Of a stretch of DNA of 64,000 bases, positions 1 to 64,000 are shown in pieces. The notes under the pieces were generated by a model. The model ran no database searches, was not told where the DNA came from, and worked only from the letters and a program-made list of their open reading frames with translations. Numbering within the stretch: the first letter of the stretch is position 1; every line of letters starts with the position of its first letter. A program made the translations under genes and the position numbers. The stretch lies in assembly GCF_002335805.1 (NCBI RefSeq), contig NZ_NISU01000001.1, positions 1,868,079 through 1,932,078 on the forward strand. The letters run 5' to 3'. The stretch is from Bacillus sp. FJAT-45350 (GTDB lineage Bacteria; Bacillota; Bacilli; Bacillales; NISU01).

Positions 1-218
1 CAAATGCACAAATGCTAAAGCAAAATTCAGAAGATACGCTGAAAACTTTGGAAGAACCTGCAATTGCTGTTGATGCATTTAAAAAAGCTTATGAAGATGT
101 TTTTTCTGCTATCCAACTCACTGAACAGTCAAACGAACGTATTATTACAAGTGGCAAGAAATTCATAGAAGAAATGGACACTTTGAATAAGGAAATGAAA
201 ACTAAACTATTGAGTTAA
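1..218 (+). CDS. TelA-family (toxic anion resistance) protein, C-terminal end only
   Basis: This is the last 72 or so codons of a gene whose start lies left of the window. The reading frame is open from base 3 and reads N-A-Q before the first in-window Met. The stretch NAQMLKQNS followed by a long charged helix ending in KTKLL resembles the C-terminus of the TelA/YaaN/YceH family, cytosolic coiled-coil proteins linked to tellurite and cell-envelope stress resistance. Only the tail is visible, so the family call rests on the helical pattern and that short motif. The next gene, on the same strand 87 bases later, could be a partner, because TelA genes often travel with a second stress gene. Confidence 0.6.
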   Translation, partial: NAQMLKQNSEDTLKTLEEPAIAVDAFKKAYEDVFSAIQLTEQSNERIITSGKKFIEEMDTLNKEMKTKLLS

Positions 219-305
219 GGGTACTCTTTAAATGTTTATTCTACAGTGAAACTGCTATCCTTTTTCCCTACTCTACATTCAATCCAAATAAGGAGAGAAC
301 TACAA

Positions 306-1199
306 ATGTTTAGGCAATTTATTGAACTACCATGGGTTGAAAAGTTTTTACCTGATAAACACAAACCTGTAGATGAACGCCTTCTCTCAGATGAAATAAG
401 TTCAGAACTTATTTTCTCAGGAGAACAATTAATAGATTCGGTTATTAATAAATCTGATGGTCAAAACAAAAATCGTACAATTACAAAGAAGAATGACAAG
501 CGTTTCAAAATCACTTTAAAAATTTCTAAGAAACGGATTAAAATTATTTTAATGGATACTGGCGCTTCCACCGCACCTATAAAAAAGCGTATACAAATTG
601 AGTGCTTCCGTAAATACTTTAAATCAACAAATGGTATCGGAAAATGTAAAGAAGCATCAATTAATTATATTGATTCAAAAAAAACATTTGTGCGCAGCGT
701 TAGAAAGTCATCTCACTTGCAGTCAATTTTCTATAAAATTGATATGCTAGACGACGCATTAATGGGACAATTGATTAACGATACATCATCGACTCAGGTG
801 AAAACACTTAAAACCGGAAGTGAAGAAGGACAATTAATTTTAGAATTAAAACGAATAACGAATCATAAATCTACATTAGGTCTTGATCCATTACTCGAAA
901 ACAAAGTAAGCCGAATTTTAAAAGAATCAGAAAAGCTATTCCCGGACTTTTCACTACTTGATATTGAAGAACGGCATATTGTTAGGAGAATGCTTCGTGA
1001 GGATATACCAAATCTTATACACACGTACCTATCTCTATCACCGAAGAATCAACTATTACAAAAGGAACAAATTTTTATTACATTATCAAAAATGGAATTA
1101 ACGATTATCTCCTATGTCGAACGAATGGAAAAAGCACAAATCCAACACCTAGAACATCTGGTCAAATTAAACAACTTGCGCTATCCAACAGAGAAATAA
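306..1199 (+). CDS. Unrecognised 297-residue protein, possible TelA partner
   Basis: I do not recognise this family with confidence. The start is placed at the ATG at 306 because AGGAG lies 8 bases upstream; the frame stays open further 5' without a good ribosome site. Residues 55-180 are Lys-rich and basic, with predicted beta and loop character. The C-terminal 100 residues are clearly helical and contain the motif RRMLREDIPNLIHTYLSL, a pattern reminiscent of the helical XpaC-type proteins often encoded beside TelA. There is no signal peptide and no membrane segment. It lies just downstream of the TelA-like gene, so co-transcription is plausible. The XpaC link is inference. Confidence 0.55.
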   Translation: MFRQFIELPWVEKFLPDKHKPVDERLLSDEISSELIFSGEQLIDSVINKSDGQNKNRTITKKNDKRFKITLKISKKRIKIILMDTGASTAPIKKRIQIECFRKYFKSTNGIGKCKEASINYIDSKKTFVRSVRKSSHLQSIFYKIDMLDDALMGQLINDTSSTQVKTLKTGSEEGQLILELKRITNHKSTLGLDPLLENKVSRILKESEKLFPDFSLLDIEERHIVRRMLREDIPNLIHTYLSLSPKNQLLQKEQIFITLSKMELTIISYVERMEKAQIQHLEHLVKLNNLRYPTEK

Positions 1200-1202
1200 C
1201 TG

Positions 1203-1335
1203 CTAATTGTAGATTGTTAGTTGCGCGGCTTTAAACATAAAGTCGCGTAATATCACTAATTGACATTAACCATTAACAATTATCCATTTTTATTTATCCC
1301 CATTCATAATTCATAACTCATAATCAATCATAATT
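1203..1335. repeat. Dispersed palindromic A/T repeat, copy A
   Basis: The left arm (1203-1222) reads like TAATTGTAGATTGTTAG and the right arm (1301-1335) carries reiterated CATAATTCATAACTCAT. The same kind of arms recur at 41.7, 43.2 and 60.0 kb. Inside sits a 9-bp stem (1224-1247, CGCGGCTTTA against TAAAGTCGCG) that may end the upstream transcript. The element fills most of the gap between the TelA-side genes and the next MBL gene. Confidence 0.6.
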
Positions 1336-1383
1336 GCATTTTGCAATCGTTTTCTCTACACTTTCTATAAAGGGGGAATACAT

Positions 1384-2343
1384 ATGAATTCTAGAAAACC
1401 AATTAAGATTGATGACCGTATTCATTTAATTGATGGGTTTGACTTAGATATGCCGTCAAGAACAGGTTCTTACGTGATTCAGGAGGACAAATTAACATTA
1501 GTAGAAACAGGTCCTAGTAACTCAATTCCTTATATTTTAAAGGGATTAAATGAATTACAACTTGACCCAAAAGATATCGAATACATTATCGTTACACATA
1601 TTCACCTTGACCATTCTGGTGGCGCAGGCTTACTCTTAAAGGATTGTCCTAATGCGAAAATCGTTGTACATCCTAGAGGGGCTCGTCACCTTGTAGATCC
1701 AAGTCGTTTAGTACAAGGAGCAAGAGCTGTATATGGTGAGGATTTCGATCGTCTATTTAGCCCAGTTCTTCCAATTGCTGAAGAGAAATTACTAGTAATG
1801 GAAGATGGAGATACATTACAAATTGGTGAAAACTGTACGTTAACATTCTATGATACACCAGGTCATGCTGACCACCATTTCAGCATCCACGATCCTATAA
1901 GTAACGGTATCTTTACTGGTGATACACTCGGTGTACGCTATGAAGAACATCGAGATTTAGGAGAGAAGTTATTCCTCCCTTCTACTTCACCTAGTCAATT
2001 TAAACCTGATGCCGTTCTTTCATCACTAGAGCGTATTAAAGAGTTAAACGTTTCTAAAATTTATTTCGGTCACTTCGGTGCAGAATCTGATGTGGAAGAA
2101 GTATATAGACAAATTGAGCATTGGCTTCCAATTTTTATGGAAGTTGGTCAAAAAGCAGTAGATACTGGGCAAGATTATAAATGGACAGCTAAAGAATTAG
2201 TCACTCTTGTCCAAAAAAGTTTACATGAAAAAGGTGTCCCAGATGACCATCCTATATATGGAATTTTAAGCTTAGACATGGAAGTTTGTACAATGGGAAT
2301 ACATCTTTACATCGAGAAGCTAGCTAAACGAGCAGATAAGTAA
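1384..2343 (+). CDS. MBL-fold metallo-hydrolase
   Basis: This is a 319-residue cytosolic metallo-beta-lactamase fold hydrolase. It carries the metal-binding THIHLDHSGG motif near residue 73, a later Asp-His pair in DTPGHADHH, an FTGD aspartate and a C-terminal GHFG histidine, so all the usual di-metal ligands are present. Length and layout resemble the glyoxalase II/flavodiiron-like group of uncharacterised Bacillus hydrolases. The start ATG is preceded by AAGGGGG with good spacing. It is a single gene closed by a strong bidirectional hairpin. The substrate cannot be deduced from sequence or context. Confidence 0.85.
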   Translation: MNSRKPIKIDDRIHLIDGFDLDMPSRTGSYVIQEDKLTLVETGPSNSIPYILKGLNELQLDPKDIEYIIVTHIHLDHSGGAGLLLKDCPNAKIVVHPRGARHLVDPSRLVQGARAVYGEDFDRLFSPVLPIAEEKLLVMEDGDTLQIGENCTLTFYDTPGHADHHFSIHDPISNGIFTGDTLGVRYEEHRDLGEKLFLPSTSPSQFKPDAVLSSLERIKELNVSKIYFGHFGAESDVEEVYRQIEHWLPIFMEVGQKAVDTGQDYKWTAKELVTLVQKSLHEKGVPDDHPIYGILSLDMEVCTMGIHLYIEKLAKRADK

Positions 2344-2346
2344 GCA

Positions 2347-2388
2347 AAGGAGCTTGTAATAAGGACTAATCCTTATCACAAGCTCCTT
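2347..2388. terminator. Bidirectional rho-independent terminator
   Basis: A near-perfect long stem, AAGGAGCTTGT...ACAAGCTCCTT, has an inner ATAAGGA/TCCTTAT pairing. It lies between the convergent MBL hydrolase gene and the guanylate kinase-like gene and is followed by T-rich sequence on the plus strand. Confidence 0.85.
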
Positions 2389-2394
2389 CTTTTA

Positions 2395-2970
2395 TTATTT
2401 CTTTGCAGTTAAGTGGCTTTCAATAGCATTTGTTACTTCAAACACAGTATGAGAAAGCTCATAGTTCTCAAATGCATGTTCACATTTTTCTTTGTAATTT
2501 AACTCTTCATCATAGTGACTCATATGCTCTTCAATTACTTCAGGAGTATCTCCACGTTCTTCTTGTCGTTTAATAACAGTATCTCTATCAGCATATAAGA
2601 AAATACGAATGACTTTATCTCCATATAGTTCTTTAAGTATGTCAGCACCATGATTATTTAAAACAATATAAATACAACCATGTTTTGAGAAGCTTTCTTT
2701 TACATCAGCTTCTTTGATTCCATAAAGTTGGCCATTAATTTCAACCTTCTCAATAAACTCATTATTATCGTATGCTTGTTTGAAATCTTCTCTAGAAAGA
2801 TAATGATAATCTACATCTTCAGTTTCATAAGGACGTTTTTTTCGAGTTGTTGATGATACAACACCTTCCATATTAAGTGTGCTACCAACAAGCTTCGCAA
2901 TCGTTTTTCTTCCGGAACCGTCTGGACCTGTAAAAACAAAAATCATTTCCTTTTCATTTAGATTATACAT
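2395..2970 (-). CDS. Guanylate kinase-like protein with altered P-loop
   Basis: This 191-residue protein has the guanylate kinase fold. An N-terminal P-loop (GPDGSGRKT, residues 15-23) is followed by STTRKKRPYE and VDYHYLSREDF, which match the GMP-binding and lid segments of Gmk, then a YGI motif and an RQEERGD lid arginine region. The start is taken at the third in-frame Met (2970) because GGGAGGA sits 6 bases upstream. The Walker A lysine position is Arg (G-R-K-T instead of G-K-G-T), unusual for an active enzyme. It is probably a paralogue of the housekeeping gmk, which in Bacillus lies near rpoZ. Function is open: a kinase with shifted lysine or a nucleotide-sensing derivative. Confidence 0.75.
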   Translation of the reverse strand: MYNLNEKEMIFVFTGPDGSGRKTIAKLVGSTLNMEGVVSSTTRKKRPYETEDVDYHYLSREDFKQAYDNNEFIEKVEINGQLYGIKEADVKESFSKHGCIYIVLNNHGADILKELYGDKVIRIFLYADRDTVIKRQEERGDTPEVIEEHMSHYDEELNYKEKCEHAFENYELSHTVFEVTNAIESHLTAKK

Positions 2971-3119
2971 ATACATTCCTCCCAATCATATCTATTACAT
3001 CAGAATATACTGAAAATTCAACTGCGATATAACCACTGCTATTACACAGTGGTTATATTATATTATTTCTCTAAAATTTTTACAATTCCTTCTTTATTTA
3101 TAACTTTTATTAATGTATT

Positions 3120-3422
3120 TTATAGGACAGTTACAAATTGGTCAATTTTACAAATTTTTAATATGTTTTTAATTGGCTCTGATGCATTAGAAATGATTAT
3201 TTCAGATTCCTTAGAAAGGGGATGTAGCCACTTGATTAATAAGCTCACTCCAGTTGAATCGATAAATCTCACATCGGATAAATCAATTTCAATCTCCTTC
3301 GCTTTCACTTCAAAATCTTGTTCCATTATCGTAATCTCCAATTCACGAGCAGTTTCAAAATTAATATCCCCCTGTACAATTACAGCAAGCTTCGAATCCT
3401 CTTTATTTATAAATTCAATCAT
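3120..3422 (-). CDS. STAS-domain anti-anti-sigma factor (RsbV-like)
   Basis: This is a 100-residue single STAS domain. It contains DLSDVRFIDSTGVSLL, with the phosphorylatable serine at residue 56 followed by Thr57, the same arrangement and numbering as RsbV of B. subtilis. The frame extends upstream through the neighbouring kinase gene, but the start is set at the ATG at 3422, where GAGAGGAG gives a proper ribosome site. By family knowledge it would bind the RsbW-like kinase when dephosphorylated and be released when phosphorylated. It is the last gene of the group running from the globin receptor. Its dephosphorylating partner is probably the divergent receiver-PP2C protein at 5902. Confidence 0.85.
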   Translation of the reverse strand: MIEFINKEDSKLAVIVQGDINFETARELEITIMEQDFEVKAKEIEIDLSDVRFIDSTGVSLLIKWLHPLSKESEIIISNASEPIKNILKICKIDQFVTVL

Positions 3423-3444
3423 TCTAGTATGACTCCTCTCAAAT

Positions 3445-3855
3445 TTAATCCCGTAAAAAAACAACTGTAGCAATTCTACCGGTACTATCATAAAAAAACT
3501 CATGGCAAATTTGGTCGATGAACAACAAGCCTCTTCCACCGATTTGATTCGCGGATGGTGCTTCACTTGGAACGTTTTCCTCCCATTTAAAGCCCTCTCC
3601 ATAGTCCTCAATTACTAAAAAAATCTTGTTATTATCCCAGTTCACTTCTACATCAACTTTTTTATTCTCATTTGTACTAGAATGTACAATTACATTACAG
3701 AAGATTTCCCACATAGCTAATTTAAAATTGTAATAAAGTAAGCTAGTGTCATCTAACTTTATCTGTTCATTTACTTTTTCTAATATATTTTCAACATGAC
3801 TAGAAATATTGGAGTTAGTTAATACATTACATTTATATTTAATCATTGCTTTCAT
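3445..3855 (-). CDS. Anti-sigma factor-type histidine kinase-like ATPase (RsbW-like)
   Basis: This is a 136-residue GHKL ATPase domain with an N box (AMWEIFCNVIVHS), G1 box (VIEDYGEGF) and G2 box (IGGRGLLFI), the set typical of RsbW/SpoIIAB serine kinases. By family knowledge it phosphorylates the STAS protein and sequesters a target, classically a sigma factor. The start overlaps the end of the 109-residue gene by 17 bases, so translation is probably coupled; a Met at 3846 is an alternative. The STAS gene begins 22 bases after its stop. No sigma factor is encoded near it, so the bound target is unknown. Confidence 0.85.
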   Translation of the reverse strand: MKAMIKYKCNVLTNSNISSHVENILEKVNEQIKLDDTSLLYYNFKLAMWEIFCNVIVHSSTNENKKVDVEVNWDNNKIFLVIEDYGEGFKWEENVPSEAPSANQIGGRGLLFIDQICHEFFYDSTGRIATVVFLRD

Positions 3856-4168
3856 CTTTCATGAATAATTTTATCAAATCATCTAAGTACGGGTGTCTAT
3901 ATTCGCCTTGGTGTTCTAGACGATATAATTGACTCCATAATGAGTTGTAGGTTGAACGATATTTATGTGATAATGTACGATCTTGATGACTTCTTTGTAT
4001 GTGCATTAACCTCCATTTAGCGTAATTTCGTTCGACATTAAGATTTTCTATTTGTCCGATGTCTATTCGAATTAATTGCTCATTTGATTCATGAAGTAAT
4101 ACTTCTGTCATTTCCTCTAATGAATTAAATGTACGTTCTTCATATTTAAGACGAATAATATTCTCCAC
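3839..4168 (-). CDS. Orphan 109-residue protein in the partner-switching operon
   Basis: I do not recognise this family. It starts with GTG at 4168 (AGGAAG and AGGTG upstream) and overlaps the kinase gene by 17 bases. The sequence is soluble and mostly helical, with an N-terminal beta-like segment (IIRLKYEERTF) and a basic, aromatic central part (YAKWRLMHIQRSHQDR, then LWSQLYRLEHQGEYRHPYLDD). There is no signal peptide or membrane segment. Its position between an oxygen-type chemoreceptor and an RsbW-like kinase makes it a candidate input or output protein of the switch. That role is inference from context only. Confidence 0.65.
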   Translation of the reverse strand: MENIIRLKYEERTFNSLEEMTEVLLHESNEQLIRIDIGQIENLNVERNYAKWRLMHIQRSHQDRTLSHKYRSTYNSLWSQLYRLEHQGEYRHPYLDDLIKLFMKDESND

Positions 4169-4203
4169 AATTACACCTACTTCCTTTCAGTGATTCAGCA
4201 AAA

Positions 4204-5583
4204 TTAACGGAATTTACTACTTAGCTCACTATTTAAGTAACTTAATTCCTCTGCCATATTGGCAATGTTTTGAGATGCTTCTGAAATTTCTTGGAATGTT
4301 TCTTTAAATTCCTTAACAAAGCCACTAAATTTTTGAATTCTCTCATCACTTTCCTGTACACCATTTACAGAACGATCTAATACATCAATGATTCGTTGGT
4401 TCATATCACGGAATGTACTCGTTTGGTCAACAATTTTAATAAAGGCGTTCTCAAAATTTGCAGTTTTATCCTGAACCATTGTTATTTGTTCCTGGATATG
4501 ATCTAGCGCCTCTTGTGTTTGATTTGCTAATTTACGTACTTCTTTAGCAACTACAGAGAATCCTCGACCTTGTTCTCCTGCTCTTGCCGCTTCAATTGTC
4601 GCATTCAAAGAAAGAACATTTGTTTGATTCGAAATATCACGTATAACTTTAACAACCTGACCAATTTTCGTTGAGCTCTCTGTCAATTCAGTTGTTAAAT
4701 TTTTCGTCTCTTCAATAGTCTTCACAATTCTGTCAACTTCTGTTAGAGCAGAAGATACATCGTTTTTACCTGCCTGAACTTGTTCTATCATTACTTGCGA
4801 TGTTTCCTGAATTTCATTAATTCCTGTTAGCATCGTTTGTACGTGTTTCTCTTTATCCTCTATAGAAGAAGTTGTTTGTTCAGCATTAGCCGCTAACGTC
4901 ACAGAAGAATCATTTAGTCGGTGTTGTAATTCCTCAACTTCATTTAGTTTCATCATTGACGAAGTGTAGGATTCTATATATGTGTGTATCGCAATTTGCA
5001 TATCGAAAGAACATAGCTTTAGAAATGAATGATAAAGCTCTTCAATTTCTTTTGTATTTGACATCTCTCGGTTTAATACGGAAAGAACACTATTTTGAAT
5101 AACTGTATATGCTCCAATGTACCACTCCGGGAACAAGTTGATTCTATTATGTACATTACCAATTACCTTACGTCTGACTACATAATCAGAGCCTACTTCA
5201 CCAGATACCATGTCCAAAATATATTTTTGTAACGTTAACTTCAATTTATCAATAGAAGAATTAGTATCAATGATTTGTAATAAATGTGGCATCGTACTTA
5301 AACGTCCATAAAATTCGTCTACTATTATTTCAGCATTTTTTTCAAAAACAGGACGAGCATTCGCTAATCGTTGAATATCTTCCGCTTGTAAATTCACGAA
5401 TTGTAATTGAGTACGTTCATTACTATCTAATAATTCTTGAAAATGTTTTTTTACAGTGTCAGATAACGAGATTGATGAATTAAACTCTACGCTAGATGAT
5501 GGTGTAGCTTTTCCTTCCTTTTCAAAAAAATTTACTGATCCTTTTTCATTTCCAAACAACGAACTGAATGGGCATTTAGTCAT
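4204..5583 (-). CDS. Globin-coupled methyl-accepting chemotaxis protein (HemAT-like), copy 1
   Basis: This 459-residue soluble chemoreceptor has a protoglobin sensor (about residues 45-215) and a signalling domain with the hairpin tip [20 protein letters not shown] and [15 protein letters not shown]. Aligned by eye to B. subtilis HemAT, the heme-pocket residues are kept: Tyr92 (for Tyr70, in DEFYGRL), Thr117 (for Thr95) and proximal His145 (for His123, in NVHNRINL). It should therefore bind oxygen or another diatomic ligand. No transmembrane segment is present. The start is the second ATG (5583), which has AGGGGGA at good spacing. It heads an operon-like series with the orphan protein, the RsbW-like kinase and the STAS protein. 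A second, divergent copy lies at 22.1-23.4 kb. Confidence 0.9.
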
Positions 5584-5589
5584 AGTCAT

Positions 5590-5901
5590 TTCCCCCTATT
5601 ACTTAATTAACCGATATACACAATTTTATGTCATTCTATATGTAAATCTCATATTTTTTCTGTTTTTCTAGAATATAAACTTTTCAAAGGATAGTTACAT
5701 TTTCCCTTTTTACACTACTAAAAGCCTATGTATAATGATATTATATGATACATCGTAAACAATGAAAATAGATTTTATAAAAAAATACCTTAATACGTAT
5801 ATTGGCTAATGAAACGACCAAAGATAAACGATTGAAAAACATTAAGATATTTTAGTACTATCTGTGTAAACAATGGAAAGCATTTGAAAGGACGTACTGA
5901 A
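5590..5901. promoter_or_regulatory. Divergent intergenic region with SigA-type promoter (5709-5736, plus strand)
   Basis: This 312-base gap separates the receptor operon from the phosphatase gene. On the plus strand TTTACA (5709-5714), a 16-base spacer and TATAAT (5731-5736) form a good vegetative promoter, giving a leader of about 160 bases before the phosphatase start. I see no convincing minus-strand promoter and no gene in the gap. Confidence 0.55.
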
Positions 5902-7074
5902 ATGAAAATTATGATAGTGGACGATTCTCGTGATGACCAAATCCTAATTGAACATTACCTAAAACAAGCTGGTATTGACCAATTAGTATTCTATAGTTCT
6001 AGTTTAAAGGCATTTGAAGCATTAGAGTTATGGGATAGACAAAACAGTGAAAGTAAATTTCCTGATTTACTTTTAGTAGATATTATGATGCCGACAATGA
6101 ACGGTTTAGAGTTTTGTCAAATTATTAAGCAAAAGCCTAGGCTTGCAGAGATCCCTGTCATTGTTATGACTGCTAGTGATAAAATCTCTTATTTAGAACA
6201 AGCATTTGAAGTTGGTGCAAGAGACTTTATCAAAAAGCCTCTTAAAAGAATCGAATTACTATCAAGAGTAAAACAAGCCTTTAACCTTTATAAGGAACGT
6301 ATAAATCGCGAAAATGCGGAACAAAAATTATGTGATGTATTAAATGATTTACAACAAGATATCTCAATAGCTAAGCAAATCCAGAAAAACATGCTTGGCC
6401 GAGCGTTTTCAAATCAGTCTTTATCTATTGATGCTCGTTTTATTCCTTCAACAGAATTATCAGGTGATTTGTATTATTGGGTACCCATTGATAAACATAA
6501 ATACGGATTAATTATTTGCGATGTTCGAGGTCACGGTATCCCTGGTGCTCTTATCAGCATGTCGATTCGCTCTCTTCTTTATGGATTATTCACAAGAGTA
6601 ACCGAGCCTGTTCAAGTTATATCAGAATTAAATCGACACATGTACCGTCTCTATATTGCAGACGACCCTGATAGGTTAATATCTTATTATTTCACAGCTA
6701 TTTACCTATTAATTGATACAAAAGAAAAGAAAATAGAGTATAGTAATGCAGGTCATCCACCTGGTTTACTATTCAAACCAGATTCTACTCATGAAGTACT
6801 AAATATTGGTTCACCTCCTATTGGACTTCTTTCAGATATCATCATTAATAAGGGAGAAATTCAGTATGAAGTAGGGTCTACAATCTTTTTATATAGTGAT
6901 GGATTAACCGAACTGCCAGACAATCGAGAAATTGATGGCGTACAATTTTTGTGTAATATCGTCAACAAAGAAAACCTTGATGATCCGCAATTATTAGACT
7001 TAATGATCGAACATCGATTACAGGCTTCGAGTACAGAGGATGACATTTGTCTCATTTCCATTAAACTACAGTAA
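5902..7074 (+). CDS. Response regulator with PP2C (SpoIIE/RsbU-type) phosphatase output
   Basis: This 390-residue cytosolic protein has an N-terminal CheY-like receiver (acidic pair in IVDDSRDD, phospho-acceptor Asp60 in LLLVDIMMPT, Lys in FIKKPL), a short coiled linker and a C-terminal PPM phosphatase. The phosphatase keeps the metal-site aspartates (SGDLYYW, CDVRGHG, YSDGLTE, EDDICL). By family it would dephosphorylate a STAS protein when its receiver is phosphorylated. The start is the ATG at 5902, with AAAGGA 9 bases upstream; the upstream TTG has none. The receptor-kinase-STAS operon is divergent, so this phosphatase and the STAS protein are probable partners. No cognate histidine kinase is encoded nearby. 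Confidence 0.9.
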   Translation: MKIMIVDDSRDDQILIEHYLKQAGIDQLVFYSSSLKAFEALELWDRQNSESKFPDLLLVDIMMPTMNGLEFCQIIKQKPRLAEIPVIVMTASDKISYLEQAFEVGARDFIKKPLKRIELLSRVKQAFNLYKERINRENAEQKLCDVLNDLQQDISIAKQIQKNMLGRAFSNQSLSIDARFIPSTELSGDLYYWVPIDKHKYGLIICDVRGHGIPGALISMSIRSLLYGLFTRVTEPVQVISELNRHMYRLYIADDPDRLISYYFTAIYLLIDTKEKKIEYSNAGHPPGLLFKPDSTHEVLNIGSPPIGLLSDIIINKGEIQYEVGSTIFLYSDGLTELPDNREIDGVQFLCNIVNKENLDDPQLLDLMIEHRLQASSTEDDICLISIKLQ

Positions 7075-7157
7075 CATAGACTTGCAGAATCACGCTATTT
7101 TTGACTATAATAATACTATCGTATAATGTCGAACAAAGTCCAAAAGTGAGGGTTTTC

Positions 7158-8168
7158 ATGAATCGTAAACAAGCACACACACTAATTGGAAGTTACGTTC
7201 TAATTGATGAACAAACAGAAGGTCAATATATTGGTACATTACTCCAAGTTATTGCAGAGCCAAGAAAGCCTTGGAAGGGAATTGTAAAGGTCGCTTCTAT
7301 TCACACATTACCTTTACAAGAGTTAAGTCCAGATGGGGAGTTCACTCTACAAGAGCCTTTATACAAAGAAAACGAAGAAATAGAAGTAACAGGATCTAAA
7401 GTAATGTTTTTCGAAGATGAAGTAGAGACTTATCAAGAATCTCTTATCACTTCACTTACAAAAGAAATTGATATTCAAAAAGACCAATTGAAAATTCTTT
7501 CATCTCTACTAACGTATTTACAAATGTTAGACCCAGAGAAAGCAGAAGAATACCAAAGGTTCTTTACTTCAGATGACGACCCAGAAATCAAGGATACTAA
7601 CTATGTTTACTACTTATTAAATGAAGTAAAAAACCAGGTAATGTTATATGACGAAGACCAAGAACAATACTTGGCTCTAGAAGGCTGTCCTTTTGAGTTT
7701 GAATTATATTATGAAAAACAATGGAGAAAGTGTCATTATATATCTGGTATGGAATTTCAGCTAGAGAATGATGAAGTAATTGAGTTATCTCCTGATGTAA
7801 TGCTACGTCTAGAGAAACAACAATTTGAACCATATCATCTACTAATTAATGAACTTGAAAAGCCAGCTTTAGAATCATTAGAAAAAAGCTTACAATCTTT
7901 CAAAGTATCACATGATGATGTTGTACATTGTCAGAACTCATTATTACTTCAGTTGCTTCACTCTACAGAGAGTAAGCAATTTAAGGGTGTAAACTTCATT
8001 ACATTCCAAACAAAGCAGCAAACTGTTGTTGTTCAACACCACTATGAACGTACTCTTTCGGAAAATGACAATGATGATGTATATGACCGTTTTGAATTCA
8101 CTACAGACAAAGGACAACGATCCATTGTCACATATACAAATGAATTTTCAACGAGAGATAAAAATTAA
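7158..8168 (+). CDS. DUF2777-type conserved protein
   Basis: This soluble 336-residue acidic protein begins MNRKQAHTLIGSYVLIDEQ and continues with a GQYIGTL...EPRKPWKG segment. That N-terminus I associate with the Bacillus DUF2777 family of unknown function. The start is the ATG at 7158, after GAGGG; the frame extends to 7101 without a ribosome site. No catalytic motif, signal peptide or membrane segment is visible. It follows the phosphatase gene by 83 bases on the same strand and could be read through from it. A strong shared terminator separates it from ydbT. No function is proposed. Confidence 0.7.
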   Translation: MNRKQAHTLIGSYVLIDEQTEGQYIGTLLQVIAEPRKPWKGIVKVASIHTLPLQELSPDGEFTLQEPLYKENEEIEVTGSKVMFFEDEVETYQESLITSLTKEIDIQKDQLKILSSLLTYLQMLDPEKAEEYQRFFTSDDDPEIKDTNYVYYLLNEVKNQVMLYDEDQEQYLALEGCPFEFELYYEKQWRKCHYISGMEFQLENDEVIELSPDVMLRLEKQQFEPYHLLINELEKPALESLEKSLQSFKVSHDDVVHCQNSLLLQLLHSTESKQFKGVNFITFQTKQQTVVVQHHYERTLSENDNDDVYDRFEFTTDKGQRSIVTYTNEFSTRDKN

Positions 8169-8213
8169 TCAAATCAAAGTCCGAGTAGCGATAATTATTG
8201 ATACTAAGCATTT

Positions 8214-8252
8214 AAAAAAGCAGTAACCATTGAGTTGGTTACTGCTTTTTTT
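8214..8252. terminator. Bidirectional terminator between DUF2777 gene and ydbT
   Basis: A 16-bp stem, AAAAAAGCAGTAACCA against TGGTTACTGCTTTTTT with a short loop, has T runs on both strands. It overlaps the ydbT stop codon. Confidence 0.9.
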
Positions 8253-9687
8253 CATCGTAAGAATACCATTGTAGTAATTTTTCACTATCAATACTATCAA
8301 TATCCTGAACTTCAAAGGTTTTTCCAGAGATTGAGGCTAATACGGAAACTCTAAACGTAGCTAGCCTTTTCATGCGCTGAATAGGTGATTGGTCTGAATC
8401 CACCGCTTGAATCTTCTTTCTTGATACAATGACAACCGTTTGATTGAGCTTTCGACTTCGTAACCAGACAAATTGGTCAGACTTGCTGAACCCAGCATCT
8501 TTATACTGCCAATAACCTAATAAACTAAAAAGAGGTACAAGGGCAAATAAATATACACCAAATGGCAGTAACCAATAGACAACCGCCAAAACTATTACAG
8601 GAAGAAGAAGGTTTCGAGTCTGATAACGTAACCAAGCACGTTTAGGTACCTTTGTTATTTCTGTTTCAACTGGGTATTCAGGAATAATCTCTCGAAATGC
8701 CTCCTCTATCTCCTCTGCTTTCAACATAGGAAACAAAACAGTAGACATTTGTTCCTCATTCCTTCCTCCACCACCACTCTCAACATAAACAGAAACATAA
8801 CCAAATGGCTGACGGAAAATACTCCTCACAATTCTGATTGCGGTAATTCTATTTGTATGTAACGTCAATTGTCTCTTCTCAAGAAATCCTCTAGATATGA
8901 CAAGCTCATTGTCCTTTTTAGTGATATTAAAATCACTATATTTAAGGACAGTCGCAATAATTGAGATAATCCATGCTATGACAAAGATGATAAAGAGCAA
9001 TATAAAAACAAGAAAATAGCCTCCTCCGTCAAAAACAACAAAGGTACGTTCGTAAAAGCGCTCTGAAACAAATTGCTCTACTTGTGTAAATATTGCAATG
9101 AGTGCTGATAATACAATGCCAACACCACCTGATGTAAGTGCCATATAAATCAATTTCTTTGTCGATAGTTTCCAGAATGCATCCGTTTCCTTCTCTATCG
9201 GAAGAACTGCATCGTCAAGTAATTCCTCATTCTCTTCTTGAGTCTCCGGCCTCTTTAATAACTGTTCTCTGAGCTCCTCGGCTTCTAGCCTCGTTATTGC
9301 AATTAATTGAACTTCCGGCTCTCCACCGCCACCAGCTGTCTCAATTCGTACCTTTACTAATCCAAACATTCTTTGAAGTACACCTGCTACGATATCATAG
9401 CTTTGAATCCGTTCTTTCTGTATCGAACGTTCCCTTTTAATGAAAACCCCTTTACGTATATAGAGCTTCCCGTCACTGAATTGATACCGAAACGTTATCC
9501 AATAGAAAATTCCGTAAATAAAGGCACCTACCAAGAAGATAACCATAAAAATTAATGGCTGAAAAAAACGATTTGGACTCGTACCACCAATGAATAAAGT
9601 AATGAGGATAGGAAAAATAAGTTCTTTTAACAACGATAAAAATGATACAAAAATAGCAAGTGGGTGTAACCTCTTTGAATTAATCAT
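8239..9687 (-). CDS. ydbT: PH-domain membrane protein YdbT
   Basis: This 482-residue multi-pass protein has three bPH2-type domains. Each contains the pattern of a basic beta strand followed by IQ/I-S/D-R-like motifs, as in RSIQKERIQSYDIVAGVLQR, TLHTNRITAIRIVRS and VVIVSRKKIQAVDSDQSPIQR. Hydrophobic pairs lie at residues 12-60, 180-250 and 350-400. Length matches YdbT of B. subtilis, where ydbS and ydbT form an operon induced by envelope stress and contribute to resistance against heterologous antibiotics. Its ATG overlaps the ydbS stop by 8 bases, showing translational coupling. The start has the usual context and no alternative. Confidence 0.85.
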   Translation of the reverse strand: MINSKRLHPLAIFVSFLSLLKELIFPILITLFIGGTSPNRFFQPLIFMVIFLVGAFIYGIFYWITFRYQFSDGKLYIRKGVFIKRERSIQKERIQSYDIVAGVLQRMFGLVKVRIETAGGGGEPEVQLIAITRLEAEELREQLLKRPETQEENEELLDDAVLPIEKETDAFWKLSTKKLIYMALTSGGVGIVLSALIAIFTQVEQFVSERFYERTFVVFDGGGYFLVFILLFIIFVIAWIISIIATVLKYSDFNITKKDNELVISRGFLEKRQLTLHTNRITAIRIVRSIFRQPFGYVSVYVESGGGGRNEEQMSTVLFPMLKAEEIEEAFREIIPEYPVETEITKVPKRAWLRYQTRNLLLPVIVLAVVYWLLPFGVYLFALVPLFSLLGYWQYKDAGFSKSDQFVWLRSRKLNQTVVIVSRKKIQAVDSDQSPIQRMKRLATFRVSVLASISGKTFEVQDIDSIDSEKLLQWYSYDEKKQ

Positions 9688-10159
9688 CCGTATCAGCTTC
9701 CGTCGCTAGTTTTGAAATTTGGTCTCTTAGATTCTCAGCAACTTCTACAGTTAATGCTGGAATTTGATGAACAGTTGCTGCTGTAGAAATCGTTACTGCG
9801 GCTAGTTTGTATTTTCTCATGAGTGGACCATGTTCAGTGTCAACATGTTGTACTCGATTCATCGGTATAAGTGTTCGTCTAACAATTAACACACCATATT
9901 GGATGTCTACTTCCTCATCAAGTACTTCATACCTCCATCTCTTCCACCTTATATGTGGTAGGACAAATACATAAAAGATAAAGAACGTAATATAAAATAG
10001 TATAATCGCCCACAGTCCCCAATTGGGAAGTGGTAAATACCGCGTTAAAAAATAATAACCGACAGGGAGAACAGCTACAAAAAGTGCTTCTATACTCGCT
10101 CTAATTTTCCAAAGTGGTAATGCCTTTCTAGAAATGACTTGACTTGGTACAGGACGCAA
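9680..10159 (-). CDS. ydbS: PH-domain membrane protein YdbS
   Basis: This 159-residue protein, the same length as B. subtilis YdbS, has two transmembrane segments (about residues 25-70) followed by one bPH2 domain containing RRTLIPMNRVQHVDTEHGPLMRKYKL. It starts at TTG (10159), with AAGGTG 9 bases upstream; a nearby ATG is out of frame. It sits first in the ydbST pair and overlaps ydbT. The small sigma region 1.1-like gene precedes it by 18 bases, so all three may be one transcript. Molecular function is not settled in the family. Confidence 0.85.
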   Translation of the reverse strand: MRPVPSQVISRKALPLWKIRASIEALFVAVLPVGYYFLTRYLPLPNWGLWAIILFYITFFIFYVFVLPHIRWKRWRYEVLDEEVDIQYGVLIVRRTLIPMNRVQHVDTEHGPLMRKYKLAAVTISTAATVHQIPALTVEVAENLRDQISKLATEADTDD

Positions 10160-10177
10160 ACATATTCACACCTTCCG

Positions 10178-10384
10178 TTAATCTTCATCAGTAACGTAAA
10201 TCAATTCAACCCCTAATTCTTGAAGTAAAGCTAGTACCTGTTCATTTAATTCATCGTCGTATAGTAATCCAAGTGACTTCACTAGCTCTAGCTCCGTTAA
10301 ATGACCTTTTTCTGCATCTTCAATCAGTTCAACAATATCATCTAATCCTCGTTTTTCTAGCTTATTCAAAATTTCTTCTTTCAT
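10178..10384 (-). CDS. Stand-alone sigma-70 region 1.1-like small protein
   Basis: This is a 68-residue acidic protein. The segment ELIEDAEKGHLTELELVKSL, then a helix and LQELGVELIYVTDED, has the pattern of region 1.1 of primary sigma factors; B. subtilis SigA has a KKRGVLTYEE...EQGVELI layout. Nothing else of a sigma factor follows. The start is ATG 10384 because AAGGAG lies 9 bases upstream; an in-frame GTG/ATG further up has none. Region 1.1 in housekeeping sigma factors is an acidic module that occupies the DNA channel of RNA polymerase, so a free copy could act on transcription. This similarity is by eye and needs a profile search. Confidence 0.65.
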   Translation of the reverse strand: MKEEILNKLEKRGLDDIVELIEDAEKGHLTELELVKSLGLLYDDELNEQVLALLQELGVELIYVTDED

Positions 10385-10470
10385 GGTTACCATCTCCTTC
10401 ACACTTTTTACATGCTTATATATTTATTATTTTACAACATTGAGAGTCTCTTTTAAACAGGAAGCACCCC

Positions 10471-10884
10471 TTATATCAACTCAGATAAGCCTTTTACTAT
10501 TTCGATAAAGGGAGTTTGATCATTGTAATTTCGAACAATCTCGAATTTCTCATTAATAAGAATTGTTGTAGGTACACCCTCACATTGAAACTGATTATAT
10601 ACCTTTGTTCCCTCATCAACTAAGGTCGGAAACTGGTATTCTGCGCCTTCAAGAAATGTATTTGCATCTCGCTCATTACGCTCTCTTCCCGTTACATTTA
10701 TTGTAAGAAACACAAGTTTGTCCTTTGCCATATTCAAATACAACCGATTTTTTTGTTGTAAATCTTGCAATGAATCAGGACACCACGATGTCCAAAACGT
10801 CAACATGATTGATTTACCCTTAAAGCTGCTTAAAGTCACATCTTCATTTGTCCTTATTTCCTTTAATGTAAAGTCTAGTGCCAT
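10471..10884 (-). CDS. Thioredoxin-fold (TlpA/AhpC-like) protein with CPDS active site
   Basis: This 137-residue cytosolic thioredoxin-like protein has FTLKEIRTNEDVTLSSFKGK, then TFWTSWCPDSLQDL with a single active-site cysteine (Cys35-Pro-Asp-Ser38) in place of CxxC, and a cis-proline segment GVPTTILI near residue 105. A second cysteine, Cys101, lies just before that proline. It could therefore be a monothiol protein or use Cys101. The frame runs on upstream to 11034, but the ATG at 10884 has GAGGGGG at the right distance. No signal peptide is present, unlike secreted TlpA/ResA. A 17-bp hairpin ends about 22 bases before the start. Confidence 0.75.
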   Translation of the reverse strand: MALDFTLKEIRTNEDVTLSSFKGKSIMLTFWTSWCPDSLQDLQQKNRLYLNMAKDKLVFLTINVTGRERNERDANTFLEGAEYQFPTLVDEGTKVYNQFQCEGVPTTILINEKFEIVRNYNDQTPFIEIVKGLSELI

Positions 10885-10905
10885 GATGTCCCCCTCTTTA
10901 TGATG

Positions 10906-10946
10906 AGGCCGATGAAAAAGTGTGATTTTCACTTTTTCATCGGCCT
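10906..10946. terminator. Long-stem hairpin upstream of the thioredoxin-like gene
   Basis: A 17-bp perfect stem, AGGCCGATGAAAAAGTG against CACTTTTTCATCGGCCT, lies in the 5' untranslated region of the CPDS protein gene. No T run follows on the minus strand, so it is either a leader structure or a terminator for transcripts entering from the plus side. Confidence 0.6.
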
Positions 10947-10997
10947 TTACGAATCGTCTATATTGGGCTTTTTCAGTGCACTCCTTTATGATGAAAA

Positions 10998-11040
10998 GGG
11001 GTTGTGCCAAAAGGTAAAATTCGACCTTTGGCACACCCCC
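10998..11040. terminator. Long-stem hairpin, GGTTGTGCCAAAAGGT type
   Basis: Arms GGGGTTGTGCCAAAAGGT and ACCTTTGGCACACCCC pair over 16 bp around an 8-base loop. The hairpin lies 121 bases after the bacilliredoxin stop and belongs by its arm sequence to the hairpin family also seen at 13.9, 27.6, 39.3 and 45.6 kb. Confidence 0.6.
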
Positions 11041-11160
11041 TAAGCAATGTGCGAGCCGCTACATTTGTTGAAAGTCCGACTTTAATTTGGTTTCTTAGAG
11101 TCAGACAAGTAACGGATTGAGACATCTCTAATGAAATTTCAACATTTGAGATACCCTCTC

Positions 11161-11595
11161 CTATTTACAATATTTATCGAATCCTTGAAGAATATTATCA
11201 AGAATTTCTTCTCTTTCATATGATTCAATTTCTTCACGTGGAATAAAGTGTACAACTTCTTTACCTTTTAATAATGCCATAGAAGGTGAAGAAGGTGCAT
11301 ACCCATCAAAATAGCTTCTCATTTTTGCGGTAGCTTCCTTATCTTGTCCTGCAAAGACTGTAACCATGTTATCTGGTTTAGCATCATGATTTAATGACGC
11401 AACTGCCGCTGGGCGAGCCAGTCCGGCAGCACAACCACATACAGAGTTAATCACAACAAATGTTGTACCTTCTGCACTCTCCATAAAAGACTCAACCTCT
11501 TCTGCAGTCGTTAATTCCTTATATCCTCCTGCTGTTAGCTCTTCTCTCATCGGTTTTACAACCTGACGCATATAATCATCATAATGCATTGACAT
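11161..11595 (-). CDS. brxA: Bacilliredoxin BrxA (YphP/YqiW family)
   Basis: This 144-residue thioredoxin-fold protein has the family's CGC motif (Cys53-Gly-Cys55, in NSVCGCAAGLARPAA). It also has FAGQDKEATAKMR, APSSPSMALLKGKEVVHFIPR and a C-terminal Cys, closer to YphP (BrxA) than to YqiW (BrxB). By family it removes bacillithiol from mixed disulfides on proteins. The bacillithiol synthesis genes bshA and bshB1 are in the same window at 55.4-57.2 kb, consistent with this thiol being used. It is a single gene with its own ribosome site, and the length is standard. Confidence 0.9.
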   Translation of the reverse strand: MSMHYDDYMRQVVKPMREELTAGGYKELTTAEEVESFMESAEGTTFVVINSVCGCAAGLARPAAVASLNHDAKPDNMVTVFAGQDKEATAKMRSYFDGYAPSSPSMALLKGKEVVHFIPREEIESYEREEILDNILQGFDKYCK

Positions 11596-11720
11596 ATATA
11601 TTTATCCCCTTCCAAATAAACTAGCTTCTAAACGCTATCATACTATAGTTATTGAACAAAAGGCAAAAATAAGAATTGGTGTAATCATTGCTTAGATTAG
11701 CCATAAAAAGAAAACCACTT

Positions 11721-11772
11721 TTTTCATTTGAAATCCTAGCCCATTCTAAGATGGCAATGGCTACGCTCACTG
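11721..11772. repeat. Direct repeat, copy 1
   Basis: It begins TTTTCATTTGAAATCCTAG and contains CCATTCTAAGATGG and GCAATGGCTACGCTCACTG. Copy 2, 147 bases further right, differs only by a few substitutions and a two-base indel. Both copies contain the same two short inverted repeats. Confidence 0.8.
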
Positions 11773-11867
11773 TGCGCTATACTATGAGAAAACCACTCTT
11801 AGTATGACTTAAAAGATAACAGTGGTTCTGTCATTAATTTAATAAATAATAAAAGCAAATTCAGCAT

Positions 11868-11921
11868 TTTTCATTTGAAACATCCTAACCCATTCTAAGG
11901 TGGCAATGGCTTTGCTCATTG
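11868..11921. repeat. Direct repeat, copy 2
   Basis: It begins TTTTCATTTGAAACATCCTA and contains CCATTCTAAGGTGG and the perfect small hairpin GCAATGGCTTTGCTCATTGC. It lies directly before the SLC13 terminator hairpin. Confidence 0.8.
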
Positions 11922-11922
11922 C

Positions 11923-11970
11923 TTAAATCAATAATAAAAAGCAAAAACCGGCTATTTATTATTGATTTAA
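11923..11970 (-). terminator. Terminator of the SLC13 carrier gene
   Basis: TTAAATCAATAATAAA pairs over 16 bp with TTTATTATTGATTTAA around a loop with a T run on the minus strand. The arm includes the SLC13 stop codon. Confidence 0.7.
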
Positions 11971-13820
11971 AACGGGAAGAAGTATGGGATGGCGAACATC
12001 ATTACGATGAACAAAACAATTTGTAGTGGTACACCTATTTTTACAAAATCAATAAACTTATACCCTCCTGCAGTCATTACTAATGCATTTGTTGGTGAAG
12101 CGACAGGAGTAGCAAATGCCATACTTGCCGCTACTGATACTGCTAATAATAGTGGATAAGGACTGACACCCATTCCTATAGCAGCCGTAATTGCAATCGG
12201 TGCAAATAAGACTGCGGTAGCTGTATTACTAATAAACTGACTAAAAAACATAGTCGAAAAATAAAAGCCTGCCATAACAGCTATTGGACCATATCCTCCT
12301 AATGAATTAACAAGAGTATCAGCTATTAGCTTTACACCACCAGTTTGTTCAAGTGCTGTTGCCATAGGAAGCATTGCCCCTATCAAGATTACACTTTCCC
12401 AATTGATCCTACCATAGGCATCATCCATATTGCGCAAACATCCCGTAATCACCATTAATACTGCTGCAATAATGACGGCTGTTACAGCTGCAACAATTTC
12501 AAAGGTCATCAGGGTAAGCATAAACAACATAATCGCACCTGCAATTGGTGCCTTTCCACTAGCTGCTGCCATACTAGCATGCTCGTGTGGTTGACCAACT
12601 ACTACTACATCACGGGTTTCCTTAGCAAGTAATTCAATATCCGTCCATGCCCCTTGAACTAATAGTGCATCTCCGAAACGGAGCTTTTTTTCTGACATAT
12701 CTTTGAGTAGATAATCCCCTTTACGATTAATACCAACAATATTTAAGTTGTATTTTTCACGAAATCCTAATGAAGAAACTGATTCATTAATTAATGAGGA
12801 ATGTGGAGTAAGCAAAACTTCTGCTATGCCTAATTCTCTTGATATTAATTTTGTAGCATCTGTTGATTTATCAGTAACAATTTTTAACCCTAAGTCAATA
12901 CACAGTTTATCAACTAAAGCATGCGCCCCTTGTATGTAAAGATAATCATGTTCTTGTAAAATACTTGTCGGCCCAGCCATTTCAAGATACCTCATTGGCA
13001 AAAGCTTAGAACCATCCTTCGATTTCCTCTCAATCTTAAGCACAGCAAGATTATATAGAGAAGGTAACCTTAAATCCGATAGCATTTTACCGACTACAGG
13101 TGAACCTTGTAAAACTTTGACTGTATACAGTTTATCTGTAATTTTATAATCATTCACTAGTTCCTTTGGAGAGGTTTCCTCATCTTGCTTTTGTTTCTTT
13201 TTCATATCTTGCTTAGGCAATAAAACTCTTCCAAATGTCATTAGAAAGATAATTCCTGTAACTAAAGCAACAATACCAATTGGTGTAAAATCAAAAAATG
13301 ACAAACGCTCATAGCCAAAATCATGAAGTGTTTGACTGACAATTAAGTTCGGAGGTGTTCCAATTAACGTAAGTACACCACCTAAACTACTTGCAAATGC
13401 TAATGGTATTAAAAATTTAGCAGGGCTTGTATTCATTTTTAACGCTAAACTAACGACAACTGGTAATAGTACAGCAACTGTACCTGTGTTACTCATAAAA
13501 GCACTTAATATCCCTACAATAACCATAAGCATAAATAAAAGCTTTACTTCACTATCTCCAGAAGCCTTCATTAATACATTCCCAGCCATTTCTGCCAAAC
13601 CTGAGCGGAAAATTCCTCCACCAACAATAAACAAACCTGCAATCATGATAACAACAGAATTTGAAAATCCAGCTAACGCATCTCCAATTGAAATAATCCC
13701 TGTCAATACTAGAGCTAATAAAGATAATAAAGCAACCAAGTCAGAACGAATTCTACCAACCATAAATAATGCTGTCGTTACTAACAAGATAATAAATGTA
13801 AGAAGTAATTCAGTTTCCAA
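11967..13820 (-). CDS. SLC13/ArsB-type carrier with two TrkA-C (RCK_C) domains
   Basis: This is a 617-residue membrane carrier. About ten to twelve hydrophobic helices are split by a cytosolic insert (about residues 205-405) with two RCK_C-like units (GSPVVGKMLSDLRLPSLYNL, and SSLGFREKYNLNIVGINR with DALLVQG). Signature repeats SNTGTVAVLLPVVV and ISNTATAVLFAPIAI, plus IGTPPNLIVSQ, match the divalent anion:sodium symporter family. Likely substrates are sulfate, dicarboxylates or similar anions, not decidable here. The start is probably TTG 13820, with GAGGTGG six bases upstream; another TTG lies five codons earlier. A hairpin separates it from the upstream aminotransferase gene. Confidence 0.85.
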   Translation of the reverse strand: METELLLTFIILLVTTALFMVGRIRSDLVALLSLLALVLTGIISIGDALAGFSNSVVIMIAGLFIVGGGIFRSGLAEMAGNVLMKASGDSEVKLLFMLMVIVGILSAFMSNTGTVAVLLPVVVSLALKMNTSPAKFLIPLAFASSLGGVLTLIGTPPNLIVSQTLHDFGYERLSFFDFTPIGIVALVTGIIFLMTFGRVLLPKQDMKKKQKQDEETSPKELVNDYKITDKLYTVKVLQGSPVVGKMLSDLRLPSLYNLAVLKIERKSKDGSKLLPMRYLEMAGPTSILQEHDYLYIQGAHALVDKLCIDLGLKIVTDKSTDATKLISRELGIAEVLLTPHSSLINESVSSLGFREKYNLNIVGINRKGDYLLKDMSEKKLRFGDALLVQGAWTDIELLAKETRDVVVVGQPHEHASMAAASGKAPIAGAIMLFMLTLMTFEIVAAVTAVIIAAVLMVITGCLRNMDDAYGRINWESVILIGAMLPMATALEQTGGVKLIADTLVNSLGGYGPIAVMAGFYFSTMFFSQFISNTATAVLFAPIAITAAIGMGVSPYPLLLAVSVAASMAFATPVASPTNALVMTAGGYKFIDFVKIGVPLQIVLFIVMMFAIPYFFPF

Positions 13821-13854
13821 ATAAGTCCACCTCAAAATAAATATATAGTGGGAA

Positions 13855-13897
13855 AAAGGTTATCCCAAAAGATAGATTACCTTATGGGACAACCTTT
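13855..13897. terminator. Long-stem hairpin terminator
   Basis: AAAGGTTATCCCAAAAG pairs with CCTTATGGGACAACCTTT around a short loop. It lies between the aminotransferase stop and the SLC13 start and shares arm sequence with the other long-stem hairpins of the window. Confidence 0.7.
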
Positions 13898-13932
13898 ATG
13901 CTCTAAATAGAAATTTCTCACTATTTTTTACT

Positions 13933-15117
13933 TTATACGTATGATTTTGTCTTTAACGTTTGATTCGCTGCTGCAAGTGCAGCTCCTGGCTGAAACTTAA
14001 ATCCTTGTTCTTGTAGTACATCTTCAAGTGCAGCTAGCGCAAGACTTACTCGATTTTGTTGTGCATTATACCCCATCAAGCCGATTCTCCACACTTTTCC
14101 TTTCAATTCTCCTAAGCCGCCACCAATTTCAAGACCATATTTTTCAAGTAATCGTTTACGAACTGCCACATCATCTACTCCATCTGGAATACAAACAGAT
14201 GTTAATTGGTGTAAGCGATACTCCTTATCTACTAATAGAGACAGGCCCATTGCCTCTAACCCATTATGAAGAGCTTCTCCATAAAGCTTATGACGATTAA
14301 AGACATTTTCAACTCCTTCGTCAACAATCATTCTTAACGATTCACGTATTGAGTAGACCATCGTAATTGGAGCTGTATGGTGATACGAACGCTCATCCCC
14401 CCAATACCCTTGAATCATTGATAAATCTAAGTACCAACTTTGAACTTTTGTTTTACGATTCATAATTACATCAACAGCACGACTACTCATTGTTACAGGA
14501 GCAAGTCCTGGAGGTGCACTTAAACATTTTTGAGTTCCACTATAAGCCGCATCCACCTTATTAGCATCAATATCAGTTGGACAACCACCTAAAGATGTAA
14601 CCATATCACAAACAAATAAAGCATCATAATTATGTACAATTTTGCTAATTTCCGCTAATGGCTGACGAACACCTGTAGATGTTTCTGCATGAACAACAGC
14701 AACAAGCTTAGTATCAGTGTTTTCTTTTAAAGCTTCTTCAATTGCACTAGCAGGAATAATTTCTCCCCAAGGAGCTCTTACTTCAATAACTGTTGCCCCA
14801 CAACGACCAGCTACGTCCGCCATTCTCATACCAAATAATCCATTAACCCCGACAATAACCTTGTCACCTGGCTCTACTAAATTAACAAATAACGTTTCCA
14901 TACCCGCACTACCTGTTCCACTCATTGGAATAGTTAATTGGTTATCCGTTTGGTACACTTCACGTAATAACCCCATTGTTTCATTCATCAGCTCTAAAAA
15001 AGCAGGATCTAAATGACCTAATAACGGTGTAGACATCGCCTTTAATACTCGTGGGTGAACATCGCTCGGACCTGGACCCATTAATACTCTTTCTGGTGGT
15101 GTTAACTCTTTTACCAT
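13933..15117 (-). CDS. Class V aminotransferase (alanine/serine-glyoxylate or ureidoglycine-glyoxylate type)
   Basis: This 394-residue PLP enzyme has MGPGPSDVHPRVL at the N-terminus, SGTGSAGMET, VCDMVTSLGG and the PLP-lysine segment SGTQKCLSAPPG. It fits the alanine-glyoxylate aminotransferase family, which includes B. subtilis PucG. No purine catabolism genes are adjacent, so PucG function is not supported by context and no symbol is given. The start is ATG 15117, with AGGGAGAG upstream; the frame is open to 15183 without a better site. The SLC13 carrier lies downstream on the same strand, with a terminator-like hairpin between them. Confidence 0.85.
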   Translation of the reverse strand: MVKELTPPERVLMGPGPSDVHPRVLKAMSTPLLGHLDPAFLELMNETMGLLREVYQTDNQLTIPMSGTGSAGMETLFVNLVEPGDKVIVGVNGLFGMRMADVAGRCGATVIEVRAPWGEIIPASAIEEALKENTDTKLVAVVHAETSTGVRQPLAEISKIVHNYDALFVCDMVTSLGGCPTDIDANKVDAAYSGTQKCLSAPPGLAPVTMSSRAVDVIMNRKTKVQSWYLDLSMIQGYWGDERSYHHTAPITMVYSIRESLRMIVDEGVENVFNRHKLYGEALHNGLEAMGLSLLVDKEYRLHQLTSVCIPDGVDDVAVRKRLLEKYGLEIGGGLGELKGKVWRIGLMGYNAQQNRVSLALAALEDVLQEQGFKFQPGAALAAANQTLKTKSYV

Positions 15118-15305
15118 GTAATTCACTCTCCCTAAAATATTTTCTACATAAAAATTTCCATAACTACTGTTAGAATTCCACAAAAACAGAAAAAATCCTG
15201 TTTTTCTACAATTACATTTTCTTTAATTTTGTTTATAGAATATTGAATTTTGCTAACTATATCTATTCTATTTATTTAGCACAAACAATTGCCCAATAAA
15301 CCAAA

Positions 15306-15345
15306 ATAAAGACGTTAATGATATTATCCTCATCAACGACTTTAT
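15306..15345 (-). terminator. Terminator of the AEC carrier gene
   Basis: AAAGACGTTAATGA pairs with TCATCAACGACTTT with two mismatches. On the minus strand it is followed by TTTATTTTGG just after the AEC gene. Confidence 0.6.
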
Positions 15346-15359
15346 AGTTTAATTCAATT

Positions 15360-16262
15360 TTATTGTAGAACTGTTAATAAGAGTGTTATCGTAAGAACAC
15401 TTATCGCAGTAGTTACGAGTGTGATACTAGAAACTAATTTAGGCTCGGAATTAAATTGGACTGCATACATCGTCGTGGTCGCTGCAGCCGGCATAGCAGC
15501 TGAGACAATTAATACATTTACTAATACTGGGTCCAATTCAAACGGTGATAAAAGTATAATAATAAATGCTAATATAGGAGAAATCACTAGCCTTGTTACC
15601 GTACCATACGTAATCTTACCCCAATCAAAACCACTCCATTTAATCTCTGCTAGCTGCATCCCTAAGATCAACATAACCGTAGGAATTGTAGCAGCTGCAA
15701 CTAAATCAATTGCACTCATAAAGTTCGCTGGTACAGAGACTGAAGTGAGGTTCATAAATAAAGCAACAATTACGGCATAAGTAGCAGGCATTTTCAAAAC
15801 AGATTTGAAGGCATAGGATACAGAAGCTTGCCCTCTTGCCGCATAATAAATTCCGTAAAAATTCATAATAATTGCCTGTAAAACCATGAAAGAAATCGAA
15901 TACGCAAATCCTAATTCTCCATAGGCAAATAATATAATTGGTGCCCCGTAATTTCCTGAATTCATAAATGCCGTACTTAAGATTAATCCACTTTCAGTTG
16001 ACTGGTCATATTTCTTTATTTTTACATACAATTTGTTAATAAATATAATTCCATAAAGAAGGACCATTGAAAAGATAACCATATACAAATAGTTAAAATC
16101 TAAGACTGCATCATAAAACACATTAAAAATTAAACAGGGGGTCATTATATATATCGCTACTGTTGATATTGACTTAATGTCCATTCTCTTCCACTTTTGG
16201 ACAACATACCCGACGACAAATATTAAAATTACTGGTAAAACTACATCTATAAATATACCCAT
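15360..16262 (-). CDS. AEC-family (auxin efflux carrier-type) permease
   Basis: This is a 300-residue membrane protein with about ten hydrophobic segments in two halves. It has a conserved N-terminal motif VLPVILIFVVGYVVQKW, the family signature NSGNYGAPI near residue 105 and the second-half equivalent MPAAATTTMYA. Bacterial AEC members carry malate, malonate, lactate or similar organic acids, and the substrate cannot be told here. The start is set at the ATG at 16262, with GAAGGA 8 bases upstream; the ATG nine bases earlier lies inside that site. The isochorismatase-like gene lies 75 bases upstream on the same strand. Confidence 0.85.
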   Translation of the reverse strand: MGIFIDVVLPVILIFVVGYVVQKWKRMDIKSISTVAIYIMTPCLIFNVFYDAVLDFNYLYMVIFSMVLLYGIIFINKLYVKIKKYDQSTESGLILSTAFMNSGNYGAPIILFAYGELGFAYSISFMVLQAIIMNFYGIYYAARGQASVSYAFKSVLKMPATYAVIVALFMNLTSVSVPANFMSAIDLVAAATIPTVMLILGMQLAEIKWSGFDWGKITYGTVTRLVISPILAFIIILLSPFELDPVLVNVLIVSAAMPAAATTTMYAVQFNSEPKLVSSITLVTTAISVLTITLLLTVLQ

Positions 16263-16336
16263 AAACGTCATCCTTCTATTTTGTTGTGTATTTTTCTATA
16301 CTCAATACGACTTCATTTATTGAATGACGTATTAAA

Positions 16337-16873
16337 CTATTTTAGTAATTTAATAATATCTTTAAATATTTTTCCTTCCGCTACTTTCATCAATTCGAAT
16401 AAGCACATTTCCGTACTAGTTATCTTCGCTCCACCATCTTGCATTCTTTGTAAGCCAATTTGCTTATTTTCATAGACTCTAGAAGAAACCGCGTCACTTA
16501 CTACCTCAACAGCAAAATTATTCTCTAACAAGCCCATAACCGTTTGATATACACAGACATGAGCTTCCATTCCGACAATAAGCAACTGTTTTCTATTTAA
16601 AGCTTGAACCGAATCGATAAATTGTTGATTTAGACATGCTCCAAAGCTTATTTTTTCAATCGGTTCTTCTTCTAATAAACTAGCTACCTCAGGTATTGTT
16701 TTTCCTAACCCTTTCGGATACTGCTCTAATACGATTATAGGTAAGTTCATAGCTCTTGCACCTTGAATCATAATCTGTACGTTTTTAATAAATTTTTCTT
16801 TGTCATGCATCATATGCGCTAATTTACCTTGAACGTCAATAACAACTAAAGCAGTATTCACCTTAATTAACAT
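16337..16873 (-). CDS. Isochorismatase-family cysteine hydrolase
   Basis: This 178-residue cytosolic protein has the catalytic triad of the family: Asp in LVVIDVQGKL (near residue 13), Lys in QYPKGLG and Cys in IVGMEAHVCVYQTV, with the expected cis-peptide segment before the cysteine. The length is typical of the YcaC/YecD-like subgroup, which includes nicotinamidases, carbamoyl hydrolases and many proteins of unknown substrate. It lacks the siderophore-cluster context of a true isochorismatase. Its ATG has a GGGGGTTG-type site. The AEC permease follows on the same strand, so the pair may be co-expressed. Confidence 0.85.
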   Translation of the reverse strand: MLIKVNTALVVIDVQGKLAHMMHDKEKFIKNVQIMIQGARAMNLPIIVLEQYPKGLGKTIPEVASLLEEEPIEKISFGACLNQQFIDSVQALNRKQLLIVGMEAHVCVYQTVMGLLENNFAVEVVSDAVSSRVYENKQIGLQRMQDGGAKITSTEMCLFELMKVAEGKIFKDIIKLLK

Positions 16874-16997
16874 GAAACAACCCCCAGACCATTAATAGTT
16901 TATCATAAATACATGTTAAAACTCTATAAAGTGAGACATACATATATTGGGATAATATCCTTTTCAAAAATAATTTATAAACACATGGCAAATGCCT

Positions 16998-17026
16998 ATA
17001 CAACTATTCCCTCATTACATAGTGTA
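16998..17026 (+). promoter_or_regulatory. Mother-cell (SigE/SigK-like) promoter candidate
   Basis: CATAGTGTA (17018-17026) fits the CATANNNTA type -10 of SigE/SigK promoters. ATA at 16998-17000 sits 17 bases upstream, in the SigE -35 position. It would start transcription about 45 bases before the YjcZ-type gene. Confidence 0.4.
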
Positions 17027-17076
17027 TGTGTGTAAGGTAAGTAAGATTAACTAAACAACTTAAGGAGTGTTACTTA

Positions 17077-17160
17077 ATGACACACCAATACCGCAGTGGC
17101 TTTGCGTTATTAGTTGTATTGTTTATTTTACTAATCGTTATTGGTACGGCTTATGTATAA
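17077..17160 (+). CDS. YjcZ-family small sporulation membrane peptide
   Basis: This is a 27-residue peptide. A short polar N-terminus (MTHQYRSG) is followed by FALLVVLFILLIVIGTAYV, one transmembrane helix. That is the pattern of the YjcZ/YhjA-type sporulation peptides (Gly/Tyr head then FALIVVLFILLIIVG). The ATG has AAGGAG 9 bases upstream and the gene ends before a strong terminator. A mother-cell type promoter lies upstream. Such peptides are spore-expressed and of unclear function. The gene is easily missed because of its size. Confidence 0.8.
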   Translation: MTHQYRSGFALLVVLFILLIVIGTAYV

Positions 17161-17218
17161 AATTAAATGCGATTAGGAATAAAAATTTATATAGCCAACT
17201 GCATAATTAAGTAGTTAA

Positions 17219-17244
17219 AAAGCAAAGGCATTGCCTTTGCTTTT
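17219..17244. terminator. Bidirectional terminator between the YjcZ-type gene and ytzC
   Basis: GCAAAGGC and GCCTTTGC form a tight stem flanked by A4 on the left and T4 on the right, serving both convergent genes. Confidence 0.8.
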
Positions 17245-17249
17245 CTTGT

Positions 17250-17510
17250 TTACCTTTTTAATACCATTTGGTTTTGAATCTCTCGAATTTGCTGCCTATA
17301 CCGCTCTAAGTCAGCCTTTTGTTCAGGAGTTGCACTTCGATAAATATTATCTAATTCCTCATCAATTTCATTAAGACTTTGCTGAGCTTGGGAGTACTGA
17401 ACTGGGTCTCCTTGTTGCACACGATGCGATTCCATTAATTGCTCTTCAGCAAACTCCATTGTTTCAGTTGCTTTTTGCATATATTCAATAATTTGTTTAT
17501 GAGTAGCCAT
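17250..17510 (-). CDS. ytzC: DUF2524 family protein YtzC
   Basis: This 86-residue cytosolic, fully helical protein begins MATHKQIIEYMQ and contains EFAEEQLMESHR, YSQAQQSLNEIDEELDNIY and a final RYRQQIREIQNQMVL. That layout matches YtzC (DUF2524) of B. subtilis. The start is the ATG at 17510, with AAGGAGGT upstream; the longer frame has no site. Its role is unknown; coiled-coil helices are the only visible feature. It lies between the YjcZ-type gene and rnz, 31 bases after rnz on the same strand. Confidence 0.75.
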   Translation of the reverse strand: MATHKQIIEYMQKATETMEFAEEQLMESHRVQQGDPVQYSQAQQSLNEIDEELDNIYRSATPEQKADLERYRQQIREIQNQMVLKR

Positions 17511-17541
17511 ACCATTACCTCCTTGTTGCACCGGAATGGTA

Positions 17542-18498
17542 TTAATGTTTGTTTATCTTCTGCTCTTTATTCTTCATATTCAAATGGAAAACAAAAAAAT
17601 CTTCTGCAATAAACGTATTTTCAAAAAAGGATTTTGCTTCCTTTTCCATTTCCAATTCTTTATTTTGATAACGAGAACTAATATGAGTCAAAATAAGAGT
17701 AGATACGTTTGCTTTCTTTGCTATTTCAGCAGCTTCCTTCGTTGTGGCATGTCCAAATTGACAAGCTAAAGATGCTTCGTCAACACAAAAGGTAGCTTCA
17801 TGTATGAGCACATCTGCATTATTTGCTAATCTCATCGTTGCATCACATTTTCTTGTATCACCAGCTATTGCAACGACTCTCCCTGGAATGGACGGACCAA
17901 TAAAGTCAGCTCCGTTAATAATACGTCCATCTTCGAGTGTAATAACTTCACGATTTTTTAATTGTTTATATAAAGGACCAGGCTGAACACGAGCTTTCTT
18001 TAATTTTTCAACATTTAATTCTCCTTGTTTATCTGCTTCAATGATTCGATAGCCAAGGCAAGGCATTACATGGTCTAACGAGTAAACTGTTACTGTAAGC
18101 TCACCATCCGAAAAGATCTCACCTTCATGGTTATCATCAATTTCAATAATTGATAACTCATACATAAGGTGAGTATTAGATATTCGTATTGTTGTCTCAA
18201 TAAATTCCTTAATCCCCTTAGGGCCGAAAATGGTTAGTGGCGTTGTTCCACCTTGAAAAGATCGACTTCCTAACAAACCTGGTAAACCGAAAATATGATC
18301 ACCATGTAGGTGAGTAATAAATATTTTATCTAACTTACTCAATTTTATTGGAGAAGATAATATTTGCTGTTGTGTTGCCTCTCCGCAATCAAACATCCAA
18401 ATTCGGCCATTTTGTTGTAAAAAACGAATAACCGTTGAACTGACATTCCTTTTTGTTGATGGCACACCAGCACCAGTACCTAAAAAATGAATCTCCAC
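17542..18498 (-). CDS. rnz: Ribonuclease Z
   Basis: This 318-residue tRNA 3'-processing endonuclease has the MBL-fold metal motif THLHGDH near residue 65 and MEIHFLGTGAGVPS at the N-terminus. It also has a PGP/KTGR-like exosite region (VQPGPLYKQLKNREVI), AIAGDTR, the ligand segment HEATF and the C-terminal THISSRY histidine. Length and motifs match bacterial RNase Z. The start is GTG 18498, with GGAGGA at good spacing. It removes 3' trailers from tRNA precursors that lack an encoded CCA; the CCA-adding enzyme gene cca is also in this window. Confidence 0.95.
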   Translation of the reverse strand: MEIHFLGTGAGVPSTKRNVSSTVIRFLQQNGRIWMFDCGEATQQQILSSPIKLSKLDKIFITHLHGDHIFGLPGLLGSRSFQGGTTPLTIFGPKGIKEFIETTIRISNTHLMYELSIIEIDDNHEGEIFSDGELTVTVYSLDHVMPCLGYRIIEADKQGELNVEKLKKARVQPGPLYKQLKNREVITLEDGRIINGADFIGPSIPGRVVAIAGDTRKCDATMRLANNADVLIHEATFCVDEASLACQFGHATTKEAAEIAKKANVSTLILTHISSRYQNKELEMEKEAKSFFENTFIAEDFFVFHLNMKNKEQKINKH

Positions 18499-18684
18499 AC
18501 TTTTTCCTCCAAAAACAAATTTTGAACAATCCTGTTTAGTATATCACTTCGTATATTACAATCAAAAGTCAACTGGTTTCAAACAGTTCTAGATTACTTG
18601 GAAGTTCATAGTGTGACTAAAGAATGTTGAATAAGTTCCCTATCATTCATAACAACTAAGATTAACAAGGAGGAGAAATGAATA

Positions 18685-19374
18685 TTGGGTGTTTTAAAAG
18701 ATTCCGCCACAAAACTACTTGTATCTTCTGTAGTTCTCTCTGGTATTACTTCTACACCGGAAGCATTAACCAATAATCCCGAACCTGGATACGTTACTGA
18801 GATCGATGGTTTCTTTGGTTCAGGAACTAGAAAAGCTGTTATCTTGTACCAGCAAGCTCACAACCTCAAAGTTGATGGTATTGCTGGAGCGGAAACGATT
18901 GGGCAAATACTTAGTGATCAAGAAAAGGAAAGCTTCTCATCAGAACAAAAAACTACATCATATGAAACGACTACAACAGAGAACACTTCATATGATAATG
19001 AACGAGAATCAGATCAATCAATTTCTCGAAATGTGATTGATACAGCGAAAAACTTAAAAGGAAGTCCATATAGATGGGGGGGCACCTCGCCTAGCGGATT
19101 CGATTGTAGTGGCTTTCTTCAATATGTCTTTAAAGAACACGGGAAAAGTGTTCCAAGAAAGGTTAGTGATATTTGGAAAACCGCTGGCTCTGTTTCTTCG
19201 CTCAAGAAGGGTGATTTAGTATTTTTTTCAACTTATAAGTTAGGACCATCTCATGTTGGAATATACTTAGGAAATCAGACATTCATTCATTCTGGGTCTT
19301 CCACAGGTGTGACAATAAGCAATATGGATTCAAGCTACTGGGGACCTCGTTTTATCGGAGCAAAACGATTATAA
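18685..19374 (+). CDS. NlpC/P60 cell-wall hydrolase with peptidoglycan-binding domain
   Basis: This 229-residue exported-type hydrolase begins with a hydrophobic N-terminal segment (KLLVSSVVLSGITSTPEA). A shortened PG_binding_1 domain follows (EIDGFFGSGTRKAVILYQQAH, VDGIAGAETIGQIL, residues 38-80), then a Ser/Thr/Glu linker and an NlpC/P60 domain (residues 115-229). The catalytic Cys is in GFDCSGFLQ and His in SHVGIYLG, with FIHSGSS completing the triad. It probably cleaves D-Glu-diaminopimelate links in peptidoglycan. The start is TTG 18685, with AGGAGGAG upstream. The signal peptide is poor and short, so export is probable but not certain. A terminator follows at once. Confidence 0.8.
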   Translation: MGVLKDSATKLLVSSVVLSGITSTPEALTNNPEPGYVTEIDGFFGSGTRKAVILYQQAHNLKVDGIAGAETIGQILSDQEKESFSSEQKTTSYETTTTENTSYDNERESDQSISRNVIDTAKNLKGSPYRWGGTSPSGFDCSGFLQYVFKEHGKSVPRKVSDIWKTAGSVSSLKKGDLVFFSTYKLGPSHVGIYLGNQTFIHSGSSTGVTISNMDSSYWGPRFIGAKRL

Positions 19375-19394
19375 GAGGTAACAACATACTTAAC

Positions 19395-19442
19395 AAAAAG
19401 AAGTCACAAAGGGAGACCTTCTCCTTCTGTGACTTCTTTTTC
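19395..19442. terminator. Bidirectional terminator
   Basis: AAAAAGAAGTCACA pairs with TGTGACTTCTTTTT around a loop with a secondary GGAGA/TCTCC pairing. It separates the convergent NlpC/P60 gene and YitT-family gene. Confidence 0.85.
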
Positions 19443-19444
19443 AT

Positions 19445-20077
19445 CTATTTTGACAATGTCATTTCTTTTTCTCTTTCTCGGCTTTCAACATGTTCAGTTG
19501 TTGTTTTCATAGGGTTCTTTTTGTAACGACCTATAATGTAACTTGGAATCATAATCGCTAAAATAGATAATAACCCATTTTGCCAACCAACCATCTGTAT
19601 CGCAGTTAAAATAATTATAAAGTCAATCACAAAAATCGTGACCCCGCGATTAATTTTTAACTTCTGATCTAGATAAAGGGCCAATATATGAATTCCTCCA
19701 ATAGAAGAGCCATTGTTCAGTACAAAGGTAACACCAATCCCAATTAACAAACCAGCAATAATTGTCGCCATTAAAATAGGAAGTGCTGTACTTTGAATAA
19801 CTAGTAACAGTTCTCCAATGATTGAAATAGCTGTAATCGCTAGCAAACTATAAAACGTAAACCATTTTCCTAGACTTTTAAATGAAATAATAAAGAAAGG
19901 TAGGTTCACAATGAAAAACCAAATACTCCAAGATATCTCGGTAGAGTTCGTTAATGCAGTTGCTATACCCGCTGTACCACCAAAAGTTAAATCATAAATA
20001 TAAAGAATATGTAGCCCTAATGCAGTTAGTAATAAACCAACCATAATTAAAAAGACTCGCTTCGCAACATCCAACAA
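19445..20077 (-). CDS. YitT-family membrane protein, short form
   Basis: This 210-residue protein has five to six transmembrane segments. Family motifs are LTFGGTAGIATAL, a middle GLLIGIGVTFVLNNGSSIGGIHILALYL and GVTIFVIDFIIIL. It ends after the membrane domain and lacks the cytosolic DUF2179 domain present in the other YitT-type protein of this window (59.1 kb). The start is TTG 20077, after GGAGGTGG. The function of the family is unknown. It stands alone between two intergenic regions, with its promoter side facing the hcp gene. Confidence 0.8.
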   Translation of the reverse strand: MLDVAKRVFLIMVGLLLTALGLHILYIYDLTFGGTAGIATALTNSTEISWSIWFFIVNLPFFIISFKSLGKWFTFYSLLAITAISIIGELLLVIQSTALPILMATIIAGLLIGIGVTFVLNNGSSIGGIHILALYLDQKLKINRGVTIFVIDFIIILTAIQMVGWQNGLLSILAIMIPSYIIGRYKKNPMKTTTEHVESREREKEMTLSK

Positions 20078-20336
20078 CGTATTCCACCTCCGTCCAAAAC
20101 ATTATTCCACACTTAACAATAATGGAAAAAAAGGAAATCGTCAATGCATATAGCTGTATTTTTATTCATTTGAAAATTCTGAAAAAACGGCTTATATTTA
20201 TTCATTTCCTTTAAAGTTCAAAAGTGTATATACAATTTTTTATACAAATCTAGATACTACAACTTTTTCATAATAAAACATCTTATCACTTGATAACATA
20301 AAACTCAGGAAAAAACTTCTGAGATTTCATTCTTTA
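20078..20336. other. AT-rich intergenic stretch before the hcp promoter
   Basis: I see no gene here. It contains a palindrome TTATCACTTGATAA (20282-20295) and a weak CTCAG...CTGAG stem, both of unknown meaning, upstream of the Fnr-type box. Confidence 0.4.
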
Positions 20337-20386
20337 TGTGATTTTTATCACTGAACACCCATAACGAAAAGGATAAGATACAAATA
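20337..20386 (+). promoter_or_regulatory. Fnr/CRP-type box and promoter of hcp
   Basis: TGTGATTTTTATCACT (20337-20352) differs at one base from the Bacillus Fnr consensus TGTGA-N6-TCACA. A -10-like TAAGAT lies at 20374-20379, so the expected start (about 20386) puts the box centre near -41.5, the usual position for activation. This suggests induction without oxygen. Confidence 0.65.
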
Positions 20387-20423
20387 GAGAAATAATTAAA
20401 TTAACTTATCCGGAGGGGATATT

Positions 20424-21716
20424 ATGTTCTGTCACCAATGTGAGCAAACACCAACAGGGGGCTGTCAAATTGTTGGAGTTTGTGGAAAGAATGAAGATAT
20501 TGCAAGTTTACAAGATACGATTGTTTTTGCCTTAAAAGGAATTGCTGCATATGCAACTCACGCAAAACAACTTGGATATACAGACCCAGATGTAGATGCT
20601 ATTACACATGAAGCATTATATCTAACACTTACAAATTCAAACTTTAATATGCAAGAACATATTGATATGGCACTAAAAGTAGGTTCTTCTGCTGTTAAAG
20701 TAATGGAACTATTAGACAAAGCTCATACTTCAAAACTAGGTATTCCTGAACCTGTAACTGTTACACAAAACAAGGTTGAAGGAAAAGCAATCATTGTTAC
20801 TGGACATAATTTATTCGCCCTTGAAGAGTTACTAAAGCAAACAGAAGGCAAAGGAATTAATATCTATACTCACTCAGAAATGCTTCCAGCTCATGGTTAC
20901 CCTGCGCTGAAGAAATACTCACATCTAAAAGGAAACATCGGTAAAGCATGGTTTGACCAACGTCGTTTATTTGAAAAATTCCAAGGGGCTATTCTTGCGA
21001 CAACAAACTGTGTAATGCCAATAAAAGGAAGTTACGCAGACCGCTTCTTCTCTTATGAAGTAGCCGGCTTAGAAGGTGTACAAAAAATTCAAGGGGAAGA
21101 CTTCAGTCCTTTAATTGATAAAGCACTTTCTTTACCAGATGCTGATATGGAAAGCGACCAAATCTTAACGACTGGCTTCCATCATGAAACAGTCATTGGT
21201 ATCGCCCCAGAAATCATTAGTGCAGTAAAAGAAGGAAAAATCAAAAGATTCTTCGTTATTGCAGGTTGTGATGCACCTGGTCCAGGAGGAGAATATTACC
21301 GTGACTTAGCAACATCATTACCAAACGATACAGTAATCATGACAACATCATGTGGTAAATTCAGATTTAATGACCATGACTTTGGAACAGTTGCTGATAC
21401 AGGCATCCCACGCTATATTGATCTCGGTCAGTGTAACAACTCTGTTTCTACTGTAAAAATTGCTTTAGCATTAGCTGACGCATTTGGCTGTGAGGTTAAT
21501 GAATTACCTGTTAGTATCGTTTTATCTTGGTTTGAGCAAAAGGCAGTTGCCATCCTTCTTGGATTGTTCAGCTTAGGAATTAAAGATGTTCGAATCGGAC
21601 CTAAACCTCCCGAGTGGATTACTCCAGGCGTATTAGGAGTATTACAAGATGCCTTTAACCTTCAATTAATTAGCACTGTTGAAGAAGATATGAATGACAT
21701 GCTTTCTCTAAACTAA
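20424..21716 (+). CDS. hcp: Hydroxylamine reductase / hybrid-cluster protein, short (class III) form
   Basis: This 430-residue Hcp has an N-terminal Fe-S cysteine set Cys3-X2-Cys6-X7-Cys14-X5-Cys20 (MFCHQCEQTP, then GGCQIVGVC) and hybrid-cluster ligands in TTNCVMPI, VIAGCDAPGPGGEYYRD and TTSCGKFRFN. The length is about 110 residues below the usual enzyme, as in class III proteins that lack part of domain I. By family it reduces hydroxylamine or nitric oxide under anoxic conditions. The ribosome site is GGAGGGG. No dedicated reductase partner (hcr) follows. An Fnr-type box upstream and a globin-coupled receptor downstream fit a low-oxygen or nitrosative role. Confidence 0.95.
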   Translation: MFCHQCEQTPTGGCQIVGVCGKNEDIASLQDTIVFALKGIAAYATHAKQLGYTDPDVDAITHEALYLTLTNSNFNMQEHIDMALKVGSSAVKVMELLDKAHTSKLGIPEPVTVTQNKVEGKAIIVTGHNLFALEELLKQTEGKGINIYTHSEMLPAHGYPALKKYSHLKGNIGKAWFDQRRLFEKFQGAILATTNCVMPIKGSYADRFFSYEVAGLEGVQKIQGEDFSPLIDKALSLPDADMESDQILTTGFHHETVIGIAPEIISAVKEGKIKRFFVIAGCDAPGPGGEYYRDLATSLPNDTVIMTTSCGKFRFNDHDFGTVADTGIPRYIDLGQCNNSVSTVKIALALADAFGCEVNELPVSIVLSWFEQKAVAILLGLFSLGIKDVRIGPKPPEWITPGVLGVLQDAFNLQLISTVEEDMNDMLSLN

Positions 21717-21727
21717 TTTGATATCCA

Positions 21728-21805
21728 TTATCCATCAGTGTGAACCCCCCCTCCACTGATGGATAACTTTATAAAGCACTTCTGCTACTAAGAGGGAAGT
21801 GCTTT
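21728..21805 (+). terminator. Double hairpin terminator of hcp
   Basis: The first stem is TTATCCATCAGTG/CACTGATGGATAA (21728-21766). The second is AAAGCACTTC/GAAGTGCTTT (21773-21805), followed by ACTTTTTTG, which is the more likely terminator. Confidence 0.75.
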
Positions 21806-22038
21806 ACTTTTTTGTGTCTTCAAAGAACTACTAGTACCACTTCAAATATTTTAGTTCGTTATTTTCAATACCAATACATACTGTCCGGGTTTTTCAATGC
21901 TTGTCCAAGCAACCCTTCCCCAACATAAAAACAACTTCCTATTATAGGAAGTAGAGAGTATTTCACTATACTAGCACCTATCATTAACCCTCGTTATAGG
22001 ATACTAGTATATTTAATAGTAAATAATACAAAAAGAGC

Positions 22039-22066
22039 GTATGTAGTATTTTTATCTACTACATAC
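22039..22066 (-). terminator. Terminator of the second globin receptor gene
   Basis: GTATGTAGTA pairs with TACTACATAC. On the minus strand the stem is followed by GCTCTTTTTG, 12 bases after the gene's stop. Confidence 0.8.
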
Positions 22067-22077
22067 ACTCAATATTA

Positions 22078-23403
22078 CTACCATTGTTTTGTTGTTTGTA
22101 ATAAATCATCAGAAACCGATGCAATTTTTTGGGATGCTTGAGCAATTTCATTAATGATTTCAGTAAATGCCTCAAGATCACTTTGAATTTCAGCATTTTT
22201 GTTTCTAGTATCTTTCATTTGGGATAAGATTTCTACAAATGATTCTTCAGTAACCTTCATATTTTGGTTACTTTGCTCAACGTAATTATCTACTTTTGTA
22301 ATGCTTTCATTGTTTTTCGCAATTTGAAGGTTCGTTTTTTCAATAAGGCGTTTTACACCTTCAACTGATTCATTCGTTTGTTCAGAAAGCTTACGTACTT
22401 CTTCTGCTACAACAGCAAAGCCTTTCCCGTGTTCACCAGCTCTAGCTGCTTCAATCGCTGCATTTAATGCAAGTAAGTTCGTTTCATTTGCTATGGATTG
22501 TACAATCGTCACGATATCTTTAATTTGATTAGCTGTCTGCTCAAACTCTTTTATGTTTTTTGTCATTTCTTTCGTTGTAATTTGAATATCTTTAATATTT
22601 TTGCTTAACCACTCGATTTGTTGGTTTCCTGTTTGTGCACGTTCTTCCGTTTGCCCAGCCAATTCTGTACCTTGACGTGACTTATTTGCTACCTCTTCTG
22701 TTTGTGCAGTTACTTCTTCAATCGATGCATTCGTCTCTTCTGCAAGTGCTGCTAAACTAGTTGACGTGTCATCCATTAATAGTTTTACTTCATTCTTTGT
22801 TTGCTCTTCTGCTTCGCGTAGCTGTATAATTTCTGCGTCATATGCTTCTAGCACGAGTTGTTGCTCAAAACTAATTAGCTTTGTTACAGCCTTAAAAGCA
22901 ATCAATATATCTTCTGGTGCTTGCAAGTGGTTTTCAATTATTTTTACAAAGCCATTAAGTAAGTCTTGATATGCACAAATATACCATTTTTGCTCTAAAC
23001 CTATTCGAACATGAGCCTTCGCAATTCTAATTCTTGTTTCTATAAATTTCTCGTCGATTACCCCTTCAAACATTTCAACTAAATGAGTACGTAGTGTACC
23101 TTGAAGTCGTTCTACTGTCGAATTATCTTTAATAATCTTCACTAACACTGGTGATAAGGCGAGTCGCTCATAAAATCTATCAACAAGTGATAATACATTC
23201 TCTTCTATAACCGGCTTTAATTCCTTTACAATCGCTAAATCTTCAATAGTTAATGTACTCATCTGAATTTGCTTATCTAAGTCAGAATTTGGTGTAACTT
23301 TTAACTTTACAGAATTTTTGTGAGCTTGACTTCTTTCTATTAAACTTTCACGATGGACACTATGTCCATTTACTTTACTTCTAAAAAAACCCAATTTACC
23401 CAA
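22078..23403 (-). CDS. Globin-coupled methyl-accepting chemotaxis protein (HemAT-like), copy 2
   Basis: This is a soluble 441-residue receptor with a protoglobin sensor (about 45-190) and a signalling helix bundle with [20 protein letters not shown] and [16 protein letters not shown]. Heme-pocket residues line up with B. subtilis HemAT: Tyr78 (RFYERL), Thr103 and proximal His131 ([10 protein letters not shown]). It is closer to HemAT in sequence than copy 1. The start is probably TTG 23403, with GAGAGGGG 8 bases upstream; the ATG eight codons earlier has no site. It may govern oxygen taxis together with CheV, whose gene lies 250 bases upstream in the same direction. Confidence 0.9.
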
Positions 23404-23564
23404 GGTGAAATCCCCTCTCATATTCAAAACCGTTTATAGTTCTAAAAATTCATTCTCTTTTATATTTATAATAATTATATCTGATCCTGTCGAATTTTAA
23501 TAGTGCTCAACCTATGATTTGTTAGGAATAAATAACGTTATCAGATTATAACGATAACCAACAA

Positions 23565-23615
23565 AAAGACACCAATACAGAAAGTTTTTTCACAAAACCT
23601 AGTATCAGTGTCTTT
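23565..23615 (-). terminator. Terminator of cheV
   Basis: AAAGACAC and GTGTCTTT, with an inner TAC/GTA pairing, form a stem over a long loop. On the minus strand it is followed by TTTTTGTTGG. Confidence 0.7.
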
Positions 23616-23655
23616 CAACGTTATCTTATAAAATTACAAACTTTAGTAAATTAAT

Positions 23656-24570
23656 TTATAGAATTAAGTCATCAATAACTTCAACTAATTTTACAATTTC
23701 CGGCTTACTGACTTGAGCATCAGCTCCTACAACATTTCCTTTATGCTGTAAATCATCAGTAATTAATGATGAGAAAATAATAACAGGTAGTGCACCGAGT
23801 CTACTATTCTCTTTAATACGCTTTGTTAGATGATGTCCATCCATCTTAGGCATTTCTAAATCAGTAATAACAATTTCTACATGGTCTTTTAGATTAATAC
23901 TATCGTTTGATGCAAGTGATTCTAAATAGTCCCATGCTGCTCTTCCATCATCAAAGAACCGAACATCTTTATATCCAGCTTCAGATAAGGTATCTTCTAA
24001 TAGTTTTCTTAGGATTGCTGAATCTTCAGCTGCCACGATTTTCTTATTACTTCTGTCTCTTTTCCCAAGAGTTTTAAGTTGTCCTACATTAATCCCTGAT
24101 TCAGGGCTAATATCCACAACTATTTTCTCATAGTCTACTAGCAGAATCATTTGATCATCCATTTTAACAACACCAATTGTTGAACCTTGTAATCCTTGTG
24201 ATAAATCAGTTGGCTTTTCAATTTGTTCCCATGAAATTCTATGAATACGTGAGACAGAATGCACATGGAAGGCAACCTTCATTTGATTTAATTCAGCTAC
24301 AATCAGCTTATCCTGTTCAGGATTTTCACTAGGTGGAAACCCTAGTGACTTGGCTAAATCAACTACTGGTAACACTTCATCACGTAATCGAAGAATCCCC
24401 TCAATATTCGGATGACTATTTGGCATTTTCGTAATTGGTAATGGATTAATAATTTCTCTAACCTTTATAACATTTATTCCAAAAATACCCGTTCCTACAG
24501 TAAATACAATAACCTCTAGCTCATTTGTACCACTTTCTAATAAAATACCTTTACTAATATCTCCAGTCAT
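23656..24570 (-). CDS. cheV: Chemotaxis protein CheV
   Basis: This 304-residue protein matches CheV of B. subtilis in length. The N-terminal CheW domain (residues 1-160) has IFGINVIKVREIINPLPI, IEGILRLRDEVLPVVDL and the conserved VVDY-type tail. The C-terminal receiver has acidic residues in VAAEDSAIL, phospho-acceptor Asp in VIVITDLEMPKMDGH (near residue 235) and Lys in QVSKPEI. By family it couples chemoreceptors to CheA and its phosphorylation aids adaptation. The ribosome site is AAGGGGG. It stands apart from the main chemotaxis operon, as in B. subtilis, but here next to a globin receptor. Confidence 0.95.
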   Translation of the reverse strand: MTGDISKGILLESGTNELEVIVFTVGTGIFGINVIKVREIINPLPITKMPNSHPNIEGILRLRDEVLPVVDLAKSLGFPPSENPEQDKLIVAELNQMKVAFHVHSVSRIHRISWEQIEKPTDLSQGLQGSTIGVVKMDDQMILLVDYEKIVVDISPESGINVGQLKTLGKRDRSNKKIVAAEDSAILRKLLEDTLSEAGYKDVRFFDDGRAAWDYLESLASNDSINLKDHVEIVITDLEMPKMDGHHLTKRIKENSRLGALPVIIFSSLITDDLQHKGNVVGADAQVSKPEIVKLVEVIDDLIL

Positions 24571-24664
24571 TAAGAGTCCCCCTTAAAGAAACACATCTAA
24601 ACATAGTTTTAGAATACCATTTTTTTGCTTTTTCGACTATAGTTTTAAAAAATTGAATCGCAAA

Positions 24665-24707
24665 AAGGTTAACTAACAGGTCGTATTCCTCCATGTGAGT
24701 TAACCTT
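24665..24707 (-). terminator. Terminator of ilvA
   Basis: AAGGTTAACT pairs with AGTTAACCTT. On the minus strand it is followed by TTTTTGCG, 28 bases after the ilvA stop. Confidence 0.75.
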
Positions 24708-24734
24708 GTTTACTATCTAGTTATAAGCTGTTTC

Positions 24735-25982
24735 TTAGATTAATAAATTAAATAGATTTTCATTCTTATTAATTTCGTTATAATCAAAACCTTTTTTATC
24801 TAGTCGTTCAATTAATTGATGATAATGCTCATCACACTTTAACTCAATTCCAACTAGAGCTGGTCCATTTGATTTATTATTTTTCTTAGTATATTCGAAA
24901 CGTGTAATATCGTCTTCAGGACCTAACACATCTTGGATAAACTCACGAAGCGCCCCAGCTCTTTGAGGAAACTGAATGATAAAGTAATGTTGAAGCCCCT
25001 CATAAATAAGAGAACGTTCTCTCATTTCCTGCATCCGACCAATATCATTGTTTCCACCACTTACGATGCAAACAACTGTCTTTCCTTTTATGTCGTCTTT
25101 ATAAAAATCTAAAGCAGATATTGGCATCGCACCAGCTGGCTCTGCGACAATCGCATTCTGATTATATAGCTCCAAAATTGTTGTACAAATTTTCCCTTCA
25201 GGCACTAAGATGATATCATCTACTACGCTCTGACTAATTTCAAAAGGTAATTCTCCAACTTTTTTTACTGAAGCCCCGTCAACGAACTTATCTATTTTAT
25301 CAAGAGTAACAACCTTGCCCTTTGCCATGGATTCTTTCATAGCAGGTGCTCCTTTTGGTTCTGCACCGATAATTTTTGTAGATGGACTAATACTCTTAAT
25401 ATACGTGCCAACACCAGAAATCAGTCCACCACCACCAATAGAACAAAATAGGTAGTCGATTGGTTCTTCGATATCATTCATGATCTCCATTCCAACCGTT
25501 CCTTGACCTGCTACGATTTTTTCTTGGTCAAAAGGATGAATAAAAGCCATGCTGTGTTCATTACAATAATTCATTGCTTCATTAAATGAATCGTCAAATG
25601 TATCTCCTGTTAAAATAACATCTACAAACTCTTTACCAAACAACTTTACCTGATCTACCTTTTGACGAGGTGTCGTTGTTGGCATAAATATTTTCCCTTT
25701 AATTTGTAATGTTTGACATGAATAGGCAACTCCCTGTGCATGATTGCCAGCACTCGCACAAACAACGCCATTTTCCAACTCGTCTTTCGAAAGACTACTA
25801 ATTTGATGATATGCCCCTCTTATTTTAAAGGAACGAACAACTTGAAGGTCTTCCCGTTTTAAGTACACATTGCACTGATAACGTTCGGAAAGCACTTGGT
25901 TTTTTTGTAAAGGTGTATGTACAACCACATCTTTTAATGTTTGATTTGCAATGATGATGTCTTCGATATGTATTTTAGCCAT
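24735..25982 (-). CDS. ilvA: Threonine ammonia-lyase (deaminase)
   Basis: This 415-residue PLP enzyme converts threonine to 2-oxobutanoate in isoleucine synthesis. The PLP lysine lies in REDLQVVRSFKIRGA. ASAGNHAQGVAYSC and the phosphate-binding CSIGGGGLISGVG loop are present. A single C-terminal ACT-like domain (about 330-410, LRFQ-type start HYFIIQFPQRAGALREF) gives feedback control, as in the Bacillus enzyme. The start is the ATG at 25982 (MAKIHIED), with AAAGGA upstream; the frame is open 29 codons further without a site. It is monocistronic. I looked for a T-box leader upstream and did not see one. Confidence 0.92.
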   Translation of the reverse strand: MAKIHIEDIIIANQTLKDVVVHTPLQKNQVLSERYQCNVYLKREDLQVVRSFKIRGAYHQISSLSKDELENGVVCASAGNHAQGVAYSCQTLQIKGKIFMPTTTPRQKVDQVKLFGKEFVDVILTGDTFDDSFNEAMNYCNEHSMAFIHPFDQEKIVAGQGTVGMEIMNDIEEPIDYLFCSIGGGGLISGVGTYIKSISPSTKIIGAEPKGAPAMKESMAKGKVVTLDKIDKFVDGASVKKVGELPFEISQSVVDDIILVPEGKICTTILELYNQNAIVAEPAGAMPISALDFYKDDIKGKTVVCIVSGGNNDIGRMQEMRERSLIYEGLQHYFIIQFPQRAGALREFIQDVLGPEDDITRFEYTKKNNKSNGPALVGIELKCDEHYHQLIERLDKKGFDYNEINKNENLFNLLI

Positions 25983-26167
25983 TATCTTAATCCTTTCACT
26001 CTTGTCCCTTATAGGACTACTGATATTATTGAAATATCTGATTTTTTGATCACTTTCATATCTTATCATAACGAATACTTAGATAAAAGGTATTATTCTT
26101 CCCCTACAAAATTCTATATTGTTCACAAAAAGGTTTAAAACTACTCCTATTAGAGACTCTATTACTG

Positions 26168-26196
26168 TTGCGAAAAATGAATTTGAAAACTATAAT
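26168..26196 (+). promoter_or_regulatory. Strong SigA-type promoter of the small exported protein gene
   Basis: TTGCGA (26168-26173), a 17-base spacer and a perfect TATAAT (26191-26196). Expected start of transcription is near 26203. Confidence 0.65.
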
Positions 26197-26211
26197 GAAA
26201 ATGTTGGTACT

Positions 26212-26227
26212 CATGATTGTTATCATG
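26212..26227. promoter_or_regulatory. Perfect dyad just after the transcription start
   Basis: CATGATTGTTATCATG is a perfect 6-4-6 inverted repeat lying about 10 bases downstream of the expected start. It is an operator candidate for an unknown repressor or a short 5' hairpin protecting the mRNA. Confidence 0.45.
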
Positions 26228-26271
26228 TATTACTATTTAAAGTGAATTAACAAGAGCAAGGGGGTTTGACC

Positions 26272-26463
26272 ATGTTCAAAAAGCTATCATTTTTAACACT
26301 AGTTTTAGCAATGCTAGCACCACTTTCAGCATTTGCAGCAGGTGGCGGTGGTGAAGAAGCTGCACACGCTGAGCCTTCAGGAATGTTGTATACAATTTTA
26401 GTTGTATTTTCAGTAGTAACTCTTATTGGCATGATTTTTCTTAACGTTAAAGATCATGGATAA
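26272..26463 (+). CDS. Small exported or membrane-anchored protein of unknown function
   Basis: This 63-residue protein has a signal peptide (MFKKLSFLTLVLAMLAPLSAFAA, predicted cut after AFA), a Gly/Glu/Ala/His segment (GGGGEEAAHAEPSG) and a second hydrophobic helix (LYTILVVFSVVTLIGMIFL) ending VKDHG. If the signal peptide is cleaved, about 40 residues remain as a one-helix membrane protein with its short acidic part outside. The start is ATG 26272, with AAGGGGG upstream. It is a single gene with a consensus-like promoter and a strong terminator, so high expression is probable. I do not recognise the family. Confidence 0.75.
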   Translation: MFKKLSFLTLVLAMLAPLSAFAAGGGGEEAAHAEPSGMLYTILVVFSVVTLIGMIFLNVKDHG

Positions 26464-26486
26464 GTTGGTAGTAGCTTCTACTACAT

Positions 26487-26521
26487 AAAAAATACTGAGC
26501 CACGTCGGCTCAGTATTTTTT
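26487..26521 (+). terminator. Terminator of the small exported protein gene
   Basis: AAAAAATACTGAGCC pairs with GGCTCAGTATTTTTT around a 5-base loop, a strong intrinsic terminator. Confidence 0.9.
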
Positions 26522-26542
26522 GTTTATCTCGTTCTTTGAATT

Positions 26543-26775
26543 TTACATAAGCATATTTACACTCATACCCGCCATATCCATACCCATGCGTTGGACAGCA
26601 AAATAGGTTTGTTGCATTAGTTGTGTTTTTTGTAAATCCATTACTGAACGAGCAATATCTGCATCCCTCATTCGAGATTCTGCAGCTTGCTGATTATCAC
26701 TAGCAACCTGACTTACTCTTGTAGCAAGTGAAAGAGTTCTTCATTATAAACTTTTTCTTGTTGTTGACTGCACAT
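26543..26775 (-). pseudogene. Frameshifted flagellin-like C-terminal remnant
   Basis: On the minus strand an ATG at 26775 with GGAGGGAGAGGG-like upstream sequence opens a frame (MCSQQQEKVYNEELFHLL) that stops after 20 codons. In the next frame the sequence continues LATRVSQVASDNQQAAESRM, then RDADIARSVMDLQKTQLMQQ, and ends after MDMAGMSVNMLM. The AAESRMRDADIA segment followed by a Gln-rich helix is the signature of the flagellin C-terminal domain. It is read as a decayed hag paralogue or flagellin-derived small gene broken by one frameshift. A sequencing error restoring an intact gene of about 75 codons cannot be excluded. Confidence 0.55.
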
Positions 26776-26952
26776 TATTCCCTCTCCCTTCCTTTAGATA
26801 AATGGAAAAACTTCAATTAATAATCTGAAAATTCATCAATGGTAAAAACCATGTTATTATTATTCACGCACATGTTATTTCGACAAATACTTCGAAAAAA
26901 CCTTTGTGGTTTATTTTTCATATGTAGATTTTTTATGACAGGAGTTCACTTT

Positions 26953-27582
26953 ATGACGTGGGACATTTTAAACATCATCGGAACAATTGCTTTTGCCCTC
27001 AGTGGCGTCATAGTTGCAATGGAGGAAGATTATGATTTAATGGGTGTATACATTTTAGGGTTGGTTACCGCTTTTGGAGGGGGAGCAATTCGAAATTTAT
27101 TAATAGGAGTACCCGTCTCAGCATTGTGGGATCAAGGAAATCTGTTTGTGATAGCGGTTATAGTTATGACAATTGCATTTATACTACCATCATTATGGGT
27201 ACATCATTGGTTAAAATGGGGACTTTTCTTTGATGCACTTGGCCTAGCAGCCTTTGCTATTCAAGGTGCTTTGTATGCAACTGACATGAATCATCCTCTT
27301 AGTGCCATTATTGTAGCTGCTGCTTTAACAGGTACAGGTGGTGGAATGATTCGAGATGTACTAGCAGGAAGGAAACCGCTCTTTCTTCAAAAAGAAATTT
27401 ATATTGCATGGGCGATGCTAGCAGGTCTTGTCATTGGGCTCGGCTTTGTAACTTCAGCACTCGGAATCACCATTCTTTTTGTTAGTATTGTTGCTTTACG
27501 AATGCTTTCCGTTTTCCTCAATTGGCGCTTACCACATCGTAAGTTGAAATATAATACTGATACAACTAATAGTTTTGATTAG
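26953..27582 (+). CDS. TRIC-type cation channel (UPF0126) family protein
   Basis: This 209-residue membrane protein has seven hydrophobic segments arranged as two repeats. Each contains the Gly-rich motif of the family: TAFGGGAIRNLLIG (about residue 45) and TGTGGGMIRDVLAG (about residue 130). These match bacterial TRIC/UPF0126 proteins such as B. subtilis YvgT. By family they form trimeric channels for monovalent cations. The start is ATG 26953, with ACAGGAG 8 bases upstream; the frame is open for 38 codons further with no site. It is a single gene ended by a palindromic hairpin. Confidence 0.85.
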   Translation: MTWDILNIIGTIAFALSGVIVAMEEDYDLMGVYILGLVTAFGGGAIRNLLIGVPVSALWDQGNLFVIAVIVMTIAFILPSLWVHHWLKWGLFFDALGLAAFAIQGALYATDMNHPLSAIIVAAALTGTGGGMIRDVLAGRKPLFLQKEIYIAWAMLAGLVIGLGFVTSALGITILFVSIVALRMLSVFLNWRLPHRKLKYNTDTTNSFD

Positions 27583-27606
27583 ACCAAACAGTAAAAATAC
27601 AAAAAG

Positions 27607-27648
27607 AAGCCGGGACAAAAGGTACCTTTTGTCCTTTTGTCCCAGCCT
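27607..27648. terminator. Bidirectional long-stem hairpin
   Basis: AAGCCGGGACAAAAGG pairs with CCTTTTGTCCCAGCCT, and a perfect 22-base palindrome (27613-27634) offers an alternative fold. It lies between the convergent TRIC gene and sulfurtransferase gene. Confidence 0.7.
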
Positions 27649-27684
27649 CTAAAATATCTATTTATTAGGAGCCTGGAACATTCC

Positions 27685-28527
27685 TCACTTTACTTGAGGG
27701 ATGTTTTCTATGTTTTCAGGATATGTAATCCAGTCGCTCCAACTACCTAGATATAATTTTACATTAGAAAAACCTGACTCCATCAAAGCAACAATGTTTG
27801 GACATGCAGTTACACCTGAACCACAATAAACGATAATTTCCCTATCATCTGTAAGTTCAGTAAACCTCTCCTTTAATTCACTATTTGATTTCCAATAGCC
27901 ATTTTCCTGAAGATTATCTTTCCAATAACAATGTGCCGCTCCAGGAATATGACCTGCTACCTTGTCTACAGTCTCTTCTATTCCCTTATAGCGCTTTTCC
28001 TCTCTTGAATCCAAGAGCTGAATTCCTTCATTCCCGATGATTTTTTCCTTAATCTCATTAGCAACTGTAAGCATTTGTTCCTGGACATTAACATTGAATC
28101 TCCTTTTGTCCACATGAGGTATCTCGTTTGTGACCGGAAGACCTTTATTCTTCCAATGCTGTAAGCCCCCATTTAATATATATACCTTTTCATGACCTAA
28201 GTAGCGTAATAACCACCAAAATCTAGAGGCAAATGCTCCTGCTTGATTATCATAGGCAACAACTGTTACTGATTCATCAATACCAGCTGCTGATAGCTTT
28301 TCACTCAAGTCTCCTAAATCAGGTAATGGGTGCCTTCCCCCATGCTTTCTCACCTTACCAGATAAGTCGGTTTCTAAATCAAAATAAAAGGCATTAGGCA
28401 AATGCTCCTTCATATAGTGCTCGAATCCCGCAAGAGGACTTCCTAATTTAAAATTACAATCAATGACCCTAACATCCTCTTGATTCAAATGCTCGTCTAA
28501 CCAATCCATCTCTACTAATATTCCCAT
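27685..28527 (-). CDS. Sulfurtransferase (two-rhodanese type)
   Basis: This 280-residue protein has two rhodanese domains. The N-terminal one is inactive-type (VRVIDCNFKLG, GIDESVTVVAYDNQAGAFASRFWWLL). The C-terminal one carries the catalytic loop VYCGSGVTACPN near residue 235, whose CGSGVTA sequence matches the thiosulfate/3-mercaptopyruvate sulfurtransferase group. By family it moves sulfane sulfur to an acceptor such as cyanide or thiols. The ribosome site is GGGGTGA. It is a single gene between a terminator and the racA region. The donor substrate cannot be decided from the sequence. Confidence 0.9.
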   Translation of the reverse strand: MGILVEMDWLDEHLNQEDVRVIDCNFKLGSPLAGFEHYMKEHLPNAFYFDLETDLSGKVRKHGGRHPLPDLGDLSEKLSAAGIDESVTVVAYDNQAGAFASRFWWLLRYLGHEKVYILNGGLQHWKNKGLPVTNEIPHVDKRRFNVNVQEQMLTVANEIKEKIIGNEGIQLLDSREEKRYKGIEETVDKVAGHIPGAAHCYWKDNLQENGYWKSNSELKERFTELTDDREIIVYCGSGVTACPNIVALMESGFSNVKLYLGSWSDWITYPENIENIPQVK

Positions 28528-28711
28528 ATAATCACCCCAGTTTAGTTGCTAATAAAATTAAAATGACACCCGTACTTATTTATATATATCTGTGCAAAGT
28601 AGGGAAAAATCACGTTCGAAGGTTCCATTGGAATAACTTCGAATAGTTAGAATTTTCTTCATTTTATCATTTCAAATCAAATTCTGCTAGGTGTGATTTA
28701 ATAAGTTGCTA

Positions 28712-29257
28712 TTATCTCGGGCTTATTAATGAAAAAATATGCAAAAGAGAACGTTTTTTTACCTTTTTATCAATCATCGGCATTGTTTCTTCAATATCCA
28801 GTTGGCTACTTTCTAAAGAATTTTCAATAGAAGTTACTCTTTCATCAATACTCTTAAGCATGTTCATCATTTGCTCAATCTCATCACGATGACGTAATAT
28901 TTGATAGCCTACTACTTCGTCAGCTTTCAACTCTAACCTTTCCTCTAAACGCTCTATCTTTTCCATCATATTCTTAATTTGCTTTTCATATTGGAAGGTC
29001 GATACTCTTTCTTCTCTCTTTACTTCAATTGCTTCATTAGTAGATGAATTCCCAAGCTGTACTTCTCTCATTCTTTTGCCTTCGTTTAGTTGAGTCTTAA
29101 TATCTCTTAGGATTTCTACCTGTTCCTTACTGAAAGTATAATGCCCGCTTTCATTTAATTCACATTCAACATTGAAATGTTTAACCCATCTTTGCACCGT
29201 TGTTGGATTTACCCCTAATAGCTCCGAGACGTCCTTCGTTTTTAATACAGATTCCAT
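28712..29257 (-). CDS. racA: Chromosome-anchoring protein RacA
   Basis: This 181-residue protein has an N-terminal MerR-like winged helix (TKDVSELLGVNPTTVQRWVKHF, then GHYTFSKEQVEIL), a coiled coil (about 90-150) and a basic C-terminus (KKVKKRSLLHIF). Order, length and helix sequence match RacA, which during spore formation binds DNA around the origin and tethers it to the cell pole through DivIVA. The start is ATG 29257 (MESVLK), with GGAGGGG upstream. It is monocistronic and divergent from the small spore-type gene. Confidence 0.88.
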   Translation of the reverse strand: MESVLKTKDVSELLGVNPTTVQRWVKHFNVECELNESGHYTFSKEQVEILRDIKTQLNEGKRMREVQLGNSSTNEAIEVKREERVSTFQYEKQIKNMMEKIERLEERLELKADEVVGYQILRHRDEIEQMMNMLKSIDERVTSIENSLESSQLDIEETMPMIDKKVKKRSLLHIFSLISPR

Positions 29258-29412
29258 GTAAATCCCCTCCAAATAAATTTAGATAAGAACTAATTCTTAC
29301 TTTTTCTTTTTTTTCCTACGTTACTGACAAAACTAGAAGTGATTCGTCAAAGAAAGTGTCAATCTCCTAAAAACAGGTTAATTGAGGAATTATTTGTAAC
29401 CAATACTCGAAT

Positions 29413-29442
29413 TGAATCGATTGTCGAATTCAGCAAATACTA
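29413..29442 (+). promoter_or_regulatory. Forespore (SigG/SigF-like) promoter candidate
   Basis: TGAATC (29413-29418), 17 bases, AATACTA (29436-29442). This differs by one base in each box from the SigG consensus TGAATA and CATACTA, and sits 45 bases before the 39-residue gene. Confidence 0.5.
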
Positions 29443-29486
29443 TCTCTGAAGTGTTTGATTACCTATCTATATTGGAGGGATTCATA

Positions 29487-29606
29487 ATGGCAAAAAATCG
29501 AAATGCAAAAAAACCGAAACAAGAGGCACCAAAAAGTCAGCAACGAGCAAATGCACCAGGCTATGGTGATAAAAAATTAGAAGGACCAAACAGTCCGGCT
29601 GAATAA
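29487..29606 (+). CDS. Small basic spore-type protein, 39 residues
   Basis: The protein begins MAKNRNAKKPKQEAPKSQQR and ends APGYGDKKLEGPNSPAE. It is a low-complexity, hydrophilic peptide rich in Lys, Asn, Pro, Gln and Ala without hydrophobic segments. ATG 29487 has GGAGGG 7 bases upstream; the longer frame has no site. The composition and the forespore-type promoter suggest a minor small acid-soluble-type spore protein, but it matches none of the Ssp families I know by sequence. It lies between racA and yppC. Confidence 0.7.
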   Translation: MAKNRNAKKPKQEAPKSQQRANAPGYGDKKLEGPNSPAE

Positions 29607-29620
29607 AGCTCTAAATTTTT

Positions 29621-29661
29621 TTTAGGCCAATGCTAAGAAGCTCTCTCTCTCTTGGCATTGG
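29621..29661. terminator. Bidirectional terminator
   Basis: GGCCAATGCTAAGAAG pairs imperfectly with CTTGGCATTGGCTC. It lies between the small spore-type gene and the end of yppC. Confidence 0.7.
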
Positions 29662-29672
29662 CTCATTATTTT

Positions 29673-30665
29673 CTATATCTTCTCTTCATCAAACAATTTT
29701 TTCGGTAGTAAAAATTCCTCAATTCTCATCGACACATACAATTCCTTTTGTTTAAGTAATACATTAGTTGTCATCTCATAATCTTTTGTTTCTTTAATCG
29801 GGGTAAAGTAATCGTTCACTACATGTTCATCCACTTTTTCTGACCAATCTTCAAGTTGATGTCGTTCATGATGGATACTAGGAAATATCATACGTAGTAT
29901 GGGACTTGTTTTTTTTGTTGACCATTTTACATACTTTTCATAATCTCGTCTTGAGCCTGTATGTGTAACCTTCGACAAAAATTGATGAAACTGTCCACTC
30001 TCTTTTGAATGAAATAATAGCCACGCTAACCTCTTTCCAAGGTCTATTCGTTTCTTTATTTTTATAAAATCTTCCACATAAAAACCATATAATTTTCCAG
30101 CCAGTGTAGGGAAAATAACATTGCTAAGGTGCATTTGCTCCTGGATATTATAAGGAACAGAGTGAAAAACCTTTTGATAGTGATGATGTTCAATGACTGG
30201 TTTTTGAATTAAGTTTTGTTCATTAATAATTAGTGCCGTACGGAGCCGCTCAAGCCCTTGAAACTTCCAGAAATTCTCCCACTCTTTCACCATAAATTGA
30301 GAAACATGAAACTCCTTTAATAAATGAAAAAAAGGAACATTGTATTTTTTGGATGCTTCATAAATTAGTAACTGAGGAAAGGCATCTGAAAAAATGAGCC
30401 AATTAGCACGTTCATACGTCATAAATAATTCGTTTCTAAAATTTCTTGGTATCATTCTTCTGAACCAATTACTTTCTAAATCTGTCATACTCCAACCAGC
30501 ATTTCTCGATACAAAACTTGCTAATAAGGCCCACTGGATTTCATTATGTCGTTTAAAAAAGCTCTGATAAAATACGGTACGTGAAATGTTATCGATATTT
30601 CCTCTTCTAACGATCCTGCTAATATAATTTATTAATTTTTTTTCACTTGGACAAGTACCCAACAT
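29673..30665 (-). CDS. yppC: DUF2515 family protein YppC
   Basis: This 330-residue soluble protein begins MLGTCPSEKKLINYISRIVRR and has repeated aromatic and basic helices (NAGWSMTDLESNW, RANWLIFSDAFPQLLIYEAS, QEQMHLSNVIFPTLAGKLYG). Position divergent from recU, as in B. subtilis, and overall length identify it as YppC (DUF2515). Its function is unknown and no catalytic motif is visible. The start is ATG 30665, with GGAGG 5 bases upstream; a GTG four codons earlier overlaps that site. Confidence 0.8.
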   Translation of the reverse strand: MLGTCPSEKKLINYISRIVRRGNIDNISRTVFYQSFFKRHNEIQWALLASFVSRNAGWSMTDLESNWFRRMIPRNFRNELFMTYERANWLIFSDAFPQLLIYEASKKYNVPFFHLLKEFHVSQFMVKEWENFWKFQGLERLRTALIINEQNLIQKPVIEHHHYQKVFHSVPYNIQEQMHLSNVIFPTLAGKLYGFYVEDFIKIKKRIDLGKRLAWLLFHSKESGQFHQFLSKVTHTGSRRDYEKYVKWSTKKTSPILRMIFPSIHHERHQLEDWSEKVDEHVVNDYFTPIKETKDYEMTTNVLLKQKELYVSMRIEEFLLPKKLFDEEKI

Positions 30666-30847
30666 ATTCACCTCCACCTGTGCATAGAGTTTATGGTCGT
30701 ATGTATGTGTATACTATATTTTGTAAGTTCCTTTACATAATGTTTCATAAAGCTGATATTGTAAATTCCCCGATTGATATGATATGATCTAGTGATGAGA
30801 TTTTCTCTCATTCAAGTTTAGTTGTTATACAAAAGGACGGTGATGAT

Positions 30848-31447
30848 GTGCCAGTTCGGTATCCAAACGGAAAAAAGTTTGTCCCAAAAAGTACGACAAA
30901 TAAAAAGAAACCAACAAAACCGTTGAGTTATAGTAATCGTGGAATGTCACTTGAAGAAAGTATTAATGAATCTAATGAATTTTATTTAAGTCGTGGAATG
31001 GCAGTTATTCATAAAAAGCCAACTCCCGTACAAATTGTTCAAGTAAATTATCCAAAACGTAGTGCAGCTGTAATTAAAGAAGCTTATTTTAAACAGCCGT
31101 CAACAACAGATTACAATGGAGTTTACAAAGGAAAACACATCGATTTTGAGGCGAAGGAATCTAGAAATAAAACATCGTTTCCATTAAAAAACTTCCATGA
31201 CCATCAAGTGGAACATATGAAAAATGTACTACAACATGATGGCATATGTTTTGTCCTACTTAGCTTTTCAAATAATCAAGAAGTCTATCTATTAGACGCT
31301 TCACATATCATTGACTGTTATGAAAGACAACATATTGACCGAAAATCAATCCCAAGGTCTATCATTGAAGATTGTGGGTATCTCGTAGAAACTGGCTTCC
31401 ACCCACGCATTGATTATTTAAAAATAGTAGACCAAGTATATTTTTAA
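30848..31447 (+). CDS. recU: Holliday junction resolvase RecU
   Basis: This 199-residue resolvase has a basic N-terminal tail ([18 protein letters not shown]), [29 protein letters not shown] and [20 protein letters not shown]. The metal-binding core [19 protein letters not shown] has the Asp, Glu and Lys of the nuclease fold. The start is GTG 30848, with AAAGGACGGTG upstream. RecU cuts Holliday junctions and modulates RecA. As in B. subtilis it sits just upstream of ponA on the same strand, and the two are probably co-transcribed. Confidence 0.95.
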
Positions 31448-31596
31448 CATTAAATTACATTCTATACATCTTTCTATCGATACTTTTTATCATGCTCTAT
31501 AAGTGTGAGTTTCTATTCTGATATTCCTTAAGGATGATAGACATTTCTCTACACCTTATATCGAACTCCTCTTACATTAGAAAGGAAGAAAACAAA

Positions 31597-34143
31597 ATGT
31601 CAGAACAAAATATGAATAGTAGACAAGGTCGTCGGAGAGCCAAAGAACAGTCAAATGCTAAATCAAAACGTAAACCTAGTGGCCTCCTAAAAAAAATACT
31701 TCTCTCAGGTTTAATTATGGCTGTAATAGCAGTAGTTGCAGGTGGAATTACATTATTTGCGATGATTAAAGATGCACCACCACTTGACCGAGAGCTTCTC
31801 ATGTTCTCACAACCGGCTGAGATACTTGACCAAAATGATGAAACAGTGTCCCTATTACAAGGAACTGAAAATAGGGTAAACGTCAGTATTCATGATGTCC
31901 CGCAAGTTCTTGAAGATGCTTTTATCGCGACTGAGGATGTTCGTTTTCGTGAGCATTTCGGCTTAGACGTTCGTCGTATCATGGGAGCTATTGGTGCCAA
32001 TATTACTGGGGGTTTTGGAGCTGAAGGGGCAAGTACGATTACACAACAGGTAGTGAAGAATGCCTTCTTTACATTTGAAAAAACGATTACTCGTAAAGTA
32101 CAAGAGCAATATTTAGCTGTTAAATTAGAACAGCAATATTCAAAAGATCAAATTTTAGAAATGTATTTAAACGTGATTTATTTTGGTGAAGGTGCATATG
32201 GAGTTCTTCAAGCTTCAAGATCATACTTTGGAAAAGAGTTAGAAGAATTAACAGTTGAAGATGCAGCGCTTTTAGCTGGAATTCCTCAAAGACCTAATCA
32301 CTTTAATCCATTAAAAAATCCAGAGGGTGCTGAAACTAGAAGAAATACTGTTATTTCTTTAATGGAACGTCACGGAAAAATTACAAGCTCAGAGGCTGAT
32401 TTAGCAAGAGCTGTTTCTGTTGAAGACCAATTAAACCCAGCTGAAAAAGCGTCATATCCATATGAGTCATTCCTTAACCTCGTATTATCTGAGGTAGAAG
32501 ACATGGAAGGAATTTCAGCTACAGATTTATATACGGCAGGCTTAAAGATTTACACGACTTTAGACCAAGATGCACAAGCTCATGTTGAAAGAGTTCTTCA
32601 AACAGATGAACTCATTAACGGCTACCCTACTAACGAAGATTTCCAAGCAGGGTTAACACTACTTGATACACAAACAGGTGAAATTAAAGCTATAGGTGGC
32701 GGACGTCAAAATACAGGTGTTAAGCGTGGATTTAACTATGCTACTGACATTAAAAAACAACCTGGTTCTACAATAAAACCTGTACTTGATTACGGTCCTG
32801 TTATTGAACACCATCAGTGGTCAACTGGTGAAATTATCATTGATGAACCACATACGTATAATGACCATGCAAAAACTCCTGTCCGAAACTACACAAGGAG
32901 CTATGAAGGTCCCGTTACAATGAGACGAGCATTAGCGAGGTCATTAAACGTACCTGCGATTAAAGCGTTACAAACAGTTGGTACTAACCAAGCACAAGCA
33001 TTTGCTGAAGGCGTTGGAATACCATTTGATGAAAAAATGACAGAAGCATATGGGATTGGTGGTTTTAAAACAGGTATCTCAACATTAGACTTAGCTGGAT
33101 CTTACCAAGCATTCGGAAATGAAGGCCAATATATAAAACCACATACAGTTCGAAAAATTGAATTTCCTGATGGACGAATCATTCATACAAACCCTGATTC
33201 TGAAACAGCAATGCAAGATTACACTGCTTATATGGTAACTGACATGCTAAAATCTGTTGTAACAGAAGGTACAGGGACGATTGCCAATATACCACAGCTA
33301 CACCTTGCCGGAAAAACAGGTACAACAAACTTTAGTACTGAAGACCAAAGTACGTACAACATACCAAGTGGTGGTGTTCCAGATGTTTGGTTTGCTGGAT
33401 ATACGACTAGGTATACAGCTGCCGTATGGACTGGATTCGATAGAAAAGGTCAAGGTAATTACCTTAGTGGGAATGAACGTCGCCTAGCGCAACAAATTTT
33501 TAAAGCAGTCCTAGAGGAAGTATCTAAAGGAATTGATACTCCTGACTTTAGACAACCACCTTCCGTCGTGAAAGTGGGAATTGAACGAAGCACTGGTTTA
33601 CTACCAAGTGATTTCACACCATCAAGTGAAATTGTTTATGAGTTATTTGTAAAAGGTACAGAACCGACTAGAGTCTCTGAATCCTTCAATCAATTAACAG
33701 CTCCGTCAAACTTAACTGCTGGTTACAATGAAGACACCGATCAACTTATCATGAGTTGGTCATATCCTGAAGCTGAACAAGGTAACGTCTCTTTTAGAGT
33801 ATCAGCAAGTATTGATGGCGGTGAATTTACAGCATTAACAATTACTAACGATATGCAATACATTCTTTCTCATCCACAATTAGGGGCAACGTACCGACTA
33901 CGAGTTACAGCAATTTCAGATGATGTTAGTGGCTTAGAGAGTGACCCTGTTGAGGCGAATGTGTCAATTCCAGATATGGAAATAGACATTCCTGACCCAA
34001 TTGAAGACGTAGAGCCTATAGAAGAAGAGGAAGAACCTCAAAGGCGTGAAGAGGAAGAACCAATCGATATCATTCCTGATTTAGGAGAGCCGCTTGAGGA
34101 CGAACCAGATGATAACGAAGAAGAACCGCAAACAACTGAATAA
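31597..34143 (+). CDS. ponA: Class A penicillin-binding protein 1
   Basis: This 848-residue bifunctional wall synthase has a basic cytosolic tail and a transmembrane helix (about 30-55). A GT51 glycosyltransferase follows (EDVRFREHFGLD, STITQQVVKN, EMYLNVIYFGEGAYG), then a transpeptidase with active serine motif PGSTIKP, SLN in ARSLNVP and KTG in AGKTGTTNF. A fibronectin type III-like domain (about 705-790) and a very acidic Glu/Pro tail end the protein. The start is ATG 31597, with AAAGGAAG upstream. By family it polymerises and cross-links peptidoglycan during elongation and division. It is followed by a strong terminator. Confidence 0.95.
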   Translation: MSEQNMNSRQGRRRAKEQSNAKSKRKPSGLLKKILLSGLIMAVIAVVAGGITLFAMIKDAPPLDRELLMFSQPAEILDQNDETVSLLQGTENRVNVSIHDVPQVLEDAFIATEDVRFREHFGLDVRRIMGAIGANITGGFGAEGASTITQQVVKNAFFTFEKTITRKVQEQYLAVKLEQQYSKDQILEMYLNVIYFGEGAYGVLQASRSYFGKELEELTVEDAALLAGIPQRPNHFNPLKNPEGAETRRNTVISLMERHGKITSSEADLARAVSVEDQLNPAEKASYPYESFLNLVLSEVEDMEGISATDLYTAGLKIYTTLDQDAQAHVERVLQTDELINGYPTNEDFQAGLTLLDTQTGEIKAIGGGRQNTGVKRGFNYATDIKKQPGSTIKPVLDYGPVIEHHQWSTGEIIIDEPHTYNDHAKTPVRNYTRSYEGPVTMRRALARSLNVPAIKALQTVGTNQAQAFAEGVGIPFDEKMTEAYGIGGFKTGISTLDLAGSYQAFGNEGQYIKPHTVRKIEFPDGRIIHTNPDSETAMQDYTAYMVTDMLKSVVTEGTGTIANIPQLHLAGKTGTTNFSTEDQSTYNIPSGGVPDVWFAGYTTRYTAAVWTGFDRKGQGNYLSGNERRLAQQIFKAVLEEVSKGIDTPDFRQPPSVVKVGIERSTGLLPSDFTPSSEIVYELFVKGTEPTRVSESFNQLTAPSNLTAGYNEDTDQLIMSWSYPEAEQGNVSFRVSASIDGGEFTALTITNDMQYILSHPQLGATYRLRVTAISDDVSGLESDPVEANVSIPDMEIDIPDPIEDVEPIEEEEEPQRREEEEPIDIIPDLGEPLEDEPDDNEEEPQTTE

Positions 34144-34146
34144 TGT

Positions 34147-34184
34147 AAAAAGTGCTAGCTCATATATGTGAGCTAGCACTTTTT
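34147..34184 (+). terminator. Terminator of ponA
   Basis: AAAAAGTGCTAGCTCA pairs perfectly with TGAGCTAGCACTTTTT around a 6-base loop. Confidence 0.95.
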
Positions 34185-34243
34185 ATTGATTCGTTTTGAA
34201 GAACTTCAGTCGATTGTCGGTTAACTATTCACCGAAACCCGTC

Positions 34244-37200
34244 TTATAAAACAGTTACTATTTCTTTTGCTTCAGTTTCTAATGATTGCTGTTCACTTTC
34301 ATTAAACATTGCTTCAAATCGAGTGACTTCTTGCTCTAAACCTGTTGCTAAGCGATCTTTAATTTCTTGTTCCGCTTCTTGACAACGTAGCTCGATTTGT
34401 TTCGTAACATTGTTAACAACCTGTTCAATCGATTGACCCGCGAGTGAGGTACCTTCTGAAATTAGATCATCTTTCAATGTTCTAATGGCTCTATTTTCAA
34501 AGAAATCTTTCTTTGATTTAAAGTACGAACGATACTTATCCGCTTGAATCGGAATAAAAGCTTCTAAATTGCCTAATTCAATAGACTCAACCTCTATTTT
34601 CTCTTCACAATAAAGGTGAGGTAATTCATCTCGTAATTGAATAAGTTGCTCCTTTAACCATCTGGAGGAACGGTCACTTATACGTTGCTCAAGTCGAATC
34701 ATAGTTGCTTCTAGCTCTTGCTTTAAGAAATACTCACCTAAACCTCTCCAGTCTTTGATGCCATTCGTTAATTGTTCATGCTGTGCCTTCTTACTTGAGC
34801 CTGTAATTGTAGCTACATTCACGGCATTTGGGAAGTAATCATTTAGAACAAATTTAATACGTTCTCGTAAATAGAGCATTAATTGTTCTTGCTCTTGAAG
34901 TACATCTCTTACAACTGGTTGGAAAGACACTTCTTCAATTGTTTGCTTTAATGAGCTAACTCTTGTTTTTAACTGATCATACTGTGCTTTTTGCTGTTCT
35001 TTTTCAGCATGAATGAACGTTAAACTATCATTAATCTTGTCTTTTAATTGAGATAATTGCTCACCGATCATTTTAACGCTTAACTGTTTAAGGTCTGCAA
35101 TCGTTTGTTGATAGAACGCTTTTTCAAATTTAGAGAATAACGTTTCCTCTATACTCTCATCCTTCTTCGCTAGCAGACCCTGTTTACTTGATAAGTGATA
35201 TAAACGTGGTGATTCTATTCCATTCATTTTTAACTGGTCATACACGTGCTTACGAACCCCATTCAGCTCTTGCTCTGTTGAAGCTAAATCCGCAGCATTA
35301 ATTACAAAATATAATTTATCGTGACGATAGCTTTCGTTCACTTTCCCCATCTGCTGTAGGAAGTATTGGTCAGCCTTTGAGAATGCATGATTATAATAAG
35401 TTAAATAAAAAATAGCATCTGATTGACGTAATTGTTTGAAGGCTACATTTGTGTGACGTCCATGAATCGAGTTAACCCCTGGAGTATCAACTAATATAAT
35501 TCCTTGCTCTGTAATTGGACAATCATAATAAATTGTTACCTTTTCTAATAGACAGGCATTTTCCTCTTTTGCAACAAGATTGTTCATTTCTTCATGCGAA
35601 ACAGAAAATTGACTTCCTAATTCCCAATCTGTCTTCGATAAACTATCGCGAATAGTCACTAGATAGTCCGCATAAGTCTTTTGCCAACTTGTAATAAAAA
35701 GCTTCATGTTGGGCTTCCATTTTAACAGTGAATCAATTGAAAGCTTTTCTTCTAATTGCTCACTTACTGAGAGAATCTCTTGTTCAAGCTGTTCTCTTGA
35801 CTTCACATATACGAGAGCCGTTCCACTTGGGTGTTCCTCAGTCGAGCGTTGGACTGTATTAACCGTTGCAGTTGTCGGATTTGGCGATACTGGTAAAATT
35901 GCATCACCAAGTAATGCATTAGCAAAGCTCGATTTTCCTGCACTGAAAGCTCCGAATAATGAAATAATAAATGTTTGATTTTCATAACGATTTATACGAT
36001 TTAATAACTGTTCACGCTCGTGCTTTAATACTGTTTTATCTTGATATTTTTCTAAATATTGTTTAACATTTTGAAGCCATTGAAGCGACTCTTCCTCTGA
36101 GAAATTAGTTGTAACCTCTTCTCTAACTTCTTCCTCCCATGTCGTATCAATGACACTTTCCTCTGGTAAAATTACATTACCAAAGCTATCTGGCTGTTCT
36201 TTCGGATAACTCTTTTTCAAAGATTCAGTAATTGCTTTTTCAAACTGACCCTTGTCTTCACTATTTGCATAAAACGACTGAAGTAATTCAACTTTATCGT
36301 CAAACTTCTTACTAGTTTCCTTGATTTTCGTTACATATGCTTCAATTTTCTTGAACTCTTCTAGTTCTACTACGATTCGCTCTTTCTCCTCATCCCAATG
36401 CTTTCTCATTCCATCCTTTTGAACCTCAAGTAGATGACGAGCATTTTGCTGTAGCTCCTTGGTTATTATCTCTGTAAGCTGTTTTGTGAATTGAAATACA
36501 TAATCTCTACTTGTATTTTCAACCTTAACATTGTTTATAAAAATCTCAGGCTTTACCTCATACGATATATCTTCATAAGCCTGTTCAAATTCATCTTTAT
36601 TCGATAATTTCAAGCGATCAACTTTATCGAAATAGCTTCGCATGTGGAAGATTAATAAGCTTTTAACTTTATCCTGTAGGTCAGCTAGTACCTTTCGTAG
36701 GCGTTCATCTTGTTCTTCCTTTGTTTTCTTTTTCGCAAATAATAAACCTACTTTAAAACCTGGCTGCATGCTTTCGAGCCAATTTCGCGTTAAATCAGTT
36801 GTTGTATATGGGAATAGCGTTATATTCTTAAACAGCTTCCCGATTTCGAATGCGAACTGTTCTTCTAATAGATTAGGGGCATTTTCAATAGCTTCTAATT
36901 CCGCTTCTAATTTTTCTCGCTTTTCTAAATCATCTTGTGCATAGCCTTCTTGCTTCATTTCTTCAACAATTGTGTCTACTTCTTCAAGCTTTTCATCAAT
37001 AAAACGACCTTCAACCGCTTTCATTAAACCGATTTTTAAACGTTCTTCAGATAATGAAATTAACTCTCCACTGTTATACAAAAGACCTTTCATTTGTCTT
37101 TCGAATACATTGAATTGATTTAATGGATGATTAGGGAATTTCATCGTTGTAAAATACATTCCTAAAAAGTTAATTTCCCATCTTCCAAATACATCCTCAA

Positions 37201-37834
37201 TCGACTGCTGAAACTGAGCTAAAGGTATTTCTTCCTCGTTATGTTTATCTATCTGATTAATGATAATAAAAATAGGCTTCTTTTCTTTCGATAATTGCTT
37301 TAAAAAGTAAAGATTTGTCTCCGATTGAACATGATTATAATCCATCACGTAAACAATAAGATCAGTTGTATATAATTGCTCAACAGTAACTGCCTGATGA
37401 GAATCATCAGTAGAATCAACACCTGGTGTATCTAAAATTGTTGCATGGTCACCTAAGAATGGTAACGGTGCTGTTATCGTCATGCTACTGATTTCTCGAC
37501 CATTCATACCCCATTCCCTTACATTTTGCCATGGGATTTCTCCTTCCCATACATTCGATTCTCCACTTTCTGCTTCAATTGCAAGTGCTAGTTCACCATT
37601 TTTAATCCCAATAATATTAGCACTAGTTGGAATAGGGCTAGTAGGCAATACTTCTGCACCTAGTAACGTATTTAAAATTGTTGACTTTCCTGCAGAGAAA
37701 TGTCCACAAAAAGCAACTTCAAATGTTTTATTATTATCTTTTTGTTCTAGTTTTTCAAGACGATACTCCTCTTCATCATTAAATGATAACTCTCGTCTTG
37801 CTCGTTGAATTACGTCATCTTTCACTATTGTCAT
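34244..37834 (-). CDS. dynA: Double dynamin-like GTPase DynA
   Basis: This 1196-residue protein is made of two fused bacterial dynamin units, the layout and length of B. subtilis DynA (YpbR). GTPase 1 has GHFSAGKSTILNTLLG (near residue 44), DTPGVDS and NQID. GTPase 2 has GAFSAGKSSFANALLG (near residue 625), DTPGVNS and NAAD. Long helical stalks with coiled coils follow each. By family it acts at the inner membrane face in nucleotide-independent fusion and in membrane surveillance under stress or phage attack. It is encoded alone, convergent with ponA, and its start has AAGGTG. The locus lies between ponA and ypoC. Confidence 0.95.
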   Translation of the reverse strand: MTIVKDDVIQRARRELSFNDEEEYRLEKLEQKDNNKTFEVAFCGHFSAGKSTILNTLLGAEVLPTSPIPTSANIIGIKNGELALAIEAESGESNVWEGEIPWQNVREWGMNGREISSMTITAPLPFLGDHATILDTPGVDSTDDSHQAVTVEQLYTTDLIVYVMDYNHVQSETNLYFLKQLSKEKKPIFIIINQIDKHNEEEIPLAQFQQSIEDVFGRWEINFLGMYFTTMKFPNHPLNQFNVFERQMKGLLYNSGELISLSEERLKIGLMKAVEGRFIDEKLEEVDTIVEEMKQEGYAQDDLEKREKLEAELEAIENAPNLLEEQFAFEIGKLFKNITLFPYTTTDLTRNWLESMQPGFKVGLLFAKKKTKEEQDERLRKVLADLQDKVKSLLIFHMRSYFDKVDRLKLSNKDEFEQAYEDISYEVKPEIFINNVKVENTSRDYVFQFTKQLTEIITKELQQNARHLLEVQKDGMRKHWDEEKERIVVELEEFKKIEAYVTKIKETSKKFDDKVELLQSFYANSEDKGQFEKAITESLKKSYPKEQPDSFGNVILPEESVIDTTWEEEVREEVTTNFSEEESLQWLQNVKQYLEKYQDKTVLKHEREQLLNRINRYENQTFIISLFGAFSAGKSSFANALLGDAILPVSPNPTTATVNTVQRSTEEHPSGTALVYVKSREQLEQEILSVSEQLEEKLSIDSLLKWKPNMKLFITSWQKTYADYLVTIRDSLSKTDWELGSQFSVSHEEMNNLVAKEENACLLEKVTIYYDCPITEQGIILVDTPGVNSIHGRHTNVAFKQLRQSDAIFYLTYYNHAFSKADQYFLQQMGKVNESYRHDKLYFVINAADLASTEQELNGVRKHVYDQLKMNGIESPRLYHLSSKQGLLAKKDESIEETLFSKFEKAFYQQTIADLKQLSVKMIGEQLSQLKDKINDSLTFIHAEKEQQKAQYDQLKTRVSSLKQTIEEVSFQPVVRDVLQEQEQLMLYLRERIKFVLNDYFPNAVNVATITGSSKKAQHEQLTNGIKDWRGLGEYFLKQELEATMIRLEQRISDRSSRWLKEQLIQLRDELPHLYCEEKIEVESIELGNLEAFIPIQADKYRSYFKSKKDFFENRAIRTLKDDLISEGTSLAGQSIEQVVNNVTKQIELRCQEAEQEIKDRLATGLEQEVTRFEAMFNESEQQSLETEAKEIVTVL

Positions 37835-37953
37835 TTTTATTGCACCTTCCCTTATTTGTGTACATACAAGTGCGTGGTTGATCTAATAAACACGACTTTC
37901 TAAACAATCTCTACTATATCGAATTTTCAGTCAAAAGGAAAGGATGCTCTATC

Positions 37954-37994
37954 CGAGTGGACTGAAAAAGATTTTTTCTTTTTCAGTCCACTCG
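37954..37994. terminator. Long perfect hairpin between ypoC and dynA
   Basis: CGAGTGGACTGAAAAAGA pairs with TCTTTTTCAGTCCACTCG over 18 bp with a T-rich loop. It lies in the gap between ypoC and dynA, both on the minus strand, and may end ypoC transcripts. Confidence 0.7.
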
Positions 37995-38091
37995 AAGTAA
38001 TAAGCAAAGCCGCTGCATTTTTTTGAAGTTTCACCTGTGCAACGTGCAAAGCAATTACTACCTTTCCTAATTGACTACATTCAAACTTTTT

Positions 38092-38616
38092 TCATATACT
38101 TTTCTTCTCGATTAAAAGAACTTTATAGAATAGTTTTTCACTTTCCTCAAACATTGCTTTTAACTGAACAAAAGAGTGAAATAAACTTGGGTTCTTCAAT
38201 ATAAATGAAAACCTTTCTACTACATTGACTGGTTTGTGTTGAAGCTGTTCTAGTTCTCTTTCCCATTCCTTTATGCCATTTACCGACTGATTATTTAACC
38301 AATGAAGATATTGAATAAACAAAGTAATACTATGAACCATTGGCACTATCGCTTTTTTACGATCTCTTTTTTGAAAGTAAGTAGTTAACACTGAATGGTT
38401 TTCTTGCCAAATTTGAAGGATAACTTTCAGTGAAGTTTCTTTGTCTTTCCAAGGCTTTTCCTCATTATTACCAATATAAAAGTTGATATCATCATAGAAT
38501 AAGTCATCCATCAATCGTTGTTGTAAAGGTAGTCCCTTATTAAGTTGAATTTTGTCCCCCTGCTGATAGAATGGTTCTAGACAAAACAGTTCAGGAACAA
38601 TTATCTCCTCACCCAT
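38092..38616 (-). CDS. ypoC: YpoC family protein
   Basis: This soluble 174-residue protein contains FCLEPFYQQGDKIQLNKGLP, FYDDINFYIGNNEEKPW and WLNNQSVNGIKEWERELEQL. Its place directly after nth and dnaD, as in B. subtilis, supports YpoC. Trp and Phe-rich helices dominate and no catalytic motif is seen; function is unknown. The ATG has GAAGAGGTG upstream and the nth stop lies 4 bases before it, so nth and ypoC are one transcript. Confidence 0.8.
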   Translation of the reverse strand: MGEEIIVPELFCLEPFYQQGDKIQLNKGLPLQQRLMDDLFYDDINFYIGNNEEKPWKDKETSLKVILQIWQENHSVLTTYFQKRDRKKAIVPMVHSITLFIQYLHWLNNQSVNGIKEWERELEQLQHKPVNVVERFSFILKNPSLFHSFVQLKAMFEESEKLFYKVLLIEKKSI

Positions 38617-38620
38617 GTAA

Positions 38621-39268
38621 TCACCTCTTCTTCATCCGTTTTTTGCCTTCACGACAAATGTCAAGTAGTGGACATATCTCACATTGAGGAGATTGAGCTT
38701 TACAATGATAGCGTCCGAAGAAAATTAAGCGATGATGCGTATCTGACCAACGGTCCTCGGGAATTTTTCTCATTAAAGTTTCCTCTACTTGAAGGACGGA
38801 ATCTTTCCATCGACAAATCCCTAGTCGCTTTGAAACTCTTTCAACATGCGTATCAACAGCAATTGCTGGCACGCCATAGGCTACTGACATAACAACATTG
38901 GCTGTTTTTCGACCTACTCCAGCTAATTTCACTAACTCCTCACGAGTATTGGGAACTTCGCCATTATGCTCTTCGATTAAAGCCTGTGATAGTTTTTTTA
39001 TATTCTTAGCCTTACTACGGAACAATCCAATTCTTCTAATATCCTGTTCAAGTTCTTCTAATTCAACGTGAACATAATCCTCTGGCTGTTTGTATTTAGC
39101 GAATAAGCCAGGGGTTACTTTATTGACAAGGGCATCTGTACATTGAGCTGACAAAACAACTGCAATGAGTAACTCGAATGGATTACTATGTGTTAATTCA
39201 CATTCTGCATCAGGAAACATTTCTGTCATTGTATCTACTACTTCATTGATTTGTTTTATTGTAAGCAA
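38621..39268 (-). CDS. nth: Endonuclease III
   Basis: This 215-residue base-excision DNA glycosylase/AP lyase has the helix-hairpin-helix LVKLAGVGRKTANVV with catalytic Lys, the catalytic Asp in IAVDTHVERVSKRLGI and a C-terminal 4Fe-4S loop (CKAQSPQCEICPLLDIC, spaced C-X6-C-X2-C-X5-C). All key residues are present. The start is TTG 39268, with AAGGAG 9 bases upstream. It lies between dnaD and ypoC, the usual Bacillus order. Confidence 0.96.
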   Translation of the reverse strand: MLTIKQINEVVDTMTEMFPDAECELTHSNPFELLIAVVLSAQCTDALVNKVTPGLFAKYKQPEDYVHVELEELEQDIRRIGLFRSKAKNIKKLSQALIEEHNGEVPNTREELVKLAGVGRKTANVVMSVAYGVPAIAVDTHVERVSKRLGICRWKDSVLQVEETLMRKIPEDRWSDTHHRLIFFGRYHCKAQSPQCEICPLLDICREGKKRMKKR

Positions 39269-39297
39269 TGCGCTTTTCTCCTTTTATAAAATAAGTA

Positions 39298-39339
39298 AAG
39301 CTGTCTCAAAAGGCTTGTCCATACCTTTTAAGACAACTT
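39298..39339. terminator. Long-stem hairpin after dnaD
   Basis: AAGCTGTCTCAAAAGG pairs with CCTTTTAAGACAACTT. It sits between dnaD and nth, so it may reduce read-through between them. Confidence 0.6.
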
Positions 39340-39341
39340 CT

Positions 39342-40043
39342 TTATTGCTCTAGCCAGTTATAGGTAGGGAAGGAGTTTTCTTTTTCTGTTGTAGCCTGTG
39401 GCTTCCTTCCCTTTTGTTGATATTTACGGAATTTTTCACCATAAGCACGTGCTTGTTGAACTGTTTTGATTCCATTCTTACTCCATTCAAACAATATGCG
39501 GTCAATATATCGTAGGCTTAACTTCCCAGCGACAACAGCTTCCTTTAATGCAGCTTTTATTAAAGCTGGAGAGTGATTGTCCTGGTCAAGCCACATTGTT
39601 AACGTTTCACATTCCATTGGAGAAAGTGGTCTACTTAATTCGCGTTCAAACATCGTAAACACATTCAATTCCTCTTCTTGTTTTACCGCTTTTTCCGCTT
39701 GTTCTTCTTGCCCATGCAAATGAAAAAGTAGCTGCTCCCATAATGGTTCTAACGTATATGATTCCGACATGACTCCTTCTTCTTGCAACTCTTTTAAAGC
39801 AAGTAAGTCACGTTTTAGTAGCTGATTCAGTATTTGTGCACATTTATCAGGAGAATGTGTCATTCGTCTCGCTAAATCATCAGGGGTTGGAAAAAGATAC
39901 CCTTCCTCTAAAAATGTATGAACATGTAATAATACAACGAGTTCCTCTTCATTTATTCCTAAATCACTATAATGGATAAGCAAAAGCTTAGGGATGGATG
40001 TGTGACCTGATGCCATCCAACTCACCATAAATTTCTTGTTCAT
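39342..40043 (-). CDS. dnaD: DNA replication protein DnaD
   Basis: This 233-residue primosomal protein has an N-terminal winged-helix oligomerisation domain (LLLIHYSDLGINEEELVVLL, TPDDLARRMTHS). Its C-terminal DnaB_2-like domain has FERELSRPLSPMECETLTMW and the YxxxIxxxW element YIDRILFEWSKNGIKT. DnaD helps load the replicative helicase at oriC and at restart. The start is ATG 40043, with GTGAGGTG upstream; the frame begins five codons earlier without a site. It stands between asnS and nth, as in B. subtilis. Confidence 0.93.
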   Translation of the reverse strand: MNKKFMVSWMASGHTSIPKLLLIHYSDLGINEEELVVLLHVHTFLEEGYLFPTPDDLARRMTHSPDKCAQILNQLLKRDLLALKELQEEGVMSESYTLEPLWEQLLFHLHGQEEQAEKAVKQEEELNVFTMFERELSRPLSPMECETLTMWLDQDNHSPALIKAALKEAVVAGKLSLRYIDRILFEWSKNGIKTVQQARAYGEKFRKYQQKGRKPQATTEKENSFPTYNWLEQ

Positions 40044-40275
40044 ATGCAAACACCTCACCCTTTATTATACCATGTTTAGCTCAAATACAGGCTAAAAAAT
40101 GAATATAGTAACAGATTCACGTTGGATTTTTTGCAAAACGTTCTTTTGATGGAACAACGAGTGAAGCCACTAATTATTTAAACGAAACAACTAGTTTTCT
40201 TAGCCCCAAAACGGTTGGACTCAAGCCATTTTGCGCTTTGAATATTGATTTTTTGTTTCATATTAGCCAAGAACT

Positions 40276-40302
40276 AAAAAACCTCCACAGAGGGAGGTTT
40301 TT
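40276..40302 (-). terminator. Terminator of asnS
   Basis: AAAAACCTCC pairs with GGAGGTTTTT, directly after the asnS stop, with T runs on both strands. Confidence 0.9.
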
Positions 40303-40306
40303 AGTA

Positions 40307-41599
40307 TTATGGATAAAGACGGTTAAGTAAACGTGGGAAAGGAATTGTTTCCCTTACGTGCTCAGCACCTGAAATCCAAGCAACTGTTCGTTCAAGACCT
40401 AAACCAAAACCTGAGTGTGGTACTGAACCATATTTACGAAGCTCCACATACCATTTATAAGCTTCTTCATCTAATTTATGCTCTTTTAATCTTTGCTCTA
40501 GCAAATCTAAATTATGAATACGTTCCGACCCACCGATGATTTCGCCATACCCTTCAGGAGCAATTAAATCTGCACACAGAACAACATCCGGATTGTTCTG
40601 GTCAGGCTGCATGTAGAATGGCTTTAGTGAAGTTGGATAATGTGTGATAAACACAGGCTTATCATAACTTTCTGCAATCGCCGTTTCATGTGGTGCACCG
40701 AAGTCGTCACCCCATTTGATATCATCAAAGCCTTTTTCATGAAGGAACTTTAGTGCATCGTCATAGCTAATTCTTGGGAACGGTGCAGTTATTTTTTCTA
40801 ACACAGACGTATCTCTTCCTAATGTTTTTAATTCTAGCTCACAATTCTTTAAAACTGATTGAACAATATACGATACATATTGCTCTTGTACTTCTAGATT
40901 GTCTTCAAATTCAACAAATGCCATCTCAGGTTCAATCATCCAAAACTCAATTAAATGGCGTCTTGTTTTTGATTTTTCAGCACGGAATGTAGGTCCAAAT
41001 GAAAATACTTTTCCAAGAGCCATTGCCGCTGCTTCCATGTATAGCTGTCCTGATTGTGAAAGGTATGCATCTTCATCAAAGTATTTCGTAGCAAATAGCT
41101 CAGACGTACCTTCAGGTGCACTACCTGTTAAAATAGGTGGGTCAACCTTAACAAATCCTTCTTTGTTGAAAAATTCATAAGTAGCTCGAATAATTTCATT
41201 ACGGATTTTCATATTTGCATGCTGTCTCTTTGAGCGCAACCATAGGTGACGATGATCCATTAGAAATTCAGTACCATGTTCCTTTGGTGTAATTGGATAA
41301 TCAACAGCTTCATGAATAACATCCACCTTCGTCACTGTTAATTCGTATCCAGAAGGTGAACGTTCATCTTTCTGTACAACACCTGTTACATATAATGAAC
41401 TCTCTTGAGTTAGATTTTTTGCTTGTTGAAATATTTCTTCTCCAACATCACTTTTCACTACAACTCCTTGAATAAAGCCAGTCCCATCTCGTAATTGCAG
41501 AAAAGCAATCTTTCCACTTGAGCGCTTATTTGCAAGCCACGCTCCGATAATGACCTCTTGTCCGACAAATTGTCCAACATTCCCGATTGTCGTTTTCAC
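40307..41599 (-). CDS. asnS: Asparaginyl-tRNA synthetase
   Basis: This 430-residue class IIb synthetase has an N-terminal OB fold for the anticodon ([31 protein letters not shown]), motif 2 [20 protein letters not shown] and motif 3 [11 protein letters not shown]. It is distinguished from AspRS by length and by the segments [12 protein letters not shown]-type and [12 protein letters not shown]. It charges tRNA-Asn directly. No T-box leader is visible in the 277 bases upstream, which instead hold an A/T palindromic repeat. It is monocistronic, with its own terminator. Confidence 0.95.
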
Positions 41600-41689
41600 A
41601 CTTTTCCCTCCATGTGATTCATTCTATGTATATAATATTTCTCAATATACAATTATACAACCTATTAAAAAAGGAAGTCAATTTAGTGA

Positions 41690-41829
41690 CAATTATGAAT
41701 AATGAATGATAAGTTATAAATTAAAATCAGTAACATTTATAAATAAACCCTAATAATAAAATAAACATACATTATACATTCTAGCTTTTGATTTTACATT
41801 CATCATTCATAACTCAGAATCCATAATTA
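41690..41829. repeat. Dispersed palindromic A/T repeat, copy B
   Basis: The left arm has CAATTATGAATAATGAATGA and the right arm has CATTCATCATTCATAACTCA then CCATAATT. The copy lies between asnS and the aspB terminator. Confidence 0.65.
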
Positions 41830-41876
41830 AAAAAGCTCTAGCAGAATAATTTAAATTTCTGCTAGAGCTTTTTTAA
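41826..41876 (-). terminator. Terminator of aspB
   Basis: AAAAAAGCTCTAGCAGAA pairs perfectly with TTCTGCTAGAGCTTTTTT. It directly abuts the aspB stop codon. Confidence 0.92.
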
Positions 41877-43061
41877 TTATTTGCTTTTCTTTTCAATAAA
41901 ACGTTTAATTCTATCTAGAGCCTGTTCGAAATTATCTAGTGATGTAGCGTATGAAAGACGTACATTCTCTGGTGCACCAAACCCCGAACCTGGGACAAGA
42001 GCTACTTTCTCTTCTTCTAATAATGCTGATACCCAATCATCAACATTGTCATAACCGCACATTTTTGCAGCTTCAATTGCATTCGGGAACAGGTAAAATG
42101 CACCTTTAGGCTTAACGCAAGAGAAACCAGGAATTTTAATAAGTTGCTCATACACTTTGTTTAAACGCTCTTCAAATGATACACGCATTGTTTCAACAGA
42201 GCCATCATCCTCTGTGTACGCCGCAATCGTTCCATATTGAGCATTAGCTGTTGGATTTGATGTACTATGACTTGCAAGGTTTGTCATCGCTTTGATTACT
42301 TCAACATTACCTGCTGCATACCCAATACGCCAGCCTGTCATTGAATGTGATTTAGAAACACCGTTAATTATAATCGTTTGTTCTTTTACTTCATCTGACA
42401 ATTGAGCAACCGAAACATGTTTAGCTCCATCATAAACTAATTTCTCATAAATCTCGTCAGAAACGATAAGAATGTCTTTTTCTAAACAAACCTTCGCAAG
42501 CTCTTCCATTTCTTCTTTAGAATACATAGAACCTGTTGGGTTACTTGGTGAATTTAAAATAAATGCTTTTGTTTTTCCAGTAACAGCTTGCTCTAGCTGT
42601 TCTTTTGTTACTTTAAATTCATTGCTTTCTTTCCCTTCGATATAAACTGGATTACCACCAGCAAGCTTAACTTGCTCAGGATAGCTTACCCAATAAGGTG
42701 TTGGGATGATAACTTCATCACCTTCATCTAGAATCGCTTGGAATAGCGTATAAAGTGCATGCTTCGCACCAGAACAAACAATGATTTCACTCTGACTATA
42801 TGTAATTCCTTGGTCTTGCTTAAATTTCTCGATAACAGCCTCTTTTAACTTTGGAAGACCGCCTGCTGGTGTATATTTAGTATGTCCTTCCTCCATTGAC
42901 TTAATTGCTGCATCAATTATGTATTGTGGTGTATTAAAATCCGGTTCACCAGCTCCTAACCCAATAACATCATGTCCTTCTTCACGTAGGGCTTTTGCTT
43001 TTGCAGTAATCGCTAACGTTGATGAAGGTGTTAATGTTGACACTCTACTAGCTAATTTCAT
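41877..43061 (-). CDS. aspB: Aspartate aminotransferase
   Basis: This 394-residue class I PLP aminotransferase has VIGLGAGEPDFNTP, ILNSPSNPTGSMYS and the PLP-lysine segment INGVSKSHSMTGWRIGY. It ends with VRLSYATS, whose Arg binds the substrate carboxylate. It is of the Ib subgroup, as in B. subtilis AspB, converting oxaloacetate and glutamate to aspartate and 2-oxoglutarate. Its position upstream of asnS on the same strand, after ypmA-ypmB, matches B. subtilis. A terminator follows its stop and a repeat element precedes the gene. Confidence 0.95.
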   Translation of the reverse strand: MKLASRVSTLTPSSTLAITAKAKALREEGHDVIGLGAGEPDFNTPQYIIDAAIKSMEEGHTKYTPAGGLPKLKEAVIEKFKQDQGITYSQSEIIVCSGAKHALYTLFQAILDEGDEVIIPTPYWVSYPEQVKLAGGNPVYIEGKESNEFKVTKEQLEQAVTGKTKAFILNSPSNPTGSMYSKEEMEELAKVCLEKDILIVSDEIYEKLVYDGAKHVSVAQLSDEVKEQTIIINGVSKSHSMTGWRIGYAAGNVEVIKAMTNLASHSTSNPTANAQYGTIAAYTEDDGSVETMRVSFEERLNKVYEQLIKIPGFSCVKPKGAFYLFPNAIEAAKMCGYDNVDDWVSALLEEEKVALVPGSGFGAPENVRLSYATSLDNFEQALDRIKRFIEKKSK

Positions 43062-43140
43062 GTTATTTCCTCCCCATTTGAATTTAATTATTACTATAAG
43101 GGTTGTTTGCCTTCAATTCAACCTTTTTATCAGACAACTT

Positions 43141-43256
43141 AGTTAATTATGAATTACGATTTATTAATTATGAATGATAAAAATACATAATTATATAGCC
43201 AAAAAAGAGTGTAACTTTTTTAACTTATAACTCATAACTCATAATTCATCATTGCC
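43141..43256. repeat. Dispersed palindromic A/T repeat, copy C
   Basis: The left arm reads TTAATTATGAATTACGATTT then TTAATTATGAATGA. The right arm has AACTTATAACTCATAACTCA then TAATTCATCATT. The right end contains the ypmB stop codon, so the element begins exactly at the 3' end of ypmB. Confidence 0.7.
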
Positions 43257-43731
43257 TCCTCAGGCTGTATCTCTTCACAAACGTCCCATTATCAAAGGTA
43301 ATATAGTGATAGGCGTAACGGTCTTCGTTATCGATGTACGCAATTTCATATACAGGCAATTCACGCTCCACACCTAAGCGAATTGATACGAGCTTGTCCA
43401 GTGGTAATTGTTCATTAGCAAACTGAATGACTTGTTCTTTAGACCATCCATCATCTACCTTTTTCGTTACTATCTTTTCCCTGTCTTCACGAATCCAAAC
43501 GATAATATTTTCCTCTTCCTCATTCATCCCAAAAATGACTGTATAAGCATCACTGCCGAAATAATGTTTAACATCATTAACTATACTTATTTCTGTGTTC
43601 TCATGCGCAAACTGAACTAGTTCCTCTTGACTTTCTACAAGGGGTGCTCTAACTATTATATAAAAATAACTAGTTAACCCAATGATAGCGAGCAGTAGGA
43701 TTAAACTACCTAAAATAAACCATTTTTTCAT
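43249..43731 (-). CDS. ypmB: YpmB (DUF5590/PepSY-like) membrane-anchored protein
   Basis: This 160-residue protein has an N-terminal signal-anchor (WFILGSLILLLAIIGLTSYFY) and an extracytoplasmic PepSY-like domain with KVDDGWSKEQVIQFANEQLP and a strand-rich end VYEIAYIDNEDRYAYHYITF. Location between ypmA and aspB agrees with B. subtilis ypmB. Its function is unknown; PepSY-like domains often modulate proteases or the cell wall. It starts 11 bases after ypmA. A repeat element touches its stop codon. Confidence 0.85.
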   Translation of the reverse strand: MKKWFILGSLILLLAIIGLTSYFYIIVRAPLVESQEELVQFAHENTEISIVNDVKHYFGSDAYTVIFGMNEEEENIIVWIREDREKIVTKKVDDGWSKEQVIQFANEQLPLDKLVSIRLGVERELPVYEIAYIDNEDRYAYHYITFDNGTFVKRYSLRRQ

Positions 43732-43742
43732 CCAATCACCTA

Positions 43743-43913
43743 CTATGTACGATAAATGGTGAACACCATTTTCGACGTATCACTTTTATCTAATGCCAAT
43801 CCAAACATTACATCACTTCGTTTAAGTGTACGGTTAAGAGCATCAACAATTTTGTATCTGTCTTTTGACTTTTCAATTTTCACTGTCGATAGTACATCCA
43901 TTTTCTGTTTCAT
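43743..43913 (-). CDS. ypmA: Small conserved protein YpmA (DUF4264)
   Basis: This 56-residue soluble protein begins MKQKMDVLSTVKIEKSKDRY and continues KIVDALNRTLKRSDVMFGLA, ending MVFTIYRT. It aligns over its length with YpmA of B. subtilis (KVVDFLNKTLKHKNLMFGLALD). The ATG at 43913 has GGAGGA 7 bases upstream. It is followed 11 bases later by ypmB, the same pair as in B. subtilis. Its function is unknown. Confidence 0.88.
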   Translation of the reverse strand: MKQKMDVLSTVKIEKSKDRYKIVDALNRTLKRSDVMFGLALDKSDTSKMVFTIYRT

Positions 43914-44027
43914 CAATTATTCCTCCGCCTTATAAAAAGTTCTCCCTGAATGGTCAAGATTTACTAATCATAGTTAGCAGGAACTAACCAATACTAACAT
44001 TATCGCTCACCAAAGGAGGGATTGAGC

Positions 44028-44198
44028 GTGCAAGACCATACAATTCTTATCGAAAGGAACACGTCTTCAACTGCCGAACAATTCCAAAAGGAAAAGCAGT
44101 TATACGCCCTTTCGTCCAAAGCACGTCCCACAAAGCTAGAAATATTGAATTGCAATGTAAGACAAACCCAATTCCCTATCCTATTGAATCGTGATTAA
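44028..44198 (+). CDS. Possible 56-residue protein, divergent from ypmA
   Basis: A GTG at 44028 is preceded at 7 bases by AAAGGAGGG, a near-perfect ribosome site. It opens a frame starting MQDHTILIERNTSSTAEQFQ and ending QTQFPILLNRD. The peptide is hydrophilic with one Cys (ILNCNVRQ) and no membrane segment. An upstream TGAATG-N16-CATAGTT (43947-43975) vaguely resembles a forespore promoter. I do not recognise it. The ribosome site is the main reason to accept it as a gene. Confidence 0.5.
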   Translation: MQDHTILIERNTSSTAEQFQKEKQLYALSSKARPTKLEILNCNVRQTQFPILLNRD

Positions 44199-44251
44199 AA
44201 CCAATTTGCTGTGTAAGAAAACAAAAAAATATTCCACCTCACACCTCATAA

Positions 44252-44276
44252 GATCCTGTACTTACCCTACAGGGTC
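44252..44276. terminator. Short hairpin between the 56-residue gene and mtaD
   Basis: GATCCTGTA pairs (one G-T) with TACAGGGTC, followed by TTTA on the plus strand. It probably serves both convergent genes. Confidence 0.5.
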
Positions 44277-44277
44277 T

Positions 44278-45576
44278 TTACGCTTGTATTCGATTATATT
44301 GTTTATTTGCTTCAAAGATAATCCTTTCCTCATCAACAGTCAAACAGTTTCTATCTTTCATAAGTTGTTTCCCTTTCACATAAACATCACATACATCAGC
44401 ACCAGAAGCTGAATACACTATGTGTGAGATAATATGTTCTTTCGGTTGGAGATGTGGGTGTTTACTTGGGTCAATTGTAATAAAATCAGCTTCGTTTCCT
44501 TCCGTTAATGAACCTATGTTATTATTCTGAAGAGCCTTTGCACCATTCACTGTTGCAAACTGTAGCGCCTCTGTTGCAGTAATTACCGTTGAATTATATG
44601 TATTACCTTTATGTATTAATGCGGCCATTCGTAGTTCTTGGAATACATCGAGATTATTATTTGAGGCAACACTATCAGTACCAAGAGCAACAAGTACTCC
44701 CTGTTTTATCATTTTTGGTATTGGTGCGATACCTGAACCTAATTTCAAATTACTCATCGGATTATGTGAAACAGCTACATTATTTGAAGCCAAAATATCA
44801 ATTTCCTCATCATTAACATGAACCCCATGAGCAATGAGCGTAGGCATAGAAAATACCCCCAAAGAAAGTAAGTGTTCAACTGGACGAATTCCATATTGAG
44901 CAATATGGTCTTCAACCTCTTTTTTAGTTTCTGACAAGTGAATATGAATTGGAAGCTCGTTCTCCTTTGCTTTCTCAACAATCATTTCAATAAATGAAGG
45001 AGGACATGTATAAGGGGCATGAGGAGATAACATAGTTTGAATACGTCCGTCTGCTTGACCTCTCCAATTTGTCGCAAACGAAACTGCCTCGTCTAGTTTC
45101 GCCAGTTGCTCTACTTCTGAACATAAACCTATCATACCACGAGTGATTACAGCACGTAGACCTGACTCATCTACAAGATTTGCTATCTCATCTAAAAAGA
45201 TATGATACATATCAAGAAACGTCGTTGTCCCTGTTTTCATCATTTCTAATATGGCAAGAGAGCTCGCTGCTTTCACTGATTCCTTATCGAGCTTCGCTTC
45301 CATCGGCCACATTTTTTCCTTAAGCCAACTTTCTAATGGTAAATCGTCAGAGTAGCCTCGTAATAAACTCATTCCAGTATGTCCATGCGTATTTATAAGT
45401 CCTGGCAGTACCCATTTCCCATTTAAATCAACTAAAGTCGTATCTTTGTCTATCGTATCTGGTAAACCTTCACCAATTTGTTTAATCTTATCTCCTTCAA
45501 TATGAAGAAAACCATTATAAACATCAAGATTACTGTTCATTGTAACGATAACGCCATTATAGTATATAACTGACAA
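44278..45576 (-). CDS. mtaD: 5-methylthioadenosine/S-adenosylhomocysteine deaminase
   Basis: This 432-residue amidohydrolase has metal ligands in LINTHGHTGMSLLRG (HxH), HIHLSETKKE, AHGVHVNDEEI and ALGTDSVASNNNLD. The segment DDLPLESWLKEKMWPMEAKL after the first histidines is typical of the MTA/SAH deaminase group. By family it deaminates these nucleosides to the inosine forms in methyl-cycle salvage. The start is TTG 45576, with AAAGGGAG upstream. It lies between the ypmAB region and the lipoprotein gene, with a long-stem hairpin upstream; B. subtilis has no gene here. Confidence 0.88.
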   Translation of the reverse strand: MSVIYYNGVIVTMNSNLDVYNGFLHIEGDKIKQIGEGLPDTIDKDTTLVDLNGKWVLPGLINTHGHTGMSLLRGYSDDLPLESWLKEKMWPMEAKLDKESVKAASSLAILEMMKTGTTTFLDMYHIFLDEIANLVDESGLRAVITRGMIGLCSEVEQLAKLDEAVSFATNWRGQADGRIQTMLSPHAPYTCPPSFIEMIVEKAKENELPIHIHLSETKKEVEDHIAQYGIRPVEHLLSLGVFSMPTLIAHGVHVNDEEIDILASNNVAVSHNPMSNLKLGSGIAPIPKMIKQGVLVALGTDSVASNNNLDVFQELRMAALIHKGNTYNSTVITATEALQFATVNGAKALQNNNIGSLTEGNEADFITIDPSKHPHLQPKEHIISHIVYSASGADVCDVYVKGKQLMKDRNCLTVDEERIIFEANKQYNRIQA

Positions 45577-45623
45577 TTCAATTCTCTCCCTTTAATAGCT
45601 TCGCAGGTTGCGTGCATTACATT

Positions 45624-45667
45624 AAGGTCACTGAAAAGGTGAAAAACTACACTTTCTCTGTGACCTT
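45624..45667. terminator. Long-stem hairpin before mtaD
   Basis: AAGGTCACTGAAAAGGTG pairs with CACTTTCTCTGTGACCTT. It lies between the lipoprotein gene and mtaD, both on the minus strand. Confidence 0.65.
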
Positions 45668-45727
45668 GAAAACGCACTTTTTTAGTACATTTATATAACT
45701 ACCCTTTCGCATGTTTACATTAGGTTA

Positions 45728-46633
45728 TTACCACCAACCCTTTTTAGATATTGGTGCGATAATTTCCTCTTCTTCCTCTGTATGAACAGTTAAAATTTGA
45801 TAATTTTCAGACGTACACTTTATAGAAATTGATCCGTTTTTACTTGTTTGGTAAATATCTATCCAGGTTTCTTGAAGACGTTCCAAAACGGTTTCACTTG
45901 GCCGAACACCCATTTTATGAAACAGTATCGCAATTTGCGGGTCTACTTCTTTTAAAAACTCTTGTGATGTTCCAAAAGGACTACCAAAGTCAGCTACTTT
46001 CAATATAGCCGATTTAAGTGAGTATTGCTCTGCTAACTGCCTTTCAACTGCTTCATTAGCCACTCCCATATAAAGTGTCCGTTGTTTTCCATATGTAAAG
46101 GAAATAACAAAGGCTTGTTCACTATTACCCTCTTCACCCGCATAATAAACCTCAGTAACTAAATTAGGAAGTAGCTCTCTTTGTACCCCAACATCCCATC
46201 CTTCAATAATGTCTCCATTCACCTGAAATTTGCTTTTTAAATCTTCCTCCAACCCTTTAGGAACAATTATTTTATTAACTGAGTAATTTGATAGTAACCA
46301 GGAAACATTCCCGATATACTCTTGTTTATTATTTACTAATACAAGAGCGTCTATCTCTTGAACGTCATAGATATCTAGCCTTCTTGCTAACTCCTGCTCT
46401 GATGATTTCTCACCTGTTCCTATTAAAATTGCTCCACCTTTACCAGATTGAATCAAAGTTGCCTCACCATTTGTAATATCAAAGTATGTAAAAGCAACTT
46501 CCTCATCAGTCAAATTTAAATCAACTTCAACCTTATCAACGTCACCAACATTTTTTGCTACAGGTTCGTATGCACAACCGAACATAATAAGCATAGAAAA
46601 AATGCATACGAATCCCGATAGAATCATACGCAT
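45728..46633 (-). CDS. Lipoprotein with a ligand-less MBL fold (ComEC C-terminal-like)
   Basis: This 301-residue protein has a lipoprotein signal (MRMILSGFVCIFSMLIMFGC, lipid-modified Cys20). The mature part begins with FTYFDITNGEATLIQSGKGG and AILIGTG, the beta start of the ComEC/Rec2-type MBL domain, followed by LDIYDVQEIDALVLVNNKQEYIGN. At that place active enzymes have THPHxDHxGG; here all histidines are absent. A late ILKVADFGSPFGTS and IAILFHKMG also match the fold, and a His remains there. It is probably a non-catalytic extracellular lipoprotein. ATG follows GGGAGGGGA. It sits between dinG and mtaD. The function is unknown. Confidence 0.75.
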   Translation of the reverse strand: MRMILSGFVCIFSMLIMFGCAYEPVAKNVGDVDKVEVDLNLTDEEVAFTYFDITNGEATLIQSGKGGAILIGTGEKSSEQELARRLDIYDVQEIDALVLVNNKQEYIGNVSWLLSNYSVNKIIVPKGLEEDLKSKFQVNGDIIEGWDVGVQRELLPNLVTEVYYAGEEGNSEQAFVISFTYGKQRTLYMGVANEAVERQLAEQYSLKSAILKVADFGSPFGTSQEFLKEVDPQIAILFHKMGVRPSETVLERLQETWIDIYQTSKNGSISIKCTSENYQILTVHTEEEEEIIAPISKKGWW

Positions 46634-46750
46634 AATGATCCCCTCCCATTTTCACTTTGCACAAATAGTCTACGACAAAAAGAGGAAATTTATGTTCCCT
46701 TTTGCAATGACTTACAAATTAAAATATTCTGGAGGAGATCTCTAATTGTA

Positions 46751-49573
46751 TTAAAGCCAGTCTTTAATATCTTCAATAAGATTATTCATTGTCCCTTCTT
46801 GAACCTGCAATGGAGGAAGTGATTTGATGAACGAAGATCCATACCGTGTTGTTATGATTCGCTTATCCAAAACAATAACAACACCCCTGTCATTTTCCGT
46901 TCGAATTAGACGTCCAAAACCTTGCTTAAATCGTAAAATTGCCTGTGGTAAGGATAAAGCCATAAATGGGTTTTTCCCCTGTTCCTTAAGCATTTCTGAT
47001 TTTGCTTCTATTAAAGGTTGATCTGGTGGTGAAAATGGTAGCCTTACAATGACTAAGCAACTCAAATCTTCCCCAGGTAAATCAATTCCTTCCCAGAATG
47101 TACTAGTTCCAAAAAGAATAGACTTTTCATGTTGCTTAAAGGTTTTCATTAACTTCGCTCGAGAGCTACTATTAATCCCCTGTCCAATTAGAATAAATTC
47201 CTCATCCTCCTGAAGTAATGATTTCAGCAGGTAATAAGCTTGTTTTAACATATCAAATGATGTAAACAAGACAAGCATTCTACCATTCGTTATTACGGCA
47301 ACCTTTTTTATTTTATGGACGATGTCTTCAATAAAGACTGAATCATCTACTTCTTTAATATTCAATACATCTTGTGGTATATAAAGCTTAGCTTGTTTTT
47401 CATAATCGAATGGAGAATCAATCATCTTTGTCATTGGTCCAAAGTCTTCTAAACCAAGACGATCGATTAAGTAAGAAAACGACCCCTTGATTGTCAATGT
47501 AGCTGATGTTAAGACTACACTTTTTTTATTAGAAAAGAATTGATCTGCAAGAATTTCTGAAACATCAACCGGCTTACTATATAAATAAGTTGCATTTCTA
47601 GCGCCCTTGGAATCTACCTCAACCCAATACACAGACTCCGGATCATGCTCTAATAATAGTTGTTCTAATTTATCACGTTCTTCGTATACTTGATCAACCA
47701 TTCCTGAAAGACTTGTCAAAAATCCTTTTTCTTTTATAGAACTTCGCTCTTTAAAAAGCTCAGCTTCAGCAAGCATTGATTTTACTAATAAGGAAAAGTC
47801 CTTACAAATCATAATTGTTCGGTATGAACATTCAAGAATCGCCTGCCAGAGTGGGTCTTCTTCTTCATGAGAATTAAATCTATAGCTAATTCTTCCGACT
47901 TCAGTTTTCGATATGTTTCTTTTATTTAATACATAAGAGCGTATCATTCGAAATAGCTCATCTAATTCAACTCTTACTTCATCCAACTTTTCGTCAATTT
48001 TATGAAACATAGTCTCATTCTTTTGAACACTGTATTTAATAAAAAGGTCTTTCACTCTATTTAAACTATCTCCACTCGAGGACTTACCGATACGGTTCAG
48101 AAGATGAGAAAATGAAACATAGTCACTATGTAAACCTAAATGGTCACTTGCCGATTCTTCAAAATGATGAGCCTCATCAATAACTGCAAAAGAATACTTC
48201 GGTAAAATAGAATGACCCTGTGCCAGGTCTGTCATCACTAATGCATGATTGGTAATGATTAAGTCAGACTGCTCGGCATTTCTCCTTGCTCGCTGGTAAA
48301 AGCATTTCGTAATCCACGGACAGTTTCGCCCTAGACACGTACTCGCATCACTTTTCACTTGATGCCAATAGTTCCGACCACCGGATGGTAAATTTAACTC
48401 TTCAACATCTCCATGTGTTGTCTCAGTTAACCAAACTAGAATTTGCCCTTTGGATAAAATTGTATCGTAATTATCATTTGTATGGTCAGCTAGGCTTTGC
48501 TCAAATTTACGTAAGCATAAATAATGATTTCTTCCCTTTAACAGAGAAGCTGTAACGTTAAAGGGAGCAACTTTTTTTAATAAAGGAATATCTCTTTCAA
48601 GTAACTGCTGTTGCAAAGGAATCGTTTTTGTACTAATAATAACAGACTGTTTCTCTTGTTTTGAGAAAAAGGCCGCAGGCAATAAATAAGCCAATGATTT
48701 ACCTGTCCCAGTCCCAGCTTCAATTAATAGGTGCTGCCTTTCACGAAGTGCTTCAGCGACCATTTCACTCATTTCTTCCTGTCCATCACGTCTTTCGTAC
48801 GAACCGAAGGCTTTTGCTAAAGAACCTTCTTCACCAAATATTTGTGATTGATACGTTTCAAAATCATCGGTAGTCTCAACATGTTCTCGTTTAACCTCAA
48901 AAGGCTTTCGAAAGGCAAGCTGTCGATAATGTTCAATTTCATCGTTTGTTTCTGTTTTTGTTAGTTTATCCCTTATAATACTTATAACAATATCTTCAAT
49001 ATCACTAATCAAATATGAGGTTAGCGGCTCTAATTGTTGTAGTGTTAATAAAGGTAATGATTGAAGCTTTTCTAGAAAGAATAATAATATTTCACCAGTA
49101 ACTTCTGCATCACTATCTGCTTGATGAGGTCTTTCGTGTGTTATATTTAAAGAGGTAGCTAATTCATTTAACTTATATCCATTTTGCGAAGGCAAAAGAA
49201 GACGAGCCAACTCGACAGTGTCGATAAACTGGCCCTCAAATAAAGATAAATTAACTAATTCTAGTTGTTTCTGTAGAAATGATAAATCAAACGCAACATT
49301 ATGCGCTACAAAAACTGAACCTTCTAACATCGAAAGTAATTCTGGTACTACCTCAGCAAATGATGGTGCATTTATAACCATATGTTCTGAAATCCCAGTT
49401 AACCCTTGAATAAACTGTGGTATAGGTTGCTCTGGATTTACAAATGTGGATAGTCGTTCGACAATCTCACCATTTTCTATGGCAACTGCTCCAATTTGAA
49501 TGATACGGTCCCCTTTTTCTACAGAGTGACCAGTTGTTTCAATGTCAACGACAACATACCTTTGTTTAAGCAT
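46751..49573 (-). CDS. dinG: DinG-family helicase with N-terminal DEDDh exonuclease
   Basis: This 940-residue protein begins with an epsilon-type exonuclease (DIETTG at residue 11, HNVAFDLSFL, HQADSDAE). A superfamily 2 helicase of the XPD type follows, with Walker A EAGTGTGKS near residue 287, DEAHHFEES and motif VI QGFGRLIR. Four cysteines lie at NHYLCLRK and CLGRNCPWITKC. The C-X4-C-X5-C spacing of the last three equals that of the E. coli DinG iron-sulfur cluster. Position upstream of the pan genes' end matches B. subtilis dinG. It probably unwinds or degrades damaged or R-loop structures. Confidence 0.93.
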   Translation of the reverse strand: MLKQRYVVVDIETTGHSVEKGDRIIQIGAVAIENGEIVERLSTFVNPEQPIPQFIQGLTGISEHMVINAPSFAEVVPELLSMLEGSVFVAHNVAFDLSFLQKQLELVNLSLFEGQFIDTVELARLLLPSQNGYKLNELATSLNITHERPHQADSDAEVTGEILLFFLEKLQSLPLLTLQQLEPLTSYLISDIEDIVISIIRDKLTKTETNDEIEHYRQLAFRKPFEVKREHVETTDDFETYQSQIFGEEGSLAKAFGSYERRDGQEEMSEMVAEALRERQHLLIEAGTGTGKSLAYLLPAAFFSKQEKQSVIISTKTIPLQQQLLERDIPLLKKVAPFNVTASLLKGRNHYLCLRKFEQSLADHTNDNYDTILSKGQILVWLTETTHGDVEELNLPSGGRNYWHQVKSDASTCLGRNCPWITKCFYQRARRNAEQSDLIITNHALVMTDLAQGHSILPKYSFAVIDEAHHFEESASDHLGLHSDYVSFSHLLNRIGKSSSGDSLNRVKDLFIKYSVQKNETMFHKIDEKLDEVRVELDELFRMIRSYVLNKRNISKTEVGRISYRFNSHEEEDPLWQAILECSYRTIMICKDFSLLVKSMLAEAELFKERSSIKEKGFLTSLSGMVDQVYEERDKLEQLLLEHDPESVYWVEVDSKGARNATYLYSKPVDVSEILADQFFSNKKSVVLTSATLTIKGSFSYLIDRLGLEDFGPMTKMIDSPFDYEKQAKLYIPQDVLNIKEVDDSVFIEDIVHKIKKVAVITNGRMLVLFTSFDMLKQAYYLLKSLLQEDEEFILIGQGINSSSRAKLMKTFKQHEKSILFGTSTFWEGIDLPGEDLSCLVIVRLPFSPPDQPLIEAKSEMLKEQGKNPFMALSLPQAILRFKQGFGRLIRTENDRGVVIVLDKRIITTRYGSSFIKSLPPLQVQEGTMNNLIEDIKDWL

Positions 49574-49625
49574 TTCTCCACCTCATCGTACAAATCCAAC
49601 CACAGCTTCATTTTGTTATCTGTTA

Positions 49626-50675
49626 TTAATGAATTTTGTGAACTCGCTCAATCAATGGATGATTCAATATTGATTTACTACTTCCCATTAATACAGCTTG
49701 TATTTGTTGATGTTCACCCCATGTCTTTAGTAACCATAAATAAGAAATGAAGATGTTTACATCGGTCGGATTCCTTTCTATTAATGCAGTAAATAATTCT
49801 TTAGACTTTGAACGTTCATCTAATAATCCATAATTCCATGCTAATCCATGATTTACGGTATGATCTGTATACCCTAAAGTAACTAAGCGCTTATAACAAT
49901 GCAAGGCTGCAAGATAATAGCCCAGCCATTCAAATTCATATGCAAGAGCTAGTAGGAATTCTTTTGTTTCTGCTATTTGTAATGCAGACATCCAAGCTTC
50001 AAACGCTTTTGTTGGTTGCTCCAACATCGAATAACAACGCCCTAAATAATAATAAGATTCCCCATCTTCTCCTATTAGCTTAATCGATTTCTTAAAATAC
50101 GGAATAGCTAAATGAGGTTCGTCTAAATTATAGTGGCACATTCCTATATTATACACAACATCAGAATTCATTGTAAGTGACAGTGCTTTCTCATAAAATG
50201 TTAACGCCTCATCAAATTGTTGATGCTGAGAATGTAAACAGCCAAGACCAACATATGCAAAATGCTTTTCAATCATAGATGGGCGTAAGTGTAGTAAGTA
50301 TAGAAATGTTTCTTTAGCTTGATCAAATTTATTCGTATATAATTGAGAAAACCCAATATATAATTGTAATAATTCTTGATGTTTCCAAAATTTGTTTTTC
50401 TCTTTCTGGAATTCAACAATTGCATGATCAAACATATTCAGTTTGAAATAAGATGTTCCTTTCGATGTATACGTTGTTACACTTTCATCAACATCATCTA
50501 TTTCCTCTTCAAGTAAATTCACTTTCTCTTCCATCTCTGCCCATGTATCTAGTGCAAATTCAGTGGCTGTATGAAGCGTTTTTAACTGCTTCTGTTTCTC
50601 TTCATCACTTATATATTTATGGGTCTGTTTTAATGACTGGTAAACAGTTTCCCATTGCTTCCTCCATTGTTCCAT
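49626..50675 (-). CDS. TPR-repeat protein
   Basis: This 349-residue cytosolic protein has an N-terminal coiled coil (about 30-70) and at least six tetratricopeptide repeats. Examples are GTSYFKLNMFDHAIVEFQKE, VGLGCLHSQHQQFDEALTFY and YYLGRCYSMLEQPTKAFEAW. By family it is a protein-binding scaffold and its partner is unknown. It lies between panD and dinG, an insertion relative to the B. subtilis order I recall. Its start ATG (50675) comes directly after a T run that is also the tail of the panD terminator, and its ribosome site GAGAGGGGG lies in the terminator's 3' arm. Confidence 0.85.
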   Translation of the reverse strand: MEQWRKQWETVYQSLKQTHKYISDEEKQKQLKTLHTATEFALDTWAEMEEKVNLLEEEIDDVDESVTTYTSKGTSYFKLNMFDHAIVEFQKEKNKFWKHQELLQLYIGFSQLYTNKFDQAKETFLYLLHLRPSMIEKHFAYVGLGCLHSQHQQFDEALTFYEKALSLTMNSDVVYNIGMCHYNLDEPHLAIPYFKKSIKLIGEDGESYYYLGRCYSMLEQPTKAFEAWMSALQIAETKEFLLALAYEFEWLGYYLAALHCYKRLVTLGYTDHTVNHGLAWNYGLLDERSKSKELFTALIERNPTDVNIFISYLWLLKTWGEHQQIQAVLMGSSKSILNHPLIERVHKIH

Positions 50676-50683
50676 AAAAAAAT

Positions 50684-50731
50684 CCCCCTCTCATTGGGTC
50701 TTTAAAAACAGTCTTCAACCAATAAGAGGGG
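50684..50731 (-). terminator. Terminator of the panBCD operon overlapping the TPR gene ribosome site
   Basis: CCCCTCT-ATTGG pairs with CCAAT-AGAGGGG (one mismatch) and is followed on the minus strand by GATTTTTTTATG. The 3' arm includes the ribosome site and the T run touches the TPR start codon. Confidence 0.75.
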
Positions 50732-50741
50732 AATATGCATA

Positions 50742-51125
50742 TTATAATACGGTAGAAGCTGGCTCCGTACCTAACATTTCAACGATTTGATTGTTCTGAT
50801 CCATTATCGCGACCTTTGGCTCATGCTGTGAGCGCTTTTCTTCAGCAATCATTGCATATGAAATGACAATAATTACATCATCCTTTTGAACTAAGCGAGC
50901 TGCTGCTCCGTTCAAACAAAAAACCTTGCTACCACGAGGGCCTGCAATTACATACGTTTCAAAACGAGCACCATTATTATTATTTACAATTTGAACTTTT
51001 TCATTTTCTATAATATCGACAGCATCTAATATATCTTCATCAATTGTAATACTTCCAACATAATTTAAATCCGCTTCAGTAACTCTTGCGCGGTGAATTT
51101 TTGACTTCATTAGTGTACGAAACAT
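50742..51125 (-). CDS. panD: Aspartate 1-decarboxylase
   Basis: This 127-residue pyruvoyl enzyme makes beta-alanine for pantothenate. The self-cleavage site Gly24-Ser25 lies in [30 protein letters not shown] and [17 protein letters not shown] are conserved. Length is standard. It is the last gene of panBCD, 66 bases after panC, with GGGAGGA as ribosome site. The terminator after it overlaps the next gene's translation signals. Confidence 0.96.
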
Positions 51126-51191
51126 TCTTATTTTCCTCCCTCAATTTAAACAGCCTCTTAGCGGCTTTTCTCTACTTATTTAAAACAAGCT

Positions 51192-52037
51192 CTATACGTC
51201 AAATGTCAAATTGTCAATCAGCCTGGCGCTTGAGTATTTGAGTGCTACGGCAATAATAATTCTGCCTTTAAGCTGTGTAATTTGTTGTAGTTCTGGGTAT
51301 GTTAACACTTGTACATAGTCTAATTCTCCACTTGTTACGTCAACAATAGATGTTATTATACTTTGAACAACTGTCTCTGTGTTAGATTCACCCTGTCGAA
51401 TCATATCCTTAGCCTGTAAAAGGCTTTTATAAATAACTGGAGCTTCTTTGCGCTCCGTAGTTGTTAAATTTACATTTCTAGAGCTTTTTGCTAAACCGTC
51501 CTCTTCTCTTAATGTATCACAAGGAACGACCTCTACTGCTAAATTAAAATCGCGAACAAGCATTTCAATTACGGCAACCTGTTGAGCATCCTTCATACCA
51601 AAATAAGCACGCTCAGGAGTAACAATATTAAATAATTTTAATACAACAGTTGCTACACCATCAAAATGACCTGGTCTGCTCTTCCCGCATAGTACATCTA
51701 CTCCTTGTGTAACAGCAATTTTCATTGCAGATTCGGAAGGATACATATCAGCTACTTGCGGGAAAAATAAAATATCTACGTTTGCATTTTCAGCCAGTTG
51801 TTTATCTCTATCAAAATCCCGAGGATATTTATCGAAGTCTTCATTAGGACCAAATTGTAGAGGATTAACAAATATACTCATGACAACGATATCATTTTCT
51901 TTCGTCGCACGATCTACAAGGCTCAAATGACCTTCGTGTAAATAACCCATAGTCGGCACAAACCCAACGGTTTTTCCCTCTTTTTTAAAAGAACCGATTA
52001 GTTCTTGTAACAATCCAATTTCGGACACAATTTTCAT
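51192..52037 (-). CDS. panC: Pantothenate synthetase
   Basis: This 281-residue nucleotidyltransferase-fold ligase joins pantoate and beta-alanine. The HIGH-type motif is in VPTMGYLHEGHLSLV. FVNPLQFGPNEDFDKYPR, FGMKDAQQVAVI and the KMSK-like LAKSSRN are present. Its ATG follows the panB stop directly and GGGGGAG lies within the panB end, so translation is coupled. Confidence 0.96.
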   Translation of the reverse strand: MKIVSEIGLLQELIGSFKKEGKTVGFVPTMGYLHEGHLSLVDRATKENDIVVMSIFVNPLQFGPNEDFDKYPRDFDRDKQLAENANVDILFFPQVADMYPSESAMKIAVTQGVDVLCGKSRPGHFDGVATVVLKLFNIVTPERAYFGMKDAQQVAVIEMLVRDFNLAVEVVPCDTLREEDGLAKSSRNVNLTTTERKEAPVIYKSLLQAKDMIRQGESNTETVVQSIITSIVDVTSGELDYVQVLTYPELQQITQLKGRIIIAVALKYSSARLIDNLTFDV

Positions 52038-52874
52038 TTATTTTACTCCCCCATACAAATGACCAAGCTGATCCTCACTCATTGTAAAGGTATGTTTCTC
52101 TTCAGGAAAGCTAGAATTTTTCACTTCTTTTACATATTCTTCAATTGCCTGATGAATGATAGGAGTAATATTGTTATATTTCTTTACAAACTTAGGAACA
52201 AAGTCGCCACCATAGCCAATCACATCATGGTAAACAAGTACCTGACCATCAGTTTGAGCACCAGCACCAATTCCGATCACTGGAATCGTTAAAACTTCAC
52301 TAATATATTCAGCAATTTGCTTTGGAACACATTCTAAAACGAGAGAAAATGCTCCCGCTTTTTCAACTGCTTTTGCATCTTCAATTAATTGCTTCGCACT
52401 ATCCGCATCTTTCCCTTGAACACGATACCCACCTAATACACCTACAGATTGTGGTGTTAATCCTAAATGAGCTACAACAGGGACGCCTGCATTTGTAAGG
52501 CTTTCAATAGTTGATATAACTTCTCCATTGCCTTCAAGCTTGACTGCATGAGCACCCGCCTCCTGCATTAAGCGACGAGCATTTGCCATCGTTTCAGAAA
52601 GGGACCCATGATACGTAAGAAACGGCATATCCGTTACAACAAATGTATCCTTAGCACCTCTGCGTACAGCCTTCGTATGCAATACCATATCGTCCAATGT
52701 AACAGGTACAGTTGAGTCATACCCTAAAACAACCATTCCTAACGAATCTCCAACAAGGATAATATCAACCCCTGCACCTTCTACAATTCTAGCTGATGGT
52801 GCATCATACGCTGTAATCATCGCAATTGGCTCTTTGTTTTTCTTCATTTTAGTAAAATCTGTTGTTGTCTTCAT
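52038..52874 (-). CDS. panB: 3-methyl-2-oxobutanoate hydroxymethyltransferase
   Basis: This 278-residue TIM-barrel enzyme performs the first committed step of pantothenate synthesis with methylene-tetrahydrofolate. [49 protein letters not shown] and [17 protein letters not shown] are family motifs that include metal and substrate ligands. It is first in panBCD. A leader of about 260 bases with a pan-type RNA hairpin and a terminator-like stem precedes it. Confidence 0.96.
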
Positions 52875-52925
52875 TCACGTTCCTCCTTTTCATATCAGAG
52901 GAAGATAAATAAACCGACATAATAA

Positions 52926-52958
52926 AATCCTTCTCTCAACAAAATGGAAAGAAGGATT
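52926..52958 (-). terminator. Terminator-like stem in the panB leader
   Basis: AATCCTTCT pairs with AGAAGGATT and is followed on the minus strand by TTATTATG. It lies about 50 bases before the panB start, an attenuator candidate. Confidence 0.5.
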
Positions 52959-53103
52959 GTACATACAAAATAACGGTTTAGATCATCCCTCTGTCCTAGT
53001 CCCTCATGGATCAAGGCAGAAATTTCTTTTTTTGAGAAAACCATCTAAAGTGATTTTCATAGGTTAAACTTGCTAATGCTTTGAACCAGAAAGAGTGTCA
53101 TAT

Positions 53104-53130
53104 GGTGTAGTTCCAACAAGGATACTACCC
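53104..53130 (-). ncRNA. pan RNA motif (panB leader hairpin with two bulged adenosines)
   Basis: The minus-strand transcript reads GGGTAGTATCC, loop TTGTT, then GGAACTACACC. All bases pair (3 + 5 + 2 bp) except one bulged A on each side, at 53123 and 53106. A stem with two bulged adenosines upstream of pantothenate genes is the definition of the pan motif, known from comparative genomics and reported in B. subtilis. The hairpin would lie at the very 5' end of the leader. The ligand is not established to my knowledge. I could not convincingly fold the second, tandem hairpin that many examples have. Confidence 0.7.
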
Positions 53131-53267
53131 AATAGCTAGAGTATAACAAAAATGATCTAATTTGTGACAATCTTTTTTTAAAAGATTGTTTTTTTACCTT
53201 TAGATATTGCAATAAGTGCAGTTCTTATAATTTCTACTTATCGAAAATAAAAGTCATTTCAAACCTT

Positions 53268-54236
53268 TTAACTCAACTCAATATCAGCTGAATAGATAGG
53301 ATGAATCGTTCCTTGTGCATCTTCAAGAAGAAGAACACCGTCATTCGTAATCCCTTTGGCATAGCCAATTAAAACACCTTTCACTGTTGTTGCTTTTATT
53401 TGCTTACCTAAACTAACTGCATAGGATTCCCAAAGTGGTTTAATAATGTCAAAGCCATGTTCAAGGTATTTAACATATAAACTTTCTAGCTCTTCAAAGA
53501 TAGAACGAATTAGTGCCGCACGATTTATTTCTTCATTCTTTTCAATACATAATGATGTAGCAATATCACGAATATCTGACGGAAACTGTTCACGTTTGTG
53601 ATTCACATTAATTCCTATCCCGATAATAACCGAATGAACACAATCTGGTTCTGACTGCATTTCAGTTAGGATTCCGACAATTTTTTTTCCTTTTAACAAA
53701 ATATCATTAGGCCATTTTATTTCACATTGAAGCCCTGTTGCTTTTTCAATACCTTGTACTACAGCAACTGCTGCTAGTAATGTAAGCTGAGGTGCTTGTT
53801 GTGGTGGAATTTGCGGACGTAAAATCAAACTCATATATACGCTTGTCCCCATTGGAGAATGCCAAACTCGCCCGAGTCTCCCCTTCCCCTTCGTCTGCTC
53901 GTCACTAATTACGACATGTCCTTCAACAGCGTTTTCTTGAGCAAGACGGTGAGCAAGCTCTTGAGTTGAAGTTACCGACTCCTGAAACGTTATCTCTTTC
54001 CCAATCGTATTCGTATGTAACCCAACTTTTATTTCTTGTGGTGAAATCGAATTTGGTCTACTGACGATTCTATATCCTTTTCGCGGAACGGCCTCTAACT
54101 CATAACCAGACTTGCGCAATTCTTCAATATGCTTCCATATCGCAGTTCTTGAGCACCCTAATAATTCACTAATTTTCTGTCCTGATACAAATCCATCCTC
54201 ATGCTCTAGTAAAATTTCTAATAATTTTTGTCTCAA
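53268..54236 (-). CDS. birA: Biotin-protein ligase / biotin repressor
   Basis: This 322-residue protein has an N-terminal winged helix (VSGQKISELLGCSRTAIWKHIE) and a ligase core with SDEQTKGKGRLGRVWHSP (biotinyl-AMP loop) and IKWPNDILLKGKKIVGIL with the catalytic Lys. A C-terminal SH3-like domain follows. With the helix domain present it should also repress biotin genes. The ATG overlaps the cca stop by 4 bases (ATGA). It is last in the operon ypjD-dapB-mgsA-bshB1-bshA-cca-birA. Confidence 0.95.
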   Translation of the reverse strand: MRQKLLEILLEHEDGFVSGQKISELLGCSRTAIWKHIEELRKSGYELEAVPRKGYRIVSRPNSISPQEIKVGLHTNTIGKEITFQESVTSTQELAHRLAQENAVEGHVVISDEQTKGKGRLGRVWHSPMGTSVYMSLILRPQIPPQQAPQLTLLAAVAVVQGIEKATGLQCEIKWPNDILLKGKKIVGILTEMQSEPDCVHSVIIGIGINVNHKREQFPSDIRDIATSLCIEKNEEINRAALIRSIFEELESLYVKYLEHGFDIIKPLWESYAVSLGKQIKATTVKGVLIGYAKGITNDGVLLLEDAQGTIHPIYSADIELS

Positions 54237-55387
54237 TTTACATCCCCCCTTACCTTCAATAATTGTAGGATTTCACTGCGGTTATTGCTGATTTTATTAG
54301 ATATAACAGCTAACTCTATAAATTGTATGGAATCCTCAATCCATTTACCAGGTACCCTTTGAAATTCTTTTTGTAAGTCATTTCCATTAATGACTAATTC
54401 ACTTCTGTTTTTTATCGGCAATTGGTCATAGCGAGATATTAAATCCACTGACGGTTCCCCTAGACCCAACTGTGATTTAATTTTCTCCACAGATTGAATT
54501 GTTTTAATACCATGCTGATATAAGTCATAATCACTCCATTTATTGGTCATAATAAGAAGAGGTAGCATTTCTCCAACCTTTTTTTGAAGCTTGTTTGACT
54601 TTTTGATTATTGTAAGATATTCTTTCCAATTATCTTTCGCAAAGAGATATGTAAGTAAAGTCCAGAACTCTTCTTCATTTGAAAATACAGATGAATCTAA
54701 ATTACTTAACCATTCTAACCCTTCTACATGTAAAAATGGTATGTATTTATGTAACCCTGTTTCTTTTAGTAAAAGAAGCCCCTTAGTTACATAAGAGCCA
54801 GCCATCATTTTCTCAAACTCAGTCACAACTCTCTCAATTGCCACACTATTGAGAAGATAACTTAGCTCAGTTGTTGTTACTTTTGTTTCTGAATGAAGAC
54901 TAAATCCTAGCTCCGCCACAAAACGAATTCCACGTAAAAGCCGTAAAGGATCTTCTGTAAATCGCTTTACCGAATCACCTACTGAGCAAATCAATTGTTG
55001 TTCTATATCACGATGACCTTCAATCGGGTCTATTAATCTAAAGTCCTTATCCATTGCAATAGCATTCATTGTAAAATCACGATGATAAAGGTCCTCTTCA
55101 ATCGTAATTTTCTCGCTAGCACTAAAATTACTCGAACGATAACTAGTTACTTCAAATGTCTCCTCATTAAACTTAACTATGACAGTACCATGTTCTTTCC
55201 CTAATGGAATTACTGAAGAGAAAATTCTAAGTACCTGATCAGCTGTCGCAGAGGTAGCAATGTCTATGTCGTGAATCGGACGGCCTATTAAATAATCACG
55301 CACAGACCCACCAACAAAATAAGCTTCATGTCCGTTTTTTTCTAGTTTCTCAATAATATTGATACCCGATTGAAAGTTCTCCTTCAT
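54233..55387 (-). CDS. cca: CCA-adding tRNA nucleotidyltransferase
   Basis: This 384-residue class II nucleotidyltransferase has AYFVGGSVRDYLIGRPIHDI followed by DIATSA with the two catalytic aspartates, TVIVKFNEETFEVTSYR, EDLYHRDFTMNAIAMD and EDPLRLLRGIRFVAELGF. The C-terminal helical body is typical of the Bacillus enzyme. It adds or repairs the 3' CCA of tRNA. It lies 11 bases after bshA and overlaps birA by 4 bases. Confidence 0.95.
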   Translation of the reverse strand: MKENFQSGINIIEKLEKNGHEAYFVGGSVRDYLIGRPIHDIDIATSATADQVLRIFSSVIPLGKEHGTVIVKFNEETFEVTSYRSSNFSASEKITIEEDLYHRDFTMNAIAMDKDFRLIDPIEGHRDIEQQLICSVGDSVKRFTEDPLRLLRGIRFVAELGFSLHSETKVTTTELSYLLNSVAIERVVTEFEKMMAGSYVTKGLLLLKETGLHKYIPFLHVEGLEWLSNLDSSVFSNEEEFWTLLTYLFAKDNWKEYLTIIKKSNKLQKKVGEMLPLLIMTNKWSDYDLYQHGIKTIQSVEKIKSQLGLGEPSVDLISRYDQLPIKNRSELVINGNDLQKEFQRVPGKWIEDSIQFIELAVISNKISNNRSEILQLLKVRGDVN

Positions 55388-55398
55388 AATATCCGCCC

Positions 55399-56526
55399 TT
55401 ACTCTAATGCTTTTTCATAAACATTTTCATAATGCTGAACGATTTTGTCTGAATGGAATTTCTCTTGAACTTGTTGTAATGATTTTTCCGACATCTCTTT
55501 ATGTAGACTAGAATTACTTAATAACTCAATCGCTCGTTTTGCTATACTATCAATATCACCAACTTCACACGTGAATCCAGTTTTATGATTTAATACTACT
55601 TCAGGAATACCGCCAATATTAGTCCCAATGACAGGAACACCACACGCCATTGCTTCAAGAGCAACTAGTCCAAAACTTTCTTTTTCTGAAAGTAGTAGCA
55701 TTAAATCACTAATTGATAAAATTTCAGCCACTCGCTTTTGATTACCAAGAAATAAAACTCTCTCTTCAATGCCATATTCCTTAACTAGTCGACATGCAAC
55801 TGTAAGCTCAGGACCATCACCAATGAGTAGTAGCTTTGCTGGTATCTGTTCTTGTATTTTCGCAAAGCTTTTTACAATATCCGATACGCGTTTGACTGGT
55901 CTAAAATTTGATATATGTACAATTACCTTTTCATTCTCCTGTATACCATAATCCTTTTTCAACCCTGTCGATTCCTTCTTGAAATACACTCGTTCATCTA
56001 TAAAATTATATATAGTTTCAATTTCTTTTGTTGTATCAAGAAGAGAATGGGTTTCCTTTCCTAAATCATCTGAAACCGCAGTCACTGCATCTGATTGTTC
56101 GATAGCAAAACGTATTAATTCACTTAAAGACGGATCATAACCGAGCACTGTAATATCTGTTCCATGTAAGGTCGTCACAATCTTCAAATGGTCCCCTACC
56201 ATTTGCTTTGCAAGATAGGCACAAATTGCATGTGGTACAGCATAGTGTACATGCAATAAATCTAGATTTTGCCTTTTGGCTATCTCTGCCATTTTACTAG
56301 CTAACGTTAAATCATATGGAGGATATTGAAAGACTGAATACTGATTTACCTCTACTTCATGGTAATAGATATTTGGGTAAACCTTATCTAGACGAAAGGG
56401 CACACTTGAAGAGATAAAGTGTATCTCATGCCCTCTTTCAGCTAATAATTTCCCAAGCTCAGTTGCAATAACACCCGAGCCCCCTACTGTTGGATAACAG
56501 CTTATTCCTATTTTCCACTTCTTCAT
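55399..56526 (-). CDS. bshA: Bacillithiol glycosyltransferase BshA
   Basis: This 375-residue GT4 glycosyltransferase joins GlcNAc to L-malate, the first step of bacillithiol synthesis. [55 protein letters not shown] and [20 protein letters not shown] with its acceptor and UDP-binding glutamate are present. The gene overlaps bshB1 by 4 bases and is followed closely by cca, the B. subtilis ypjH arrangement. Confidence 0.95.
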
Positions 56527-57242
56527 TTTCTCTCTCCTAATAAATCGTGAATAAGTAATGGTTCATTTTGTATAAAACCTTCCCCAAATTGTACAGAGAC
56601 CATTTTCCCAAACAGCTTTTCACGAGATTGAACGGTTTCTATATACCCATTCGTTAATGGTGTATCAACCGATTGTTCCGTTTTGCTAAACTGACTTTCA
56701 TATGCATGCAAACTAGCTTCCTTCACACTCATGTATTCTGAAATATCAATAATGAAGCTGGGCCTGTCAAAACCATTGATCATATAATGAAACACCTGCT
56801 TCACACGATGCGGAGGTAAAGTAAGTGAATCTATGTATTTTCGAATTCCTGCATTAAAAACCGCCTCTTTGACGATTCGTGCACATTGACCATGATCAGG
56901 ATGACGATCAATTTCATATGGGACAAACACGAGTTTAGGCTGATATTTCCGAAGCACTGACACAACCTGTGATAATTGTTCGCTATCTCCCGTTAATCCT
57001 CGATCAGGAAACTCTAATTGAATACGTCTAGTTAGTCCTAGTATTTCGGCAGCTTTCTTCGCCTCTTCCTGTCTTTGTTCGACTGTTCCATTCGAAGATA
57101 ATTCAGCTTTTGTTAAATCACAAATTCCAACTTTATAACCTTCCGCTGCATATTTAGCAAGTGTGCCTCCCATTCCGATTTCCACATCATCAGGGTGAGC
57201 ACCGAATGCTAAAATATCTACTTCGTCTATGTGGTGTTCCAT
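56523..57242 (-). CDS. bshB1: Bacillithiol deacetylase BshB1
   Basis: This 239-residue LmbE-fold zinc deacetylase removes the acetyl group from GlcNAc-malate. The zinc motif is in [47 protein letters not shown] and [20 protein letters not shown] are typical. It lies between mgsA (1 base gap) and bshA (4-base overlap), so the three are one transcript. Confidence 0.95.
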
Positions 57243-57243
57243 A

Positions 57244-57654
57244 TTACGAGTTTCCTACTTTATTTGTAAATTTACGCCACTCAAACTCCCCACGACTTAA
57301 ACCATGAATAAGAATTTCAGCAGTTGCCATATTCGTCGCTAATGGAATCGAATGTACATCACATAATCTAATTAGTGCCGTAACATCCGGCTCATGTGCT
57401 TGTGCCGTTAAAGGGTCTCTAAAAAAGATAATCAGGTCAAATTTATTTTCTGCTACAAGTGCACCAATTTGTTGGTCACCACCAAGTGGCCCTGATAGAA
57501 AGCGTGTAACGTCTAATTTAGTTGCTTCCATAATTTTTGTCCCTGTTGTACCAGTAGCATAGAGCTCGTGCTGTTCTAAAATATGTTTGTAGGCTAATGC
57601 AAACTGGATAATTAAATCCTTCTTCTTATCATGAGCGATCAAAGCAATCCTCAT
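57244..57654 (-). CDS. mgsA: Methylglyoxal synthase
   Basis: This 136-residue enzyme converts dihydroxyacetone phosphate to methylglyoxal. [37 protein letters not shown] with the catalytic Asp, and [17 protein letters not shown] are the family blocks. The start is taken as ATG 57654, with AGGTG upstream; ATG and GTG codons three and two positions earlier are alternatives. It lies between dapB and bshB1, a known Bacillus link between toxic aldehyde production and bacillithiol, its detoxifying thiol. Confidence 0.95.
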
Positions 57655-57663
57655 TGTCATCAC

Positions 57664-58470
57664 CTACTCAATAATATTTTCTAAACCATACACCAACGTA
57701 TCAATCTTCATAACCGTCTCAACAGATAATCGAATTCCTGGCATGAAGGATGAACGATGAATCGAATCGTGACGAATTGTTAACGTTTGTCCTTCTCCAC
57801 CAAAGAGTACAGACTGATGAGCGACAAGCCCTGGCAAACGGACACTATGTATGCGCATCCCCTCAAAATCAGCTCCTCTTGCACCTGCAAGCTCTTCCTT
57901 TTCATCCGGGTGTCCTTGTTGTTTAGCTTCTCTTACTTCCGAAATTAACTGGGCCGTTTTGATTGCTGTACCTGAAGGAGCATCTAATTTCTTATCATGA
58001 TGTTGTTCGATAATTTCAATATCCGGTAAATATTTTGCTGTCATCTGTGAAAACTTCATCATTAAAATAGCTCCGATTGCAAAGTTAGGAGCTATAATTG
58101 CACCTAATCCTTTAGATTCTGAAATTTGACGGAGTTCAGTTATGTCTTGATCGGTAAATCCAGTTGTTCCAACGACAGGACGAACCCCATTATCAAATGC
58201 TATTTCCATATGCTTACGTCCTACTTTTGGTGTTGTTAAATCAACAAGTACATCAGCTTTGTTTTCAGTAAGACATTTTGACATATCCTCATAAATTTTC
58301 ACTGGTAAAGCCGGTTGACCTTCGACTTCTTCTAAAAGCTTTCCACCATTTCTTGAATCAACCACAGCCACTAACTCAAAGTGTTCTGTTTCTGATACCA
58401 TTTTTACTGCTTCTGCTCCCATTTTTCCTCTTGGTCCTGCGATTACTACTTTAATCATTTTTTCAGTCAT
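57664..58470 (-). CDS. dapB: 4-hydroxy-tetrahydrodipicolinate reductase
   Basis: This 268-residue lysine/diaminopimelate pathway enzyme has the nucleotide loop [33 protein letters not shown] and [20 protein letters not shown] with the catalytic His and Lys. Its product feeds peptidoglycan and spore dipicolinate. AAGGAG lies 9 bases before the ATG. It follows ypjD with a gap of 4 bases. Confidence 0.96.
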
Positions 58471-58474
58471 TGTC

Positions 58475-58816
58475 TTATTCTCCTTCTTCTATTCTAGTCC
58501 AACGGTCTTTATCACGTGTTCTAAATTTCTCCATTACTAAATCAAAAGCCTCTTCTAAATCAATATTTAGTGAGTTAGCGAAACAAATAAGAACAAAAAA
58601 GAGATCACCCATCTCCTGCTCCATTGAACGTTCTTCTTCGTCAGACTTTTTTGGTTTTTCTCCATAGTAATGATTAACTTCCCGAGCAAGCTCCCCTAAC
58701 TCTTCTGTCATTCTTGCAAGCATTGCTAGCGGGCTAAAATACCCTTCTTTAAATTGACCTATGTGTAAGTCAACTTCCTTTTGTAAATCCTCTAAGCTTC
58801 GACTCTCTCTAGACAT
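58475..58816 (-). CDS. ypjD: MazG-like nucleotide pyrophosphohydrolase YpjD
   Basis: This 113-residue all-helical MazG-type protein has [15 protein letters not shown] and [20 protein letters not shown], giving the E-E-x-x-E and E-x-x-D metal sites. The start is ATG 58816, with GAGGTGA upstream; a GTG three codons earlier is possible. It is first gene of the dapB operon, as in B. subtilis, and probably cleans up non-canonical nucleotides. Its promoter region is shared with the divergent ypjC. Confidence 0.92.
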
Positions 58817-59065
58817 TTTGATCACCTCACCTCTTCACTATGACACATAACATGTTTCTAGTTTGAATTAATCGTCCAGTTATTGCATACTCTACTTGTT
58901 CATGTTAGCTAATTAGAGGAGATTTGACAAATATTTATCTAGTTTGCTGATAATTTTCTTATCTATTATAATATAATCTGCACTATGTAGTACCAAAAGG
59001 GTAAAATATTTCATAAAGTACTGCCTAAAATATAAATATTAAAAAATTTAAAGGACTTGGTTAAG

Positions 59066-59938
59066 ATGCCGTATCGTTTAAAGCTCAAAAATATTATTTT
59101 TATTTTAATTGGGTCAGCCATTCTATCTTTTGGTTTAGTCTATTTTAATATGCAAAATAACCTTGCTGATGGTGGATTTACTGGAATTACACTTATCTTA
59201 TTTTTTATCTTTAATTTTGACCCTGCTATTTCTAATTTACTATTAAATATCCCAATATTTTTTATAGGTTGGAAGATATTAGGTAAAACTACATTCATTT
59301 ATACTCTCATCGGTACATTAGGAGTTTCATTATTTTTATTTATATTTCAAAAGTACGAAGTCGTATATATCCCTTTACACGACGATCTTACTTTAGCAGC
59401 CTTGTTTGCTGGTGTATTTATCGGTGTAGGTCTCGGGATTGTGTTCCGTTATGGAGGTACGACAGGTGGAGTCGATATTATAGCCAAATTAGGATTTAAA
59501 TACATCGGCTGGAGTATGGGTAAAACAATGTTCATCTTTGATGCTTGCGTTATTGCTTCATCGCTATTTTATTTAAATTATCGTGAAGCGATGTATACGC
59601 TACTAGCTGTCTTTATCGCTGCAAAAGTAATAGACTTTATGCAACAAGGAGCGTATTCAGCGAAAGCATCATTTATTATTTCTGATAAAATACCAGAGAT
59701 ATCTTCTGCCATTTTAAGAGAAATGGACCGAGGAGCTACTGTATTAAAAGGAAAAGGAAGCTTTACTGGCGTAGATAAGGATGTACTATACTGTGTTGTT
59801 GGTCGAAATGAGCTTATGCGTTTAAAAAACCTAGTCGAACGATACGACCCACATGCCTTTGTGACAGTAAATGATGTACAAGATGTGATTGGAGAAGGAT
59901 TTACACTAGATGAGAATAAGAAACCGATAGAACCATGA
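59066..59938 (+). CDS. ypjC: YitT-family membrane protein with DUF2179 domain, YpjC-like
   Basis: This 290-residue protein has five to six membrane segments (1-170, with NNLADGGFTGITLILFF and FRYGGTTGGVDIIAKL) and a cytosolic DUF2179 domain (about 205-280, GATVLKGKGSFTGVDKDVLY). Position beside ypjD suggests YpjC, but it is on the plus strand, opposite to its neighbours. The start is ATG 59066, with AAAGGA upstream. The function of the family is unknown; a shorter relative lies at 19.4 kb. Confidence 0.8.
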   Translation: MPYRLKLKNIIFILIGSAILSFGLVYFNMQNNLADGGFTGITLILFFIFNFDPAISNLLLNIPIFFIGWKILGKTTFIYTLIGTLGVSLFLFIFQKYEVVYIPLHDDLTLAALFAGVFIGVGLGIVFRYGGTTGGVDIIAKLGFKYIGWSMGKTMFIFDACVIASSLFYLNYREAMYTLLAVFIAAKVIDFMQQGAYSAKASFIISDKIPEISSAILREMDRGATVLKGKGSFTGVDKDVLYCVVGRNELMRLKNLVERYDPHAFVTVNDVQDVIGEGFTLDENKKPIEP

Positions 59939-59952
59939 GTATTAGAACAATG

Positions 59953-60058
59953 CTGAATTATGGATTGTTAGTTATGAATTAATGTACAAAAATAGCTAAT
60001 TGCCATTTTGTTTTGCTTTTCTCATTCATAATTCATCACTCATAACTCGTCATTAATA
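59953..60058. repeat. Dispersed palindromic A/T repeat, copy D
   Basis: The left arm has GAATTATGGATTGTTAGTTA then TGAATTAATG. The right arm has CATTCATAATTCATCACTCA then TAACTCGTCATTAAT. The left arm closely matches that of copy A. It lies directly after ypjC and runs into the terminator. Confidence 0.7.
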
Positions 60059-60100
60059 AGAAAAAGAGAAATCCAAATGGATTTCTCTTTTTCTTATTAA
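60053..60100. terminator. Bidirectional terminator between ypjC and the peptidase gene
   Basis: AATAAGAAAAAGAGAAATCC pairs over 20 or more bp with its exact complement, with A and T runs as part of the arms. Confidence 0.9.
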
Positions 60101-60774
60101 TCGTCGCTGTTCATTCCGATATACATTAGTATGAAACGAACTAGCTCTAGAAGTGCAACTAGCGCTGCTGCTACGTATGTTAATGCTGCTGCATTAAGTA
60201 CTTTTTTCGTGTCACGTTCTTCCTCATTACGAATAACTCCAGATGATACTATTTGATGCATGGCACGATTTGATGCATCGAATTCAACTGGTAGTGTTAC
60301 AAGTTGGAAAAGAACTGCTGCTGCCATTAATACAATACCTAGTAAAAGGAAGCCAGAACTTCCTAACAATATACCTGCTAAAATAATAAAGAATGATGCG
60401 TTTGAACCAAAGCTTGCTGCTGGTACTAGTGCTGAACGGAAACGAAGGAATGCATATTCTTCAGCATCCTGCATTGCGTGTCCTACTTCATGAGCTGCTA
60501 CTGCTGCACCAGCAACTGATGTGCCATGATAGTTCTCCGTAGAAAGGCGAACCACTTTAGAACGCGGGTCGTAGTGATCAGTTAATTTCCCTCCAACCTC
60601 TTCTATACGAACATCATAAAGTCCATTTTCATCCAAGATTTTTCTTGCTACTTGTGCACCTGTCATACCTGAAGAAGCAGGTACTTGTGAATACTTCTTA
60701 TAGGCTTTCTTTACTTTCATTTGAGCCCAAATAGGTAGACCGATAATAAGTGCAAAATAAATTAAAATTTCCAT
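60097..60774 (-). CDS. Neutral zinc metallopeptidase, YugP-like
   Basis: This 225-residue membrane protease has an N-terminal membrane helix, zinc motif HEVGH near residue 93 (VAAHEVGHAMQDAEEY), three further hydrophobic segments and the conserved segment LPVEFDASNRAM before the last helices. It fits the peptidase_M-type Zn_peptidase_2 family that includes YugP of B. subtilis. In B. subtilis yugP lies elsewhere, so its presence within the ypj cluster is a local difference. The promoter side faces ypjB. Confidence 0.88.
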   Translation of the reverse strand: MEILIYFALIIGLPIWAQMKVKKAYKKYSQVPASSGMTGAQVARKILDENGLYDVRIEEVGGKLTDHYDPRSKVVRLSTENYHGTSVAGAAVAAHEVGHAMQDAEEYAFLRFRSALVPAASFGSNASFFIILAGILLGSSGFLLLGIVLMAAAVLFQLVTLPVEFDASNRAMHQIVSSGVIRNEEERDTKKVLNAAALTYVAAALVALLELVRFILMYIGMNSDD

Positions 60775-60865
60775 ACTGACGTTTCACCTCGATGTACACT
60801 TTTTCCTATTATATTATATAGATAATCAAGAAAAGTCAATGTTAAAGCTTTTTTGGGGAAGACAC

Positions 60866-61657
60866 CTATTCATTTCTATCTTCTACCTTTACCCTCTTCT
60901 TTTCAGCCTTATACTTTTTGTACCCAACATAAGATAATGAAGTTAGAATCATACCTCCTATTGTTAGCATAACCCAAAGTAATGAAGGATCTGCACTATC
61001 TTTTTGAACTCTTTCATACATTTGAATGAAGTCCTCTTCTAATGAATCTAAATGCTCAATTCTGGACTTGTCAGCAATAAATTCAGTACGGTAACGATTA
61101 ATAAATTGTATATGTGCTTCAATTCTTTGAAATTGGTGAGGCTGTAAATCTAACATGATCGCAGGTCTAATCATTTGATATTGTCTTAAAAACTGATTCG
61201 TTTCATGTTGAAATGCTTGTGAATCTCCTTCTTTTGCAGCTTGTCTCATTTGTTTAATTGACTTCATTACCATATCTTGTGAGTTTAGCCAAAGTGGATT
61301 GTGTTCAGTCGTTAACGCATCAATCGCTAAACGTAATTCCATTACTAATAATACTCTTTCGTCTTTTCCTAATGAAACCGCATTTACAGCACCCATCGCT
61401 TCATTAAAACTGTTTGTTACGACTCTTAAATCATTCATCGAAATAGATGTATCATCAAAATTAATAGAAAGAAATTGTTTCGAGAAATAATTCATTAATT
61501 GCTTAGCTTCTTCTAATTTTTCTTCTCGTACAAGCTGCAATATTTTATCTGACGTCTGATTCAGTTCTTTCCATTTATTTTCATCTACTCCATTTTCAGC
61601 ACTAACAGAAAAATTCATTGATAAAATAAGTACTATTGCAAGAATTAACGCACGCAT
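60866..61657 (-). CDS. ypjB: Sporulation-cluster protein YpjB
   Basis: This 263-residue protein has a signal peptide (MRALILAIVLILSMNFSVSA), an extracytoplasmic helical domain (about 25-220) and a C-terminal membrane helix (LLWVMLTIGGMILTSLSYVG) followed by a basic tail. That makes it a membrane protein with most of its mass outside. Its order next to ypjA and qcrC matches B. subtilis YpjB. No catalytic motif is visible; function is unknown. Confidence 0.85.
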   Translation of the reverse strand: MRALILAIVLILSMNFSVSAENGVDENKWKELNQTSDKILQLVREEKLEEAKQLMNYFSKQFLSINFDDTSISMNDLRVVTNSFNEAMGAVNAVSLGKDERVLLVMELRLAIDALTTEHNPLWLNSQDMVMKSIKQMRQAAKEGDSQAFQHETNQFLRQYQMIRPAIMLDLQPHQFQRIEAHIQFINRYRTEFIADKSRIEHLDSLEEDFIQMYERVQKDSADPSLLWVMLTIGGMILTSLSYVGYKKYKAEKKRVKVEDRNE

Positions 61658-61759
61658 ACAACCGTCCCTCCTCTTTCTTCTAATCTATTCCTATGAAGAA
61701 ATGGACAAGAGTAGACCAGAAAAGGGACAAGTTTTTTAATATAATAAGTCGCTTTTTCT

Positions 61760-62356
61760 TTACACTATATCAAGCTTTAAACGTTCCTTCCTAACTCCTA
61801 AAAGATAAACAATTGCTAATGAAAATATACTCAACCAGAATGTAAAGTAACCTATATGTGCTACATACTCATTAAGACTACTTGAAACCCATGGATGCAT
61901 CATATATACATAATCAATTACATCATTATGAAGAGTCCATACAGCGACTACTAATAAATGCCACACTTTTATCCGATAAAATGGCGCATACAAAACTGCC
62001 TGTAAGGCCATCCCAAAATGTGAAGCAATTAACATATAATTTTGCCAACCTAATGTAGCACCAGCTACACCAGCTGCTACATTCATAACAACAGCCCATA
62101 GCCCATACTTAATTAATGTAACTGCCGCTAACGCCTCTAGTAATCCTATATTTCTTCCAGCAAGAAATGCCAAAATGACAAATAAAAAGAACAAACTTGC
62201 CGTTGGACTATCAGGAACAAAAAGTAGAAAATGTGAGGGCGTAATGGTCAATTGTCCTACATACCACCAGTAGCCATAGAGTGTCCCAAAAAAATTAATG
62301 ATAAATAATGTGGCTAATACCCATCTCTTTTTAAAAAAAGATAAAACAGAAGTCAT
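61760..62356 (-). CDS. ypjA: DUF1405 membrane protein YpjA
   Basis: This 198-residue protein has six membrane segments. FFGTLYGYWWYVGQL, LFVPDSPTASLFFLFVILAF, IKYGLWAVVMN, ASHFGMALQAVLYAP and DVIDYVYMMHPW are the conserved blocks of YpjA. His and Asp in membrane positions suggest ligand or metal binding, but none is proven. The start is ATG 62356, with AAAGGA 9 bases upstream. It lies downstream of qcrBC, as in B. subtilis. Confidence 0.88.
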   Translation of the reverse strand: MTSVLSFFKKRWVLATLFIINFFGTLYGYWWYVGQLTITPSHFLLFVPDSPTASLFFLFVILAFLAGRNIGLLEALAAVTLIKYGLWAVVMNVAAGVAGATLGWQNYMLIASHFGMALQAVLYAPFYRIKVWHLLVVAVWTLHNDVIDYVYMMHPWVSSSLNEYVAHIGYFTFWLSIFSLAIVYLLGVRKERLKLDIV

Positions 62357-62482
62357 TTTTTCTTTTCCTTTCTTAGAACACATATTCAACCATCTTTAAA
62401 AAATTAATCGTATTTCTATTCTTTCTTATGAACATTGTCTCATACTAAAATATGTAAAATACTAGAAAAGAAGGCTAGTAAA

Positions 62483-62508
62483 AAGAGCTGACTATAAAGT
62501 CAGCTCTT
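62483..62508 (-). terminator. Terminator of the qcr operon
   Basis: AAGAGCTGACT pairs perfectly with AGTCAGCTCTT, directly after the qcrC stop, followed on the minus strand by TTTTACTAG. Confidence 0.88.
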
Positions 62509-62512
62509 CCTC

Positions 62513-63289
62513 TTATTCTGCCGGATCGTGTCCGTCATTTTCGATAAATTCCGCTAAGACTCTTAGCTCTTCATCAGAACCACTGAAAGTACCACCTGGC
62601 ATTGTACCGCGACCATTAGTTACGATATCTACTACTTCATCCGCCGTTAAGCCAGTACCAATTAAAGTTGGATAAGATCCACCTTCCATTTGGTTACCAT
62701 GACAGCCTATACAAGCCATCTGCTGTGAATAGATTTCAAAACCATGTGCAGATTCATCAATGTCTACTTCAACAATCGCACCTTGTTGTGCTGCTGCTTC
62801 CCAGTCATGCTGGTCTACAGATTCCCAAGTTAAGTAAATTGTCGCAATAACTGCAAGAAGCATTAAACCACTTGCAATTGGACGTCTTCCTGGTTTTCTT
62901 TCTTTCCCAGTATCTAACCAAGGTGCTAATAATAGCGCACCAAAAGCTAATCCAGGAATAACTACAGCTCCAATTACAGTATAATCACCAGCTGCATACG
63001 GATATTTTAGAAGCTGATACAAGAATAAGAAGTACCAGTCAGGAAGTGGGATGTACCCTGAATCCGTAGGATCTGCCATACGCTCTAAAGGTGCAGGATG
63101 TGCAACCGTTAAAATTAAATAACCGATCAAGAATACGGCCCCTACCATCCATTCCTTTAAAAGAAAGTTTGGCCAAAAAGCTTCCGTTTTACCTGGATAC
63201 TCAGAGTAATCCTTTGGAATATTTGGCTTTCTATTGTTCGCAGTTACACGAGAATCTCCTACGAACTTCATACCTTTTCCACGATGCAT
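62513..63289 (-). CDS. qcrC: Menaquinol:cytochrome c reductase cytochrome b/c subunit QcrC
   Basis: This 258-residue fusion unique to Bacillus-type bc complexes has an N-terminal part that is the C-terminal half of cytochrome b (GKTEAFWPNFLLKEWMVGAV, ADPTDSGYIPLPDWYFLFLY, three membrane helices). The C-terminal part is a c-type cytochrome with heme site CIGCH near residue 197 and axial Met in TMPGG. It starts MHRGKGMKFVGDSRV exactly like the B. subtilis protein. It transfers electrons from menaquinol toward cytochrome c oxidase at the membrane. Confidence 0.96.
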   Translation of the reverse strand: MHRGKGMKFVGDSRVTANNRKPNIPKDYSEYPGKTEAFWPNFLLKEWMVGAVFLIGYLILTVAHPAPLERMADPTDSGYIPLPDWYFLFLYQLLKYPYAAGDYTVIGAVVIPGLAFGALLLAPWLDTGKERKPGRRPIASGLMLLAVIATIYLTWESVDQHDWEAAAQQGAIVEVDIDESAHGFEIYSQQMACIGCHGNQMEGGSYPTLIGTGLTADEVVDIVTNGRGTMPGGTFSGSDEELRVLAEFIENDGHDPAE

Positions 63290-63321
63290 CGGTTTCCCTC
63301 CTTTATTAGATTATCTTAATT

Positions 63322-63993
63322 TTATAGTGGTCCAGAAATACCTTGCTTACGAATCATGAAGAAGTGAGCCCCTAGTAACCCTAATAGCGCCCCTGGTAAG
63401 AAGAATACATGAATCGCAAAGAAACGTGTTAATGTTTGCGCACCAATAATTTCTCCACCGGCTAAAAGAGTTTTAGCAAATGGTCCAATTAGCGGTACAG
63501 CTTCAGCAATTTGTAAACCTACAACTGTTGCGAAGTAAGCTTTCATATCCCATGGTAATAAGTAACCTGTGAAACCAAGGCCTAACATTACGAAGAAAAT
63601 AAGTACACCTACAACCCAGTTTAATTCACGAGGCTTTTTATAAGATCCTGTAAAGAATACACGTAACGTATGTAAAAACATCATTACGATTACCAAACTA
63701 GCTCCCCAGTGGTGCATACCACGTACAATTACACCGAATGCTACTTCATTTTGTAAGTAGGCAACCGATTGGTAAGCATTAATAATATCTGGTACATAAT
63801 ACATTGTTAAAAACATTCCAGATAAAATCTGGATAACAGTAACAAAGAATGTTAACCCACCGAAACAATACACAAAAGCAGAAAAATGATGTGCAGGGTT
63901 AACATGCTCTGGAACTTCATGGTCAGCAATATCTCGCCACATAGGCGTAATATCCAGACGTTCGTCTACCCAATCATAGATTTTTTGTAACAT
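63322..63993 (-). CDS. qcrB: Menaquinol:cytochrome c reductase cytochrome b subunit QcrB
   Basis: This 223-residue b6-type cytochrome, complete in the window, has four membrane helices with paired heme histidines (HHFSAFVYCFGGL, VRGMHHWGASLVIVMMFLHTLR, TRFFAIHVFFLPGALLGLLGAHF). The quinol-site stretch GFTGYLLPWDMKAYFA is present. Length equals B. subtilis QcrB. The next gene, qcrC, starts 32 bases after its stop. The iron-sulfur subunit gene qcrA should lie just right of the window. Confidence 0.96.
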   Translation of the reverse strand: MLQKIYDWVDERLDITPMWRDIADHEVPEHVNPAHHFSAFVYCFGGLTFFVTVIQILSGMFLTMYYVPDIINAYQSVAYLQNEVAFGVIVRGMHHWGASLVIVMMFLHTLRVFFTGSYKKPRELNWVVGVLIFFVMLGLGFTGYLLPWDMKAYFATVVGLQIAEAVPLIGPFAKTLLAGGEIIGAQTLTRFFAIHVFFLPGALLGLLGAHFFMIRKQGISGPL

Positions 63994-64000
63994 TAATTAC

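Follow-up and report, generated by a model that had tools for sequence, protein, structure and literature searches.

The window analysed here is a 64,000-nucleotide stretch of the Bacillus sp. FJAT-45350 genome. It contains a five-gene locus in which genes for a globin-coupled chemoreceptor, an orphan protein, a GHKL serine-kinase-like protein and a STAS protein share one strand and a receiver-PP2C phosphatase gene occupies the other (Table 1). All five open reading frames proposed in a first-pass annotation are intact and correctly placed, with the exception of the STAS start. The 163-residue STAS frame is too long; the preferred start, the ATG at 3422, yields 100 residues and sets the STAS gene 22 bases apart from the kinase gene. 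With this start, the annotated numbering Ser56-Thr57 is right. The orphan and kinase genes overlap by 17 bases, or by 8 if the kinase begins at its second ATG, and the remaining gaps within the receptor operon are 22 and 35 bases.

Table 1. Features of the locus, in window coordinates
Feature	Coordinates	Strand	Supporting match
STAS protein, 100 aa, predicted phospho-acceptor Ser56	3120..3422	-	Pfam STAS 41.5 bits
GHKL serine-kinase-like protein (RsbW/SpoIIAB type)	3445..3855	-	Pfam HATPase_c_2 48.2 bits
Orphan protein, 109 aa	3839..4168	-	No match to any family
Globin-coupled chemoreceptor, 461 aa	4204..5589	-	Pfam Protoglobin 136 bits, MCPsignal 118 bits
Intergenic region separating the divergent receptor operon and PP2C gene	5590..5883	none	Promoter-site search
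Receiver-PP2C (SpoIIE-type) phosphatase	5884..7074	+	Pfam Response_reg 90.8 bits, SpoIIE 139.6 bits

Domain scores exceed the Pfam cut-offs for four of the five proteins, the orphan being the exception. Gene content and motifs agree with the earlier description of a complete partner-switching set tied to a heme-globin chemoreceptor and lacking a linked sigma factor: the five-gene cluster holds no sigma gene. No che genes adjoin the module among its neighbours, and the closest CheV gene lies at a distance of 16 kb. The divergent intergenic region contains a single sigma-A-like site, which is weak against a shuffled background of 0.2 per region. Comparison of the relatives' upstream regions finds no conserved SigD, SigB or SigF promoter 5' of the receptor; weak SigD-like sites occur there in two genomes and are not general. 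A divergent guanylate-kinase-like protein is encoded at window positions 2395-2985, scoring 102 bits where the equivalog cut-off is 160, and a 55% relative of it lies 8 kb from an orphan gene in genome G151 (L079).

Receptor, orphan and switch proteins

The heme-pocket Tyr, Thr and His reported as kept in the receptor correspond to Tyr94, Thr119 and His147, which are invariant in 12 aligned relatives. As in HemAT-type receptors, the protein combines a protoglobin carrying heme ligands with an MCP domain whose tip, ISNQTN-[IV]-LSLNA, retains the conserved Asn, Glu and Arg. Judged by profile score, it belongs to a separate protoglobin-MCP subfamily, whose members score 204-392 bits (the window receptor 387) as compared to at most 133 bits for ordinary HemAT-like proteins. 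The LSLN of the tip is specific to this subfamily and is present also in receptors without the module. The N-terminal tail reads CPF-x5-NExGxxxFF. Its N[EQD]xG[AS] motif, picked after inspection and counted without correction for kinship, occurs in 21 of 23 receptors from orphan-bearing genomes and in 2 of 10 from orphan-less genomes (Fisher p 1e-4); the two motif-less receptors from orphan-bearing genomes read DEKGA. The idea that residues of the globin or MCP core tell module-bearing from module-less receptors was rejected, since just seven columns do so and two of these fall in the N-terminal tail. The receptor is predicted to bind heme and O2 and may affect aerotaxis; CheW-domain genes exist in the genome.

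The window also encodes an ordinary HemAT-like receptor (22078-23427, minus strand) beside a CheV-like gene (23656-24570, minus strand), so the genome has a globin receptor besides that of the module. A hybrid-cluster-protein-like gene (20424-21716, plus strand) lies in the same neighbourhood; in Anoxybacillus, only a few genes separate a relative of it from the module (L043, L054).

The orphan protein has no match among Pfam, NCBIfam or PDB sequences. Its AlphaFold2 model, a small helical fold with a beta hairpin and four helices, is confident (pLDDT 86.9), and a fold search with this model returns generic helical bundles alone, none of them prominent. The YNSLWSQLYRLEH helix is almost invariant. 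As this holds even for most stand-alone paralogs, the helix probably serves a shared function and not kinase contact. Two genomes have an orphan paralog next to a further MCP gene, and in one genome a paralog adjoins a STAS gene; most stand-alone paralogs have no chemoreceptor neighbour. These neighbourhoods, comprising about six independent contexts, are no more than suggestive. In Aneurinibacillus-like genomes, a stand-alone paralog adjoins a PAS-sigma54 activator gene (L064 7980-8315, L065 7956-8321, L161, L165, L168, L172), and in several a two-component system lies on the other side.

The kinase retains E50, N54 and the D-x-G-x-G and GGRGL boxes, that is, the N, G1 and G2 boxes of a GHKL kinase. 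Its model (pLDDT 88.7) has SpoIIAB and RsbW among its best fold matches. The window kinase nevertheless falls far under the family-specific cut-offs for RsbW (TIGR01924, 14.4 of 155 bits required; PRK04069, 21.7 of 145) and for SpoIIAB (29 of 135). It is also unlinked to sigB, which lies elsewhere with its own rsbV and rsbW. The G1-box Asp binds adenine in GHKL ATPases. This residue is missing from 5 of 13 kinases, those of Aneurinibacillus, UBA7792 and G060 (L060, L061, L063, L066, L047), suggesting that kinase activity may not be general across the relatives. The STAS Ser is retained at all five loci, as are the PP2C motifs wherever a PP2C could be aligned (none was seen at L066).

Ser56 of the STAS protein is invariant in 13 of 13 relatives, as expected of a partner-switch STAS protein. 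Genome G054 has kinase and STAS joined in a single 239-residue reading frame (L046 8667-9386), the one feature that may be an indirect sign of the kinase acting on STAS. The phosphatase is of the SpoIIE type: its acidic metal-binding motifs are kept in 12 aligned PP2Cs, one of which (A. sp. Ricciae) is split in the sequence and aligned in part. The metal aspartates noted in the first pass are thus intact in the window protein, as is the receiver Asp. The closest solved structure is 3eq2, a Pseudomonas response regulator, and the best NCBIfam model is Pseudomonas RssB, with a score far below its cut-off. The input domain varies. The receiver is intact in the window protein and most Anoxybacillus and lacks its Asp in A. 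rupiensis and G060; a receiver-like domain plus PAS occurs in B. ectoiniformans, and PAS-PAS in Aneurinibacillus.

Two further clusters with partner-switch genes lie elsewhere in the genome. Approximately 35 kb before the window (G000:C1:1828938-1832833, L051), another partner switch linked to a chemoreceptor, this one lacking globin and orphan, encodes a PAS-PAS-PP2C, a GHKL kinase, a 4HB-HAMP MCP and a STAS protein on one strand; a PP2C-kinase-MCP run in G116 (L102) resembles it. The third cluster (G000:C1:1074700-1081044, L052) encodes a GHKL protein, two STAS proteins, a PP2C and a receptor-like HAMP protein in which no MCP tip is evident.

Distribution and loss of the module

Anoxybacillus, Aneurinibacillus, Bacillus ectoiniformans and further Bacillales also have the receptor-orphan-kinase-STAS order with an adjoining PP2C. 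The first-pass annotation had named an unlinked receptor in related genomes as a refuting result; gene order in the relatives instead favours linkage of the receptor to the other genes. The arrangement extends across several families and into another order of the class, and its flanking genes and chromosomal sites differ between genomes. Searching 84,980 species genomes for the orphan gives 14 loci, 12 with the receptor-orphan-kinase-STAS order and two with stand-alone orphans, both in Aneurinibacillus. Among 397 genomes of the taxonomic order, nine hold the orphan and eight a kinase ortholog; these orthologs score 125-175 bits and the next best kinase 58. Eight further kinase orthologs in the class each adjoin an orphan. 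The kinase ortholog therefore stands beside an orphan in 16 of 16 examined genomes that carry one, and each of the 14 kinase neighbourhoods read also contains the receptor. The same gene order amid unrelated flanks, together with kinase orthologs found only beside the orphan, argues for more than chance.

In the copies read, the orphan and kinase genes overlap or almost touch, as would be expected of a stoichiometric client and its binder. Across 13 species, pairwise distances of receptor, orphan, kinase and STAS correlate with r of 0.91-0.96, a level reached in 0 of 2000 permutations; this shows co-inheritance, which vertical descent by itself would also yield. Mean pairwise identity is 0.56 for the orphan, 0.56 for the receptor and 0.33 for the kinase. 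The module is real, conserved and rare: a known kind of switch in a new arrangement, with a new small protein.

Twenty subfamily receptors occur in the taxonomic order, eight with the orphan-kinase-STAS trio and 12 without; in 11 of those 12 genomes the receptor gene is intact. Five receptor-only genomes carry the gene between murF and an esterase-cshA block. The same block follows the trio in the metagenome-assembled genome UBA7792, whose contig begins just upstream of the receptor and shows no PP2C. G310 keeps the Anoxybacillus context and lacks orphan, kinase, STAS and PP2C. G290, which is Anoxybacillus-like, represents a natural deletion, with the receptor cut to 185 residues (L144 6945-7502) and the downstream module genes gone. 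G151 has a receptor and Rec-PP2C pair with no trio at that site and no kinase ortholog in the whole genome. From this pattern, the trio behaves as one block.

In G408, from another family of the class, receptor and orphan stand side by side in a genome without a kinase ortholog. A switch that lacks either the receptor or the orphan is not seen in the neighbourhoods read. The series of receptor alone, receptor with orphan, then full set can be read as an order of action, from switch to orphan to receptor. G151 is a partial exception, as it breaks strict nesting. The nested losses are also compatible with other orders of events; for example, a receptor that has a chemotaxis output of its own might feed the switch as well. 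The receptor tree has many weak forks and requires five or six gains or losses of the module, in an order that it does not resolve.

Comparison with described systems

The closest parallels are the RsbU/RsbV/RsbW-SigB and SpoIIE/SpoIIAA/SpoIIAB-SigF switches of Bacillus, which share with the module a PP2C, a STAS protein with a phospho-acceptor Ser and a GHKL kinase. In these systems the kinase gene overlaps the gene in the client position, as it does here, and the kinase model fits the SpoIIAB and RsbW folds. In contrast to them, the module lacks a sigma factor, has a 109-residue helical protein as putative client and includes a chemoreceptor. The pairing of a receiver-PP2C with a STAS protein resembles RssB-type systems of Pseudomonas and B. 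cereus RsbY; the module differs from both in exchanging its PP2C input between species and in having no sigma factor at the locus.

The first-pass annotation considered a gas receptor feeding a partner switch to be new. This does not hold, as the heme-globin RsbR of Vibrio stressosomes feeds a STAS/GHKL-kinase switch (PMC4976288, PMC9237108). Both systems join an O2-type globin to such a switch and have no linked sigma factor. In Vibrio, however, the globin is fused to STAS within an RsbR/S/T/X core, whereas the module has an MCP-type receptor and a free, RsbV-like STAS protein. With its STAS protein separate from the receptor, the locus does not qualify as a stressosome, which would have a sensor fused to STAS together with RsbS and RsbT.

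Partner-switch genes linked to chemoreceptor or motility genes are also known from F7 stage 1 chemoreceptor clusters, which include STAS and serine phosphatase genes and an aer2-like receptor (PMC7184735), and from the motility-linked Hmp system of Nostoc (HmpU/V/W), which has no known sigma target (PMC8256260). The F7 clusters hold cheA, cheW and more che genes, none of which occurs in the locus, and the setting of Hmp is polysaccharide and motility. Neither is reported with the globin receptor-orphan pair. HemAT aerotaxis transducers share the protoglobin and MCP domains, heme ligands and conserved tip; the module receptor is set apart from them by score, by its conserved N-terminal tail and LSLN tip, and by the linked switch genes. 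An open-access literature search did not find the module, the receptor subfamily or the orphan family, and SenB with STAS gave no match. The exact module and the orphan family therefore seem undescribed.

A proposed order of action

The genes present and their order, the motifs, the co-inheritance and the nested losses together favour, at somewhat less than even confidence, a cassette in which a partner switch tunes a heme-globin chemoreceptor, acting in the order PP2C, STAS, kinase, orphan and receptor, with the orphan as a client that replaces the sigma factor. More tentative is a narrower form of this proposal: a non-transcriptional switch that has as its client a new small protein binding to chemoreceptors, and in which serine phosphorylation would reset either the sensitivity of a heme-globin aerotaxis receptor or its output. 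The reaction cycle would involve: dephosphorylation of STAS at Ser56 by the PP2C, under the control of the phosphatase's interchangeable input (a receiver, a receiver-like domain plus PAS, or PAS-PAS); binding of unphosphorylated STAS to the GHKL kinase; and release by the STAS-bound kinase of its client, the 109-residue helical protein, which takes the position of the sigma factor in Rsb systems. The freed client could then dock on the globin receptor, possibly at the conserved N-terminal tail, and alter its signalling to CheA. The orphan would thus be both kinase client and receptor adaptor. Once the PP2C is off, the kinase would rephosphorylate STAS and recapture the client.

Signalling could instead run from the receptor, with gas binding relayed by the orphan as adaptor to the kinase, and kinase and STAS controlling an unlinked transcription or sigma factor. 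The receptor gene is first in the operon, the set is co-inherited, the kinase is modelled with a fold like that of anti-sigma kinases, and the Vibrio RsbR offers a published precedent (PMC4976288). Against this, the genome's SigB and SigF have dedicated kinases and antagonists, in a separate rsbV-rsbW-sigB-rsbX locus and in spoIIAA/AB; as SigB has a complete set of regulators of its own, it can be set aside as the default target. The low RsbW and SpoIIAB scores of the window kinase and the survival of the receptor without the trio in many genomes also count against this direction, which appears rather unlikely. Both directions had been raised in the first pass. That the receptor feeds the switch is now the less likely of the two, as the receptor often occurs without the switch, the reverse was not found, and the PP2C input varies between species while the receptor is constant, suggesting that the receptor is not the usual signal source. 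That the switch tunes chemotaxis fits better, its direction being drawn from gene loss. A related route, in which the receptor acts through CheA on the receiver-PP2C making STAS phosphorylation dependent on oxygen, with the orphan as a downstream effector, would account for the intact receiver Asp in the window and most Anoxybacillus and for the continued adjacency of PP2C and receptor genes, even in the trio-less G151. Loss of the receiver Asp in A. rupiensis and G060 and the PAS-type inputs of Aneurinibacillus and B. ectoiniformans mean that it cannot be the general mechanism, and it is doubtful.

STAS itself might be the output, as in SypA, with the unphosphorylated form binding the receptor or another target and the kinase merely resetting it. 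Non-canonical STAS outputs exist (PMC8256260), and the absence of the G1 Asp in 5 of 13 kinases would suit this arrangement. It would leave without a role the orphan, which is the best-conserved switch component and is found with the receptor alone, making such an output quite improbable. Least probable, and only slightly credible, is a receptor gene co-transcribed from a shared promoter with a functionally separate switch. Subfamily receptors do persist intact without the trio, but the trio is not found away from the receptor, and the gene order is constant at different chromosomal sites in two orders of the class.

Partner switches are chiefly familiar as controllers of sigma factors, and chemoreceptors as proteins tuned by methylation. 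If the proposed tuning of the globin receptor by the cassette is real, a serine switch that depends on a chemoreceptor gene would join partner switching and chemoreception. It would also provide an anti-sigma-type kinase with a client of a new kind, in a genetically simple three-gene test system with natural losses in sister species.
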